This document shows, in pieces, positions 1 through 44,980 of a stretch of DNA of 44,980 nucleotides (positions within the stretch are counted from its first letter, which is position 1; each line of letters opens with the position of its first letter). The position numbers were made by a program, and so were the translations under genes. The DNA is taken from positions 1-44,980 of the forward strand of contig CAMJPM010000013.1 of NCBI GenBank assembly GCA_946407725.1, written 5' to 3'. The stretch comes from an uncultured Lachnospiraceae bacterium. GTDB taxonomy: Bacteria; Bacillota; Clostridia; Lachnospirales; Lachnospiraceae. The notes under the pieces were generated by a model. It was not told where the DNA came from and did not search any database. It saw only the letters and a list, made by a program, of their open reading frames with translations.

Positions 1-1
1 T

Positions 2-853
2 TTAATCAAAAATCATTTTTTGCGAAGGTGCGGTGTGGGGGTTCTGAATAGTTACATTCACGTTAAATACCGATCTCCCGTTATATTCATATTCACCCCC
101 GAAAATAAATTCTCCCTCCGGGGTTTTAGCAAGAAATGTCTTTTTTGTAAATACTTCCGGATGCTGTATCAGCCAGTAGGTTGAGGGACGCAGAGACCGG
201 AGCAGATCAAGCTCTTCTTTTGATGAAGGGTCATTTTCAGCTTTTTTCTCAAGCTCCGATACTTTTTTATTATACAGTTCCTCAGCCTCCGCTTTTATCC
301 CCGTTCTGCCAAAAAGCGTCTTCTCCAGTTCCTCCTGTGACATATCGCTTAGTCCTGCATCTTCTGTATCGAACCTTTCCTCGATTACATGAGACAATAC
401 TACCCCGTTGTTTTCAGCCTTCCATCCGGCGTTCCCAACGAGGGATGACATGTCGGTGAAATCCTCTCCGTCAAAGATATACCGTCCATAGGGGTCATTT
501 TCCTTAAACAGCCTGTTCACATTATCCATATTGTCATCAATATTGGTGCCAACTACAGCACCCTTCAGATGTATCTTTAAGAGAAGGGACGTCTGCATGG
601 CGAAGTCCGCAGGATGCATGACCAGGAACTCTTTTCCGACTGAATTGACAAAACGCTTCTGCGCGGCGTACACGGAAGAGATGAGACGCATGGACATCTC
701 CTTAAAGGCACTTTCATAATAGGCAACGGCCTCGGGATCCTTTTTGATCTCATCCCATTCTTTGGTTTTCTGAATGGATAAGAGCTCCATCATTTCCTGC
801 ACTTCTTTATCTGTACGCTTATAACCCAGCACAAGTGTAAAAGGAGGTATCAT
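2..853 (-). CDS. Hypothetical protein, 283 aa, possibly 5'-truncated by a frameshift
   Basis: I do not recognise this family. The protein is soluble-looking, with no signal peptide or membrane segment. It has a charged helical stretch around residues 185-215 and a beta-rich C-terminal end. The first available ATG (853) has no convincing ribosome site and the protein begins abruptly with MIPPFTLVLGYK, which reads like an internal beta-strand. The same frame stays open upstream for about 25 codons, ending in HISDDWDR before the ATG, without ATG, GTG or TTG. A 39-residue ORF with a good ribosome site ends in a 4-nt ATGA overlap with this start, so translation is either coupled to it or the two pieces were once one gene. 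The stop codon lies at the extreme left edge, so the C-terminus is complete. Confidence 0.6.
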   Translation of the reverse strand: MIPPFTLVLGYKRTDKEVQEMMELLSIQKTKEWDEIKKDPEAVAYYESAFKEMSMRLISSVYAAQKRFVNSVGKEFLVMHPADFAMQTSLLLKIHLKGAVVGTNIDDNMDNVNRLFKENDPYGRYIFDGEDFTDMSSLVGNAGWKAENNGVVLSHVIEERFDTEDAGLSDMSQEELEKTLFGRTGIKAEAEELYNKKVSELEKKAENDPSSKEELDLLRSLRPSTYWLIQHPEVFTKKTFLAKTPEGEFIFGGEYEYNGRSVFNVNVTIQNPHTAPSQKMIFD

Positions 854-969
854 ACGATCCCAGTCATCCGAGATATGTATTCCTGAAAGATATCCGGTGT
901 GATCCTGCCTGCGATCCTTGTTAATTCATCAAGCGTAAAATCGAATACTTCTTCAACGGGGCTGTTCAT
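850..969 (-). CDS. 39-aa ORF, likely the 5' end of the next gene or a coupling peptide
   Basis: ATG at 969 follows an AAAGGAG ribosome site 12 nt upstream. The product starts MNSPVEEVFDFTLDEL and ends ISRMTGIV. It is short, acidic and probably helical. Its TGA overlaps the ATG of the 283-aa gene (ATGA). Because the following gene lacks its own ribosome site and its frame is open upstream with protein-like sequence, a single-base indel within this ORF would fuse the two into one protein of about 320 residues. Alternatively it is a real small peptide driving coupled translation. The sequence alone does not decide. Confidence 0.45.
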   Translation of the reverse strand: MNSPVEEVFDFTLDELTRIAGRITPDIFQEYISRMTGIV

Positions 970-1003
970 GAATGATATCTGCTCCTTTCATAAATACTAT
1001 GAT

Positions 1004-1041
1004 GGGTAGGACAAAAGTCCTTTCGTCCTTTTATCCTACCC
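1004..1041 (-). terminator. Strong hairpin between the broken lipoprotein gene and the next gene
   Basis: The 8-bp arms GGGTAGGA (1004-1011) and TCCTACCC (1034-1041) pair perfectly. After one mismatch the stem continues with AAAAG/CTTTT. It lies about 40 nt after the stop of the upstream gene and 35 nt before the next start. The minus-strand transcript has no clear U-run after it, so it may be a factor-assisted terminator or an mRNA-stabilising hairpin. Confidence 0.5.
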
Positions 1042-1081
1042 TGACGCCCACGGATTACTCCGCTGCTTTACAACTCATAAA

Positions 1082-2183
1082 TTACTGTTTATATGACTTT
1101 TGTCCTTTGAAGCTCCCGCTGAACAGGATCAGCTTATTATCCGTATCCAGGGTATAGAATGATTTCTTAACCTTTATGCCGTCAACCTTCAGTCCCGAAG
1201 CCTTATCGCTGTCCTCATTGATCTTCTTAAATGTGGTGTTCTCTTCAGTTGCCAGGACAGGCAGTATGGTAAAGCTGAAGATCCTCTTCTTGAATTCGGC
1301 ATTCTCAGCCTTATAGGCCTTCTTAAAGCTGATCTTTATCTTTCCTCTAAGCTCTCCGGCGTCCTTATTATTCTTGTACTTAACCTTGAAATCCTTCTTC
1401 GGGGTAAGCTCGGTCTTTGCGCCGGTGGTCTTGTCTATGGCCGTGATCTTCACTTCCGGTGTCTGCTTCTTGCCGTTAAATGCCACATTGCTCTTATAGG
1501 TGATGTTGTAATTATTGAGGGTACCCTCCACGTTTTGGGATACCGTGATGTCATTTTCCTCGGAGTCGTCCTCATGAAGATCTCCGAAAGCCTTGATGGA
1601 GAAGTTATCGAAGACCATCCCTGTAAATTCGTTATCAATCTTCTCCATATCCTCCCCGGCCTTCTCTTCACGGTAGGATTCCTTTGATCCCCAGTCGGTC
1701 CAGCCTTCCTTTCCGATAGTTCCATCTTTGGTATAATAATAGCTCTGTCCGGGATCAACGATCGCTGTAGCATAAAATGGCAACCCAACCGCCTCGGCTG
1801 ATTCTTTTCCCGCCATTGTATGCGCGCACATCACATATTCCGAATGTGTTAACGATTCCTTCCCCGGTTTCAGCCTGGGCATAAACTGCCTGCTCTTCTT
1901 CCGTAAACTTGGTATCCGCCACGGCAGCCTCTTCTGTTCCCGCTTCCTCTGTTCCAGGCTCTTCCGTTTTCGCTTCTTCTGCTGCGGCATCTTCCGCTGC
2001 TGCCTCTTCCGCCGGTGCTGCAGCCGGGGCTTCCTTCTCTTAGGAACCGCTTCCCGGAGCTTCAGCTGCCGCTTCAGATGGCGCTGCCGCATTCCCCTGT
2101 GTGTTTCCTGCCGCACATCCCGAGAAAGCCAGTACAACTGCAAGCTGTGCCGCCAGGATGCTGTTCATCATTCTTCTCTTCAT
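1082..2183 (-). pseudogene. Interrupted lipoprotein gene (in-frame TAA plus frameshift)
   Basis: Translation starts at ATG 2183 behind GGGAGGGA. The N-terminus MKRRMMNSILAAQLAVVLAF is followed by SGCAAGN, a type II signal peptide with lipobox Cys. An Ala/Glu-rich linker runs into an in-frame TAA at 2040-2042. Past this stop the same frame continues with matching composition (EKEAPAAAPAEEAAAED, then FTEEEQAVYAQAETGEGIV, then DVRAYNGGK). At a GGGAAAA run near 1804-1811 sense coding shifts by one base into the frame that continues ESAEAVGLPFYATAIVDPG to the true stop at 1082. The C-terminal part resembles the Ig-like/YDG-type repeats of clostridial surface proteins (KDFKVKYKNNKDAG). Only two lesions in about 365 codons suggest recent inactivation or sequence error. 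The anchored outer-face protein would be about 365 residues. Confidence 0.75.
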
Positions 2184-2443
2184 GCATTCCCTCCCTTTGC
2201 CTGATATAGTAATATTTTCATGCATCTGAATTTTTAGCCCGATGCTATATTTAACCCTTATCCATACAAAATAATCGCCATAAAAAAGCATGATGCCATT
2301 TTTCTGACGATTATCATGAACTATCTGAATAATATACAATTATAATGCTTGCTTGCTTAAGCGTAGAGAAGTTCTTTATAGCTGTCGACCCATTTACCTC
2401 TGTTTTTCTTCTAATTACGTGATAACAAGCGTATTTGCTTATA

Positions 2444-2474
2444 ATTATAACATGCCTACCCATGGACACGTCAA
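2444..2474 (-). promoter_or_regulatory. Probable sigma-A promoter of the lipoprotein gene
   Basis: Minus-strand TTGACG (2469-2474) and a perfect TATAAT (2444-2449) are separated by 19 bp, slightly long. The promoter would read toward the lipoprotein start at 2183 and give a leader of about 250 nt. Confidence 0.45.
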
Positions 2475-2502
2475 TTAACGCACTGTCACCCCCTCAGTCA
2501 GG

Positions 2503-2523
2503 AAGTCAGTGGGGACGGTTCTT
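2503..2523 (+). repeat. Left inverted repeat of the AAA-ATPase cassette
   Basis: The 21-bp sequence begins AAGTCAGT and continues GGGGACGGTTCTT. It matches the right-hand copy (4144-4164, minus strand) at 20 of 21 positions. It lies 8 bp beyond the stop codon of the enclosed gene. The GGGGACGGTTCTT core resembles, from memory, REP-like repeats found beside Y1-transposase genes in Firmicutes. Confidence 0.75.
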
Positions 2524-2530
2524 ATTGGCT

Positions 2531-4108
2531 TTATACCTCGAATCTCGCTATCCTGCACTCGTGGGTTTTGTCCTTCTCGTCATAGTTCACACCCACGAAG
2601 AGAAGGCCTCCCTTGTAATCCTTAAGGGAATCAAAGTACCTCTTTTCCTTTATCTGGTCTATTGCGCTTTCCGCGCATTTGTTGTGCTTAAGCTCTATTA
2701 TCATCGCCGGGATGTCCGGCACAAAGGGGATGAACACCACATCAGCAAAGCCCTTGCCAGTAGTCATTTCTTTGATAATCGTATATTTATTTAAGGCATA
2801 GATATACGCAAGATAAATGGCACTCTGAAGGGCATCCTCATTATTATAGCTTCTGTTACTTGTCACATGGATATGGCTCTCATCCAAAGCAGACGCCACT
2901 GCAGCTTCATCACCCTTTAGCGTGGCATCAAGGAGCTCTCTTGAAGCTTTAATGATCCTGTCTGTTACTTCATAGTCTTCACCCATTACCGCCACAGCGT
3001 TTGCCCATTCTTTCCTTATCTCAAGATTGGGTATCCTGCAGCTCTCGTCATCTTCATTGTAGGCCAGATAACCGATATGGATAAGATATGTGAGAGCGTC
3101 ATCAAGGGTCGCAAAGGAGTCCATGGTATTAAGATACTGTGATACATTGACCGGAACATTCTCCCCGGCGAGCATTCGTATAACTGCATCCTTTGTTCCC
3201 CTGAAATTCGCCTCTATCCGGTCATTTATCACCCGATAGGAGGAGGTCTTTCCCCAGAAATTGGAGTATTTTTTATTTATCATGCTCTTTACAACGGATT
3301 CCGGATTATAAATCTCATATCCGTTTTGGTAATACCCGTCATACCATCGCCGGCACTCTTCATAATCCATGCCCCATTCCCCACAGAGAGCCTTTACTTC
3401 CTCAGGGATAAAGCCCACATATTCAGTAAGCTCTTTGGAATCCAGAATAGTGTATTCCTCAAAATTATTGAGCTTTGACTGAATTTTATCCCGGACTATG
3501 GGAAGTATTCCGGTAAGATACGCAAGGGATATGGCAGGCCGCAGGGTATCACTCTTAAATAGACCGTTAAGAAAGCTTAAATACTCATCAAACAGAGCCT
3601 GTGGCACCTGCTCCCGTACCAGAACATCATATTCATCGATAAGGATGATAAAGGTTTCCCCTGTTTCTGCGTGTATCTTTTGCATACACTTTGCAACGGA
3701 GTCGTTTCGCGAAAACTTAATATCCGGAAACTGAACTGTCATCTCTGCCTTGATTTCCCTTTTCAGCTCCTTTAATACATTTTTTTTATTCTCCGTATTC
3801 TGGTATTCGCTGTTAAGGTCAATCTTTATGACATTGTACCTGTTGAGTTTTTCCTCATAACTCTTATCTTTTGAGATCTTAAGATCCTTAAAAAGCTCAC
3901 GGGAATCACAGCCCTTTGAATAATATGCAGCTATCATGTTCTGTGCTATGGTCTTTCCGAAACGCCTGGGACGGGAAATACAGATATAATTATTGCCTTT
4001 ATCGATAAGACTATTCAGCATCTTAAGCATCATAGTCTTATCAACATAAATATCTCCGGCTAAAGTCCTTCTGAAGTTTTCATTTTTCGGATTTAAGTAT
4101 ATGCCCAT
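2531..4108 (-). CDS. AAA-ATPase-like protein with C-terminal PD-(D/E)XK nuclease-like domain
   Basis: The 525-aa product matches the AAA-ATPase_like (PF09820) plus PDDEXK_9 (PF08011) architecture. The N-terminus has the family signature MGIYLNPKNENFRRTL, then YVDKT and a modified P-loop SRPRRFGKT. The Walker B region reads FIILIDEYDVLV. The C-terminal domain carries GFADVVFIP and AMIIELKHNK, giving the D and E-x-K of a PD-(D/E)XK core. No cellular role is firmly established; such genes are often multicopy and are suspected of mobile-element or defence links. The start at 4108 is chosen because GGAG lies 6 nt upstream; an ATG at 4120 has a poorer site. The gene sits exactly between two 21-bp inverted repeats, which suggests acquisition as a cassette. 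Confidence 0.9.
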   Translation of the reverse strand: MGIYLNPKNENFRRTLAGDIYVDKTMMLKMLNSLIDKGNNYICISRPRRFGKTIAQNMIAAYYSKGCDSRELFKDLKISKDKSYEEKLNRYNVIKIDLNSEYQNTENKKNVLKELKREIKAEMTVQFPDIKFSRNDSVAKCMQKIHAETGETFIILIDEYDVLVREQVPQALFDEYLSFLNGLFKSDTLRPAISLAYLTGILPIVRDKIQSKLNNFEEYTILDSKELTEYVGFIPEEVKALCGEWGMDYEECRRWYDGYYQNGYEIYNPESVVKSMINKKYSNFWGKTSSYRVINDRIEANFRGTKDAVIRMLAGENVPVNVSQYLNTMDSFATLDDALTYLIHIGYLAYNEDDESCRIPNLEIRKEWANAVAVMGEDYEVTDRIIKASRELLDATLKGDEAAVASALDESHIHVTSNRSYNNEDALQSAIYLAYIYALNKYTIIKEMTTGKGFADVVFIPFVPDIPAMIIELKHNKCAESAIDQIKEKRYFDSLKDYKGGLLFVGVNYDEKDKTHECRIARFEV

Positions 4109-4132
4109 GCAAAGCTCCATTCCGCATTACAA

Positions 4133-4167
4133 TATAAGTCAAAAAGAACCGTCCCCGCTGACTTATA
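4133..4167. repeat. Right inverted repeat and hairpin of the AAA-ATPase cassette
   Basis: Positions 4144-4164 are the inverted partner of 2503-2523 (20/21 identical). This copy also forms a hairpin: TATAAGTCA (4133-4141) pairs with TGACTTATA (4159-4167) around a 17-nt loop containing GAACCGTCCCC. The stop codon of the upstream HerA-like gene (4163-4165) lies inside the hairpin arm, so the element abuts or supplies that stop. Confidence 0.75.
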
Positions 4168-5905
4168 ACTTGAACAGCGTGCTTAATATGCCGCGGCCAA
4201 GAGAGGCGCCTAAGTTGCCCCCCAGGGTCTTTCCGAAGGAGCCGAAGCCGGAGCCCATGGACTTGCCCACTTCACGTCCTACCGTTCCGGCCACGGAGTT
4301 GCCCACTGATTTAACCGCCTGCTTCTTTGCCCTTTCATCAGCGGCTTTCTTTTTCTGGGCTTCCTTCTCCGCCTTTTCTATTTCCTTAAGTCTCGCCTTT
4401 TCTTCTGCGGCCTCCTGACGCTGTCTTGCCTTTTCTTCCGCAGCCTGCTGCCTCTGCCTTTCCTTTTCCTCGGCAGCCTCCTGCCTCTGTCTCGCTTTTT
4501 CTTCTGCGGCTTCCTGACGCTGCCTTTCCTTTTCCTCGGCGGCCTCCTGCTTCAGCCTTTCCTTTTCTTCTGCGGCTTCCTGCTTCTTCTTCTCCGCTTC
4601 AGCCTGTTTTTCAAGTCCCATCCTCATAAGGAACTCGTACGCGGAATCGGGATCAAAGCTTTCGGCGTATTTGAAATACAGGGAGGAAGACTTTATCACC
4701 CTGTCCCTTGTGGTATCATCTATGCTGCCGAAGCTGCTCTGGGGCGGGAGAATACTTACCTTCTGCACTGTTTCGGGAACCCCGTCCTCTCCAAGGAATG
4801 AAATAAGCGCTTCCCCGGTTCCCAGGGACATTATGCTCTCGTATGTATCAAAGGCCGGATTTGACCTGAAAGAATCTGCCGCAGCCTTGACCGCCTTCTG
4901 TTCCGCAGGGGTATAGGCGTGAAGCGCATGTTCTATCTTATTTCCAAGCTGGGCCAGAACACCGTCGGGGATATCCCTGGGATTCTGTGTCACGAAATAC
5001 ACACCAACACCCTTGGAGCGGATAAGCTTTACCACCTGTTCGATCTTGTCCATCAGCTCCTTTGAAGCGCCGTCAAATAAAAGATGGGCTTCGTCAAAGA
5101 AGAATACGAGCCTTGGCTTATCCGGATTTCCTATCTCAGGCAGTGTCTCAAATAATTCGCTTAAGAGCCAGAGCAGGAACATGGAATAAAGGGTTCCGTT
5201 ATTTACAAGGCTTTCCGAGCTTAAGATATTCACCATTCCCCGGCCCGAGCTGTCGGTTGCGATGAAATCCGTGATCTTTAACGCGGGCTCACCGAAGAAT
5301 TTATCTCCGCCGTCCAGCTCCAGTGACACAATGGCCCTCATTATGGCACCGGTGGTATTGCTGCTGATATTACCGTAATCCATGGCAAAGGACTTTGCAT
5401 TCTCCTGTACATAGTTGATCATGGCCTTCAGATCCTTTGTATCAACGAGAAGCAGCCCTTCATCATCAGCTATCTTATAGATAATGGACAGAACGTCGCT
5501 CTGAAGGTCGTTAAGCTTCAAAATCCTTGACAAAAGCACCGGCCCCATTTCGGAGATCGTGGTGCGAAGCTGCAGTCCCGACTTTCCGAAAACATCCCAG
5601 AGATTCACCGGATATCCTTTGAAGGCAAAACCCGCTTCCTCAAGGGAAAAGCGCTCTTTTCTTAAGCGCATATCGTCACTGTCGCTTCCGGGAGCGCACA
5701 TCCCCGCTATATCACCCTTTACATCGGAAAGAAATACGGGAACACCCATATCGCTGAAGCTCTCCGAAAGAACCTTCAGCGTCACCGTCTTTCCGGTTCC
5801 GGTGGCTCCCGCTATAAGTCCGTGGCGGTTTGCCATCTTCGGGGACAGACACACTCTTTCCCCTTCAGTATTGTTTCCTATCCAGATCCTTTCTTCTCTT
5901 ACCAT
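4163..5905 (-). CDS. HerA-like ATPase (DUF853/YjgR family) with repeat-rich tail
   Basis: The 580-aa protein is a RecA-fold HerA/FtsK-type ATPase. It has Walker A GATGTGKT at residues 33-40, the VFLSDVKGDIAG motif shortly after, a Walker B region FFFDEAHLLF near 270 and a downstream YFVTQNPRDIPD sensor-like motif. Family members are predicted hexameric DNA or protein translocases of unsettled function. Residues about 435-500 are six copies of an 11-residue unit (QEAAEEKERQR type), a hendecad coiled coil. They are followed by a Lys-rich stretch and a Gly-rich end that is typical of YjgR relatives. AGGGGGA precedes the ATG. The gene follows the CDF-type gene by 31 nt. Its stop lies in the boundary hairpin of the AAA-ATPase cassette, so the native C-terminus could have been altered by that insertion, although LGRGILSTLFKL looks normal. 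Confidence 0.9.
   Translation of the reverse strand: MVREERIWIGNNTEGERVCLSPKMANRHGLIAGATGTGKTVTLKVLSESFSDMGVPVFLSDVKGDIAGMCAPGSDSDDMRLRKERFSLEEAGFAFKGYPVNLWDVFGKSGLQLRTTISEMGPVLLSRILKLNDLQSDVLSIIYKIADDEGLLLVDTKDLKAMINYVQENAKSFAMDYGNISSNTTGAIMRAIVSLELDGGDKFFGEPALKITDFIATDSSGRGMVNILSSESLVNNGTLYSMFLLWLLSELFETLPEIGNPDKPRLVFFFDEAHLLFDGASKELMDKIEQVVKLIRSKGVGVYFVTQNPRDIPDGVLAQLGNKIEHALHAYTPAEQKAVKAAADSFRSNPAFDTYESIMSLGTGEALISFLGEDGVPETVQKVSILPPQSSFGSIDDTTRDRVIKSSSLYFKYAESFDPDSAYEFLMRMGLEKQAEAEKKKQEAAEEKERLKQEAAEEKERQRQEAAEEKARQRQEAAEEKERQRQQAAEEKARQRQEAAEEKARLKEIEKAEKEAQKKKAADERAKKQAVKSVGNSVAGTVGREVGKSMGSGFGSFGKTLGGNLGASLGRGILSTLFKL
4385..4582 (-). repeat. Six tandem 33-bp repeats inside the HerA-like gene
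   Basis: Each unit encodes an 11-residue hendecad (Q-E/Q-A-A-E-E-K-E/A-R-Q/L-R/K). Copies differ mostly at synonymous and E/A positions. The array lies in the linker between the ATPase core and the C-terminal segment, and slippage could change its length. Confidence 0.8.
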
Positions 5906-5936
5906 AATCTTAAGTTCCCCCTATGATCATAATGTA

Positions 5937-6809
5937 TTAATAGATAACTATATTGACCGTACTGTCTTTTATCTCTTCCTTTATTCTTTTCGTTATCATG
6001 TCTGCCGTTTTCTTTACCTCGGAATACTTCATGTCGGGGTCAAAAGCCATATCTATATCGATGTAACTGCTCTCACCGTACACCCGGCTTTTTATCTCAC
6101 CCAGCATATCATAGGAATCGTAGAATTCATTCACCACCTTCAGGATCTTTAGCTGACTGTCCTCCTCTATGGTGACATCCATAAGCTCATACACAGCCTC
6201 CCTGATATGGTGAAGGGTGACGAGTAAAAAGGGAATGGCCATGAGTAAACATACAATCGGCGAAAAATAGACAATCCATTCAGCATGCCTGAAAAGCACT
6301 CCCATAGCCAGGGTCAGAACGGATACGATGTCAAATAATGACTCCTTTTTGGCACTGACCAGTGCCGAGTGAAGCATCTTACTATGATTTATCTTAAACA
6401 GCTGCCATTGCTTCATAAAAATAAAGAAATCTATAAACATGCCTGCAATACTGAGAATGAGGGCAAAGAGCACATATCCCGGTTCTTCCGGATGCCTGAG
6501 GCTCTTTATTGCAAAGATCACGATACAGATCAGTCCTGCCAGTTCAAAGGTCTCGCAGCATAGGGCCGTGATGGCTTCAACCCTTTCGGTGCCGTAATTA
6601 AACTTGAATTTCAGGTTTCTGTCCAGCTTTCTGGCCAGTACCACCAGAATAATCCCGGGTATCAGAAGACTTGCGCTCTCCAGGAACTCCATCCATACCA
6701 CCACGGAACGGCTGGCTCCCGCAGCTATAAAGGAAAGGATAAAATCCGGAAACCTGCACAATACGACCAGCAACGCCACCTTCTGCTGTTCCTTCATCAC
6801 ATTATCCAT
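5937..6809 (-). CDS. Divergent cation diffusion facilitator (CDF) family membrane protein
   Basis: The 290-aa protein has about six transmembrane helices followed by a cytoplasmic domain from about residue 205 (YIDIDMAFDPDMKYSEV) typical of the CDF dimerisation domain. The loop FKFNYGTERVEA matches the CDF signature after helix 2. CDF proteins normally export Zn, Mn, Fe or Co by proton antiport using DxxxD or HxxxD pairs in helices 2 and 5. Here helix 2 reads WMEFLESASLL and helix 5 reads KKESLFDIV, so the usual ligands are largely replaced by Glu, Ser or Leu. Transport or metal choice may therefore differ. AAGGAGG precedes the ATG by 9 nt. It lies 20 nt after the BMP-family lipoprotein gene and is probably co-transcribed. 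Confidence 0.8.
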   Translation of the reverse strand: MDNVMKEQQKVALLVVLCRFPDFILSFIAAGASRSVVVWMEFLESASLLIPGIILVVLARKLDRNLKFKFNYGTERVEAITALCCETFELAGLICIVIFAIKSLRHPEEPGYVLFALILSIAGMFIDFFIFMKQWQLFKINHSKMLHSALVSAKKESLFDIVSVLTLAMGVLFRHAEWIVYFSPIVCLLMAIPFLLVTLHHIREAVYELMDVTIEEDSQLKILKVVNEFYDSYDMLGEIKSRVYGESSYIDIDMAFDPDMKYSEVKKTADMITKRIKEEIKDSTVNIVIY

Positions 6810-6829
6810 GCTGACCGCCCTCCTTTTTA

Positions 6830-7900
6830 CTATAAATCGAGAAACGAAAGGAATGTTCTGTAAGCTTCCCCGTTAGAGGGTACATCTGTTTCATTATAGA
6901 TGATCTCATCCTTTAATGAGAGTACCTTTTCATATATTTCGTCAGAATAATTACTGTGATCCTCCGGTATCTCCAGGGCATATTCGGCGATCCCGTAGTT
7001 TAATGAGGTGCCGCCGATATTGTCGTTCATGCCGTACTGCAGCGAGATATTCGATATCACCACATCCACCTTCTTGACCACGCTGGTAAGGACATTGTCA
7101 GGAGCAAGATATGACTGGTCACAGTCAACTCCGATCACGTATTTTCCCTTCTCCTTCGCGGCTTCTATAACTCCCTCTCCGGCGCCTCCCGCTGCCTGAA
7201 AGATCACGTCGAAACCGTCGTCATACATTTCCTCCGCAGCCTTTTTACCCTTATTTTTATCATCAAAGGAATTCAGAAACTCCACCTGTGTAAGGGTGGT
7301 TCTGCCGTATTCCCTGTCGGCCCTGGCTACCCCTGATAAAAAGCCGTAACGGAAAGGATCAAGAGCCTCTATATCCATTCCGCCGATGTAGCCCACCTTG
7401 CCGCTTTCGGAAACAGCTCCGGCAATATAGCCCGCCAGGAACGACGGCTCCTCTGACCTGAAGGTGGCACAGGTGACGTTTTTCGGGATATCATCGTATT
7501 CATAGTCCACAATGGCAAAATGCCTGTCGGGGTTCTTCTTTGCAGCATCAAGTACCGCATCAGAGAAAGCATAACCCATGCCCCAGCACACATCATAATT
7601 CTGTGAAAGGAGCGTCAGGTCATGAACATACTCCTTTGTTGATGTCTCCTCGATATATCCCACCTTAGCACCTGTATTTTTATTGAGGAATTTAAGCCCC
7701 TCCCAGGCGCTCTGGTTAAAGGATTTGTCTTCCACCCCGCTCTCATCGGTTATCATGCCTACCTTAAGTGAAGCCGTGTCTTCTCCTATGGAAACTATAT
7801 CCTCTTCTTTTTTCCCTTTATCGGAGCATCCGGGTACGTTAAATAGAATTGCAGCAGCAGCTAATACCGCAGCAGCTCTGTACAGTATCTGTTTTTTCAT
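6830..7900 (-). CDS. BMP-family ABC transporter substrate-binding lipoprotein
   Basis: The 356-aa product starts with a lipoprotein signal peptide ending NVPGCSDKG. The mature part matches the Bmp/Med/PnrA family: KVGMITDESGVEDKSFNQSA, then GYAFSDAVLDAAKKNPDRHF, FRSEEPSFLAGYIAG, VGYIGGMD and VIFQAAGGAGEGV. Family members bind nucleosides and feed them to an ABC importer in many Gram-positives, so purine nucleoside uptake is plausible. No cognate permease or ATPase genes are in the window, which leaves it an orphan binding protein here, unless it acts as a sensor. ACAAGGA lies just before the ATG. It follows the REC-GGDEF gene by 68 nt and precedes the CDF gene. Confidence 0.9.
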   Translation of the reverse strand: MKKQILYRAAAVLAAAAILFNVPGCSDKGKKEEDIVSIGEDTASLKVGMITDESGVEDKSFNQSAWEGLKFLNKNTGAKVGYIEETSTKEYVHDLTLLSQNYDVCWGMGYAFSDAVLDAAKKNPDRHFAIVDYEYDDIPKNVTCATFRSEEPSFLAGYIAGAVSESGKVGYIGGMDIEALDPFRYGFLSGVARADREYGRTTLTQVEFLNSFDDKNKGKKAAEEMYDDGFDVIFQAAGGAGEGVIEAAKEKGKYVIGVDCDQSYLAPDNVLTSVVKKVDVVISNISLQYGMNDNIGGTSLNYGIAEYALEIPEDHSNYSDEIYEKVLSLKDEIIYNETDVPSNGEAYRTFLSFLDL

Positions 7901-7968
7901 TCCTTGTAATTTCCTTCGATTATTCTGAGAGCCACACCATTTAAAGATCGCTTCTGAGAGCTCTTCTA

Positions 7969-9324
7969 TTATCCTTCCGGCTCTTCCTCTTTAAATGAAA
8001 TGACCTCCGTCACATAGCTTATCCTGTTTCTGTCATGCCCCATTTTTTCCCATTCATCCATAATACGATCTATTACGTTACGGGTATATTTTTCGGATAA
8101 TTCGGGAAGCAGCACAAAAAACTGATTTGATCTGCTCTGCAATGCAATGTCACTGTTCCTTAATGTTTTCTGCAGTGCTTTCTGAAAATCCGAAACTTCA
8201 TTCGAATGGAGCTCATTTTTCCCATCAGCAGATTCAACGGAAAACAGGATCTTCATGGCCTCCCTCTTGTATCTCTTCAGAAATCTGGCTATATAGCGGT
8301 AGATCCAGGAGAAGGAATCCATCCCCAGTACATATACTCCGCTTCCCTCATCCCGTTCGGTCACGATCCGGGTCAGACGTGATATCTCCATATTCAGATC
8401 ATCGCTTTGGGGCTGCTCTGCATTCTCGAAGGAACCGTGGAACACCTCCACCCCGTGCTTTCCGTTCTGTTTTACCTTGTATAGAGCGGCATCGGCATAG
8501 TTAAAGAGCTCCTCAAAATCTCTGCCGCTTTCCGGCACCAGTACGGCTCCTATTGAAATGCCCAGAGGTATATTCAGGTTTTCGCCCATAAGTGACCTGG
8601 CTTCACGCAAAAACTGCTCATTCAGTCTCTCCGTCATGGACATTATTCCGCTGTCTTCCGTAACACCCAGGCAGAAGGCAATGAATTCGTCTCCTCCGCT
8701 TCTGAATATCAGGTCTTTCTCTCTGGTGTTGTTTTTAACCACCGAGGCAAAGGCCTGAAGAGCACGGTCCCCGGTTTCATGCCCGTATATATCGTTTACA
8801 AGCTTAAAGCTGTCCAGATCCATCATCAGAAGGGCGCCGGTCTTTTCCCTGCACATCTCCTCTGCCTTAAGTCTTCCGTTTGACTTGTTCAATACACCCG
8901 TAAGGCTGTCTATGGTGGCTTCCTCTGTCAGATTTTCAATAGTCCTTGAATTGATTATGGTGTTCTGTATCCGTCTCACCAGAACCCCGCTGTTAAAGGG
9001 CTTATGTATATAGTCAGAGGCTCCGATCTTTAAGCCCGCTCTCTCTGTCTCACTGTCGATCTCTCCGGTAACGAAGATGACCGGTGTCGGGATCTTCCCC
9101 TTCTTCTCCTCTGTTTCACGCAAAAGCTTAAAGGTCTCAAAGCCGTCCATTTCAGGCATCACAATATCAAGAAGAATGAGGTCAGGCTCATTTTTTTCCA
9201 TAAACCTCAATAGATCAGCCCCGCTCTTTATGCAGCTGACCTTCATATCCTTTTCATTAAGAATATTTTTCGCATTTTTAAGGCTCAGCGGTTCATCATC
9301 CACCACTACGATCCAGTAATTCAT
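7969..9324 (-). CDS. Response regulator with GGDEF diguanylate cyclase and a degenerate second GGDEF
   Basis: The 451-aa protein begins with a receiver domain: acidic pair D9/D10, phospho-acceptor D53 in LLDIVMPEMDG and the conserved Lys near 108 in YIHKPF. A GGDEF domain spans about 135-300 with an intact SGGDEF (209-214) and an RxxD inhibitory site (REKD, 201-204) exactly five residues upstream, so it should make cyclic-di-GMP and be product-inhibited. Residues about 315-451 resemble a second GGDEF fold, but the active loop reads SRSNQFFVLLPE, so it is probably a non-catalytic sensor or partner domain. No histidine kinase is adjacent. The gene has a consensus promoter (9399-9427) with a leader of about 70 nt. 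Confidence 0.92.
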   Translation of the reverse strand: MNYWIVVVDDEPLSLKNAKNILNEKDMKVSCIKSGADLLRFMEKNEPDLILLDIVMPEMDGFETFKLLRETEEKKGKIPTPVIFVTGEIDSETERAGLKIGASDYIHKPFNSGVLVRRIQNTIINSRTIENLTEEATIDSLTGVLNKSNGRLKAEEMCREKTGALLMMDLDSFKLVNDIYGHETGDRALQAFASVVKNNTREKDLIFRSGGDEFIAFCLGVTEDSGIMSMTERLNEQFLREARSLMGENLNIPLGISIGAVLVPESGRDFEELFNYADAALYKVKQNGKHGVEVFHGSFENAEQPQSDDLNMEISRLTRIVTERDEGSGVYVLGMDSFSWIYRYIARFLKRYKREAMKILFSVESADGKNELHSNEVSDFQKALQKTLRNSDIALQSRSNQFFVLLPELSEKYTRNVIDRIMDEWEKMGHDRNRISYVTEVISFKEEEPEG

Positions 9325-9398
9325 TTTCTTAACCTTTATTCTCCCTTAACAAAGGCTGTCTTTCCCCGTTCTTTGTGCTACATTATTACACAGAGTGT

Positions 9399-9427
9399 AT
9401 TATATAGTTCTTCCCTCTCTATGTCAA
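9399..9427 (-). promoter_or_regulatory. Consensus sigma-A promoter of the REC-GGDEF gene
   Basis: Minus-strand TTGACA (9422-9427) and TATAAT (9399-9404) are separated by exactly 17 bp. Both hexamers are perfect. The -35 box directly follows the T-run of the upstream terminator. Confidence 0.85.
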
Positions 9428-9474
9428 AAAACAGGCTATTTTGCCTCATACCAGCCGTTACACCAATGGCCTGT
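9426..9474 (-). terminator. Probable terminator after the clostripain-family gene
   Basis: ACAGGC (9469-9474) and GCCTGT (9431-9436) form a minus-strand stem immediately followed by six T. The intervening sequence can form smaller stems. It begins about 20 nt after the protease stop codon. The T-run merges into the next gene's -35 box. Confidence 0.5.
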
Positions 9475-9495
9475 CAGTCCGCTGAATTATACCGA

Positions 9496-11241
9496 TTATT
9501 CAGTCTCATACCACTCATCATCGTCCTCATCATAATAGTAAAGCCTGTCTTCCCCCTCGTTGTAGTAAAATACGGTCTCCGTTTCATCGTCGTAGAGATA
9601 GAGGATGCCGTCCTCCATCATATACCAGATTTCATCATTATAATCATACTGCCAGTCATCCTGGGGATCCTGACAGTATCCGCTGTAGCAGTTTTCCCCG
9701 CCGCTGCCTGTATCCTGGGATACTCCTCCCCAGCCGTTCCAGCTGTTTTCAAAGCCTCCGAAATCATAGAAGTCCTCATTATTTGATCCGGTGACGAAAT
9801 TCCCCAGCCATTCAATATAATCCTTATCTATGCCAAGCTTTGTATAAACACTTTTTAACTGCCCGTAAAATCCCGGATCGCCGTAGGGCAGTGAAACAGC
9901 CAGACCCGTAAGCTCATTGCTGTCGCTTGTATGGCCGTAATAGGCCACACTGGCCTTTAGGGCGTTTTTAACCTCTGCAGCGCTTTCGCTGCCGGGATCC
10001 ACACTTTCCACCACAGCCAGCATATCACTGATATAGTAATCGGAAAGAGTGACATCACTTTCGTCGCTGTCCCACAACTCAAAAAAACTCTCCAGCAGGG
10101 AACCTCTTCCCCTGGACATGTATTTCCGGCTGTAATTGTTTTTTAACAGCTTTTTCTCGTTTTCGTAGGCGTAGTTCATCCAGGCATTGTAGAGGGTTTT
10201 TATTCCGGATTCGTTAAAGAGGGAAAGACATGAGGAATCTCCGAACCAGCTGTTTTCATTGGTTTCTATAACGGAATCCACAATATATTTCCCGAGAAGG
10301 GGTGTGGGTATGCCCGGATCTTTTTCAAAGTGTTTCATCCAGTTTGTATAAGACCAGCCAAGTCCGGACATAAAGTCCTCTGATAACAGGGTATACCTGC
10401 AAAAGGGGGACAGGGCGTAGCAGGTCTCCATATTTGCCATGATACAGCAGTCCATGCCTATAATGTCAAAACGCACATCGCTGTTCTGCTGAAAAGCTTC
10501 GGCCATTTCGTCCAATGTAAGGCTGCTCCCTTCATTCTGCCATTCATCATAGCCGAAGCCGTATACCGGGCCTCCGCCGTGGTCCCAGAACAGAAAGAAG
10601 TATCTGTCAGCCGGATATTCATTTTTACAGAAGGAAATAAATTCAGAAAGGGTGGCGCTGTCCGTACAGTCCAGCTGTCCCAGATTATCCCTTATGAGCT
10701 TAAGCTTTCCGTCACTGATCTTATAGGTCTGGGCTGTTTTTGATGAGATGCCGTAGTCCTGCCATTCCTTGGTGCCCATGGTCTGGATAATGACATTAAC
10801 GTTCTTTCCGATGCCGGAGGAAAGCATTTCGGAAATATCCTCGCTTGCCTCCCCGCCTTTGGTCTCCAGATCCGATCCGTTCATAAAGATCATGATGGTG
10901 GCGGTCTTTGAATCTGTTCCGACGGAAACAACTCCCACTCCGGAGGTCTCCTGCGAACCCTGATCTTCTGAAGACTGTGCAGAAACCTCAGCAGCGGTTT
11001 CCTCTGCAGCGGAACCGGTCTCCTCCGTATCAGAGCCGGTCTCCTCCGCAGCAGAACCGGACTCCTCCGTATCAGAGCCGGTCTCCTCCGTATCAGAAAC
11101 GTATTCTTCTGCACTGTCCGAAACCGCTTCGGCTTCGGCTGCAGATCCGTCACTGTCATCCTCCGGCCACAAAAGGAGCAGCAGAAACAGTACTCCGCAG
11201 ACTGCCAGAAATACCGTGATGATCTTCTTAACGTTCTTCAT
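9496..11241 (-). CDS. Clostripain-family (C11) cysteine peptidase, membrane-anchored
   Basis: The 581-aa protein starts with one hydrophobic segment (residues 7-25), either an uncleaved anchor or a signal peptide. An extracytoplasmic low-complexity region (35-100) has SDTEETG/SAAEETG repeats. The C11 catalytic domain follows: IMIFMNGSDLE, then catalytic His221 in FWDHGGG and Cys266 in GMDCCIMAN. Clostripain relatives cleave after basic residues and often self-process. After about residue 500 comes a Tyr/Asp/Glu-rich tail (YMMEDGILYLYDDETETVFY and similar) that is not part of the peptidase and may bind surfaces or metal. Its start overlaps the end of radA by 14 nt, suggesting coupled translation at the end of the clpC-radA operon. 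Confidence 0.9.
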   Translation of the reverse strand: MKNVKKIITVFLAVCGVLFLLLLLWPEDDSDGSAAEAEAVSDSAEEYVSDTEETGSDTEESGSAAEETGSDTEETGSAAEETAAEVSAQSSEDQGSQETSGVGVVSVGTDSKTATIMIFMNGSDLETKGGEASEDISEMLSSGIGKNVNVIIQTMGTKEWQDYGISSKTAQTYKISDGKLKLIRDNLGQLDCTDSATLSEFISFCKNEYPADRYFFLFWDHGGGPVYGFGYDEWQNEGSSLTLDEMAEAFQQNSDVRFDIIGMDCCIMANMETCYALSPFCRYTLLSEDFMSGLGWSYTNWMKHFEKDPGIPTPLLGKYIVDSVIETNENSWFGDSSCLSLFNESGIKTLYNAWMNYAYENEKKLLKNNYSRKYMSRGRGSLLESFFELWDSDESDVTLSDYYISDMLAVVESVDPGSESAAEVKNALKASVAYYGHTSDSNELTGLAVSLPYGDPGFYGQLKSVYTKLGIDKDYIEWLGNFVTGSNNEDFYDFGGFENSWNGWGGVSQDTGSGGENCYSGYCQDPQDDWQYDYNDEIWYMMEDGILYLYDDETETVFYYNEGEDRLYYYDEDDDEWYETE

Positions 11242-12619
11242 TCACAAGCAGATCCTTTACATTCTTTACCCCTATAAGCTTTACACCGGAAGGTGCCTTA
11301 ACCCCCTTAAGGGAGGAATGGGGCAGGTATACCCTCTTAAATCCCAGACGCGAGGCCTCGTTTATCCTCTGCATGGTCTGGGCTACAGCCCTTACCTCCC
11401 CGGAAAGCCCCACTTCCCCAAAGGCTGCTATATCCTGTCCCAGGGGGCGGTCTAAAAAGGATGAGGCTATAGCGAGACAGATCGCCAGATCCAGTGCAGG
11501 TTCATTGACCTTTATCCCCCCTGCTATATTCACATAGGCATCAAGGGATGAAAGCTTCATCCCAGCTCTCTTTTCCAGCACCGCCATAAGCAGGTTTACC
11601 TTATTGATATCGGTACCGCTGGCCTGGCGCCGCGGGAAACCGAAGGCAGTTTCACATACCAGTGCCTGTATCTCTATAAGGAGCGGCCTCGTCCCCTCCA
11701 TACAGCAGCTGACCACGGAACCGCAGGCATTTTCCGGTCTCCCGGAAAGCAGGAACTCCGAGGGGTTTAATACCTCTTTAAGCCCCTTTTCATCCATCTC
11801 AAAAACCCCTATCTCGTCGGTGGAGCCGAAACGGTTCTTTACGCTGCGTAAGATCCGGTAGGCGCCCTTGCTGTCACCCTCGAAATAGAGCACCGTATCC
11901 ACCATGTGCTCCAGTACCCTGGGTCCGGCCACGGCCCCTTCCTTTGTAACGTGGCCGATTATAAAGATGGTGATGTTCAGGTCCTTTGCAATGCGGAGCA
12001 GCACTGCTGTGGTCTCCCTGATCTGGGACACCGATCCCGGAGCTGCGCCAACACTCTCGTTAAACATGGTCTGAATGGAATCTATGACCACAAGCTCCGG
12101 CCTTTCACCCTCAATGAACTCTGTTATGATATCCAGATCAGTTTCACAGAGGAGCTTCAATCTGTCACTGAAGACCCCCAGCCTGTCGGAACGGAGCTTT
12201 ATCTGCCGGGCGCTTTCCTCCCCGGAAACATAGAGCACATCATGGGAGGCATTGGTGAGATGCATGCATACCTCAAGTAAAAGAGTGGATTTCCCTATGC
12301 CCGGATCTCCCCCCACCAGCACCATGGAGCCTCTGACTATACCTCCTCCCAGTACCCTGTCGACTTCAGAAATACCGCTTGTAACTCTGCTCTCGAGGCT
12401 TAGCTCTATGTCATTTATGGACCGGGGAACATTTTTGCCGTCCTTAAGCTTTCCCGCAATATAGACAGAGGGAGCATCTGCCTTTATTTCAGGCCTTATG
12501 CTCTCCTCTGCCATAGTATTCCATTTTCCGCAGGAGGGGCATTTTCCGATCCACTTAGCTGACTCATAGCCGCACTCCTGACAGAAATACACTGTTTTTA
12601 TTTTATTCTTTGCTGCCAT
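11228..12619 (-). CDS. radA: DNA repair protein RadA (Sms)
   Basis: The 463-aa protein has the N-terminal C4 zinc finger (YFCQECGYESAKW, CPSCGKWNT), Walker A GGDPGIGKST near residue 95, the RadA-specific KNRFG motif and a C-terminal LonP-like domain. RadA is a DnaB-like branch-migration helicase that helps RecA in recombination and DNA-damage survival. Length is normal for the family. The ATG lies one base after the stop of the preceding 136-aa gene (TGATATG), so translation is likely coupled. The order clpC, small gene, radA is a familiar Clostridia arrangement. Confidence 0.97.
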   Translation of the reverse strand: MAAKNKIKTVYFCQECGYESAKWIGKCPSCGKWNTMAEESIRPEIKADAPSVYIAGKLKDGKNVPRSINDIELSLESRVTSGISEVDRVLGGGIVRGSMVLVGGDPGIGKSTLLLEVCMHLTNASHDVLYVSGEESARQIKLRSDRLGVFSDRLKLLCETDLDIITEFIEGERPELVVIDSIQTMFNESVGAAPGSVSQIRETTAVLLRIAKDLNITIFIIGHVTKEGAVAGPRVLEHMVDTVLYFEGDSKGAYRILRSVKNRFGSTDEIGVFEMDEKGLKEVLNPSEFLLSGRPENACGSVVSCCMEGTRPLLIEIQALVCETAFGFPRRQASGTDINKVNLLMAVLEKRAGMKLSSLDAYVNIAGGIKVNEPALDLAICLAIASSFLDRPLGQDIAAFGEVGLSGEVRAVAQTMQRINEASRLGFKRVYLPHSSLKGVKAPSGVKLIGVKNVKDLLVNEER

Positions 12620-12620
12620 A

Positions 12621-13031
12621 TCAGGCTTTCTTCACTTCCACGTGTACCGGACCGCCGGTTAATTCCACACTGACTGAAAGCTTTCCGCCCAGGTTGGTCT
12701 TCATCTTTCCGACGCTCTCATTCTTTACAAAGACTTCATATTCCGTATCGTCGGCGAGTCCCAGTGTGATCTGGGCATCATCCTCTCCTTCCACATCAAA
12801 TGAAACCCCGTTCTCCGTCTCGTAGAATTCATTAACACTGGTTCCCGGAACGGATTCGTAAACGAAAATACCGTTCCTTTCAAGCTTTGTGATCTCGTTA
12901 TAGGTCTTTACCTTGTAGAGATCGCCGCCATGGGGAAAATCCTCCTTCTTTGCCTTTTTAGGGAGGGTATGATCCCCGAAGTTAAGACTTCCGTTTTCCT
13001 TTCCTGAGATCAGTTCCTTTACTGCTGCCAT
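12621..13031 (-). CDS. Conserved small protein between clpC and radA, 136 aa
   Basis: The product begins MAAVKELISGKENGSLNFGD and is soluble, acidic and beta-rich, with no signal peptide or membrane segment. I recall similar proteins beside radA in Lachnospiraceae carrying inconsistent automatic names (for example endosialidase or asparagine synthase), which I do not trust; function is unknown. The start at 13031 is chosen because GGAGG lies 8 nt upstream; a longer frame reaching 13064 lacks support. The ribosome site and first 16 codons overlap the 3' end of clpC by 50 nt in another frame, so the two genes are tightly coupled. Confidence 0.8.
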   Translation of the reverse strand: MAAVKELISGKENGSLNFGDHTLPKKAKKEDFPHGGDLYKVKTYNEITKLERNGIFVYESVPGTSVNEFYETENGVSFDVEGEDDAQITLGLADDTEYEVFVKNESVGKMKTNLGGKLSVSVELTGGPVHVEVKKA

Positions 13032-15489
13032 TTTTCTTTCCTCCGTTACCTTTCTTTTCAGCAATAAAAACTATTTTGTCTTCCTCTATATCCGCAGTCA
13101 CCGTATCTCCGGCAACACACTTTCCCGATAATATCTCTTCCGAAAGAGGATCCTCTATCATATTCTGGATCGCACGCTTTAATGGTCTTGCGCCGTACTT
13201 CCTGTCTATGCCCTTTTCTATGATGAAGGCCTTGACCCTTGATGGGATCTTGAGCTTTATATTAAGGTTGCTGCCGGCCCGCTCTATCAGATCCTTTGTA
13301 AGCAGGGTGACGATATCCTTCATGTCCTTATCATTAAGCTTCCTGAACACTATTATATCATCAATACGGTTTATAAACTCAGGTTTGAAGATCCTTTTTA
13401 CCTCTTCCATGACTCCTTTTTCCATGTCCTTAAAGAGGTCCTCTTCTTTTTCTCCCGCATTGAAGCCAAGCTTTTTCGGCTCCACTATGGACTGGGCTCC
13501 GGCATTACTGGTCATGATTATGACCGCATTCTTGAAGCTCACCTTTCTTCCCTTTGAATCCGTGATATGACCGTCATCCAGCACCTGCAGCAGCACGTTA
13601 AATACGTCGGGATGAGCCTTTTCTATCTCGTCAAAGAGAACGACGGAGAAGGGGTGCCTGCGGATCTTTTCCGCCAGCTGTCCACCCTCGTCATGCCCCA
13701 CATATCCCGGAGGCGAACCTATCATCTTTGCCACCGAGTGGGATTCCATGAATTCCGACATATCCACCCTGATCATGTCCTTCTCTGATCCAAAAAGGGT
13801 CTCTGCCAGAGCCTTGCTGAGCTCTGTCTTTCCCACACCGGTGGGTCCCAGAAACAGGAATGAGCCTATAGGACGGTTAGGATCCTTCAGTCCTACCCTG
13901 CCCCTTCTTACAGCCTTCGCTATCTTCGTGACAGCTTCATCCTGGCCGACTATCCTCTTATGCAGGGTCTTTTCCAGGCGCATGAGCCTTTTATTCTCTT
14001 TCTCGGTAAGTCTTGTGACCGGGATCTTTGTCCACATATGGACGATCTTTGCCACATCGTCAACAGAGAGCTCCGGATATGATCCGTCACTGTTTTCAGC
14101 GGCTTTTTTCTTTATCCCCTGGAGCTTTTCCCTGTCCTTTTCCTCTTCCTTTTTAATTACGGATGCACGAGCAAAGTCCCCGCTCCTGATGGCCTCCTCC
14201 TTCTCCTCAGCCTTCTTTTTTATTTCAGCCATGAGCTTTTCTTCGGTTGGAGAAAGCTTTGAATTGTCAAGCTTTAAGTGGCTTGCGGCCTCATCTATTA
14301 TGTCTATGGTCTTGTCGGGCTGGAAGCGGTCATTAATATATCTGGAGGACAGCTCCACCGCTGCCTTTACTGTTTCCCGGGGAATACTTACACCGTGGTG
14401 TTCCTCGTACTTATACTTGATCCCCATAAGGATCTCCACGGTTTCCTCATCACTTGGCTCCTCCACGGTAACCGGCTGGAAACGCCTCTCAAGAGCTGCG
14501 TCCTTTTCAATGTATTTCCTGTATTCGTCGAGGGTGGTAGCTCCAATAAGCTGCACCTCACCCCTGGCCATGGAGGGTTTAAGTATATTGGAGGCATCCA
14601 GAGTCCCCTCTGCGCTTCCCGCCCCGATAAGGGTATGTATCTCATCCATAAAGATGATCACATTTCCTGCATTGATGACCTCGGATATGACCCTCTTTAT
14701 CCTCTCTTCAAACTCTCCCCTGTACTTGCTCCCGGCCACCATACCGGACATGTCAAGGGATACCACTCTTTTATCCTGAAGGTTTGAGGGCACATTTCCC
14801 CTTGATATTCTTAAGGCCAGTCCCTCGGCAATGGCGGTCTTTCCCACACCGGGCTCTCCCACGAGACAGGGATTGTTTTTGGTTCTGCGGCTTAAGATCT
14901 GTATCACCCGCATTATCTCATTTTCCCTTCCTATAACGGGGTCCAGGGCATCCTCCCTTGCAAGGGCCGTAAGATCCCTGGAATACTGATCCAGCATGGG
15001 TGTCAGGGAGCTCTTATCCGCCCCCTGTGATTTCAGATCCTTCCTCATAAGCCCCGGATCCTCACCGATGGCGTCAAGGGTCTCCGCATATATCTTCGGG
15101 AGCTGTGCGCCCAGGGTATTAAGGAGTCTGACCGCAATATTGTCACCCTCTCTTATCAGGCTTAAAAGGATGTGCTCGGTACCCACCGCCTCACTCTTAA
15201 ACCTGAGGGCGGCCTCCTCACTCATCTTAAGGACCTTCTCTGCCCTGGGAGTAAAATTGTCACCCTCGGAAACAAGCACATTTCCGGGAGCCACCAGCTG
15301 GTCAACCAGTTCAACTATCTGCTTTTCCTGTATTTTATTTGCGTTCAATACATAAAAAGCAACTCCGCTGCCCTCTCTCAAAAGCCCGATAAGTATATGT
15401 TCAGTTCCTACATAATTCGCATTCAGTTCCCCGGCGCATTTTTTTGCAAGCTCCAGGACCTTCTTTGCTTTTTCCGTATATTTCATCAT
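12982..15489 (-). CDS. clpC: ATP-dependent Clp protease ATPase subunit ClpC
   Basis: The 835-aa protein shows two N-terminal Clp-N repeats (first about 150 residues), a first AAA+ module with GEPGVGKTAI and FMDEIHTLIGAG, a UVR-type coiled middle region (KAEEKEEAIRSGDFARASVI) and a second AAA+ module with GPTGVGKTELS. ClpC unfolds substrates for ClpP and in Firmicutes works with adaptors such as MecA or McsB; none is encoded nearby and no CtsR gene is adjacent. The C-terminus ends in an unusual basic tail (about 25 residues, ending GKRKS) that overlaps the next gene. Either of two tandem ATGs (15489 or 15486) could be used, with AGG a few nt upstream. Confidence 0.96.
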   Translation of the reverse strand: MMKYTEKAKKVLELAKKCAGELNANYVGTEHILIGLLREGSGVAFYVLNANKIQEKQIVELVDQLVAPGNVLVSEGDNFTPRAEKVLKMSEEAALRFKSEAVGTEHILLSLIREGDNIAVRLLNTLGAQLPKIYAETLDAIGEDPGLMRKDLKSQGADKSSLTPMLDQYSRDLTALAREDALDPVIGRENEIMRVIQILSRRTKNNPCLVGEPGVGKTAIAEGLALRISRGNVPSNLQDKRVVSLDMSGMVAGSKYRGEFEERIKRVISEVINAGNVIIFMDEIHTLIGAGSAEGTLDASNILKPSMARGEVQLIGATTLDEYRKYIEKDAALERRFQPVTVEEPSDEETVEILMGIKYKYEEHHGVSIPRETVKAAVELSSRYINDRFQPDKTIDIIDEAASHLKLDNSKLSPTEEKLMAEIKKKAEEKEEAIRSGDFARASVIKKEEEKDREKLQGIKKKAAENSDGSYPELSVDDVAKIVHMWTKIPVTRLTEKENKRLMRLEKTLHKRIVGQDEAVTKIAKAVRRGRVGLKDPNRPIGSFLFLGPTGVGKTELSKALAETLFGSEKDMIRVDMSEFMESHSVAKMIGSPPGYVGHDEGGQLAEKIRRHPFSVVLFDEIEKAHPDVFNVLLQVLDDGHITDSKGRKVSFKNAVIIMTSNAGAQSIVEPKKLGFNAGEKEEDLFKDMEKGVMEEVKRIFKPEFINRIDDIIVFRKLNDKDMKDIVTLLTKDLIERAGSNLNIKLKIPSRVKAFIIEKGIDRKYGARPLKRAIQNMIEDPLSEEILSGKCVAGDTVTADIEEDKIVFIAEKKGNGGKKNGSSKGTDLRKGKRKS

Positions 15490-15526
15490 ATTACCTGCAG
15501 ATCGGAAAGGATCCGCAAAACATCCA

Positions 15527-17200
15527 TTACTTTTTAATGTTCAAAAATTCAAAGTCAAAATCGTCATCAAGATCATACCTGGGTTCATGCTTTTTACTTA
15601 AGGCTTCCTTTGTCTTTCCGGGATTAAGGCCTGCCGTGATCTCCATGTTCTCCCAGTCAACATCATCCTGTACTTTCTTCTCTTTCTTCTCTTTCTTAAC
15701 ACTCCTTACAACAGTGTTCTTCCTTGTGATGCTCCTGTGCTTAACGGGCCTGGGCTTTTCTTCCTCAGGTTCTTCTTCCTCTTCATCCTCGTAGCCGTCA
15801 TCCGTCTCTTCATCCTCGTAGTCGTCTTCAAAGTCCCCGTCGTCTTCCTCTTCTTCTTCGTCCTCTTCTTCGTCCATGAGATAGGCCCGCTCCCGCTTGC
15901 CTATATTCTTACGCTCCTTATCCTTGGCCCTTCTTCTCATGGCCTCTTCCTCGGGATCCTCCTCATCCTCATCATATTCACTGTTCTTTCTGTTCAGCAG
16001 CGTATTTACCAGGATAAACAGGGTTACCACCAGAAGAATGGCCAGTATGATCATTATGAAAAGCCTGGTTCTGGAAAGCTTCTTATATTTCACCAGTGTC
16101 TTTGACTCACCCTTGGGAATATCCACATATCTCTGGTATGTGCCCCTCTCAATGTCATAGAGATAAAATCCCAGGTTTGCGCTCTCATCTATGGCATAGA
16201 GCAGGCAGAAATCCTTAGGCTGGGCCTGGATAAGTCCCGAAGCATTTGTATGGGCTATGGCATCTAACGCCAGCATGGCGTTGTCATCTGCTTCCTCATC
16301 CTCATCCTTATCCTTTTTGTCTTTCTTGTCCTTTTTGTCTTTTTTATCTTCTTTGTCTCCGCTGTCTTCGTTATTTTCCGTGTCTTCCTGTCCGTCCCCG
16401 GAATCCGGATCCGAACCTGAACCGGAGCTCTTGCTCCTTGCAGCTTCCCCGGCGTTCAGGTTCAGCTCATCAGCATATACCAATGTGCTGAAAAGGGAAG
16501 CACTTTCATTGCCCTTATCCTTTTCACCGGAGTCCTTTTTATCTGAATCCTTTTCATCGGAACCCTCTTCAGTGGAATCCTCTTCCACCGTTTCCTCGGG
16601 CAGTGACCAGGCAGTGGCGGTCTTGCTTCCCCACTGGAGCTTATGCTTTGTAAAGCCGTCAGGTCCCACCACATTGTCTCCTGGATCAAGAACTATGATA
16701 TATCTGCCGCTGATGCCGTCGATCTTTATCATATCGGACATTTTGGCATTTTCCGTGGTGTCACAGAGATAGAATTCCCCGTTATTACCATCCGCATCAG
16801 TAAGGTAGGCAAGATATACAGTAAGTCCCTCCGCTCCTATAGTGGAACTTTTACTGGTTATATAGGCCAGCATGACATTCTCTCCGCCATAATCCACGGT
16901 CTTTACCGAAAATCCCTCCGGAACCGCGCTTGCAGGGAAGGTCAGTGCCACAAATTTTCCGTCGAGATTAGTAGCAATGGAGCTGGGAGTTACTGTCTCC
17001 AGAGCTGCCTGTGCTTCTTCCGGCGACATCTCTCCCTCTTCAGAATCCTCGATCTCACCGCCCTCTTCTCCTGCTTCTCCCTCTTCCTCCGGGGCTTCTT
17101 CCACCTCATCGGCATAACAGCAGGTAAAAGCCGATCCCGTAAGGAGGATCAGGGCCATCAGAAATACCAACCATTTCTTTACTGTTCTTGCAGCTTTCAT
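15527..17200 (-). CDS. Single-pass membrane protein with very acidic cytoplasmic tail, 557 aa
   Basis: I do not recognise a named family. A signal peptide (residues 1-30, ending CCYADE) is followed by an extracellular region of about 340 residues. This has one folded part (about 75-190), a D/E/S/K linker and a lysine-aspartate run (KDKKDKKDKKDKKDKDEDEE). A single transmembrane helix (LFIMIILAILLVVTLFILV) comes near residue 385. The remaining 150 residues are cytoplasmic, dominated by long Glu/Asp runs and ending in a short conserved-looking DLDDDFDFEFLNIKK. The topology suggests an envelope sensor or scaffold. GGAAGGA precedes the ATG, and the gene lies 37 nt upstream of clpC, probably in the same operon. 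Confidence 0.8.
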   Translation of the reverse strand: MKAARTVKKWLVFLMALILLTGSAFTCCYADEVEEAPEEEGEAGEEGGEIEDSEEGEMSPEEAQAALETVTPSSIATNLDGKFVALTFPASAVPEGFSVKTVDYGGENVMLAYITSKSSTIGAEGLTVYLAYLTDADGNNGEFYLCDTTENAKMSDMIKIDGISGRYIIVLDPGDNVVGPDGFTKHKLQWGSKTATAWSLPEETVEEDSTEEGSDEKDSDKKDSGEKDKGNESASLFSTLVYADELNLNAGEAARSKSSGSGSDPDSGDGQEDTENNEDSGDKEDKKDKKDKKDKKDKDEDEEADDNAMLALDAIAHTNASGLIQAQPKDFCLLYAIDESANLGFYLYDIERGTYQRYVDIPKGESKTLVKYKKLSRTRLFIMIILAILLVVTLFILVNTLLNRKNSEYDEDEEDPEEEAMRRRAKDKERKNIGKRERAYLMDEEEDEEEEEDDGDFEDDYEDEETDDGYEDEEEEEPEEEKPRPVKHRSITRKNTVVRSVKKEKKEKKVQDDVDWENMEITAGLNPGKTKEALSKKHEPRYDLDDDFDFEFLNIKK

Positions 17201-17298
17201 GATTTATCCTTCCTGTTTTTAATATCTGCCGCTTTTAACAGCGGTGTTGTACCTTAATGCAGACAGAGAGCTGTCACTGATGAACAGCTCCTCAACTG

Positions 17299-18831
17299 CT
17301 AATTTCTGGAAGCCGGTTCCTCCGGCATATCCTTAAATACGGGAATGAGAAATACACCGGCAGCATCCGATGATTTCTTTTCCCCATATCCTTTATATAC
17401 TTTTTCCGCCTCTTTATGGGGCGCATAAAGACCTGTCATATACTGATGGTAATATGTTTTGTTCTTAAAGAAAAATCTCTGTTTGTAAAGGGTATCCTGT
17501 TTGTGGAGTGAGCTTAAAAAATACTCCTCCGAGAGATAGTCTATCCCGCCCTTTATGGACCTGACCCTGGAGTTCCAGCCCTCTTCCTTTGCGCGTTTTA
17601 AGCCGTTCACCACGGGAACGTCACCGTTTGCCCCGATATTAAAATAATTGTAATAGCCTTCGTATCCGCTGTAGTTTCCGTTTATCAGATCGTCACCGTT
17701 CTTATTCCCATGTTCCTGCCGCATCCTTGCAGCCACAAGATAAGGATTTACACCTTTGGAAACAGAGTAATCATATACCAGCTCCGAATAAGTCATGTTC
17801 TCACCGGGAATGGTCCCCGTCATGGAGGTGGTGGAAAAGATCTCCTTTACGCCGTCCTCATCGGTTCCGGAGGTATCTGTGCCTGAAAGGAACATGAAAA
17901 ACGAAGGATTTATGTCCCCCGAGGAAGTCAGCATGAAATTCCGGGGATCCATATAATAGGCCACTTCACTTCTTCCGGCCGTGGTCCAGAAAAGATGCAT
18001 TTCGTTCCTGCCCTGGGTCACCACGGAGTATAGTCCGTTCAGTGAGGAATTAACGCTGGACTCAACCTCACTGTCAGCACGGGATCTTCTGTTTTTTTTC
18101 AAAGAAGCTGCATTGATGAATCCGGTACTCTCCACAACGCTTATCCCCGTCTCCACATCCACACATTCGTTAAAAGTCATGTCTGATGCAGGATAATAAG
18201 CCTTAAACTCAAAGTTGGGGAACAGATCGTGTATGGAGCTTAAATACCCGAGATAACTCTCCGGGAAGCCCTCATCATTAAGCTCCGACGAATAATCATT
18301 TATATTCAGGCAGTCATATCTTATATATCCCTTTGTTACATTATCCACAGCTTCAAAGGTCACAAGGAACCAGTAGTAGCCGCTTTTTATATCGAAAACG
18401 GAGGAAATAACAGTACATACGGCGCCGTTATTCAATGTACATAACGTCTCTTTATCGTTGCCGGGCTCCGCCTTTATCTTCGCACCGTCAACAACTGTCT
18501 TATATGTGCTTCCCTCTATTATCTCCTCAGCGCCCTTTAAGCCTTTCCTTACAAAATCGGAACGTATATATCCGTTGGCGGAAACGGCGTTTACCGAAAC
18601 CCTGTACCAGTCGGCTCCGTCCCTTTCCCCGCTCTCTTCAAGTATTTTTACTTTTACTCCGGAGTTCAGCCTGGAGATTATCTCACCGTTGACCGGCTCC
18701 TTCCGAAGCTGTATCCCCAGCCCCTGTGTTACTCCATATTCCTCAGCTCCGAAAGCCGCAACGGAAAAAGCCGTTATCAGGACACAGGCAATGAGAAGGG
18801 CTGATATACTTTTTATCCTGTCAGTCATCAT
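17299..18831 (-). CDS. Secreted SH3b-domain N-acetylglucosaminidase
   Basis: From ATG 18831 the product is 510 aa with a signal peptide (MMTDRIKSISALLIACVLIT to about residue 30). Two bacterial SH3-like domains follow (about 35-100 and 105-180; GVKVKILEES, ADWYRVSV, GYIR), which bind cell wall. The C-terminal half has the glucosaminidase signature: YLVAARMRQEHG supplies the catalytic Glu, then GYYNYFNIGANG and GIDYLSEEYF. Such enzymes cut peptidoglycan glycan strands during growth or separation. The frame is open 60 codons further upstream, but ATG 18831 fits the signal peptide and overlaps the preceding gene's stop (ATGATGACTGA), implying coupling. It is the last gene of the purine operon run. 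Confidence 0.88.
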   Translation of the reverse strand: MMTDRIKSISALLIACVLITAFSVAAFGAEEYGVTQGLGIQLRKEPVNGEIISRLNSGVKVKILEESGERDGADWYRVSVNAVSANGYIRSDFVRKGLKGAEEIIEGSTYKTVVDGAKIKAEPGNDKETLCTLNNGAVCTVISSVFDIKSGYYWFLVTFEAVDNVTKGYIRYDCLNINDYSSELNDEGFPESYLGYLSSIHDLFPNFEFKAYYPASDMTFNECVDVETGISVVESTGFINAASLKKNRRSRADSEVESSVNSSLNGLYSVVTQGRNEMHLFWTTAGRSEVAYYMDPRNFMLTSSGDINPSFFMFLSGTDTSGTDEDGVKEIFSTTSMTGTIPGENMTYSELVYDYSVSKGVNPYLVAARMRQEHGNKNGDDLINGNYSGYEGYYNYFNIGANGDVPVVNGLKRAKEEGWNSRVRSIKGGIDYLSEEYFLSSLHKQDTLYKQRFFFKNKTYYHQYMTGLYAPHKEAEKVYKGYGEKKSSDAAGVFLIPVFKDMPEEPASRN

Positions 18832-19300
18832 TCCCGAGAAATCTCTTTCTTCCCTGTTCTCCTCTGGGAATTTCCGTGGAAATAACCTGAACATGCTCTT
18901 TCTTCTCTTCAAGGATCTGCTTATCCTTCTTTCTCTTTGCCACAGCCATGGCGATCTTTGCACAGGCTTCACAATATCTGCCCGAAGTAATGGACGCTCC
19001 GCATCCTTCACATTTCATAAAGGATCTGGAGTCCTCCCTTATCTGCAGCCTTTCCTCCTTAAGCATGTTCTTTATTGTTTTTTCACTGACTCCGGTTTCT
19101 CTCGCCACCAGGGCTGAGGTGGCCCCGGGATTTACCTCAAGATAATTCCTGACTAATCCGTAATCATCATACATGATATGACCGCAATACTCACAGGAAT
19201 ACTCTCCTATCCCTTTGTAATGCATTACGCCGTTGCAGTTCTCACAATTTCTTGGGGCATGATAATTATATTTCTGGAATTCTTCTAATTTGTCACTCAT
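18821..19300 (-). CDS. Zinc-ribbon / HTH protein (YvyF-like architecture)
   Basis: The 159-aa protein has an N-terminal zinc ribbon (CENCNG ... CEYCGH), a helix-turn-helix-like middle (ATSALVARETGVSEKTIKNML, about residues 58-85) and a second ribbon (CEGCGASI ... CEACAK), then a Lys-rich helix. This order of zinc fingers around an HTH resembles B. subtilis YvyF, a flagellar-operon protein of unclear role. A DNA-binding or RNA-polymerase-linked function is inferred. Its ATG overlaps the purD stop (ATGA) and its stop overlaps the glucosaminidase start, so it is translationally linked to both. Confidence 0.78.
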   Translation of the reverse strand: MSDKLEEFQKYNYHAPRNCENCNGVMHYKGIGEYSCEYCGHIMYDDYGLVRNYLEVNPGATSALVARETGVSEKTIKNMLKEERLQIREDSRSFMKCEGCGASITSGRYCEACAKIAMAVAKRKKDKQILEEKKEHVQVISTEIPRGEQGRKRFLGNDD

Positions 19301-20568
19301 GCTTCGTCTATTGCCTTTCCTATATCACGTCTGAAATACTTGTTTTCAAAATCCACCCAGGTAATGGCTTCATAAGCATTTGAGCGGGCTTTATGAAGAT
19401 CCTCTCCCTTTGCCGTAACCCCAAGTACTCTTCCCCCGCTGGTGACAACACCCTTTGTGCTCTTCTTCGTGCCCGCATGGAAGCAGTAATAACCCTCCTT
19501 ATCCTTAAACCTCTCAAGCCCGGTTATCACATGTCCCTTTGTATACTTGACCGGATAACCCTCTGAAGCCAGGACAACGCATACTGCCGCATTATCCTCA
19601 AACTCAAGCTTTACCTTTCCCAGGGTGCCGTCGATGCAGGCATCCATCACATCAAGGATATCATTCTTCATACGGGGAAGCACCACCTGTGCCTCGGGAT
19701 CACCGAATCTGGCATTGAATTCCAGTACCTTCGGTCCCTCCTCCGTGATCATCAGTCCGAAGAATATAACTCCCTTAAACTCACGCCCCTCGGCCTTCAT
19801 GGCATCCACCGTAGGCTGGAATATATTCTTCTTGCAGAAATCATTTATCTTCTTTGTATAGAAGGGGGAGGGAGAAAATGTCCCCATTCCCCCGGTATTA
19901 AGTCCGGTATCGTTATCCCCCGCCCTTTTGTGGTCCTGGGCCGAAGACATTATCTTTATGGTCTTGCCGTCGCAGAAGGTGAGTACCGACACTTCCCTTC
20001 CGGTCATATATTCTTCAATAACCATTTTGTTTCCGGCATTTCCGAACTTCTTATCCAGCATGATCTCTTTCACGCCGTTCCTGGCCTCATCCAGGGTATT
20101 GCATATAAGCACCCCCTTGCCCAGGGCAAGGCCGTCGGCCTTTAACACTATGGGGAGCTTCGCATTATCCAGATATGAAAGAGCCGAGGCCGCATCCGTA
20201 AATACCTCATACTCCGCAGTGGGAATACTGTATTTTTTCATAAGATCCTTGCTGAAGGCCTTTGAGCCCTCCAGTATGGCAGCCTTTTTTTCAGGTCCGA
20301 AAGCCCTTATCCCGGCTTCCTTAAAGGAATCCACCAGACCTCCCACCAGGGGATCGTCCGGTCCCACGATAGCCATATCGATATCATGCTTTTTTGCGAA
20401 CTTGACCAGACGGTCAAATTCCATGACCTTAATATCCACGCACTCGGCTATCTCGCCTATTCCTGCGTTTCCTGGAGCACAGTATATCTTATCCGCTCTT
20501 TTGCTGTCTGCCACGGCACGGGCTATGGCATGTTCCCTGCCGCCTCCGCCTACTATAAGGATATTCAT
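19297..20568 (-). CDS. purD: Phosphoribosylamine-glycine ligase (GAR synthetase)
   Basis: The 423-aa ATP-grasp enzyme catalyses the second step of IMP synthesis, joining glycine to phosphoribosylamine. It begins MNILIVGGGGREHAIA, the standard PurD N-terminus, and contains GPDDPLVGGLVD, VLKADGLALGKGV, the PurD signature FNARFGDPEAQ and GGRVLGV near the end. Length is normal. The ribosome site AAAGGAG lies 15 nt before the ATG, unusually far, in a leader element that closely matches the one before purE. The stop overlaps the next gene by 4 nt. Confidence 0.97.
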   Translation of the reverse strand: MNILIVGGGGREHAIARAVADSKRADKIYCAPGNAGIGEIAECVDIKVMEFDRLVKFAKKHDIDMAIVGPDDPLVGGLVDSFKEAGIRAFGPEKKAAILEGSKAFSKDLMKKYSIPTAEYEVFTDAASALSYLDNAKLPIVLKADGLALGKGVLICNTLDEARNGVKEIMLDKKFGNAGNKMVIEEYMTGREVSVLTFCDGKTIKIMSSAQDHKRAGDNDTGLNTGGMGTFSPSPFYTKKINDFCKKNIFQPTVDAMKAEGREFKGVIFFGLMITEEGPKVLEFNARFGDPEAQVVLPRMKNDILDVMDACIDGTLGKVKLEFEDNAAVCVVLASEGYPVKYTKGHVITGLERFKDKEGYYCFHAGTKKSTKGVVTSGGRVLGVTAKGEDLHKARSNAYEAITWVDFENKYFRRDIGKAIDEA

Positions 20569-20599
20569 GACCTGTCGATACCGCTCCTTTCTTTAGAAA

Positions 20600-21223
20600 T
20601 CAAGATATCTCCGCTTTTCCGTCCCTGACCCTCACTCTTCCGGCCGCTATCAGGTTTACGGCCTCGGGAAGCAGCTTCCATTCTGCCTCCTCCATCACCC
20701 TTCTCTGAAGGGTTTCCGGTGTATCATCAATTCTGGTGCTTACGGCCTTCTGAAGAATGATGGGACCGCTGTCACAGCCCTCATCCACAAAATGTACCGT
20801 TGCTCCTGTGAGCTTGACGCCCCTTTTCAGGGCTTCCTCATGCACCTTTAAACCATAGTAACCCACCCCGCAAAATGAAGGAATGAGGGACGGGTGTATG
20901 TTGATTATCCTGTTCTCATATTCTTTAACAAGGGATGCTGGCAGTACCGAGAGGAACCCGGCCAGTACAATGAGATCAGCGCCGCATTCACTTAAGACCT
21001 TAAGCATGGCGGAGCAATAGCTCTCCTCATCGGCGTAGTCTTTTTTTCTGACCACCACCGTCTCTATGCCTGCCTTTTCAGCCCTGTTCAGAGCCTTTAC
21101 TCCCTCCCTGCTGCTGACCACCCGGACTATTTCGGCGTTTTTCACCTTTCCCGCCTCTATGCTGTCTATAAGGGCCTGCAGATTGGTTCCGCCTCCACTC
21201 ACCAGCACTGCCACTTTCAGCAT
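20600..21223 (-). CDS. purN: Phosphoribosylglycinamide formyltransferase
   Basis: The 207-aa enzyme transfers a formyl group from 10-formyl-THF to GAR. It shows LVSGGGTNLQALID at the N-terminus, LAGFLSVLP, the catalytic segment IINIHPSLIPSF (Asn-His) and GATVHFVDEGCDSGPIILQ with the catalytic Asp. Length is typical of the single-domain enzyme. Its ATG overlaps the purM stop by 7 nt (ATGCTGA), a coupled start. Confidence 0.97.
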   Translation of the reverse strand: MLKVAVLVSGGGTNLQALIDSIEAGKVKNAEIVRVVSSREGVKALNRAEKAGIETVVVRKKDYADEESYCSAMLKVLSECGADLIVLAGFLSVLPASLVKEYENRIINIHPSLIPSFCGVGYYGLKVHEEALKRGVKLTGATVHFVDEGCDSGPIILQKAVSTRIDDTPETLQRRVMEEAEWKLLPEAVNLIAAGRVRVRDGKAEIS

Positions 21224-22248
21224 AGCTCTACTCCCTTTTCATCCGCTTTTTTCGTCTCTCCCACAATAAATGCGGTCTCTCCCGCGCTCTCTATTGCCCT
21301 GACCGCAGCGGATGCATCGGAAGGAGAAACCGCAAGCACCATGCCAAGACCCATATTGTAGGTGTTGTACATGACCCTCTCTTCCACATCTCCATCCTTA
21401 GCGATGAGACCGAATACAGGAAGTATGGGATAGGAATCCTTCTTTATAACCGCGGACATTCCATCCGGCAGCATACGGGGGATATTCTCATAGAAACCGC
21501 CTCCGGTAATATGGCTGCAGCCCTTTATCCTCACCCCGGCATTTCTTACTGCCTTAAGAGCCTTTACGTAGATCTTCGTCGGCTTCATCAGGGCTTCTCC
21601 CAGAGAAGAGCCTAAAGAATCATAGTATCTGTTCAGACTCTTTTCATTCATGGGGAATATCTTTCTCACCAGGGAAAAACCGTTGGAGTGAACACCACTC
21701 GAGGCTATCCCGATCAGCACATCCTTTTCATTTATAAGGGAACAGTCCGTCATATCTGCCCTGTCCGCTATTCCCACAGCAAAGCCGGCCAGATCATATT
21801 CGTCCTCGGGATAAAATCCGGGCATTTCCGCTGTCTCTCCTCCGATAAGGGCAGCGCCGCTCTGTAAACAGCCCTCGGCCACACCTTTAACTATCTCGGC
21901 GATCTTTTCAGGATAGTTCTTTCCACAGGCAATATAATCAAGGAAAAACAGGGGCTCGCCTCCTGCGCAGGCTATGTCGTTAACACACATTGCCACGCAG
22001 TCTATTCCCACCGTATCATGCTTATTAAGTAAAAAAGCTATCTTCAGCTTCGTTCCGACGCCGTCGGTTCCAGACACCAGCGTGGGTTCCTTCATCCCCA
22101 TAAAATTTTTCAGGGAAAAGGCTCCTGAAAATCCCCCGAGTCCCGAAAGCACTTCAGGTCTCATGGTCTTTTCCACATATTCCTTCATAAGCTCCACTGA
22201 GCGGTATCCCGCTTCAATATCCACTCCGGCGCTCTTATAGTCGTTCAA
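21217..22248 (-). CDS. purM: Phosphoribosylformylglycinamidine cyclo-ligase (AIR synthetase)
   Basis: The 343-aa enzyme closes the imidazole ring of AIR using ATP. Family motifs include VSGTDGVGTKLKIA, MCVNDIACAGGEPLFFLDY, LIGGETAEMPGFY, IASSGVHSNGFSLVR and HITGGGFYENIPR. The start is a TTG codon at 22248 with GGAAGGAG 7 nt upstream. It lies 34 nt after purE. Confidence 0.97.
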   Translation of the reverse strand: MNDYKSAGVDIEAGYRSVELMKEYVEKTMRPEVLSGLGGFSGAFSLKNFMGMKEPTLVSGTDGVGTKLKIAFLLNKHDTVGIDCVAMCVNDIACAGGEPLFFLDYIACGKNYPEKIAEIVKGVAEGCLQSGAALIGGETAEMPGFYPEDEYDLAGFAVGIADRADMTDCSLINEKDVLIGIASSGVHSNGFSLVRKIFPMNEKSLNRYYDSLGSSLGEALMKPTKIYVKALKAVRNAGVRIKGCSHITGGGFYENIPRMLPDGMSAVIKKDSYPILPVFGLIAKDGDVEERVMYNTYNMGLGMVLAVSPSDASAAVRAIESAGETAFIVGETKKADEKGVELC

Positions 22249-22282
22249 GTGTTTTCTCCTTCCTGTGAATAATTCTTTATCT

Positions 22283-22786
22283 TCAGGCGTAATCCTTTCG
22301 TCCCATTTCCTTAAGCTTTTCGTTCTTTTTCATTACCTCTTCCTTCATCCTTCCGGAATAGGCCTTAAGCTTTTCAAGTATGGAGCTGTCACTAACCGAA
22401 AGTATCCTTGCAGCCAGCAGTGCCGCGTTTTTTGCTCCATCTATGGCCACTGTGGCAACCGGTATTCCCGGAGGCATCTGCAGAATGGAATACAGCGCAT
22501 CGGATCCTGAAAAAGCCTTTCCGTAGAGGGGAACCCCTATCACCGGCATGGGAAAGAGGGCTGCGCACATTCCCGGAAGGTGTGCTGCCATGCCTGCCCC
22601 GGCGATTATAACCTTTATTCCCTTTTCCTCCGCTGATGAAGCCCAGTCAAAGAACACATCCGGTTCCCTGTGGGCAGAGATGATGTTCATCTCATATTCT
22701 ATCCCGAGCTCATCCAGCATATCAGCTGCTTTATTCATTACCGGGAGATCCGAATCGGATCCCATGACTATTCCCACCTTCGCCAT
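22283..22786 (-). CDS. purE: N5-carboxyaminoimidazole ribonucleotide mutase
   Basis: The 167-aa class I PurE converts N5-CAIR to CAIR. It has the signature GIVMGSDSDLPVM, ISAHREPD with the catalytic His and IAGAGMAAHLPGMCAALFPMPVIGVP. It is the first gene of the pur operon in this window; purK, purC, purL, purF and purH are not present. The ribosome site AAAGGAG is 15 nt before the ATG. A promoter lies at 22944-22971 with a leader of about 150 nt that contains a 13-bp palindrome. Confidence 0.97.
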   Translation of the reverse strand: MAKVGIVMGSDSDLPVMNKAADMLDELGIEYEMNIISAHREPDVFFDWASSAEEKGIKVIIAGAGMAAHLPGMCAALFPMPVIGVPLYGKAFSGSDALYSILQMPPGIPVATVAIDGAKNAALLAARILSVSDSSILEKLKAYSGRMKEEVMKKNEKLKEMGRKDYA

Positions 22787-22879
22787 TATCTGTCGATGAC
22801 GCTCCTTTCATTATTCCTGTGAATATACCCGGTCTAAATGCCAGGGTTTACATATACCCTCAGCAGCAAGTGCTCCGGG

Positions 22880-22892
22880 CTGTTCTGAACAG
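22880..22892. promoter_or_regulatory. 13-bp palindrome in the purE leader, possible operator
   Basis: CTGTTCTGAACAG is a perfect 6+1+6 palindrome about 45-55 bp downstream of the predicted purE transcription start. It does not match the Bacillus PurBox or the Bacillus LexA box as I know them. It could be a repressor roadblock site or simply a short RNA stem. Confidence 0.35.
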
Positions 22893-22943
22893 TTACCCCT
22901 TGTTCTATATATCCGCAGGATCACACTCTATAATACCATATAT

Positions 22944-22971
22944 AGTATAAGTATTCATCTGCATTTGTCAA
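22944..22971 (-). promoter_or_regulatory. Probable sigma-A promoter of the pur operon
   Basis: TTGACA (22966-22971) and TATACT (22944-22949) on the minus strand are separated by 16 bp. The -35 box sits in the middle of an inverted repeat, CTGCAT-TTGTCA-ATGCAG on the plus strand, which could bind a repressor. Confidence 0.65.
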
Positions 22972-23001
22972 TGCAGGTTACTATTGATACATCGTTGCTT
23001 C

Positions 23002-25011
23002 TCACTTTAACGGCTCGTTCAGTTCCCCGGTGCCCTCCACTACAAACCTGCCGTCAAGGATGATCGGATATTCATTGCCCTTTTCATCCACTGATACGAT
23101 ATAATCGAGCTCATCAAAGGGAATGGTCACATCCGTATGGCACTCAAAGTACTTGAAATTCTTATCGGTCTTCCGCTTTATGGTGCATTCGTTATCCCTG
23201 GCGATTATCCTCCGGCCGTCGGGATTGCATACCTCCACATCCTCTTCCCAGCTGTAGCAGGTATCACCGAAAGCAAAGTGGGGGCCTGTCTTTTCCGCGA
23301 TCAGAATGTCCATCCTGGAGAAGATATTGTACTTCTTTACCATGGCATAGGCCGTGGTGTTGGTGCCCACAGCAAATTCTCCCATAGGAAGACTTTTGTG
23401 GTTATGAAGGATATTCTCCTTAATATAATCCCTGCCCTCCTTTTCGGTCTTAAAATTGGTGCAGCCGTAGTCCGTGATATAACCATCCTTTATGGTAAAT
23501 TCCAGGTTCTCATATTTAAGCCCGAATAAATATACCTCCGTCACATGCAGCACTCCGTTGGTACCGGTAAGGGCCGGTGAGGTGAAGACCTCTCCCACGG
23601 GAATATTGACGTCCGCTACACAGTTTTCAAAGATAGTCTCTTTTTCAGGATCCTTAAGAGGTGTAAGCTTTACAGTGAGATCCGTCCTGTTTCCGTTCTT
23701 TCCCTTTATTCTTACATGATCTCCCTTTTCCAGGGTAAGGATGATCTGCTGCTGCATATCCCTGTATCTGTTGTAGTCCAGGGTATTGATCTTAATGGTC
23801 TCGTCAAATATCTCCCTGAAGTGCTCGCCGATCCTCGGTGCAGGATAGGAGATTATCGTAAATGAACTCTCTTCTCCCGGAATATAGCGGTCGGTGATCA
23901 CTCCCATTTCCGCGGATATCTCCAGCATGATATCCTGCTGGGCCTTATCCATTTTGAAAGCCTCTTTCTTAAATACAGGCGAAAAGGGATCATCCCCGAA
24001 GGTTTCCATCAATGCCCGTCCGGCATTGGCAGCCGCCAGGTCTTTATACTTTTCAAAGGTCTTGCTTATCACCTGCAGCTTTCTCTCCGCAAAAGCCTTG
24101 TCCAGAAAGATAGCCCTGTCATCCCGGTGGTCAAAGTCCATCTGCTTATTGCTGATGGCTCCGGAATATCCTATTCTCACAAGGGAGTTTCTGTTTGCGG
24201 CGTAAAGCGCACGCCTCATAACTATGGATTCAAGCCCCATTTTCTTAAAGTTTTCAATGGATGCCCTGATCACTCTCTCCAGTCCCAGGGTATATCTTAT
24301 ACAAACCGTGGACTTTTTGCTGATGTCCTTATTGGTAGATACAAAGCCCATCCTGAAGCCCTCGGTAAAGGTGTCTGCCATAAGCTGTATCCGCTCCTCG
24401 GGAAGGGTTGCGAGATATGCCGATACCTCCCGGGTATCGTCATCTATGTATTCACCGAATTTCTCAAGGTAATCCGTATTTGAAAGATCGGATTCCATAA
24501 TGATATCCCTTGCAAAAGACATTCCGGGATCGATCTGTGAGCGTATGCGCATTGATACCGAATGCTCCAGATAGTCATAAACATAGCTCTTTACAGCGTT
24601 TTTTACCGGGATATCCGAAGGCCGTACTCCCTTTTCCTCCGCAAGGAAAAGACCGTATATCTCCAGAAAGAGCTCCAGTAAAATAACCTCGTCAAACAGC
24701 CTCCCCTCTGCCCTGAAGGGTATGATATTCAGGCTTTCATAGGAAAGAAATGACACCGTTCTTCCGATCTCGGGTCCCAGCTTTTTTACGGCAAAGGCGG
24801 GATCAAAGAAGCTCTCCTCATATTTTCCCGGCAGGGTATTCTCATAGGAGGGTTTTATATAAAACTCCGCCATAGCCTTAAAATACTCATTGTCCTCCTC
24901 TGTAAGAGCATCTTCTTTCAGTATCTCCCCTATCCTCTCCATGGCAAGAGAATGCCTTAACTTCAGGTCTTCATTGTCATTGTTATCAAAGTATTCCAGT
25001 AAATCCGACAT
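23002..25011 (-). CDS. M29-family metallo-aminopeptidase with long N-terminal extension
   Basis: The 669-aa protein has an M29 (AmpS/AmpT-like) aminopeptidase domain in the C-terminal part: IISYPAPRIGEHFREIF, then VADVNIPVGEVFTSP with a metal-ligand Glu, YLFGLKYENLEFTIKDG, LPMGEFAVGTNTTAY with a second Glu, and GPHFAFGDTCYSWEEDVE with His/Asp ligands. The family has about 410 residues; the first 270 here are an extra mostly helical domain without signal peptide that I do not recognise. It is expected to be a cytosolic dinuclear-metal exopeptidase. GGGAGGT lies 7 nt before the ATG, and the start overlaps the upstream gene by 26 nt. It is the last gene of the pyr operon. Confidence 0.88.
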   Translation of the reverse strand: MSDLLEYFDNNDNEDLKLRHSLAMERIGEILKEDALTEEDNEYFKAMAEFYIKPSYENTLPGKYEESFFDPAFAVKKLGPEIGRTVSFLSYESLNIIPFRAEGRLFDEVILLELFLEIYGLFLAEEKGVRPSDIPVKNAVKSYVYDYLEHSVSMRIRSQIDPGMSFARDIIMESDLSNTDYLEKFGEYIDDDTREVSAYLATLPEERIQLMADTFTEGFRMGFVSTNKDISKKSTVCIRYTLGLERVIRASIENFKKMGLESIVMRRALYAANRNSLVRIGYSGAISNKQMDFDHRDDRAIFLDKAFAERKLQVISKTFEKYKDLAAANAGRALMETFGDDPFSPVFKKEAFKMDKAQQDIMLEISAEMGVITDRYIPGEESSFTIISYPAPRIGEHFREIFDETIKINTLDYNRYRDMQQQIILTLEKGDHVRIKGKNGNRTDLTVKLTPLKDPEKETIFENCVADVNIPVGEVFTSPALTGTNGVLHVTEVYLFGLKYENLEFTIKDGYITDYGCTNFKTEKEGRDYIKENILHNHKSLPMGEFAVGTNTTAYAMVKKYNIFSRMDILIAEKTGPHFAFGDTCYSWEEDVEVCNPDGRRIIARDNECTIKRKTDKNFKYFECHTDVTIPFDELDYIVSVDEKGNEYPIILDGRFVVEGTGELNEPLK

Positions 25012-25309
25012 AGATCACACCTCCCCATAGTAAAGAAGCTATAAGAGAAAGGATAGTGCCTGCCCTGGGAAAGAACCTGAAGGTCTCCCTTTCCACGAGA
25101 CTTACTATCCCGATTATGACTCCTGCGACACCAAAAAGACAGGACAGGAAACCTGCTGCGCCCATCCGTTCATCAGCATTTCCGCCCGCCTTTAATACGA
25201 TAGTTATGACTATCAGAAATGATACAAAGGAAATAAGCCCGGCGATAAACGAGCCTATCCCCATATAGGATATTTTTCTGCTTGTAAACAGGTATTTTCT
25301 GAAAACCAT
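24986..25309 (-). CDS. DUF6142-like small membrane protein, 107 aa
   Basis: Three hydrophobic helices are seen: about residues 16-40 (YMGIGSFIAGLISFVSFLIV), 50-69 (GAAGFLSCLFGVAGVIIGIV) and 83-105. The N-terminus is basic (RKYLFTSRKIS). It resembles clostridial DUF6142 proteins from memory; function is unknown. The start lies 8 nt after the 52-aa gene with no strong ribosome site, so translation is probably coupled, and the 3' end overlaps the aminopeptidase gene by 26 nt. Confidence 0.7.
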   Translation of the reverse strand: MVFRKYLFTSRKISYMGIGSFIAGLISFVSFLIVITIVLKAGGNADERMGAAGFLSCLFGVAGVIIGIVSLVERETFRFFPRAGTILSLIASLLWGGVIYVGFTGIL

Positions 25310-25317
25310 GGATATTC

Positions 25318-25476
25318 TCAGATCATTATCCGGGATTTGCCCTTAAGAAGCTTTCCTCCGGAGATTAAAAGCATTATTCCGCTGACTATGCCTACAACCA
25401 GGAGGATAATTCCCAGTGTGACGTTTAACGCCCCGGAAAAGACCATCCTTTTATAAATGAGTTCATTATTCTTCAT
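25318..25476 (-). CDS. 52-aa membrane protein (small ORF)
   Basis: The ORF starts at ATG 25476 with a perfect AAGGAGGT 7 nt upstream and encodes MKNNELIYKRMVFSGALNV followed by a hydrophobic run (TLGIILLVVGIVSGIMLLI) and a basic end KLLKGKSRIMI. It is a probable single-pass or hairpin membrane protein of unknown role, 27 nt after pyrE and 8 nt before the DUF6142-like gene. The optimal ribosome site and operon position support a real gene. Confidence 0.75.
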   Translation of the reverse strand: MKNNELIYKRMVFSGALNVTLGIILLVVGIVSGIMLLISGGKLLKGKSRIMI

Positions 25477-25503
25477 CCCTCTGACCTCCTTTTGTACCTA
25501 TTA

Positions 25504-26181
25504 TCAGTCCCCGGCGCCGTATTTTTCATAATAGGCGTCGATCCTCGACCTGAGCTCGTTATCTATTATCCTTCTGCCTTTTATTTCATGGCTCAATAAA
25601 TATTCCACAACCTCCGACATTTTCACTATGGATACCGTCTTAAAACCATGCTCTTTTTCTATCTCTTCCAGTGCGGAGGCCGAACCCGTTCCCCGCTCCT
25701 GTCTGTCCACGGATACCGTAAGCCCCTTTATCTCCACATTTCCGCAGCTCTTAAGTATGGGTACCGTCTCTCTTATGGAGGTTCCGGCGGTGGTAACATC
25801 TTCTATTATCACAACCCTGTCCCCATCTCCTACGGGTCCTCCCAGCAGGGCACCCTTATCCCCGTGATCCTTTATCTCCTTGCGGTTACTTGCATACCGT
25901 ACCTCTGTACCGTAGAGCTCGCTGAAAGCGATGGCAGTGGTGACAGACAGTGGGATCCCCTTGTATGCCGGGCCGAAAAGCACATCAAAATCCGTACCGA
26001 AAGCGCCGTGAATGGCTTTCGCATAGTATTCCCCCAGCTTTTTTAACTGGCTGCCCGTTCTGTAAAAACCGGTATTCACGAAAAAGGGTGTGCTTCTTCC
26101 GCTCTTTGTCACGAAATCCCCGAATTTCAGGACTTCACACTCCAGCATAAATTCGATAAAGCCTTCCTTATATGTGTCCAT
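25504..26181 (-). CDS. pyrE: Orotate phosphoribosyltransferase
   Basis: The 225-aa enzyme makes OMP from orotate and PRPP. Motifs include GDFVTKSGRSTPFFVNTG, LFGPAYKGIPLSV and the PRPP-binding loop VVIIEDVTTAGTSIRE. Its ATG overlaps the pyrF stop by 14 nt, with AAAGGGG as ribosome site inside pyrF. The length and the RKEIKDHGDKG loop are typical of the family. Confidence 0.97.
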   Translation of the reverse strand: MDTYKEGFIEFMLECEVLKFGDFVTKSGRSTPFFVNTGFYRTGSQLKKLGEYYAKAIHGAFGTDFDVLFGPAYKGIPLSVTTAIAFSELYGTEVRYASNRKEIKDHGDKGALLGGPVGDGDRVVIIEDVTTAGTSIRETVPILKSCGNVEIKGLTVSVDRQERGTGSASALEEIEKEHGFKTVSIVKMSEVVEYLLSHEIKGRRIIDNELRSRIDAYYEKYGAGD

Positions 26182-27088
26182 TTATGTCCCCTTTCATATT
26201 TATCACTGCTTCCCTCGCCGCCTCCGCGTATCCGTATTCGTCAAACCTGTCTTTATACCGGTCCATTGTATATGCGGCTATAATGCCTCTGGAGGAATTA
26301 ACTATGGCTCCCAGGCCGTCTTCATTAAAGAAACCCTTCAGGTTCTCTGCCGTTCCTCCCTGTGCCCCGTATCCCGGAACCAGAATATACGCATGGGGCA
26401 TGATCTTCCGGAGAACTCTTCCCATCTCGGGATAGGTTGCCCCGACCACGGCCCCCACATCCGAATATCCTTCTTCATAGTGACCCTCTCCCCATTCCTC
26501 CACGTACCGGGCCATGATCTCATACAGGGGTTTTCCGTCACTAAGCCTGTCCTGCAGTTCCCCGCTGCTTTTATTACTGGTCTTCACCAGGACAAAGATG
26601 CCCCTGTCGTTTTCCCTGCATACATCGATAAAGGGCTTCACCCCGTCACTGCCCAGATATGGATTTACAGTACAGAAATCCTCGTCAAAGGGGCGGAATT
26701 TCTTTTCCCCGATCTGCACTTCCCCGATATGGGAACGGGCATATGAGGCCGAGGTATTTCCGATATCTCCTCTTTTTATATCCCCTATGACCAGAAGTCC
26801 TTTTTCGTGACAGTAATCTATGGTGTCCTTAAAGGCTTTGAGTCCCGGTATCCCGAACTCCTCGTACATGGCGATCTGCGGCTTTACTGCGGGAATAAGA
26901 TCAGAAACTGCGTCAACTATACCCTTATTGAATTCCATAATGGCTGCCGCAGCCCCCTCAGGGGTCTCCCCGAATTCCTCAAAGGTCCTTTTCTTAATGT
27001 GCCCGGGAATGAATTTCAGTGAGGGATCCAGCCCCACACAGATGGGTGATTTTTTTTCCTTTATCAGTCTGATAAGCTTTCCTGTCAT
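26168..27088 (-). CDS. pyrF: Orotidine 5'-phosphate decarboxylase (type 2)
   Basis: The 306-aa enzyme decarboxylates OMP to UMP. It begins with the type-2 signature ICVGLDPSL and has the catalytic segment LVIGDIKRGDIGNTSASYA (Asp-Lys-x-x-Asp), then VNPYLGSDGV and a C-terminal GLGAIVNSSRGII phosphate-binding region. The long form with an insertion (ANKSSGEL-type loop region, here TSNKSSGELQD) is typical of Clostridia and actinobacteria. Its start lies 2 nt after the TPR lipoprotein gene, with GAGG upstream. Confidence 0.97.
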   Translation of the reverse strand: MTGKLIRLIKEKKSPICVGLDPSLKFIPGHIKKRTFEEFGETPEGAAAAIMEFNKGIVDAVSDLIPAVKPQIAMYEEFGIPGLKAFKDTIDYCHEKGLLVIGDIKRGDIGNTSASYARSHIGEVQIGEKKFRPFDEDFCTVNPYLGSDGVKPFIDVCRENDRGIFVLVKTSNKSSGELQDRLSDGKPLYEIMARYVEEWGEGHYEEGYSDVGAVVGATYPEMGRVLRKIMPHAYILVPGYGAQGGTAENLKGFFNEDGLGAIVNSSRGIIAAYTMDRYKDRFDEYGYAEAAREAVINMKGDINGHI

Positions 27089-27090
27089 TT

Positions 27091-28125
27091 TTACCTCGTT
27101 TTTAAGAATTCGTATTCTCTTTTTGCCACTTCATCATCGGGATACGCCTTTAAGTAGGATTCCATCAGCACAGCCGCTTTCTTAAAATCAGAGAGATATT
27201 CATAAGCCACTATCTGATTAAAAAGCAGTGACTGTACTATCCCGCTGTCACCCTGTTCAAGACCGGTCTCAAAGGACTGAAGTGCAGCCTCATATTCTCC
27301 GGTATCCATCTCGCATAGTCCAAGCTGGTTATATATCTCCACATTTCCCTTGTTTTCCATGAGATAGGTTTTATAGAGTGATGCGGCGTAGGACTTGTCT
27401 CCCAGGGCTTCATAGGTTTTTCCCAGCCACAGTATAAGCTCCGGGTCTGAACCGTCACCTCTGGCAGATTCCAGATTATCCTTGGCTTCATCATATTCGC
27501 CCATGAAAAAGAGCAGCTTTCCCTTCTGGAAATCGTTGATCTTTGTAAGCTCCATGGCACTTTTCAAAAATCCGCCTCCCTCCTCGGCAAGTCCGGCGTT
27601 TGAAAGACATTCATAGATATCGATATAAAGATCCGGATCGTTTTTATTAAGTGAGACCGCCATGTTAAAATCCCTCATGGCCAGATCATCCTCCCCCAGG
27701 GCAAGGAGGGACTTGCCTCTTAAGAAAAAGGCGTCCGGATCATTTCTGTCCAGGCTTATTATGGCTGTACAGGTTTCCCTGGAAGACGCGGGATCCCCGT
27801 TCCTGAACTGGGCTACAGCCAGATAAAAGGCGGTATCAAATTCCATCTCTCCCACATATCCCCGGGATTCCCCAAGGGATGAGCGTAATGCTGACACGGC
27901 ATTATCATACTCAGCATTCCCCATATAGGCTATTCCCTGTCCCCTGTATATATCCTGCAGATCCTCATTGTTTTCCATCGCCTTGTCAAAATACTCCAGC
28001 GCCAAATCATAGTTTTTTTCCGAAAGCGCTATATATCCCTGTTTCGTGCTCTCCCCATCGGAAAATGCAGCGCAGCCCGTGAGTAAGCATAGAAACATGG
28101 CGCAGATCAAAACCTTTACTTTCAA
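27091..28125 (-). CDS. TPR-repeat lipoprotein
   Basis: The 344-aa protein starts at a TTG (28125) that overlaps the diguanylate cyclase stop (TTGA), with AAGGAC upstream. The signal peptide VLICAMFLCLLTGCAAF has a lipobox Cys near residue 18. At least seven tetratricopeptide repeats follow, for example GYIALSEKNYDLALEYFDKA, GIAYMGNAEYDNAVSALRSS and GLCEMDTGEYEAALQSFETG. TPR arrays mediate protein-protein contacts; the partner is unknown. It is exposed on the outer face of the membrane, and encoded between a cyclic-di-GMP synthase and pyrF, which gives no clear functional link. Confidence 0.88.
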   Translation of the reverse strand: MKVKVLICAMFLCLLTGCAAFSDGESTKQGYIALSEKNYDLALEYFDKAMENNEDLQDIYRGQGIAYMGNAEYDNAVSALRSSLGESRGYVGEMEFDTAFYLAVAQFRNGDPASSRETCTAIISLDRNDPDAFFLRGKSLLALGEDDLAMRDFNMAVSLNKNDPDLYIDIYECLSNAGLAEEGGGFLKSAMELTKINDFQKGKLLFFMGEYDEAKDNLESARGDGSDPELILWLGKTYEALGDKSYAASLYKTYLMENKGNVEIYNQLGLCEMDTGEYEAALQSFETGLEQGDSGIVQSLLFNQIVAYEYLSDFKKAAVLMESYLKAYPDDEVAKREYEFLKTR

Positions 28126-29471
28126 AGTGTACCGTCCTTTTTATATATCCTGAAACAGTCCTTGCCTGCTTCCTTTGCGTCATATAAGGCTCTGTCGGCA
28201 GCCTTGAAAAGACTCTGGTAATCCACCCCGTCCCTGGCAAAATACGCTATTCCGATGCTGCAGCTTATCCCCACGGTGATCCCCTTTTCTGTAAAAGCCC
28301 TCCTTATAGAATTGTTGAGCTTTACCGCCCGGGCTTCAGTAATACTTCTGGTGGTATTCTTCATAAATACCATAAACTCGTCTCCGCCCATGCGTCCCAC
28401 ATAGTCGCTTTCCCGGAAGATCTCCTTTATGGTGGAGGATACGAATTTTATCACCTTGTCCCCGTAGGCATGACCCAGGGTGTCATTCACGTTCTTAAAA
28501 TTATCCGTATCTATCATCATCATGGCGTGAATGCTTCCGAAGGAGCTGTTTTTTATAAATTCCTCTACCCGCTCCTCCATGGTGGTCTTGTTTAAGAGGC
28601 CGGTCATTCCGTCAAGGGCGATCTTTGCCTTCAGCTCTTCACTCTTCTTCTTTTCCTCGGTTATGTCCTTTGCGGAGCCCACCACCCTTATCACACGGTC
28701 GTTCTTATCCGCAAAGCTGATAAAGGTCAGTCTGGCCCAGGAATAGGCATTATTACCCTTCTCCCTTATCCTGTATTCCACTGTGCCCTTTTTAGGGCTT
28801 TTCAGGCAATCCTGAAATAATTCCATACAGAAAGGCAGGTCATCCGGGTGTATCACCGCAGAAAGGCAGTCATTTTCCATAAACCGCCGGATCAGCCTCC
28901 TGTTTCCCTTTTCGTCTTTTTCGGAGGTCTCCATGCAGTCGTTGATCACATTGTAGTCATACTCCGTATTGTCTACGGCCTCCTCAATAAGCTTCAGCCG
29001 CTCCGTCTCCATGTAAAGCTGCTCGCTGCTGCGCTGCAGCTCCGACTGTATAAGCTTTTCATTGGTAACGTCATTTATTACCACCAGAAATCTTCTGACA
29101 CCGTTACTGTCAGTGTAGAGCTTTCCCTTGTGTGTCACCCAGATGATATCGTCCATAATGCCCCTGACCCTGTATGTCAGCTCCACGGTGTCAAAAAATG
29201 CAGTCTGGTTGGCGATCTGTTCCTTAACCATTGGCCTGTCGAATTTATAGACAAAGAGCCCGAAGCTGTTTAAGAAATGCTCCCTGAAGCTCTTTTCGGA
29301 ACAGCCGAAAATATTGGTAAGTCCCTTGCTCACATACCCTATTTTTTCTGTCTCAACGTCATATTCCATAACGCCGCCGGGTATGTTTTCAAGGAGCATA
29401 TCCAGCATTTTCTTTGTGCCCTCAAGCTCCTTTGTGACTTCCTTCAGTTTTTCTTCCGCAGTTTTTTCCAT
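28122..29471 (-). CDS. PAS-PAS-GGDEF diguanylate cyclase
   Basis: The 449-aa protein has an N-terminal coiled stretch, two PAS-type sensor domains (about residues 22-138 and 160-272, both ending in the typical NDVTNEK and KDITEEK) and a GGDEF domain with intact GGDEF at 362-366. The RxxD inhibitory site (RESD, 353-356) lies five residues upstream. It should synthesise cyclic-di-GMP in response to a small ligand or redox signal and be feedback-inhibited. There is no membrane segment. A perfect promoter ends only 8 nt before the ATG, so the message is probably leaderless. A downstream ATG (codon 22) has only a weak GAGG and would remove little sequence. It heads the pyrF-pyrE operon. Confidence 0.92.
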   Translation of the reverse strand: MEKTAEEKLKEVTKELEGTKKMLDMLLENIPGGVMEYDVETEKIGYVSKGLTNIFGCSEKSFREHFLNSFGLFVYKFDRPMVKEQIANQTAFFDTVELTYRVRGIMDDIIWVTHKGKLYTDSNGVRRFLVVINDVTNEKLIQSELQRSSEQLYMETERLKLIEEAVDNTEYDYNVINDCMETSEKDEKGNRRLIRRFMENDCLSAVIHPDDLPFCMELFQDCLKSPKKGTVEYRIREKGNNAYSWARLTFISFADKNDRVIRVVGSAKDITEEKKKSEELKAKIALDGMTGLLNKTTMEERVEEFIKNSSFGSIHAMMMIDTDNFKNVNDTLGHAYGDKVIKFVSSTIKEIFRESDYVGRMGGDEFMVFMKNTTRSITEARAVKLNNSIRRAFTEKGITVGISCSIGIAYFARDGVDYQSLFKAADRALYDAKEAGKDCFRIYKKDGTL

Positions 29472-29479
29472 ACCCCTCT

Positions 29480-29508
29480 ATTATAATTTTTACTCCCTGT
29501 AATGTCAA
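29480..29508 (-). promoter_or_regulatory. Consensus promoter adjoining the diguanylate cyclase start
   Basis: TTGACA (29503-29508) and TATAAT (29480-29485) on the minus strand are perfect and 17 bp apart. The ATG at 29469-29471 begins 8 nt after the -10 box, so transcription should start within about two bases of the start codon. Confidence 0.85.
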
Positions 29509-29570
29509 AACGGATGAATTCAGCGGCCTGCCATTTCGCGAAAATTGCAACGTACTCGCTTTATTGTACA

Positions 29571-29610
29571 ACAAGACAGACAGGCAGGAAACCCGCCCGT
29601 CTGTCTTTTT
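29571..29610 (-). terminator. Terminator hairpin after the DUF805 gene
   Basis: AGACAGAC pairs with GTCTGTCT and the stem continues through GGC/GCC and GG/CC with two A-C mismatches around a three-base loop. On the minus strand it starts about 18 nt after the DUF805 stop and is followed by CTTGTTGT. On the plus strand it is followed by TTTTT, so it could stop transcription from both sides. Confidence 0.65.
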
Positions 29611-29627
29611 AAGAGCATTACGTTGTT

Positions 29628-29993
29628 TTACACTGTAGGGATGCTGTCCTTGGGATTGGGTCCGAACTGATTATCCCCGGGGTCACTGTCCTTGCAGGCC
29701 CATATGATAAGCAGGATCTCTCCGATACAGGGGATAAAACCGATAAGTACCCAGATACCGGCCTTTCCTATGTCATGAAGACGGCGCACTGATACCGCGA
29801 TACTGGGAAGCAGAACCGCAAGTCCCGCTACGCCTGCAAGCCATGTAATACCGATGGCATTCCCCACTGCTGTCAGTACAGATGACAGGATGAATGTGAA
29901 GAGCCAGAAATACCAGTACTCACTCCTCCTTGCTCTTCCGTTAAAATCAACATACTTCTTAAAACAGGTCTGTATAGCTTCCGCAAAACTCAT
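29628..29993 (-). CDS. DUF805 small membrane protein
   Basis: The 121-aa protein carries the DUF805 (PF05656) hallmarks: the N-terminal YVDFNGRARRSEYWYFWLF motif, a hydrophobic pair in the middle, VRRLHDIGKAGIW and a C-terminal GDNQFGPNP. There are about three to four transmembrane helices. Function is unknown. AAAGGAGAG precedes the ATG. It appears to be a single-gene unit between prfA and the diguanylate cyclase operon, with a terminator after it. Confidence 0.93.
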   Translation of the reverse strand: MSFAEAIQTCFKKYVDFNGRARRSEYWYFWLFTFILSSVLTAVGNAIGITWLAGVAGLAVLLPSIAVSVRRLHDIGKAGIWVLIGFIPCIGEILLIIWACKDSDPGDNQFGPNPKDSIPTV

Positions 29994-30079
29994 TTTTTTA
30001 CTCTCCTTTCATTTTGCTTTTTTTATTTTAGCAAGCAGCTTCGCTACTTACTGTATCACAACCGGGTACCGGCTGTAAA

Positions 30080-31153
30080 TCACATATTTTCCAGAGCGGC
30101 CAGTTTTGCGGCCACATCCGCATTGTTTAAGGACCCTATGACCTCATCCAGATCTCCCTCCATCACCTTTTCCAGGGAATATATGGTAAGCCCTATCCTG
30201 TGGTCCGTAAGCCTTGACTGCGGGAAATTATAGGTTCTGATCTTTTCCGATCTGTCCCCTGTTCCCACCTGGGATTTCCTTAAAGAGGCTTCCTCGGCGT
30301 GGGCTTTCTCCTTATTTAATTCATAGAGCTTTGAACGGAGTACCTTAAATGCCTTGGCCTTGTTCTTTATCTGGGACTTCTCATCCTGGCACGAGATCAC
30401 TATCCCTGTGGGGATATGAGTGAGCCTCACCGCGGAATCCGTTGTATTCACGCACTGTCCGCCGTTTCCCGAAGCCCTGAACACATCTATCCTGCAGTCC
30501 TTGGGATCTATATCCACCTCTATTTCCGTAGCCTCCGGCATTATGGCCACCGTCACGGTGGAGGTGTGTATCCTGCCGCCGGATTCTGTCTCCGGCACCC
30601 TCTGTACCCGGTGGACCCCGCTTTCATACTTGAGCTTTGAATAGGCACCCTTTCCGTTGACTATAAAGCTCACGAACTTAAATCCGCCGATACCGGTATC
30701 CTCCACATCTGTGGTCTCCACTCCAAAGCCGTTTTTTTCCGCATATTTTACATACATCCTGTAAAGACTGTTTGCAAAAAGAGCTGCTTCCTCTCCTCCG
30801 GCTCCGGCCCGGATCTCTATTATCACGTTCCGGTCATCATCAGCATCCTTGGGGATCAGCATCATTTTCAGCTGTTTTTCCAGCTCCGGACGCTTTTTCA
30901 ATGCATCATTGAACTCTTCCTTTGCCATGGCCTTAAGCTCAGGATCCTCCTCGGACCTCATCATTTCCTCGGAATCCGCTATCAGCCTTTCATTTTCCTC
31001 ATAGGAGCGGAATGCTTCAACCACCGGCAGAAGCTGCCCCTGCTCCTTCAGAAGATCCGAATAAAGCCTGGAATCGTCTGATGTACCGGGGTTATTCAGT
31101 CTCTCCGTAATCTCCTCGTATTTCAGGACTGTTTCCTTCAGCTTTTCAAACAT
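30080..31153 (-). CDS. prfA: Peptide chain release factor 1
   Basis: The 357-aa factor reads UAA and UAG and triggers peptide release. The catalytic GGQ lies in [14 protein letters not shown], and the stop-codon discriminator PxT appears as PET in [16 protein letters not shown], compatible with RF1. Length and the C-terminal [14 protein letters not shown] are normal. Its start overlaps prmC by 16 nt, matching their functional pairing, since PrmC methylates the GGQ glutamine. Confidence 0.97.
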
Positions 31154-31974
31154 CTCACTACTCTTTCATTTCCCGAATAATCTTTTATCACCCTGATATT
31201 CCTGTATCCGACGTCTTCCAGTATCTTTGAAACCTGATCCCCCTCATCATATCCTATCTCCAGAAAGAGATGTCCGCCGCTGCAAAGATGATCTGAGGCC
31301 TCATCGGCGATCCTCCTGTAAAACATAAGGCCGTCCTCCCCGCCATCCAGGGCATTCCACGGCTCATGTAATCTAACCTCATCCATCAGGGTATCGATAA
31401 CTTCGCTCTTTATATATGGGGGATTGCACAGTATGTGGTCAAATCTGCCCTCTACATTGCTGAAGAGATCGCTCTCGATAAATTCAGCATTTTCTATGGA
31501 GAGTCTCTTTGCGTTCTCCCTTGCAAGAGACAGGGCAAAGGGCGAAATATCCGCTCCCACTCCCGTAACAGCGTTCTTGTACTTCATAAGGGATAAAAGG
31601 ACACAACCGCTTCCGGTACACATATCCAGAACATAAGAGCCGTCATCCACTTCTGTCATGGCCTCTTCCACCAGAAACTCGGTATCTATCCTGGGTATCA
31701 GGACCTTTTCAGAAACAAGGAAATCAAGTCCCATAAAATCCGTATGTCCTGTAAGAAGCTGTACCGGGATCCGCTCTCCTCTTTTTTCTATTATCTCCCT
31801 GAACCCTGAGAGCACTTCCTCGGAAAGGGCGGTTTCATCTCCATGAGTCAGAAAAAATGTCCTGTCCTTACCGCTGATATGGGAAAGCAGCAGGTAAGCG
31901 TCTCCCCTGCTCTCCGCAACGCCCCTTTCCGACAGGTATCCCTCAGCATATTCCAAAGCTTCACTGTAAGTCAT
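31138..31974 (-). CDS. prmC: Release factor glutamine methyltransferase
   Basis: The 278-aa SAM-dependent enzyme methylates the GGQ Gln of RF1 and RF2. The N-terminal helical domain is followed by a Rossmann fold with [15 protein letters not shown] as SAM loop and the catalytic NPPY in [12 protein letters not shown]. The start overlaps the DUF1385 stop by 4 nt. The DUF1385-prmC-prfA order downstream of rpmE is common in Clostridia. Confidence 0.96.
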
Positions 31975-32981
31975 TTTCCAAAGTTTTCCTTCAGGTAGCT
32001 TTTCCAGTCAAAAACCGCTTCCACGGAAGCTATGCCCACCTTTATCATATCGTCATCCGGCTCCGCGGTGGTGAGCTTCTGCATCATTAGACCGGGAAGT
32101 GACAGGGACTGCACTACAGGATTATTGCTGCGTCCCGCCAGCCTTATAAATTCATAGGCTACCCCTGCTATGAGAGGTACCAGTATTATCCTTAAAAGCA
32201 CCCGCATAATACGGTTTGGCGTGTCTATCAATGTAAAGAAAATAATGGATACTACCATTACATATAGGAGAAAGCTGGTGCCGCACCGCCTGTGTTCCCT
32301 GGATGCAGCCCTCACGTTTTCAAGTGTCAGCTCATGCCCGGTTTCAAGACAGTTTATACACTTATGCTCTGCCCCGTGATACCTGAAGACCCTTTTTATA
32401 TCCTCCATCATGGAGATGCCCTTAATATAAGCCACGAAGATCAGCAGCCTGATGATGCCTTCAAATAAAGCAAGAAGCCTTGGACTTCCGATCCAGCCCG
32501 ATAACACAAGGGAGATATAGTAGGGTATCACCATAAAGAGCCCCATTGCAAGGAACATGGCAACTATCATGATTAAAACAGTGAAAACCCCCATGGAGCT
32601 CTCCTTTTCCTTTGCCGTCATGACCTCCGGACCCTTTTCGCCCTCTTCCTTTTTTTCTTCTTTACTGCCTTCTTTATTATCTTCTTTGTTATCTTCCCCG
32701 GAAAGCTCCTCCGCAAAGAAATCTGCTGAGTAATTTAAGGCCTTCATCCCCAGGACAAGGGAATCTATAAAACCAACTATCCCCCTTAAGATCGGGATCT
32801 TTCCCGCTTTCTCGGAAGGGATTATTCCCTTATATACATCCTTTACTATAGCCATTTCTCCGTCCGGCTTCCTCACAGCCACGGCGTAATTTTCCTTATT
32901 TCTCATCATTACGCCCTCCATAACGGCCTGCCCGCCTATTCCGGAGTATTTTGCATTACATGCTGTATTGTTTTCCGCCAA
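31971..32981 (-). CDS. DUF1385 membrane protein
   Basis: The 336-aa protein has the DUF1385 (PF07136) signature: GIGGQAVMEGVMMRNKENYAV at the N-terminus and FRYHGAEHKCINCLE with RCGTSFLLYV in the middle. There are four to five transmembrane segments and a charged insert (about residues 95-120, SGEDNKEDNKEGSKEEKKEE). The biochemical function is unknown; the His/Cys-rich motif suggests metal or iron-sulphur binding. It starts at TTG 32981 with AAGGGAGA upstream, directly next to a strong hairpin that may control access to the ribosome site. Confidence 0.92.
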   Translation of the reverse strand: MAENNTACNAKYSGIGGQAVMEGVMMRNKENYAVAVRKPDGEMAIVKDVYKGIIPSEKAGKIPILRGIVGFIDSLVLGMKALNYSADFFAEELSGEDNKEDNKEGSKEEKKEEGEKGPEVMTAKEKESSMGVFTVLIMIVAMFLAMGLFMVIPYYISLVLSGWIGSPRLLALFEGIIRLLIFVAYIKGISMMEDIKRVFRYHGAEHKCINCLETGHELTLENVRAASREHRRCGTSFLLYVMVVSIIFFTLIDTPNRIMRVLLRIILVPLIAGVAYEFIRLAGRSNNPVVQSLSLPGLMMQKLTTAEPDDDMIKVGIASVEAVFDWKSYLKENFGK

Positions 32982-32994
32982 ATCCGTCTCCCTT

Positions 32995-33027
32995 GATGAT
33001 CACCGGAATTTACAATTCCGGATCATC
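32995..33027 (-). promoter_or_regulatory. Hairpin abutting the DUF1385 ribosome site
   Basis: GATGATC (32995-33001) pairs with GATCATC (33021-33027) and CGGAATT with AATTCCG (33004-33010/33014-33020), leaving a 2-nt bulge and a 3-nt loop. The stem ends one base from the AAGGGAGA ribosome site. It could modulate translation or protect the processed 5' end. Confidence 0.5.
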
Positions 33028-33036
33028 GATAAACGA

Positions 33037-33058
33037 GCCGCCACCCTTAGGTGACGGC
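33037..33058 (-). terminator. Terminator-like hairpin after rpmE
   Basis: GCCGCCACC (33037-33045) and GGTGACGGC (33050-33058) pair over nine positions with one wobble, with a 4-nt loop. It lies 15 nt past the rpmE stop. Only a short T-run follows on the minus strand, so some read-through into DUF1385 is likely. Confidence 0.55.
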
Positions 33059-33072
33059 CCCTCTTTTACTGC

Positions 33073-33276
33073 TTATGAATTTATGCCATACTTCTTATTG
33101 AACTTATCTATTCTGCCGTCTGCACGGGTAGCCTTCTGCATACCTGTGTAAAATGGATGGCACTTGGAACAAACTTCCACCTTGATCTCCTGTTTTGTAG
33201 AGCCTGTGATAAATGTGTTCCCGCAGTTGCAAGTAACTTTCGCCTGATAGTAAGCAGGCTGAATATCCTGTTTCAT
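33073..33276 (-). CDS. rpmE: 50S ribosomal protein L31, zinc-binding type
   Basis: The 67-aa protein matches L31 and has the four zinc-ligand positions of the C+ type: CNCGNTF and [11 protein letters not shown], followed by [11 protein letters not shown]. Length is typical. The start has AAGGTGAGG upstream. A leader of about 95 nt with a stable hairpin (33301-33324) suggests autoregulation, as known for L31 leaders in several phyla. Confidence 0.97.
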
Positions 33277-33300
33277 AACCTCACCTTATAACCTTTCTCC

Positions 33301-33324
33301 GGATCCCTGTCAAATACAGGATCC
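33301..33324 (-). promoter_or_regulatory. Hairpin in the rpmE leader, possible L31 autoregulatory element
   Basis: On the minus strand GGATCCTGT and ACAGGGATCC form a 9-bp stem with one bulged G and a 5-nt loop, ending about 25 nt before the rpmE start and adjacent to the AGAAAGG stretch. L31 leaders bound by their own protein are known in several phyla; I cannot match a specific family by eye. Confidence 0.5.
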
Positions 33325-33378
33325 TTTCCTGCAGACCATAGATTTCCAACCCAGAGCCTGAAAAATCGCAGCCCATAA

Positions 33379-33407
33379 AGAATATCACAGGAAAAGAAAA
33401 AAAGCAA
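33379..33407 (-). promoter_or_regulatory. Probable rpmE promoter
   Basis: TTGCTT (33402-33407) and TATTCT (33379-33384) on the minus strand with a 17-bp T-rich spacer. It would place the start about 95 nt upstream of rpmE. Confidence 0.5.
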
Positions 33408-33445
33408 GAGGGATGTTCCTTTGTATTTTTGTTAAGGCGTCACTG

Positions 33446-34996
33446 TCAGTCAATATCCGCCTTTGCGCGGACGATCTTTTTTGTGGAATTCTTTATGAAA
33501 GGATTCTTCCTTACAGTGAGGGCAGTGATGGTCCTGTAGCTTGGCTGGGTTTTATTATAGGCATTTATAATATCCTGGAGTTCTTTTGCCGCATCATCCG
33601 CTGATAGTCCTTTTCTCTCCATGACATCGGGATCAGGGTATATCCTGGCAAGAAGTCCGTTATTCTCCCCGGATATTACAACCTCGCCCACAAGCTCATT
33701 TGAAAGGAGGGTATTTTCAATTTCCTCAGGGGAGATGTTTTCCCCGTTACTTAAAATAATCAGGTTTTTCAGTCTTCCCGTGATAAAGAGATAGCCGTCC
33801 TCATCGAGATACCCCAGATCCCCGGTACGGAGCCACCCGTCAGAAAAGGCTTCTTCAGTTTCCTTCGGCATTTTGTAGTAGCCCTTCATTACATTGGAAC
33901 CCTTAACCTGAATCTCTCCGTCCACAAAGCGGATCTCCATGTTGGCAAGGACTTTACCTACGGAACCGGGTTTATTTCCCAGCTCACCGTTGGTGCTGAT
34001 GGTGGGAGAGCACTCCGACATTCCGTAGCCTTCGCATACCTGGACACCGTATTCCCCTAAAGCATTGATATAAAAGGGATCCAGATGGGCGCCGCCGGAG
34101 AATATCCTTTTGATGTTCTTTCCGAAAACCTCGGCAGCGATCTCTTCCTTTGGCTTGCTGCCTTCCGCAGCCTTAAGCCTCTTATAAATGGTCTCTATCA
34201 TGAGGGGGACCATTAAAAGTACCTGAGGCTCCACCATGGCAATATTCCGGAGCAGATGGAGCAGGGAGTCATTGATGTATATTGTGGCTGCCAGGGAAAA
34301 GCCCTTCATCCAGTCCATCACAAGGCAGTAGGCATGATGAACCGGAAGGACGGAAAGCATTGTGGTACCGGGTGAGAAGGACACTACCACGTTATCCACA
34401 TCATCATAAAGGTTTCTCTGGGTAAGCATTACCCCCTTACTCTTTCCGGTGGTGCCTGATGTGAAGATGATTGTACATACATCATCAGGGCCAGGCCTTT
34501 TTTCAGCCGGCAGTGAGGCATCGTCCGCTCCGTCCATCAGTTCATTTATGGATATGACCCCGTCACCGGCTCCCGCCGCATTGTCTGACAGCATAACCGT
34601 GAGCCTTAGTGCCGGACATTCAGCAAGGATCTTATCGAGATGGTCTTTTAGCTTCGGGCTGATCATCAGCACCTCGGAATCCGAGCGCCTGATAAGATCG
34701 CAGAGCTCCTCCACCGGAAGCATGGGATCTAAAGGTACCGCTGTCATCTTTGTACCAACTATCCCGAAATAAGCGCATATCCACTCATAACTCCCGGAAC
34801 CCAGAAGTGCGATATGGCTGCCTTCAAATCCCCGTTCCAGAAAGGCATGGGAGACCCGGAGCCTGTCGGAATTAAATTCCCGGTAGGTTTTTTCGGGAAT
34901 ATTCTTCTTCTCTATCCAGCGGATCGCCGGATTATCAGGATAATCCCGCACACTGTTTTCAAGAAAGCTGATTATGATATGTTCTTTATCTGACAT
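33446..34996 (-). CDS. AMP-dependent acyl ligase (ANL superfamily)
   Basis: From ATG 34996 (AAAGG 8 nt upstream) the product is 516 aa. Adenylate-forming motifs are intact: the P-loop FTSGTTGKSKG (178-188), VLPVHHAYC, the substrate-pocket GYGMSECSPTIS, WLRTGDLGYLDEDGYLFITG, the hinge region RLKNLIILSNGENISPEEIE and the C-terminal catalytic Lys in NSTKKIVR (about 507). The middle region resembles fatty-acid ligases more than amino-acid adenylation domains. With a free carrier protein gene directly upstream, it probably activates an acyl group and loads it on that carrier, although an acyl-CoA ligase cannot be excluded. It is the last gene of a four-gene unit. A set of four hairpins precedes its ribosome site. 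Confidence 0.88.
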   Translation of the reverse strand: MSDKEHIIISFLENSVRDYPDNPAIRWIEKKNIPEKTYREFNSDRLRVSHAFLERGFEGSHIALLGSGSYEWICAYFGIVGTKMTAVPLDPMLPVEELCDLIRRSDSEVLMISPKLKDHLDKILAECPALRLTVMLSDNAAGAGDGVISINELMDGADDASLPAEKRPGPDDVCTIIFTSGTTGKSKGVMLTQRNLYDDVDNVVVSFSPGTTMLSVLPVHHAYCLVMDWMKGFSLAATIYINDSLLHLLRNIAMVEPQVLLMVPLMIETIYKRLKAAEGSKPKEEIAAEVFGKNIKRIFSGGAHLDPFYINALGEYGVQVCEGYGMSECSPTISTNGELGNKPGSVGKVLANMEIRFVDGEIQVKGSNVMKGYYKMPKETEEAFSDGWLRTGDLGYLDEDGYLFITGRLKNLIILSNGENISPEEIENTLLSNELVGEVVISGENNGLLARIYPDPDVMERKGLSADDAAKELQDIINAYNKTQPSYRTITALTVRKNPFIKNSTKKIVRAKADID

Positions 34997-35009
34997 ACTC
35001 TGTACCTTT

Positions 35010-35134
35010 CCGCAGGCAGGAGTGCTATGTAACACATCTTTGATGTGTTACTATTAACAGGTCAGAGACCTGTTACATGCATCGGTGACGTGCCTGCCGC
35101 GGCACCGATGAAAGTTTGAAAGTATTACTTTCAA
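35010..35134 (-). promoter_or_regulatory. Structured 125-nt RNA region between carrier protein and ligase genes
   Basis: Four perfect stems follow each other. 35116-35134 is an inverted repeat TTGAAAGTA/TACTTTCAA. 35080-35087 pairs with 35103-35110 (CATCGGTG/CACCGATG). TAACAGGTC/GACCTGTTA lies at 35055-35075 with a 3-nt loop. GTAACACATC/GATGTGTTAC lies at 35029-35051 with a 3-nt loop. The loop of the second hairpin (CCTGCCGCGG, 35093-35102) is also complementary, with one bulge, to 35010-35020 next to the ligase ribosome site (35005-35011). A long-range pairing would close around two hairpins and could mask that site. Confidence 0.8.
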
Positions 35135-35137
35135 GCT

Positions 35138-35374
35138 TTACTCCTCCATACGTGAGTTGAAGTAATCCAGTGCTTCTCCGACGGTTGTTATCTTCAAAGC
35201 CTCCTCTTCTTCAAGCTCGATATCGAAATTGTCTTCCAGATCCCCGAGAAAAGTCATAAAGGACAGGGAATTAAAGTTCAGATCCTCCCTGAAGCTCATA
35301 TCCCTTGTAAGGTTTTCCGCAGGAATATCGCAGTAATTTGACACCAGTTCCAGAAATTCTCTTTCTTTATTCAT
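35138..35374 (-). CDS. Acyl/peptidyl carrier protein
   Basis: The 78-aa acidic four-helix protein has the phosphopantetheine attachment Ser36 in NFNSLSFM, replacing the usual DSL. Length and pattern (FREDLNFNSLSF, LEDNFDIELEEEE, TVGEALDYF) fit the ACP family. It is separate from any fatty-acid synthase genes and lies between a condensation-like gene and an AMP-dependent ligase, so it is likely a dedicated carrier for that pathway. No phosphopantetheinyl transferase is in the window. AGGAGG precedes the start. Confidence 0.92.
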   Translation of the reverse strand: MNKEREFLELVSNYCDIPAENLTRDMSFREDLNFNSLSFMTFLGDLEDNFDIELEEEEALKITTVGEALDYFNSRMEE

Positions 35375-35395
35375 TTTTACCTTGCCTCCTGATAA

Positions 35396-36787
35396 TTAAA
35401 TAGTACTGATGAGTTCCCCTATGGTTATATCCGGTTCATCCACACCCCGGAACATCATTTTCATCATGTAGTAGTAAAGGGTCTGCATGTCTTCATAGGT
35501 AAGGACGGCTTTCTGGTAATGATAATCAAAGATAAGCCCCCCGTCATTGCTGCTGTGAAGTACAGTAAGATATATTCTCTTTGTGGCGGCGCCGTTCGGA
35601 TACCATACGGAACGGATGTTTATACCCTTCAGGTGTTCATTCTGCATGCGGACAGGCATGGGCTGATATGTTAAGGACATGGAGATATATTCGGTGTCGT
35701 CCGGGGCATTGTACAGCTCTTTCAGCATTTTATCCACCTTTACGGGGTCATAATTGCAATGCATGTAAATGCGGTTCTGAACGTTCTGCATCTCGTAAAG
35801 AGCATCCAGAAATTCGGTATCCGGTGTGATAATTGTCCGGCAGGGGAAGGAAAGTACCCGGCTTCCTCCACAGGTCCACTCGGCATGGGTGGAGCGTCGG
35901 GAAACGAAATTTCTGAGCGTGATGTCATCCTGTCCCCCGTTGCACTTTGACAGGTAGGTGCGCATCACAAGGAGAATAAGGTTCGTCATTGAAACCCCCT
36001 GGTTTGCGCAGAAATCAAGAAGTGCCTGGGTGGGATGTGGTTCCAGATGGAAGTCTGCCACTCCCACGGAACGGTCATTCACTTCCACATCCGCAGCCCT
36101 TAAGGATTTATCACCATGCCTTTTTCTGCTCTCCTGCAGGATCTTCGGTCCCTTTATGTCAGAATAAATAGGCTCTCCGTTCTCGGTAAGGTAGTCATGC
36201 CAGAATTTCTCGTCCTTAGCCCGCCGCTTCTCATTATTTGCTTTTTCGAGATCGATCTTCAGCACTTCTTCAAAGGATGCGAGGGGCTCCGGATAGGGAG
36301 AACCGAAACGGTAATGGCAGTAGAGCTCCATTATGTCGTTTATCATTACTATAAGACCGGAGGAATCAGTGAGCCTGTGGTCGATATGAATATAGATACC
36401 GTTATATCCTTCGGGCATTTTCACCATCGTGAATTCTACCATGGGAATATCGGGCTCATTATACTCCTCATATGTCTTTTGCTGAAGGACAGCATCCGCT
36501 TCCTGCATGGACATGCCTGAAAGATCCAGGAACGGTATGTCCCTGGGGTCATTGTCTGCAATGTACTGCATCACGTTCCCGTCCTTATCAGGAGCGGTGA
36601 ACCTCAGGCGGAGGCAGTCCGCTCTTTTTATTTCCTCCTCGATACACTGCTTCAGGAGACCGAATTTGATCTCAGTCTGCAGTCCGGAAAAAATACTGAT
36701 ATTACAACACCTTTGAGTTCCTGTTTCCCTGATTGGCAGATATTGCAGCATCTGCCCTACGTTCAGGGGATATAGTTTTTTACTCAT
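35396..36787 (-). CDS. Stand-alone condensation-domain-like acyltransferase
   Basis: The 463-aa protein has the fold of nonribosomal peptide synthetase condensation domains or related acyltransferases. The catalytic motif HHxxxDG appears as DHRLTDS (136-142), keeping the general-base His137 and structural Asp141 but not the first His or the Gly. An N-terminal LNVGQMLQYL resembles the C1 motif, and SMTNLILLVMRTYLSKCNGG and FPCRTII match later motifs. Such enzymes join a carrier-bound acyl group to an amine or alcohol. With the adjacent carrier and ligase it may form a dissociated, single-step synthesis system. A strong AGAAGGAGG lies before the ATG. It lies 87 nt after the hydrolase gene. Confidence 0.85.
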   Translation of the reverse strand: MSKKLYPLNVGQMLQYLPIRETGTQRCCNISIFSGLQTEIKFGLLKQCIEEEIKRADCLRLRFTAPDKDGNVMQYIADNDPRDIPFLDLSGMSMQEADAVLQQKTYEEYNEPDIPMVEFTMVKMPEGYNGIYIHIDHRLTDSSGLIVMINDIMELYCHYRFGSPYPEPLASFEEVLKIDLEKANNEKRRAKDEKFWHDYLTENGEPIYSDIKGPKILQESRKRHGDKSLRAADVEVNDRSVGVADFHLEPHPTQALLDFCANQGVSMTNLILLVMRTYLSKCNGGQDDITLRNFVSRRSTHAEWTCGGSRVLSFPCRTIITPDTEFLDALYEMQNVQNRIYMHCNYDPVKVDKMLKELYNAPDDTEYISMSLTYQPMPVRMQNEHLKGINIRSVWYPNGAATKRIYLTVLHSSNDGGLIFDYHYQKAVLTYEDMQTLYYYMMKMMFRGVDEPDITIGELISTI

Positions 36788-36874
36788 TGAACCTCCTTCT
36801 CCATTTCATTCCTTTGTTAATGAGATTCCTTTTCTACGCCTGCCCCCCCGGCAGCCTGGAATGAACATCAAACC

Positions 36875-38161
36875 TTATTTATAATGCCGTTCCACATCCT
36901 TTGCTTCCACCGACGCTATGGCTTTCGCCGCCATTTCAGAGGTTTCCCGGCTTATCTCGTGGCCGGTTTTTTTGGGAGTGTTTTTCCTAACCTTTTTCAT
37001 GATGCTGTCCCATCCGCCTATCCGCTGCTTAAAGAGCCATTCCCTTAAGCCTTCATCCTTGAAAAGAACTTCCCAGCAGAAATGGGCTGACTGCCAGAAT
37101 ACCTGTCCTTTAGGGTAAACGGTAAGGTTATATTTAACCCCAGCCTTATCAAATGCGGCTTTTGTGGGCTCCAGTGTATAGGAGGGAACTATCAGGGGAT
37201 CGTCCTCTGAGTGAAAGATCCATATAGGAACGCCCTTTAATTCCGAAGCCCGCATGGGATTTGCCGCTCCGCAGGCGCAGATAAGCCCGGCAAAAGCCTT
37301 GGGGTGTTCTTCTGCCATTACATATGCGCCAAACGCCCCGGATGATATGCCGATAAGATATATCCTTTTATCATCAATGCTGTATTCCTTCTGCAGTTTT
37401 TCCATGAGTTTCCAGAGCACTTTAAGCTGGGGCATGGGCCAGAAAGGTGAATCGGAATGTCCGGCGATAAACTGATTAAGTGTAGTCCAGTTGTCTTCAT
37501 TGTCATAGCGTATGGTACACTGGGGCGTAAGGACCAGGCACTCCCTGATGCCCTTTTCCGAGTCCTCAGCCCAGACGGTGGCCATTTCGGTCTTTTTAAG
37601 TACCGCCGAAATATGTTCCTCTCTCTCTCCTGTTCCGTGAAGTCCTATCACTATCGGATATTTTTTCTTCTTATTATAGTTTTTCGGAATATAAAGCTCG
37701 TAGGGCATATTGATCCCGAATTCTTCATCATAGAATTCTTCCTCCCGGAAAAGGGAGCGTATGGCAATATTTGATCTTCTCAGGATCCTGATATCATACG
37801 CCTTTCCACTGTCATACATATTGGAAGCTTCTATCCTGACATTAACGGTCAGATCCTCGTCGAAGCAGCTCTCCCTTTTATCAAGACGGATGATGTAGCC
37901 ATCGTAATAATCATAGTACGGTACCTCGGATCCTGAGATATAGTCTCCCATGGAGGAATCCAGATTTTCAAAGCCGAAGCGTCCGGCATCCCTGTCAGCG
38001 GTGATACGGATGTAATAATCAGGATCATATTCCAGCTTCAGAAGCACCCCGAAGCAGTCCGAAGGCACCTCAAAATCATAGGTATTCCTGTCGGGATCGA
38101 AAGTAATAAGACTGTCAAAGGATGTGTTTATTCTTGCGGTTATACCGGTAATTGGATTCAT
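36875..38161 (-). CDS. Alpha/beta hydrolase with N-terminal beta domain (esterase-like)
   Basis: The 428-aa protein has an N-terminal beta-sandwich-like region (1-130) and an alpha/beta hydrolase domain of the esterase D or prolyl-oligopeptidase kind. It starts at YELYIPKNYNKKKKYPIVI, with oxyanion-region GLHGTGER, nucleophile Ser273 in GISSGAFG, acid Asp320/321 in HSEDDPLIVP and His360 in SAHFCWE. There is no signal peptide, so it should act in the cytosol. It could release or trim the product of the following condensation/carrier/ligase genes, or it could be an independent feruloyl-type esterase. AAGGAG precedes the ATG and a promoter lies at 38194-38222. Confidence 0.85.
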   Translation of the reverse strand: MNPITGITARINTSFDSLITFDPDRNTYDFEVPSDCFGVLLKLEYDPDYYIRITADRDAGRFGFENLDSSMGDYISGSEVPYYDYYDGYIIRLDKRESCFDEDLTVNVRIEASNMYDSGKAYDIRILRRSNIAIRSLFREEEFYDEEFGINMPYELYIPKNYNKKKKYPIVIGLHGTGEREEHISAVLKKTEMATVWAEDSEKGIRECLVLTPQCTIRYDNEDNWTTLNQFIAGHSDSPFWPMPQLKVLWKLMEKLQKEYSIDDKRIYLIGISSGAFGAYVMAEEHPKAFAGLICACGAANPMRASELKGVPIWIFHSEDDPLIVPSYTLEPTKAAFDKAGVKYNLTVYPKGQVFWQSAHFCWEVLFKDEGLREWLFKQRIGGWDSIMKKVRKNTPKKTGHEISRETSEMAAKAIASVEAKDVERHYK

Positions 38162-38193
38162 ACTGTGCGCTCCTTATTTATAATAATAATACA

Positions 38194-38222
38194 ATTCTAC
38201 CCGAATTAAGAGTTATTTACAA
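38194..38222 (-). promoter_or_regulatory. Probable promoter of the hydrolase-condensation-carrier-ligase unit
   Basis: TTGTAA (38217-38222) and TAGAAT (38194-38199) on the minus strand, 17 bp apart, about 33 bp before the hydrolase ATG. Confidence 0.65.
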
Positions 38223-38291
38223 TAAACAGTTTTTCAAAAGAAGAAATCCCTTTGAATCCTTTTGAATCTCTGAACAGCAATCATGTTATCT

Positions 38292-38320
38292 TTGAAATCT
38301 GCCGGGATTCTTGATATACT
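38292..38320 (+). promoter_or_regulatory. Probable promoter of the MBG-domain protein gene
   Basis: TTGAAA (38292-38297) and TATACT (38315-38320) on the plus strand with a 17-bp spacer. The leader to ATG 38552 would be about 225 nt and includes the Big2-like relic. Confidence 0.6.
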
Positions 38321-38347
38321 TTATGTGGCACGCATAATTCATTATGA

Positions 38348-38509
38348 GTGGAACCGGCTGATAATAAACCGTTTTTTAAGTCAGGCTGGCCGTTTTGTTT
38401 CAAGAATGAGAAAGGAAAGCTCGTTGCCAGGAATGCCGGTACCTGTGATATCTATGCCATAGCCCAGGATGGGCAACTGGAAACCATAAAGCTTGTTGTT
38501 GTGGAATAA
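38348..38509 (+). pseudogene. Relic of a Big2-type Ig-like domain
   Basis: The frame open from a GTG at 38348 to TAA 38509 encodes ... FKNEKGKLVARNAGTCDIYA followed by IAQDGQLETIKLVVVE. This is the end of a bacterial Ig-like (Big2) domain as found at the C-terminus of clostridial surface proteins (K-G-K-L-V-A-x-x-A-G-T-C-x-I-Y-x-x-A-Q-x-G). No ribosome site or signal peptide remains. It is probably the 3' remnant of a lost surface protein gene that used the same promoter. Confidence 0.6.
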
Positions 38510-38551
38510 GGGTCGAATTCGCAGACAGGGATAGAAAAAAGGAGGTGTTTC

Positions 38552-40327
38552 ATGAGGGGTATGATTAAAAAGAGCTTTAGTAAAATGATAGCGATGTTTA
38601 TCGCTCTCAGTATGGTTTTGACGGTATTGCCATTGGGGGCGGATGGGCGGATCTATGCCGGAAATCAGCTGGAACCGCCGAAAGCCATAGCCATAGCCGC
38701 TAATTCCATAACTCTTGAACAGCATCAAGGATATATGTACAGGATGGATGACGGAGAATGGACGGAGAACAATGTGTTTACAGGCCTTCAGAAACAGACC
38801 TCCTACACTTTCTATCAGCGACAGGGGGAAGATGCCGGTACGGAGAGCAATGGAATCATAATAGTAACCTCCGACCATAACCATGAATGGGTCATTACTG
38901 CGGAAGGAAATACCATCACGGCGGAATGCAGGAACTCGGACGGAAACCATATTGGTGAAACGGCTTCATCCATAATCATCAACAAGCCGGAAAGAACGGT
39001 TTACGGTGGGAGCGGAAGTCCGGAAGCTACCCTCTCCGGAAGCATAGATAACGTACCGAATCCCGCAATAGTATATAAGAAAGACGGAGATCTCTTAAAC
39101 GGGGCGCCTGAAAATGCAGGAGAGTATACGGCAGAGATAACCATCGCAGGGACTACGGCTTCTGTTGAATATACGATTGAAAGGAAACCGGTTTCGTTAA
39201 AAGCGGATGACCTATACAAGTATGAAGGGGATAAAGACCCGGAACTGTCCGCTTCAGCGACAGGATTAACAGGAAACGATACGGTCACATATACAAGTAT
39301 CTTCCGTCAGGCCGGGGATGCTGCAGGAACCTATACTATCACTGTTACGGGCGATGAGATTCAGGGAAACTATAAGGTAACTTTTGAACCCGGCACCCTG
39401 ACCATAATTGAACGTCCCAAAGAGGAGAAGGGCGACGATCCAGATGACGAGCCGGAAGAAGAACCAACTCCCTCTCCCACGCCGGATCCGACTCCCTCGC
39501 CGACTCCCGAGCCAACACCTGCGCCCACGCCGGCTCCCAATCCAACGCCTGCACCCACGCCGGCTCCCGAGCCTGAGCTTCCCCCGGAACCCGAGGATCC
39601 CGTAATACCATCTCCCGATGTGGGGATAAGGATACCGACAATGTTCAGGCTGCTCAGAAAGGCGGGAGTAAAGAACGTCATCAGCGGTAATCAGATAGTC
39701 TTATACGCTCCGAGGGACACGATCAGCTTTAACGGCAGATCCCACATAAAGAAGGAAGGCGGATCTTCCACAAATAAGAAGATAGCAGATCTGACCATAA
39801 GCGTTGACGGCATCCCTGATGTCATTACTGAAAAGTATTATTATAAGAAGAACAAAAATGCTTCCAACGGAGCCTGTTATTATATCTCTTTGAAGGTGAA
39901 TAAGGGCAGTTCTGACTGGGCGCTGCTTTCAGATTCTGACAAGTCTTCCCTGAAGAAAGCGCTGAAGGACGCCAATAAGACGTTAAAGCAGAACAAGGTT
40001 TATTTTACCATACAGAAGCTTAATCTATCGGAATTTGAATTTGATAATACCACAAGTCAGAAGAACAATATGGTATTCCGCAGGAAGGATGGTTCAGGGG
40101 ACTGGCTGGCCGTTAAGCAGCATGGAGGAAAAAAGCACTACATCGAGAACCTGCAGATAAAAGAAAAGCACTCCTCCGGTTACCATGTGGAAGCGTTCAT
40201 TCAGGGTAAATCCTTTAAGATTTCCGGAAGCGAGTACAGCAAGTCTGAACAGGACGGAGGAATGACGATTACCGGAGCAGAGAATAACCTTACAGGTTCC
40301 GTGACAGGAAAACTCGCAGCGCAGTAG
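38552..40327 (+). CDS. Secreted MBG-domain protein with Pro-Thr-rich linker
   Basis: The 591-aa protein has a signal peptide (residues 1-36, KMIAMFIALSMVLTVLPLGA core). Two MBG-like beta domains follow (about 148-215 and 215-290; ending YKVTFEPGTLTIIER in the second). A Pro-rich linker (about 300-350) contains PTPSPTPDPTPSPTPEP-type repeats. The C-terminal 240 residues (from about IPSPDVGIRIPTMFRL) are a domain I do not recognise, rich in Lys and Ser. No sortase or membrane anchor is seen, so it may be released or loosely attached. It is the only intact plus-strand gene in the window, with a perfect AGGAGGTG before the ATG. Composition differs from its neighbours, and it lies among decayed genes. 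Confidence 0.85.
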   Translation: MRGMIKKSFSKMIAMFIALSMVLTVLPLGADGRIYAGNQLEPPKAIAIAANSITLEQHQGYMYRMDDGEWTENNVFTGLQKQTSYTFYQRQGEDAGTESNGIIIVTSDHNHEWVITAEGNTITAECRNSDGNHIGETASSIIINKPERTVYGGSGSPEATLSGSIDNVPNPAIVYKKDGDLLNGAPENAGEYTAEITIAGTTASVEYTIERKPVSLKADDLYKYEGDKDPELSASATGLTGNDTVTYTSIFRQAGDAAGTYTITVTGDEIQGNYKVTFEPGTLTIIERPKEEKGDDPDDEPEEEPTPSPTPDPTPSPTPEPTPAPTPAPNPTPAPTPAPEPELPPEPEDPVIPSPDVGIRIPTMFRLLRKAGVKNVISGNQIVLYAPRDTISFNGRSHIKKEGGSSTNKKIADLTISVDGIPDVITEKYYYKKNKNASNGACYYISLKVNKGSSDWALLSDSDKSSLKKALKDANKTLKQNKVYFTIQKLNLSEFEFDNTTSQKNNMVFRRKDGSGDWLAVKQHGGKKHYIENLQIKEKHSSGYHVEAFIQGKSFKISGSEYSKSEQDGGMTITGAENNLTGSVTGKLAAQ

Positions 40328-40374
40328 TATGACCAATAGACTGTTTTTCAATTTTTATGAGATGATGCCTGCTT

Positions 40375-40874
40375 ATGGATAATGAGAAAAGGCTGATCGC
40401 ATTCATGGGTGGAATGCTTGATTAGGAAAAGAACAGCAACTTCATAAGAGAGCTGGAAAAAGAAGGTCAAAAACAGGGATTTTTTGTTCTGGCTTTTAGT
40501 TTTTCTGAGACTACCATCTGGGATCAGGACAGGGATAACTGCGAGCTCAAACTGATCGATCTGTGTGGTCATCTGGATATCTGTGCCATCATCGTGCAAC
40601 TGGAATTTATCAAAAATGAATATCTGGTTGTAGCTATTAACGAGCCGGGAAAAAGAAAGGGTATTCCCGTTATCGCAATGGAGAAATATCTTCCAGGCAG
40701 AATAAATGTTACTATGCGCTATAAAGATAATTTCAAGGCGATAGTACGTCATGTCATCGATGTACACGGCTGCCGCAGGATCACAACGAAAGTCTTGATG
40801 TCCAGTCGCTCTTTGACCGGGCCGACGAAGCCATGTATGCTGATAAAAAGGCGCGAAAAGCTGCGAGGCAATAA
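40375..40874 (+). pseudogene. Decayed periplasmic-binding-like / GGDEF gene
   Basis: From ATG 40375 the frame reads MDNEKRLIAFMGGMLD, then an in-frame TAG, then continues with NFIRELEKEGQKQGFFVLAF, IPVIAMEKYLPGRINVTMRY and HVIDVHGCRRI, typical of a LacI-type sugar-binding domain. The sequence then jumps, in another frame, to SLFDRADEAMYADKKARKAA, the last helix of a GGDEF domain. The middle of the gene (binding-domain end and most of GGDEF) is deleted. Such substrate-binding/GGDEF cyclases are common in Lachnospiraceae. It cannot make an active product. Confidence 0.75.
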
Positions 40875-40877
40875 TTT

Positions 40878-40899
40878 ACAAGGGGGATTTATCCCTTGA
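40878..40899. terminator. Hairpin between converging genes
   Basis: CAAGGG and CCCTTG pair around an 8-nt loop, with GGGA/TCCC as an alternative register. It separates the plus-strand relic and the minus-strand ORF that ends at 40909. There is no clear T-run on either side. Confidence 0.35.
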
Positions 40900-40908
40900 A
40901 GCAGGCAC

Positions 40909-41280
40909 TTATTTCTTCAGATTATCCCTGTAGATCTTTATATTATAGGGTATCACCATCTTTATTCCCTCACGGCCCTTTTCATGAACGTCTTCATGCT
41001 TTTCATAATCATAACCGTAGGACATCAGAATACTCTTAAGAATTGAATTATCCCATGCATTGACCTTTTTAACTACTGCATCATACTGCTTCCTGTCTTT
41101 CTTCTCCAATTCTTCAAGCCCTGCTTTGAGCTCCGGTAAAATCCTGTTTTCTTTCATAACATTACTGATCATACAGAGCTTTATGTTAGTTTCGCTGATT
41201 TTCTTTACCGTGTACTTATTCTCAAGTTTTTCAGGAGAATCTATTGCGCTAAGCTCATCCGGAGAAAGGGGCTCCGGCAT
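40909..41280 (-). CDS. Hypothetical protein, 123 aa, likely a 5'-truncated gene
   Basis: I do not recognise this protein. It is helical and highly charged (LEELEKKDRKQYDAVVKKVN). The ATG at 41280 has no good ribosome site. The frame remains open for about 44 codons upstream with protein-like sequence (NYKEAVLSNNKEKIKEIS), overlapping the 3' end of the adjacent membrane-protein gene in another frame, but contains no ATG, GTG or TTG. An AAGGAGG at about 41349-41355 lacks a start codon after it. This suggests the N-terminus was lost, or that the gene begins with a non-standard codon. Confidence 0.45.
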   Translation of the reverse strand: MPEPLSPDELSAIDSPEKLENKYTVKKISETNIKLCMISNVMKENRILPELKAGLEELEKKDRKQYDAVVKKVNAWDNSILKSILMSYGYDYEKHEDVHEKGREGIKMVIPYNIKIYRDNLKK

Positions 41281-41321
41281 TTTCTTCAGTACGTTCTCAG
41301 TAAATTCACGGCTTATTTCCT

Positions 41322-41759
41322 TTATCTTTTCCTTGTTATTGCTGAGTACCGCCTCCTTATAATTCCTATTATCTGAATTATAGGAATTATCAAGTATGCT
41401 AAATTGATTTTACTTACCATTCCAGATAAAGGTACTTCAAATGCAGGTATACATAATGCTTCTTTTAATGAAATCATCAAAATCAGGCCATAAACAAATG
41501 CCATCGCAGCACCGATTATTTTTGAATATCTTCCCATATATTCACCAGCACAAAATTGTGCCAAATTGACCACAGCCGTCGCAACTATGTATATTAGCAT
41601 AATGGACATCCCATAATTTACTCCTTGTTCATTAATTCCTTTAACCTTGATTATCTGTGTCCCTTCATCTATTATTGTATTTTTTCCAAATTCCAATAGC
41701 CGATCATATGAAAGAAATAATTTCCGATTCACATTAGAATACCGCCGCATTTCCTCCAA
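41322..41759 (-). CDS. Small membrane protein, up to 145 aa
   Basis: Unrecognised family. A polar N-terminal 45 residues are followed by three hydrophobic helices (GMSIMLIYIVATAVVNLAQF; IIGAAMAFVYGLILMISL; LAYLIIPIIQIIGII) and a basic end RRRYSAITRKR. The start is uncertain: TTG 41759 lacks a ribosome site, ATG 41750 has GGAGG only two bases away, and an internal Met just before the first helix has AAGGAG 11 nt upstream. It overlaps the end of the 326-aa gene by about 20 nt in another frame. Confidence 0.5.
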   Translation of the reverse strand: MEEMRRYSNVNRKLFLSYDRLLEFGKNTIIDEGTQIIKVKGINEQGVNYGMSIMLIYIVATAVVNLAQFCAGEYMGRYSKIIGAAMAFVYGLILMISLKEALCIPAFEVPLSGMVSKINLAYLIIPIIQIIGIIRRRYSAITRKR

Positions 41760-42714
41760 GGCGGATAATTTCAGCTTTCATCTTTTCCATTATTTCGTTC
41801 TTTTCCTTTATCTCTGCGTCCCTTTCTTTAATAACCTTTTTCATCTCGCTATCTTTTTTCTTTATTTCAGCATTTTTTTCTTCAATTACCTTACTGATTT
41901 GGCTGTCCTTTTGCTTTATTTCTTCTTCCTTTTCTTCGATAACTTTAATAATCTGGTTATCTTTTTGCTTTATTTCAGCATCTTTCTCTTCAATCACTTT
42001 ATTTAACGGATCCACATATGTTTCAAAAAATCCTGCCATATCGTCGCCTCCCTTTTTATCACCATTGATTCTATACGATAATTCTACTACAAGTCTCGCC
42101 TTATCCCTCTCTTCTTCTGGAAGTCCCGCCACATAATTCGCAAAATTTCTGATATCCTCCGTCTTTACTCTATGTGATACTACCTTCAGGAATGCCGGGG
42201 CATCATCGTGCGCAATATTTACAATCTGGACACCGGGATATCCGTCTTTCTCAAATCTATTGATCCATCCGGGAAAATCTTTTTTTACAAACCCCTCCTG
42301 CCCAAGCCATTTCATCAGTTCTCTGGGTTTCCCTTCTCTGAGAAAAGAAAGTGTCATATCAGTAATACTGCCGATTTCTTTGTTAAGCGCAAGATACTCA
42401 TAGGCATAGCTCATCGTCTTATGAAATACCTGTATGTCCAGTTTCCCTCCGTAACCTTTGAATTCCCAGATGTTACACTTACGAAAAAAACGGGCAATCT
42501 CATTTTTCAAAGTCCCTTCTTTTTTCTTCCTGATCACAAGAAAATCAATTTCCCTCGGTAAAGTATTCATCTTAATAGATTGCAGGAACTCCAACAGTTC
42601 CCTATCGGAAAAAAGTCCGATCTCCATGGCATTGCACAGTGCGGGATGATACTGATTCCTCTGGCTCTCATTAGGACCCTTGTTTTTTAATGTACGTTTC
42701 TTTTCATCACTCAT
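41734..42714 (-). CDS. PD-(D/E)XK-like protein with four 18-residue coiled-coil repeats
   Basis: The 326-aa protein has an N-terminal domain with REIDFLVIRK and NIWEFKGYGGKLD, spaced as the D and E-x-K of a PD-(D/E)XK nuclease core. A helical part follows (MSYAYEYLALNKEIG, AFLKVVSHRVKTEDIRNFAN). It resembles clostridial proteins sometimes grouped with Rpn-like or transposase-associated nucleases, but I am not certain of the family. Residues from about 239 form four 18-residue repeats (KVIEEKDAEIKQKDNQII type), a long coiled coil. No signal peptide. AAAGGAG precedes the ATG; promoter at 42888-42916. Confidence 0.75.
   Translation of the reverse strand: MSDEKKRTLKNKGPNESQRNQYHPALCNAMEIGLFSDRELLEFLQSIKMNTLPREIDFLVIRKKKEGTLKNEIARFFRKCNIWEFKGYGGKLDIQVFHKTMSYAYEYLALNKEIGSITDMTLSFLREGKPRELMKWLGQEGFVKKDFPGWINRFEKDGYPGVQIVNIAHDDAPAFLKVVSHRVKTEDIRNFANYVAGLPEEERDKARLVVELSYRINGDKKGGDDMAGFFETYVDPLNKVIEEKDAEIKQKDNQIIKVIEEKEEEIKQKDSQISKVIEEKNAEIKKKDSEMKKVIKERDAEIKEKNEIMEKMKAEIIRLGGNAAVF
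41785..42000 (-). repeat. Four tandem 54-bp repeats encoding a coiled coil
   Basis: Each unit encodes K-V-I-E-E-K-x-A-E-I-K-x-K-D/N-x-x-x-x. The first three units are close at DNA level and the last is more diverged. The period of 18 residues is compatible with a coiled coil with one stutter. Confidence 0.75.
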
Positions 42715-42778
42715 TCTTCATACTCCTTTCAAAATAAACACAGCAGAAGTATGAAGTATTTCAATTTCCTTCATATAT

Positions 42779-42812
42779 CCTGCTCTTATTAAAATGGATT
42801 TAAGGGCAGGAA
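42779..42812 (-). promoter_or_regulatory. Leader hairpin of the PD-(D/E)XK-like gene
   Basis: CCTGC-CTTA and TAAG-GCAGG pair over ten positions with one C-A mismatch and a 12-nt loop, in the middle of the leader and about 65 nt before the ATG. A 12-bp palindrome (ACGGCATGCCGT, 42850-42861) lies between this hairpin and the promoter. Confidence 0.4.
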
Positions 42813-42887
42813 ATTTCAGATCTTAGAACACATGAATTGTTAGATAGAAACGGCATGCCGTCAAAGAAAAATCTGCTCTTGATGCAA

Positions 42888-42916
42888 ATATTACCACTAA
42901 ACAGATATGATTTCAA
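42888..42916 (-). promoter_or_regulatory. Probable promoter of the PD-(D/E)XK-like gene
   Basis: TTGAAA (42911-42916) and TAATAT (42888-42893) on the minus strand with a 17-bp spacer; the leader would be about 165 nt. It lies just after the helicase stop codon. Confidence 0.6.
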
Positions 42917-42939
42917 TCATAATTATAGAACTCGTCTTG

Positions 42940-44868
42940 TCAATTTTCCGGATCCTCATCCTGATCTTTGCATAACACATCGAGAAATGCGGATCTCTCC
43001 ATCTTCTTCCCCGTGTTGTCGCGGATATACCATAAATGCAGGCGCTTTTTTGCCCTGGTCATGGCTGTATAGAAAAGCCGCCTCTCCTCCTCCCTTTCCT
43101 CCGGAAGACAGGCCTTATGATAGGGAATGATTCTCTCATTCACGTCAAATAAAAAAACCTCGTCAAATTCCAGTCCCTTGCTGGCGTGCATTGTCATAAG
43201 GCAGAGCCCCGTGTTTTCCTCTTTTTTGTCTTCCCTGCGATTGATCCTCTCCAATTCCCCTCTGTAATCCTCAATGGCTTCCATCCAGGATACGGCTGAT
43301 CTGAAGGGCTTCGCGCACTCCCTGATCTCAAGGGCGGTGCGGATAAATTCCCCGTCCTCCTGCTTCTTTTTTGAGGAAAGGCTTTTTAAGTATCTCTCAT
43401 AACCCATTCCGTACAGGATATAGTGGACGGCGGCATAGGGCTTCATCTTTGAGAGCATTTTAAGATTCATGAAAAGACGGCGGATTTCTGCAGTAGTCTT
43501 CAGGTCGCCCCGGTGAAACTTAAGGATCTCACTTTCACTTACCATTTCTCCTGAAACTGCGTTTCTGCTGATCCCCCGGTATGGCCGGTTCATTATCTTA
43601 TAAAAGAGGGAACGCCTCATATCCCCTCCTGCGACCGACAGATAATCAAGGATATCCTCTGCTATGAAATTGTCATAGATATTGTTTATCCTGTCCCTGC
43701 ACTTAAAGGGGATACCCAGCATGGAAAGCTTTTCCGCAAAATACGACAGCAGCTCATTGGTCCTGAGTAAAATCGCCATATTACCTGATGCTTCTTTTGG
43801 ATCCTTACAGGCTTTATCATAAATTTCCTTCAGAGCCTCGGTCTCTAAGTCCCTGTCCTTAAACTCCCTTATATCAACTGCCTTCTCTCCGTCCCCTTCC
43901 TCCCGTTCAAGTCCGGGAACAACATTCTTTTTTAATCTTAAGCTGTTTTGCGCTATGACCTTTCCAGCCGCACTAACTATCTCCGGGTCGGACCTGAAAT
44001 TTTCCGATAAATACAGCATCTCCGCCCCGGGATAGTCCTCGCTGAAATTCATCATTATGGAGGGATCCGCTCCTCTGAAGCCGTAGATCGACTGGTCGTC
44101 ATCCCCCACCGCAAAGAGATTTTTATACTTTCCCGACAGCAGCTTTAAGAGTTCATACTGCACCTTGTCCAGATCCTGAAATTCATCTACCTGTATAAAT
44201 ATAAACCTCTCCTGCCACCTTTCCAGGGTTTCCGGCCTGTTTTTAAAAAGCTCCAGGCTAAGGAGCATCATATCGTCAAAATCAATGAGGCGCAGGTCTG
44301 ACATGCGCTTTTTATATCTCTTAAAAAGCTCGGAAAAAGAAGCACTGTCAATAAAGGCGGATTCAAAGCCCCCGCCCTTTAGATCCGTATTTATCGAAGG
44401 AGAACACTTGACCCGGCTGATCTCGCAAAGCAGTCCCGACAATGTGCGGTTTCTGTCACTGAGCTCAATTTTGAGAGCCTCTGATATTTCCCGTAATAAT
44501 CCGATCTGAGTGGAATAGGTGATGATGTTATCTGATGTGAAACGGTATGTATGTCTTAAGATATTCAGAAAAACCGAGTGGAATGTCCCGTATGTAACAA
44601 AAGATGCCCTGTCTCCCATGAGCCTTCCGGCTCTTGCAGCCATTTCAAGGGCCGCGGATCTCGTAAATGTAATGGTAAGGATGTTTGAAGGATCCACATG
44701 ATGAGTGGAAATGAGATGGGCTGTTCTGGAAGTGATGACCGCTGTTTTCCCGCTGCCCGGGCCCGCGATCACTTCGCAGGGTCCGGTATGGTGGGTCACC
44801 GCCTTAATCTGGGAGGGGCTTAAGAAGGAAAGCCCCGTCCCGTAAAGCAGTGCGTTTTCAGGTAGCAA
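42940..44868 (-). CDS. UvrD/PcrA-like superfamily 1 DNA helicase
   Basis: The 642-aa protein has SF1A motifs in order: Q-motif SPSQIKAV, motif I AGPGSGKTAVITSR, Ia TITFTRSAALEMAARAG, II IQVDEFQDLD, III LFAVGDDDQSIYGFRGAD, IV YLSENFRSD, V LMTMHASKGLEFDEVFL and VI FYTAMTRAKKRLHLWY. It is shorter than full-length UvrD or PcrA (about 720-740) and lacks their C-terminal RNAP-binding region. It likely unwinds DNA in repair or replication restart. The start is a TTG (44868) overlapping the upstream gltX stop by 11 nt, with AGAGGA 13 nt upstream. Confidence 0.93.
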   Translation of the reverse strand: MLPENALLYGTGLSFLSPSQIKAVTHHTGPCEVIAGPGSGKTAVITSRTAHLISTHHVDPSNILTITFTRSAALEMAARAGRLMGDRASFVTYGTFHSVFLNILRHTYRFTSDNIITYSTQIGLLREISEALKIELSDRNRTLSGLLCEISRVKCSPSINTDLKGGGFESAFIDSASFSELFKRYKKRMSDLRLIDFDDMMLLSLELFKNRPETLERWQERFIFIQVDEFQDLDKVQYELLKLLSGKYKNLFAVGDDDQSIYGFRGADPSIMMNFSEDYPGAEMLYLSENFRSDPEIVSAAGKVIAQNSLRLKKNVVPGLEREEGDGEKAVDIREFKDRDLETEALKEIYDKACKDPKEASGNMAILLRTNELLSYFAEKLSMLGIPFKCRDRINNIYDNFIAEDILDYLSVAGGDMRRSLFYKIMNRPYRGISRNAVSGEMVSESEILKFHRGDLKTTAEIRRLFMNLKMLSKMKPYAAVHYILYGMGYERYLKSLSSKKKQEDGEFIRTALEIRECAKPFRSAVSWMEAIEDYRGELERINRREDKKEENTGLCLMTMHASKGLEFDEVFLFDVNERIIPYHKACLPEEREEERRLFYTAMTRAKKRLHLWYIRDNTGKKMERSAFLDVLCKDQDEDPEN

Positions 44869-44980
44869 GACGTCTGATACCGTCCTCTGTCCGTTTTATA
44901 GCTTCATCCTTACCGATTATCTCCATTATCTCCGTGGCTCCTCCTGGTGTGGATTCCTTTCCGGATACCGCAGTGCGGAG
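44858..44980 (-). CDS. gltX: Glutamate-tRNA ligase, C-terminal fragment (window edge)
   Basis: The frame is open from the window edge to TGA at 44858, giving the last 40 residues: LRTAVSGKESTPGGATEIME and then IIGKDEAIKRTEDGIRRLAT. The pattern (L-R-x-A-V-S-G-K, P-G-G, E-I-x-x-x-x-G-K-x-x-x-x-R) matches the anticodon-binding end of bacterial GltX. GltX attaches glutamate to tRNA-Glu. The identity rests on a short segment. Its stop overlaps the helicase start. Confidence 0.7.
   Translation of the reverse strand, partial: LRTAVSGKESTPGGATEIMEIIGKDEAIKRTEDGIRRLAT

Follow-up and report, generated by a model that had tools for sequence, protein, structure and literature searches.

Four adjacent minus-strand genes at positions 33446-38161 of the window (the window being the whole 44,980-nucleotide stretch of an uncultured Lachnospiraceae genome analysed here) raise the question of what is made by a system in which each part of a single acyl-transfer module is a separate protein, and of what a hydrolase does at its head. 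Reading of the open reading frames (ORFs) gives the order hydrolase (HYD), condensation-type enzyme (C), carrier and ligase, and both the adjacency and the order reported by the initial annotation are real as judged by the ORFs and their Pfam families. The features on which the argument depends are the following (FAA, fatty acid amide).

36875..38161, minus strand: hydrolase (HYD), 428 aa, first gene of the unit; Pfam Esterase PF00756, 4.6e-9
37343..37345, minus strand: HYD Ser273 in GISSG, predicted nucleophile; invariant in 27 of 27 aligned sequences
37199..37204, minus strand: HYD Asp320-Asp321, predicted acid; both invariant in 27 of 27
37082..37084, minus strand: HYD His360, predicted base; invariant in 27 of 27
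35396..36787, minus strand: condensation-type enzyme (C), stand-alone, FAA-type, homologue of OaaC, 463 aa; Condensation PF00668, 2e-31
36365..36385, minus strand: active-site motif DHRLTDS of C, residues 135-141, with His136 expected to be catalytic; fits the published (D/H)HxxxDS
35138..35374, minus strand: stand-alone acyl carrier protein, 78 aa; PP-binding PF00550, 8.2e-11
35267..35269, minus strand: carrier Ser36 (FNSL), phosphopantetheine site predicted from the sequence
33446..34996, minus strand (ORF open to a GTG at 35035): AMP-dependent acyl ligase; AMP-binding PF00501, 9.5e-61
35005..35137, minus strand: carrier-ligase spacer, one copy of a strongly folding repeat that is dispersed in the genome
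38194..38222, minus strand: promoter-like TTGTAA-17-TAGAAT upstream of HYD; match count not above chance

Most of what had been read from the letters alone stands: the four residues S273, D320/321 and H360 proposed for the hydrolase are invariant in the 27 aligned sequences (window included), the non-canonical DHRLTDS of C is there, the stand-alone carrier has its Ser36 (in NSL) and a PF00550 match, and the acyl ligase belongs to PF00501, with its start shifted to the ATG at 34996. That is, the ligase ORF encodes 529 aa when extended to the GTG at 35035 and 516 aa from the ATG, full-length relatives have 506-543 aa, and the most likely start is the ATG, which lies behind GGAAAGG, rather than the GTG. 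The repeat copy in the carrier-ligase spacer is probably outside the pathway, and Rfam gave zero matches at gathering thresholds across 33000-38700. The promoter assigned to the unit at 38194-38222 fared worse; the pattern is present, but it is one of 10 such matches in 33000-38700, with 9.6 expected in shuffled sequence. The unit is flanked downstream by ribosomal protein L31 and DUF1385 proteins and upstream by an MBG-domain protein on the opposite strand (all by Pfam), and the window unit shows no gene for a regulator. The expectation that another locus must provide the phosphopantetheinyl transferase was borne out, in that none was seen adjoining the unit and the genome has a single PF01648 match, a 241-aa, Sfp-sized protein at G000:C111, which probably serves the carrier.

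The identity of the last three genes is given by C, which matches PDB entry 12KH with an E-value of 2.5e-179 (54.8% identity over 460 residues); 12KH is OaaC of Coprococcus eutactus according to the data statement of PMC13142362. The accessible part of that paper describes OaaC as a stand-alone protein that couples small free amines with fatty acids bound to the carrier, producing FAAs, gives (D/H)HxxxDS as the motif of the FAA condensation class, presents the oaa pathway as three proteins (OaaA, OaaACP, and OaaC), and reports that the three-protein system yields amides in vitro when given free fatty acid (PMC13142362). Because C matches OaaC (12KH) and the motif and stand-alone parts are as in PMC13142362, the C-carrier-ligase trio is, judging from sequence, a fatty-acid-amide system of known kind. 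Hence, the earlier view of a dissociated one-module acyl-transfer system is upheld, with an acyl amide as the most likely product given the homology to OaaC, while the suggestion that the system is possibly undescribed is ruled out by the 12KH match and the available text of PMC13142362: C, carrier and ligase match the characterised OaaC, OaaACP and OaaA, a pathway with the same genes. Like oaa of C. eutactus, the window cluster has a stand-alone C with DHxxxDS, a stand-alone carrier, a stand-alone fatty-acyl ligase, and no acceptor carrier; it differs in opening with a hydrolase, as opposed to the three proteins in the accessible text of the paper (PMC13142362), and the likeness was measured on C only. 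With canonical NRPS C domains (PF00668) the window C has the fold family in common, but those domains have HHxxxDG where C has DHRLTDS (DHxxxDS), and no linked acceptor carrier or adenylation domain is found here. In a tree of C sequences, made with a quick method and midpoint root and with OaaC as the only characterised member, OaaC and the window fall among 90 of 108 rows that stand apart from the DHxxxDA-type C (SH-aLRT 96), and the HYD-bearing rows together with L074 make up one group of 32 (support 100). We consider it likely that the cluster is a clade-specific form of the oaa-type FAA cluster.

Co-occurrence of the genes was then assessed across C loci, from a named-genome scan in which 225 C relatives were confirmed and the best 80 of the 225 were examined first. 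Among these best 80 are 33 loci (L051-L083) whose C is at least 68% identical to that of the window; 31 of them have HYD upstream of C in the same orientation, the two misses being L083, which begins inside C, and L074, which has 1.6 kb of other sequence. HYD was found upstream in none of the other 47 loci of the best 80, 42 of which have at least 1.6 kb upstream; neighbour clustering recovered one upstream gene common to 36 of these 47 HYD-free loci, three members of which were typed Hydrolase_4 by Pfam, as were three genes that precede divergent DHxxxDA-type C genes by no more than ~65 nt. A wider survey of the slot upstream of C covered 137 loci (the window, L031-L130 and L173-L208), representing 126 distinct C sequences once duplicates with identical last 250 residues of C were dropped; groups were set post hoc, by identity to the window and motif, and at least 1.1 kb upstream was required. 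Downstream of the 126 distinct C loci, the carrier was detected in 113 and the ligase in 115, so that the expected co-occurrence does hold. In the window clade, 28 of 29 distinct loci have HYD immediately before C, which makes the earlier inclusion of HYD in the unit well founded, while a Hydrolase_4-type gene fills the slot in 38 of 58 distinct other OaaC-like loci (four more were left out for short flanks) and in 28/28 distinct loci of the DHxxxDA clade; the remaining group has no hydrolase of either type (7/7 loci). The Hydrolase_4-type profile had 72 matches in 1.73 Mb around C genes, 68 of them in the slot, a ratio that speaks for position rather than exclusivity since the loci were chosen for C and the profile itself started from six slot proteins.

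The profile detected no hydrolase in the slot of the 20 remaining other OaaC-like loci of the 58, and we looked among their neighbours (ORFs of at least 150 aa within 900 nt). In L197 a homologue of HYD (53% over 379) adjoins C in divergent orientation, L097 has a divergent Hydrolase_4-type gene, and Hydrolase_4-type genes lie at 1,156 nt, just beyond the limit, in L111 and ~4.2 kb off in L092 and L038. Three neighbours were scanned with Pfam: a fused AMP-binding, PP-binding and Condensation protein (L201), a beta-lactamase-type serine hydrolase (L086), and a weakly matching Lipase_3 protein (L041; 8.4e-5, 22.9 bits vs. a cut-off of 22), the last being a weak hint of a lipid link. The window and 33 loci of its clade were also searched for one more conserved gene besides the four, using ORFs of at least 80 aa, a limit below which the carrier itself mostly falls; overlapping antisense frames aside, no gene was common to more than four sources. 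The gene next upstream of HYD in L078-L080 encodes a response regulator (PF00072, scanned on L078).

The simplest history would be that an ancestral Hydrolase_4-type gene was swapped for HYD in the window clade. The slot Hydrolase_4 proteins (PF12146) resemble HYD in position and strand relative to C and in the serine-hydrolase fold, but they belong to another family; profile comparison aligned only 89 columns of the core (probability 50%, E 1.6e-4), and a close relationship between the two was rejected, the match being confined to the core. They also differ at the N-terminus, where a hydrophobic stretch was found in 36 of 66 slot Hydrolase_4 proteins vs. 0 of 28 HYD at the threshold used; in 44 of the 66 there is more positive charge after the stretch than before, and these counts are rough because start codons were picked mechanically. 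Because two different hydrolase types occupy one slot, hydrolysis appears to be part of the pathway. That is, the slot pattern suggests that hydrolysis belongs to the FAA pathway and argues that an activity is wanted rather than one particular protein; it does not indicate the bond that is cut.

Which bond this may be has to be judged from HYD itself, which consists of an N-terminal beta-rich part and an alpha/beta-hydrolase domain, with no N-terminal hydrophobic segment. HYD matches PDB entry 3DOH (1.6e-42), a thermostable esterase that we take to be EstA and that is also the closest structure to its AlphaFold model (mean pLDDT 78); the structural alignment spans residues 26-380 but with an rmsd of 8.6, and a Pfam match for the N-terminal beta domain is absent in the window protein. 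As in 3DOH, the sequence of HYD has a Ser-Asp-His triad in the alpha/beta-hydrolase domain, whereas HYD sits in an FAA operon and many of its copies have a C-terminal tail of ~40 residues. The solved relatives nearest to HYD are general or plant-polymer esterases and peptidases, none of them a proven lipase. Over 29 clusters, distances between HYD sequences correlate with those between C sequences (r 0.90) and between ligases (r 0.95). Four close pairs give a dN/dS of 0.05-0.12 for HYD; pairs that include the window were saturated. HYD, by these comparisons of sequence, is inherited with the trio and has its triad kept, and its slot is filled elsewhere by a different family. A genus genome with a window-clade C fragment (89%) and no HYD match (G331) bears against this coupling of HYD and trio, as does L074, a window-clade locus in which HYD is missing.

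We tentatively favor, at somewhat less than an even chance, the reading that HYD frees fatty acid from lipid esters. Alternatively, HYD could be an amidase that breaks down the fatty acid amide made by the cluster, or recycles it, and thereby makes a signal or store reversible, which we regard as rather unlikely. HYD is inherited together with the amide machinery, its fold neighbours include amide-cleaving peptidases, and several MAGs with two or three clusters have one HYD for each (e.g., UBA3821, with L053, L066, and L067), which fits a product-matched enzyme better than a general source of fatty acid; however, its sequence neighbours are mostly ester hydrolases, and to make and break one product from one operon would be futile without regulation, for which the window unit has no visible regulator gene. 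One HYD copy per cluster would equally fit an editing thioesterase that removes incorrect or stalled acyl groups from the carrier, and stand-alone hydrolases beside carrier proteins often do edit (type II thioesterases). This role is unlikely, nevertheless, since the type II thioesterase family (presumably PF00975) is absent from the Pfam matches at E-values up to 0.01 and since the N-terminal domain of HYD is, we assume, atypical of editing enzymes.

A third alternative, in which HYD acts as an ordinary esterase on esters of the diet or the cell wall and shares the transcription unit by chance, is improbable. The fold neighbours of HYD do include feruloyl and acetyl xylan esterases, and the full-length proteins closest to it outside FAA clusters (36-42%) have signal-peptide-like N-termini as judged by eye. 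Of the 392 genomes of the order, 14 more carry distant homologues (32-44%); the nine sequences retrieved all have such a start, and Pfam scans of two, L158 and L164, gave LysM, cadherin-like (PF12733), and Esterase domains. In contrast, the N-terminal hydrophobic segment is missing from the cluster HYD in 28/28, the slot is taken by another hydrolase family in other clades, and every homologue found above 50% identity (in 2 of 299 genomes of the family and 4 of 48 of the genus) adjoins a C gene, in one genus genome divergently and with a C of another clade. Finally, C-fold enzymes can make esters, which counts for an ester or other acyl product in place of the amide, a very improbable outcome. 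The functional evidence for this C type, in the accessible text, is amide formation with free amines (PMC13142362).

Under the preferred reading, in which HYD supplies fatty acid, HYD would cleave lipid esters inside the cell to give free fatty acid; the ligase, by homology to oaa, would activate this acid with ATP and load it onto the carrier, whose Ser36 would have been armed by a phosphopantetheinyl transferase encoded elsewhere, as homology likewise suggests; and on C, with His136, a small free amine would attack the acyl-carrier thioester and release an N-acyl amide, by analogy with OaaC. The amine could possibly be 5-aminovalerate or GABA by closeness to OaaC, which is a guess at 55% identity. 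Clade-specific residues of C were rejected as a pointer to the amine, OaaC having several of them in common with the window clade. As for the source of the amine, profile searches of the genome returned no match to the PF00282 decarboxylase (control positive in 8/14) and one match to PF01276, and for PF07355 (proline-reductase-type) the controls matched nowhere.

The trio being already known, the hydrolase slot is what looks new. The first publication on the oaa fatty-acid-amide pathway is reportedly Chang et al. 2021. In the literature searched, PMC13142362 was the only paper found on the enzymology of this C type; the words 'hydrolase' and 'esterase' are absent from the accessible main text of PMC13142362, and its supplements or the 2021 paper could still name one. 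A search with OaaC aimed at the C. eutactus cluster gave no match above 57% identity. The phrase 'fatty acid amide' was absent from the rumen and gene-cluster literature searched. We suggest, at just under an even chance, that FAA clusters are often four-part, with a dedicated serine hydrolase that works in the pathway, was exchanged for a different hydrolase in the window clade, and either frees fatty acid from lipid esters or destroys the amide. If the hydrolase is a regular part of the pathway, three-protein reconstitutions omit a step, and the hydrolase would serve as a marker when looking for FAA clusters; the cluster would be a lipid-to-amide converter if HYD frees fatty acid from lipid esters, and the signal would be reversible if it destroys the amide. 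According to the available text of PMC13142362, host GPCRs are targets of gut FAAs, which is why bacterial supply and turnover of fatty acid matter here.

With regard to how widely C is distributed, the titles of the best 80 of the 225 C relatives mainly name MAGs of Lachnospiraceae or of unclassified Clostridia, and ruminants are the source of many. A few of these 80 are labelled Oscillibacter, Eubacterium, Blautia, or Alistipes, labels that may reflect binning. C homologues (E-value up to 1e-40) are found in 42 of 299 genomes of the family and in 16 of 48 genomes of the genus, four of the latter at merely 27-28% identity.

A fused and a dissociated version adjoin each other at L201, one of the loci collected around homologues of the stand-alone condensation enzyme (C) in other genomes, where the gene immediately upstream of the one for stand-alone C encodes a fused protein, and a similar ORF is present at L202:

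L201:5754-9425 (-), fused AMP-binding + PP-binding + Condensation protein of 1,223 aa (Pfam)
L202:6411-10127 (-), ORF similar to the L201 fused protein (domains typed by Pfam on L201 only)

At three other loci (L042, L043 and L200), the C homologues carry DHRxxDS motifs, with neither carrier nor ligase detected adjoining them. Some single MAGs hold two or three clusters of hydrolase (HYD), C, carrier and ligase genes, each on a different contig, a multiplicity that may stem from binning error:

UBA3821 MAG, three clusters (L053, L066, L067)
RUG375 MAG, two clusters (L056, L064)
RUG006 MAG, two clusters (L063, L073)

An opposite-strand gene after the ligase, a TetR regulator as typed in L084, is common to 38 of the 47 loci resembling that of Coprococcus eutactus OaaC (L084-L130); the window unit showed no such gene. 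Within the window clade, the deer sub-clade (L078, L079 and L080) has a response-regulator gene directly upstream of HYD (PF00072 match, tested on L078):

L078:5960-6799, response-regulator gene
L080:5989-6819, response-regulator gene

Two further features belong to the window itself:

35005-35137, carrier-ligase spacer, a dispersed-repeat copy
38552-40327 (+), MBG-domain protein, divergent from the unit

The spacer, whose core is approximately its first 58 nt, has 62 matching segments listed in its own genome, which merge (E < 0.0025) into 36 separate places among the matches listed. Its fold is one of strong hairpins (-53.6 kcal/mol, z -6.5), and Rfam gives no match for it at gathering thresholds. 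The MBG-domain protein contains a proline-rich linker and, judged by eye, a leader-like N-terminus.
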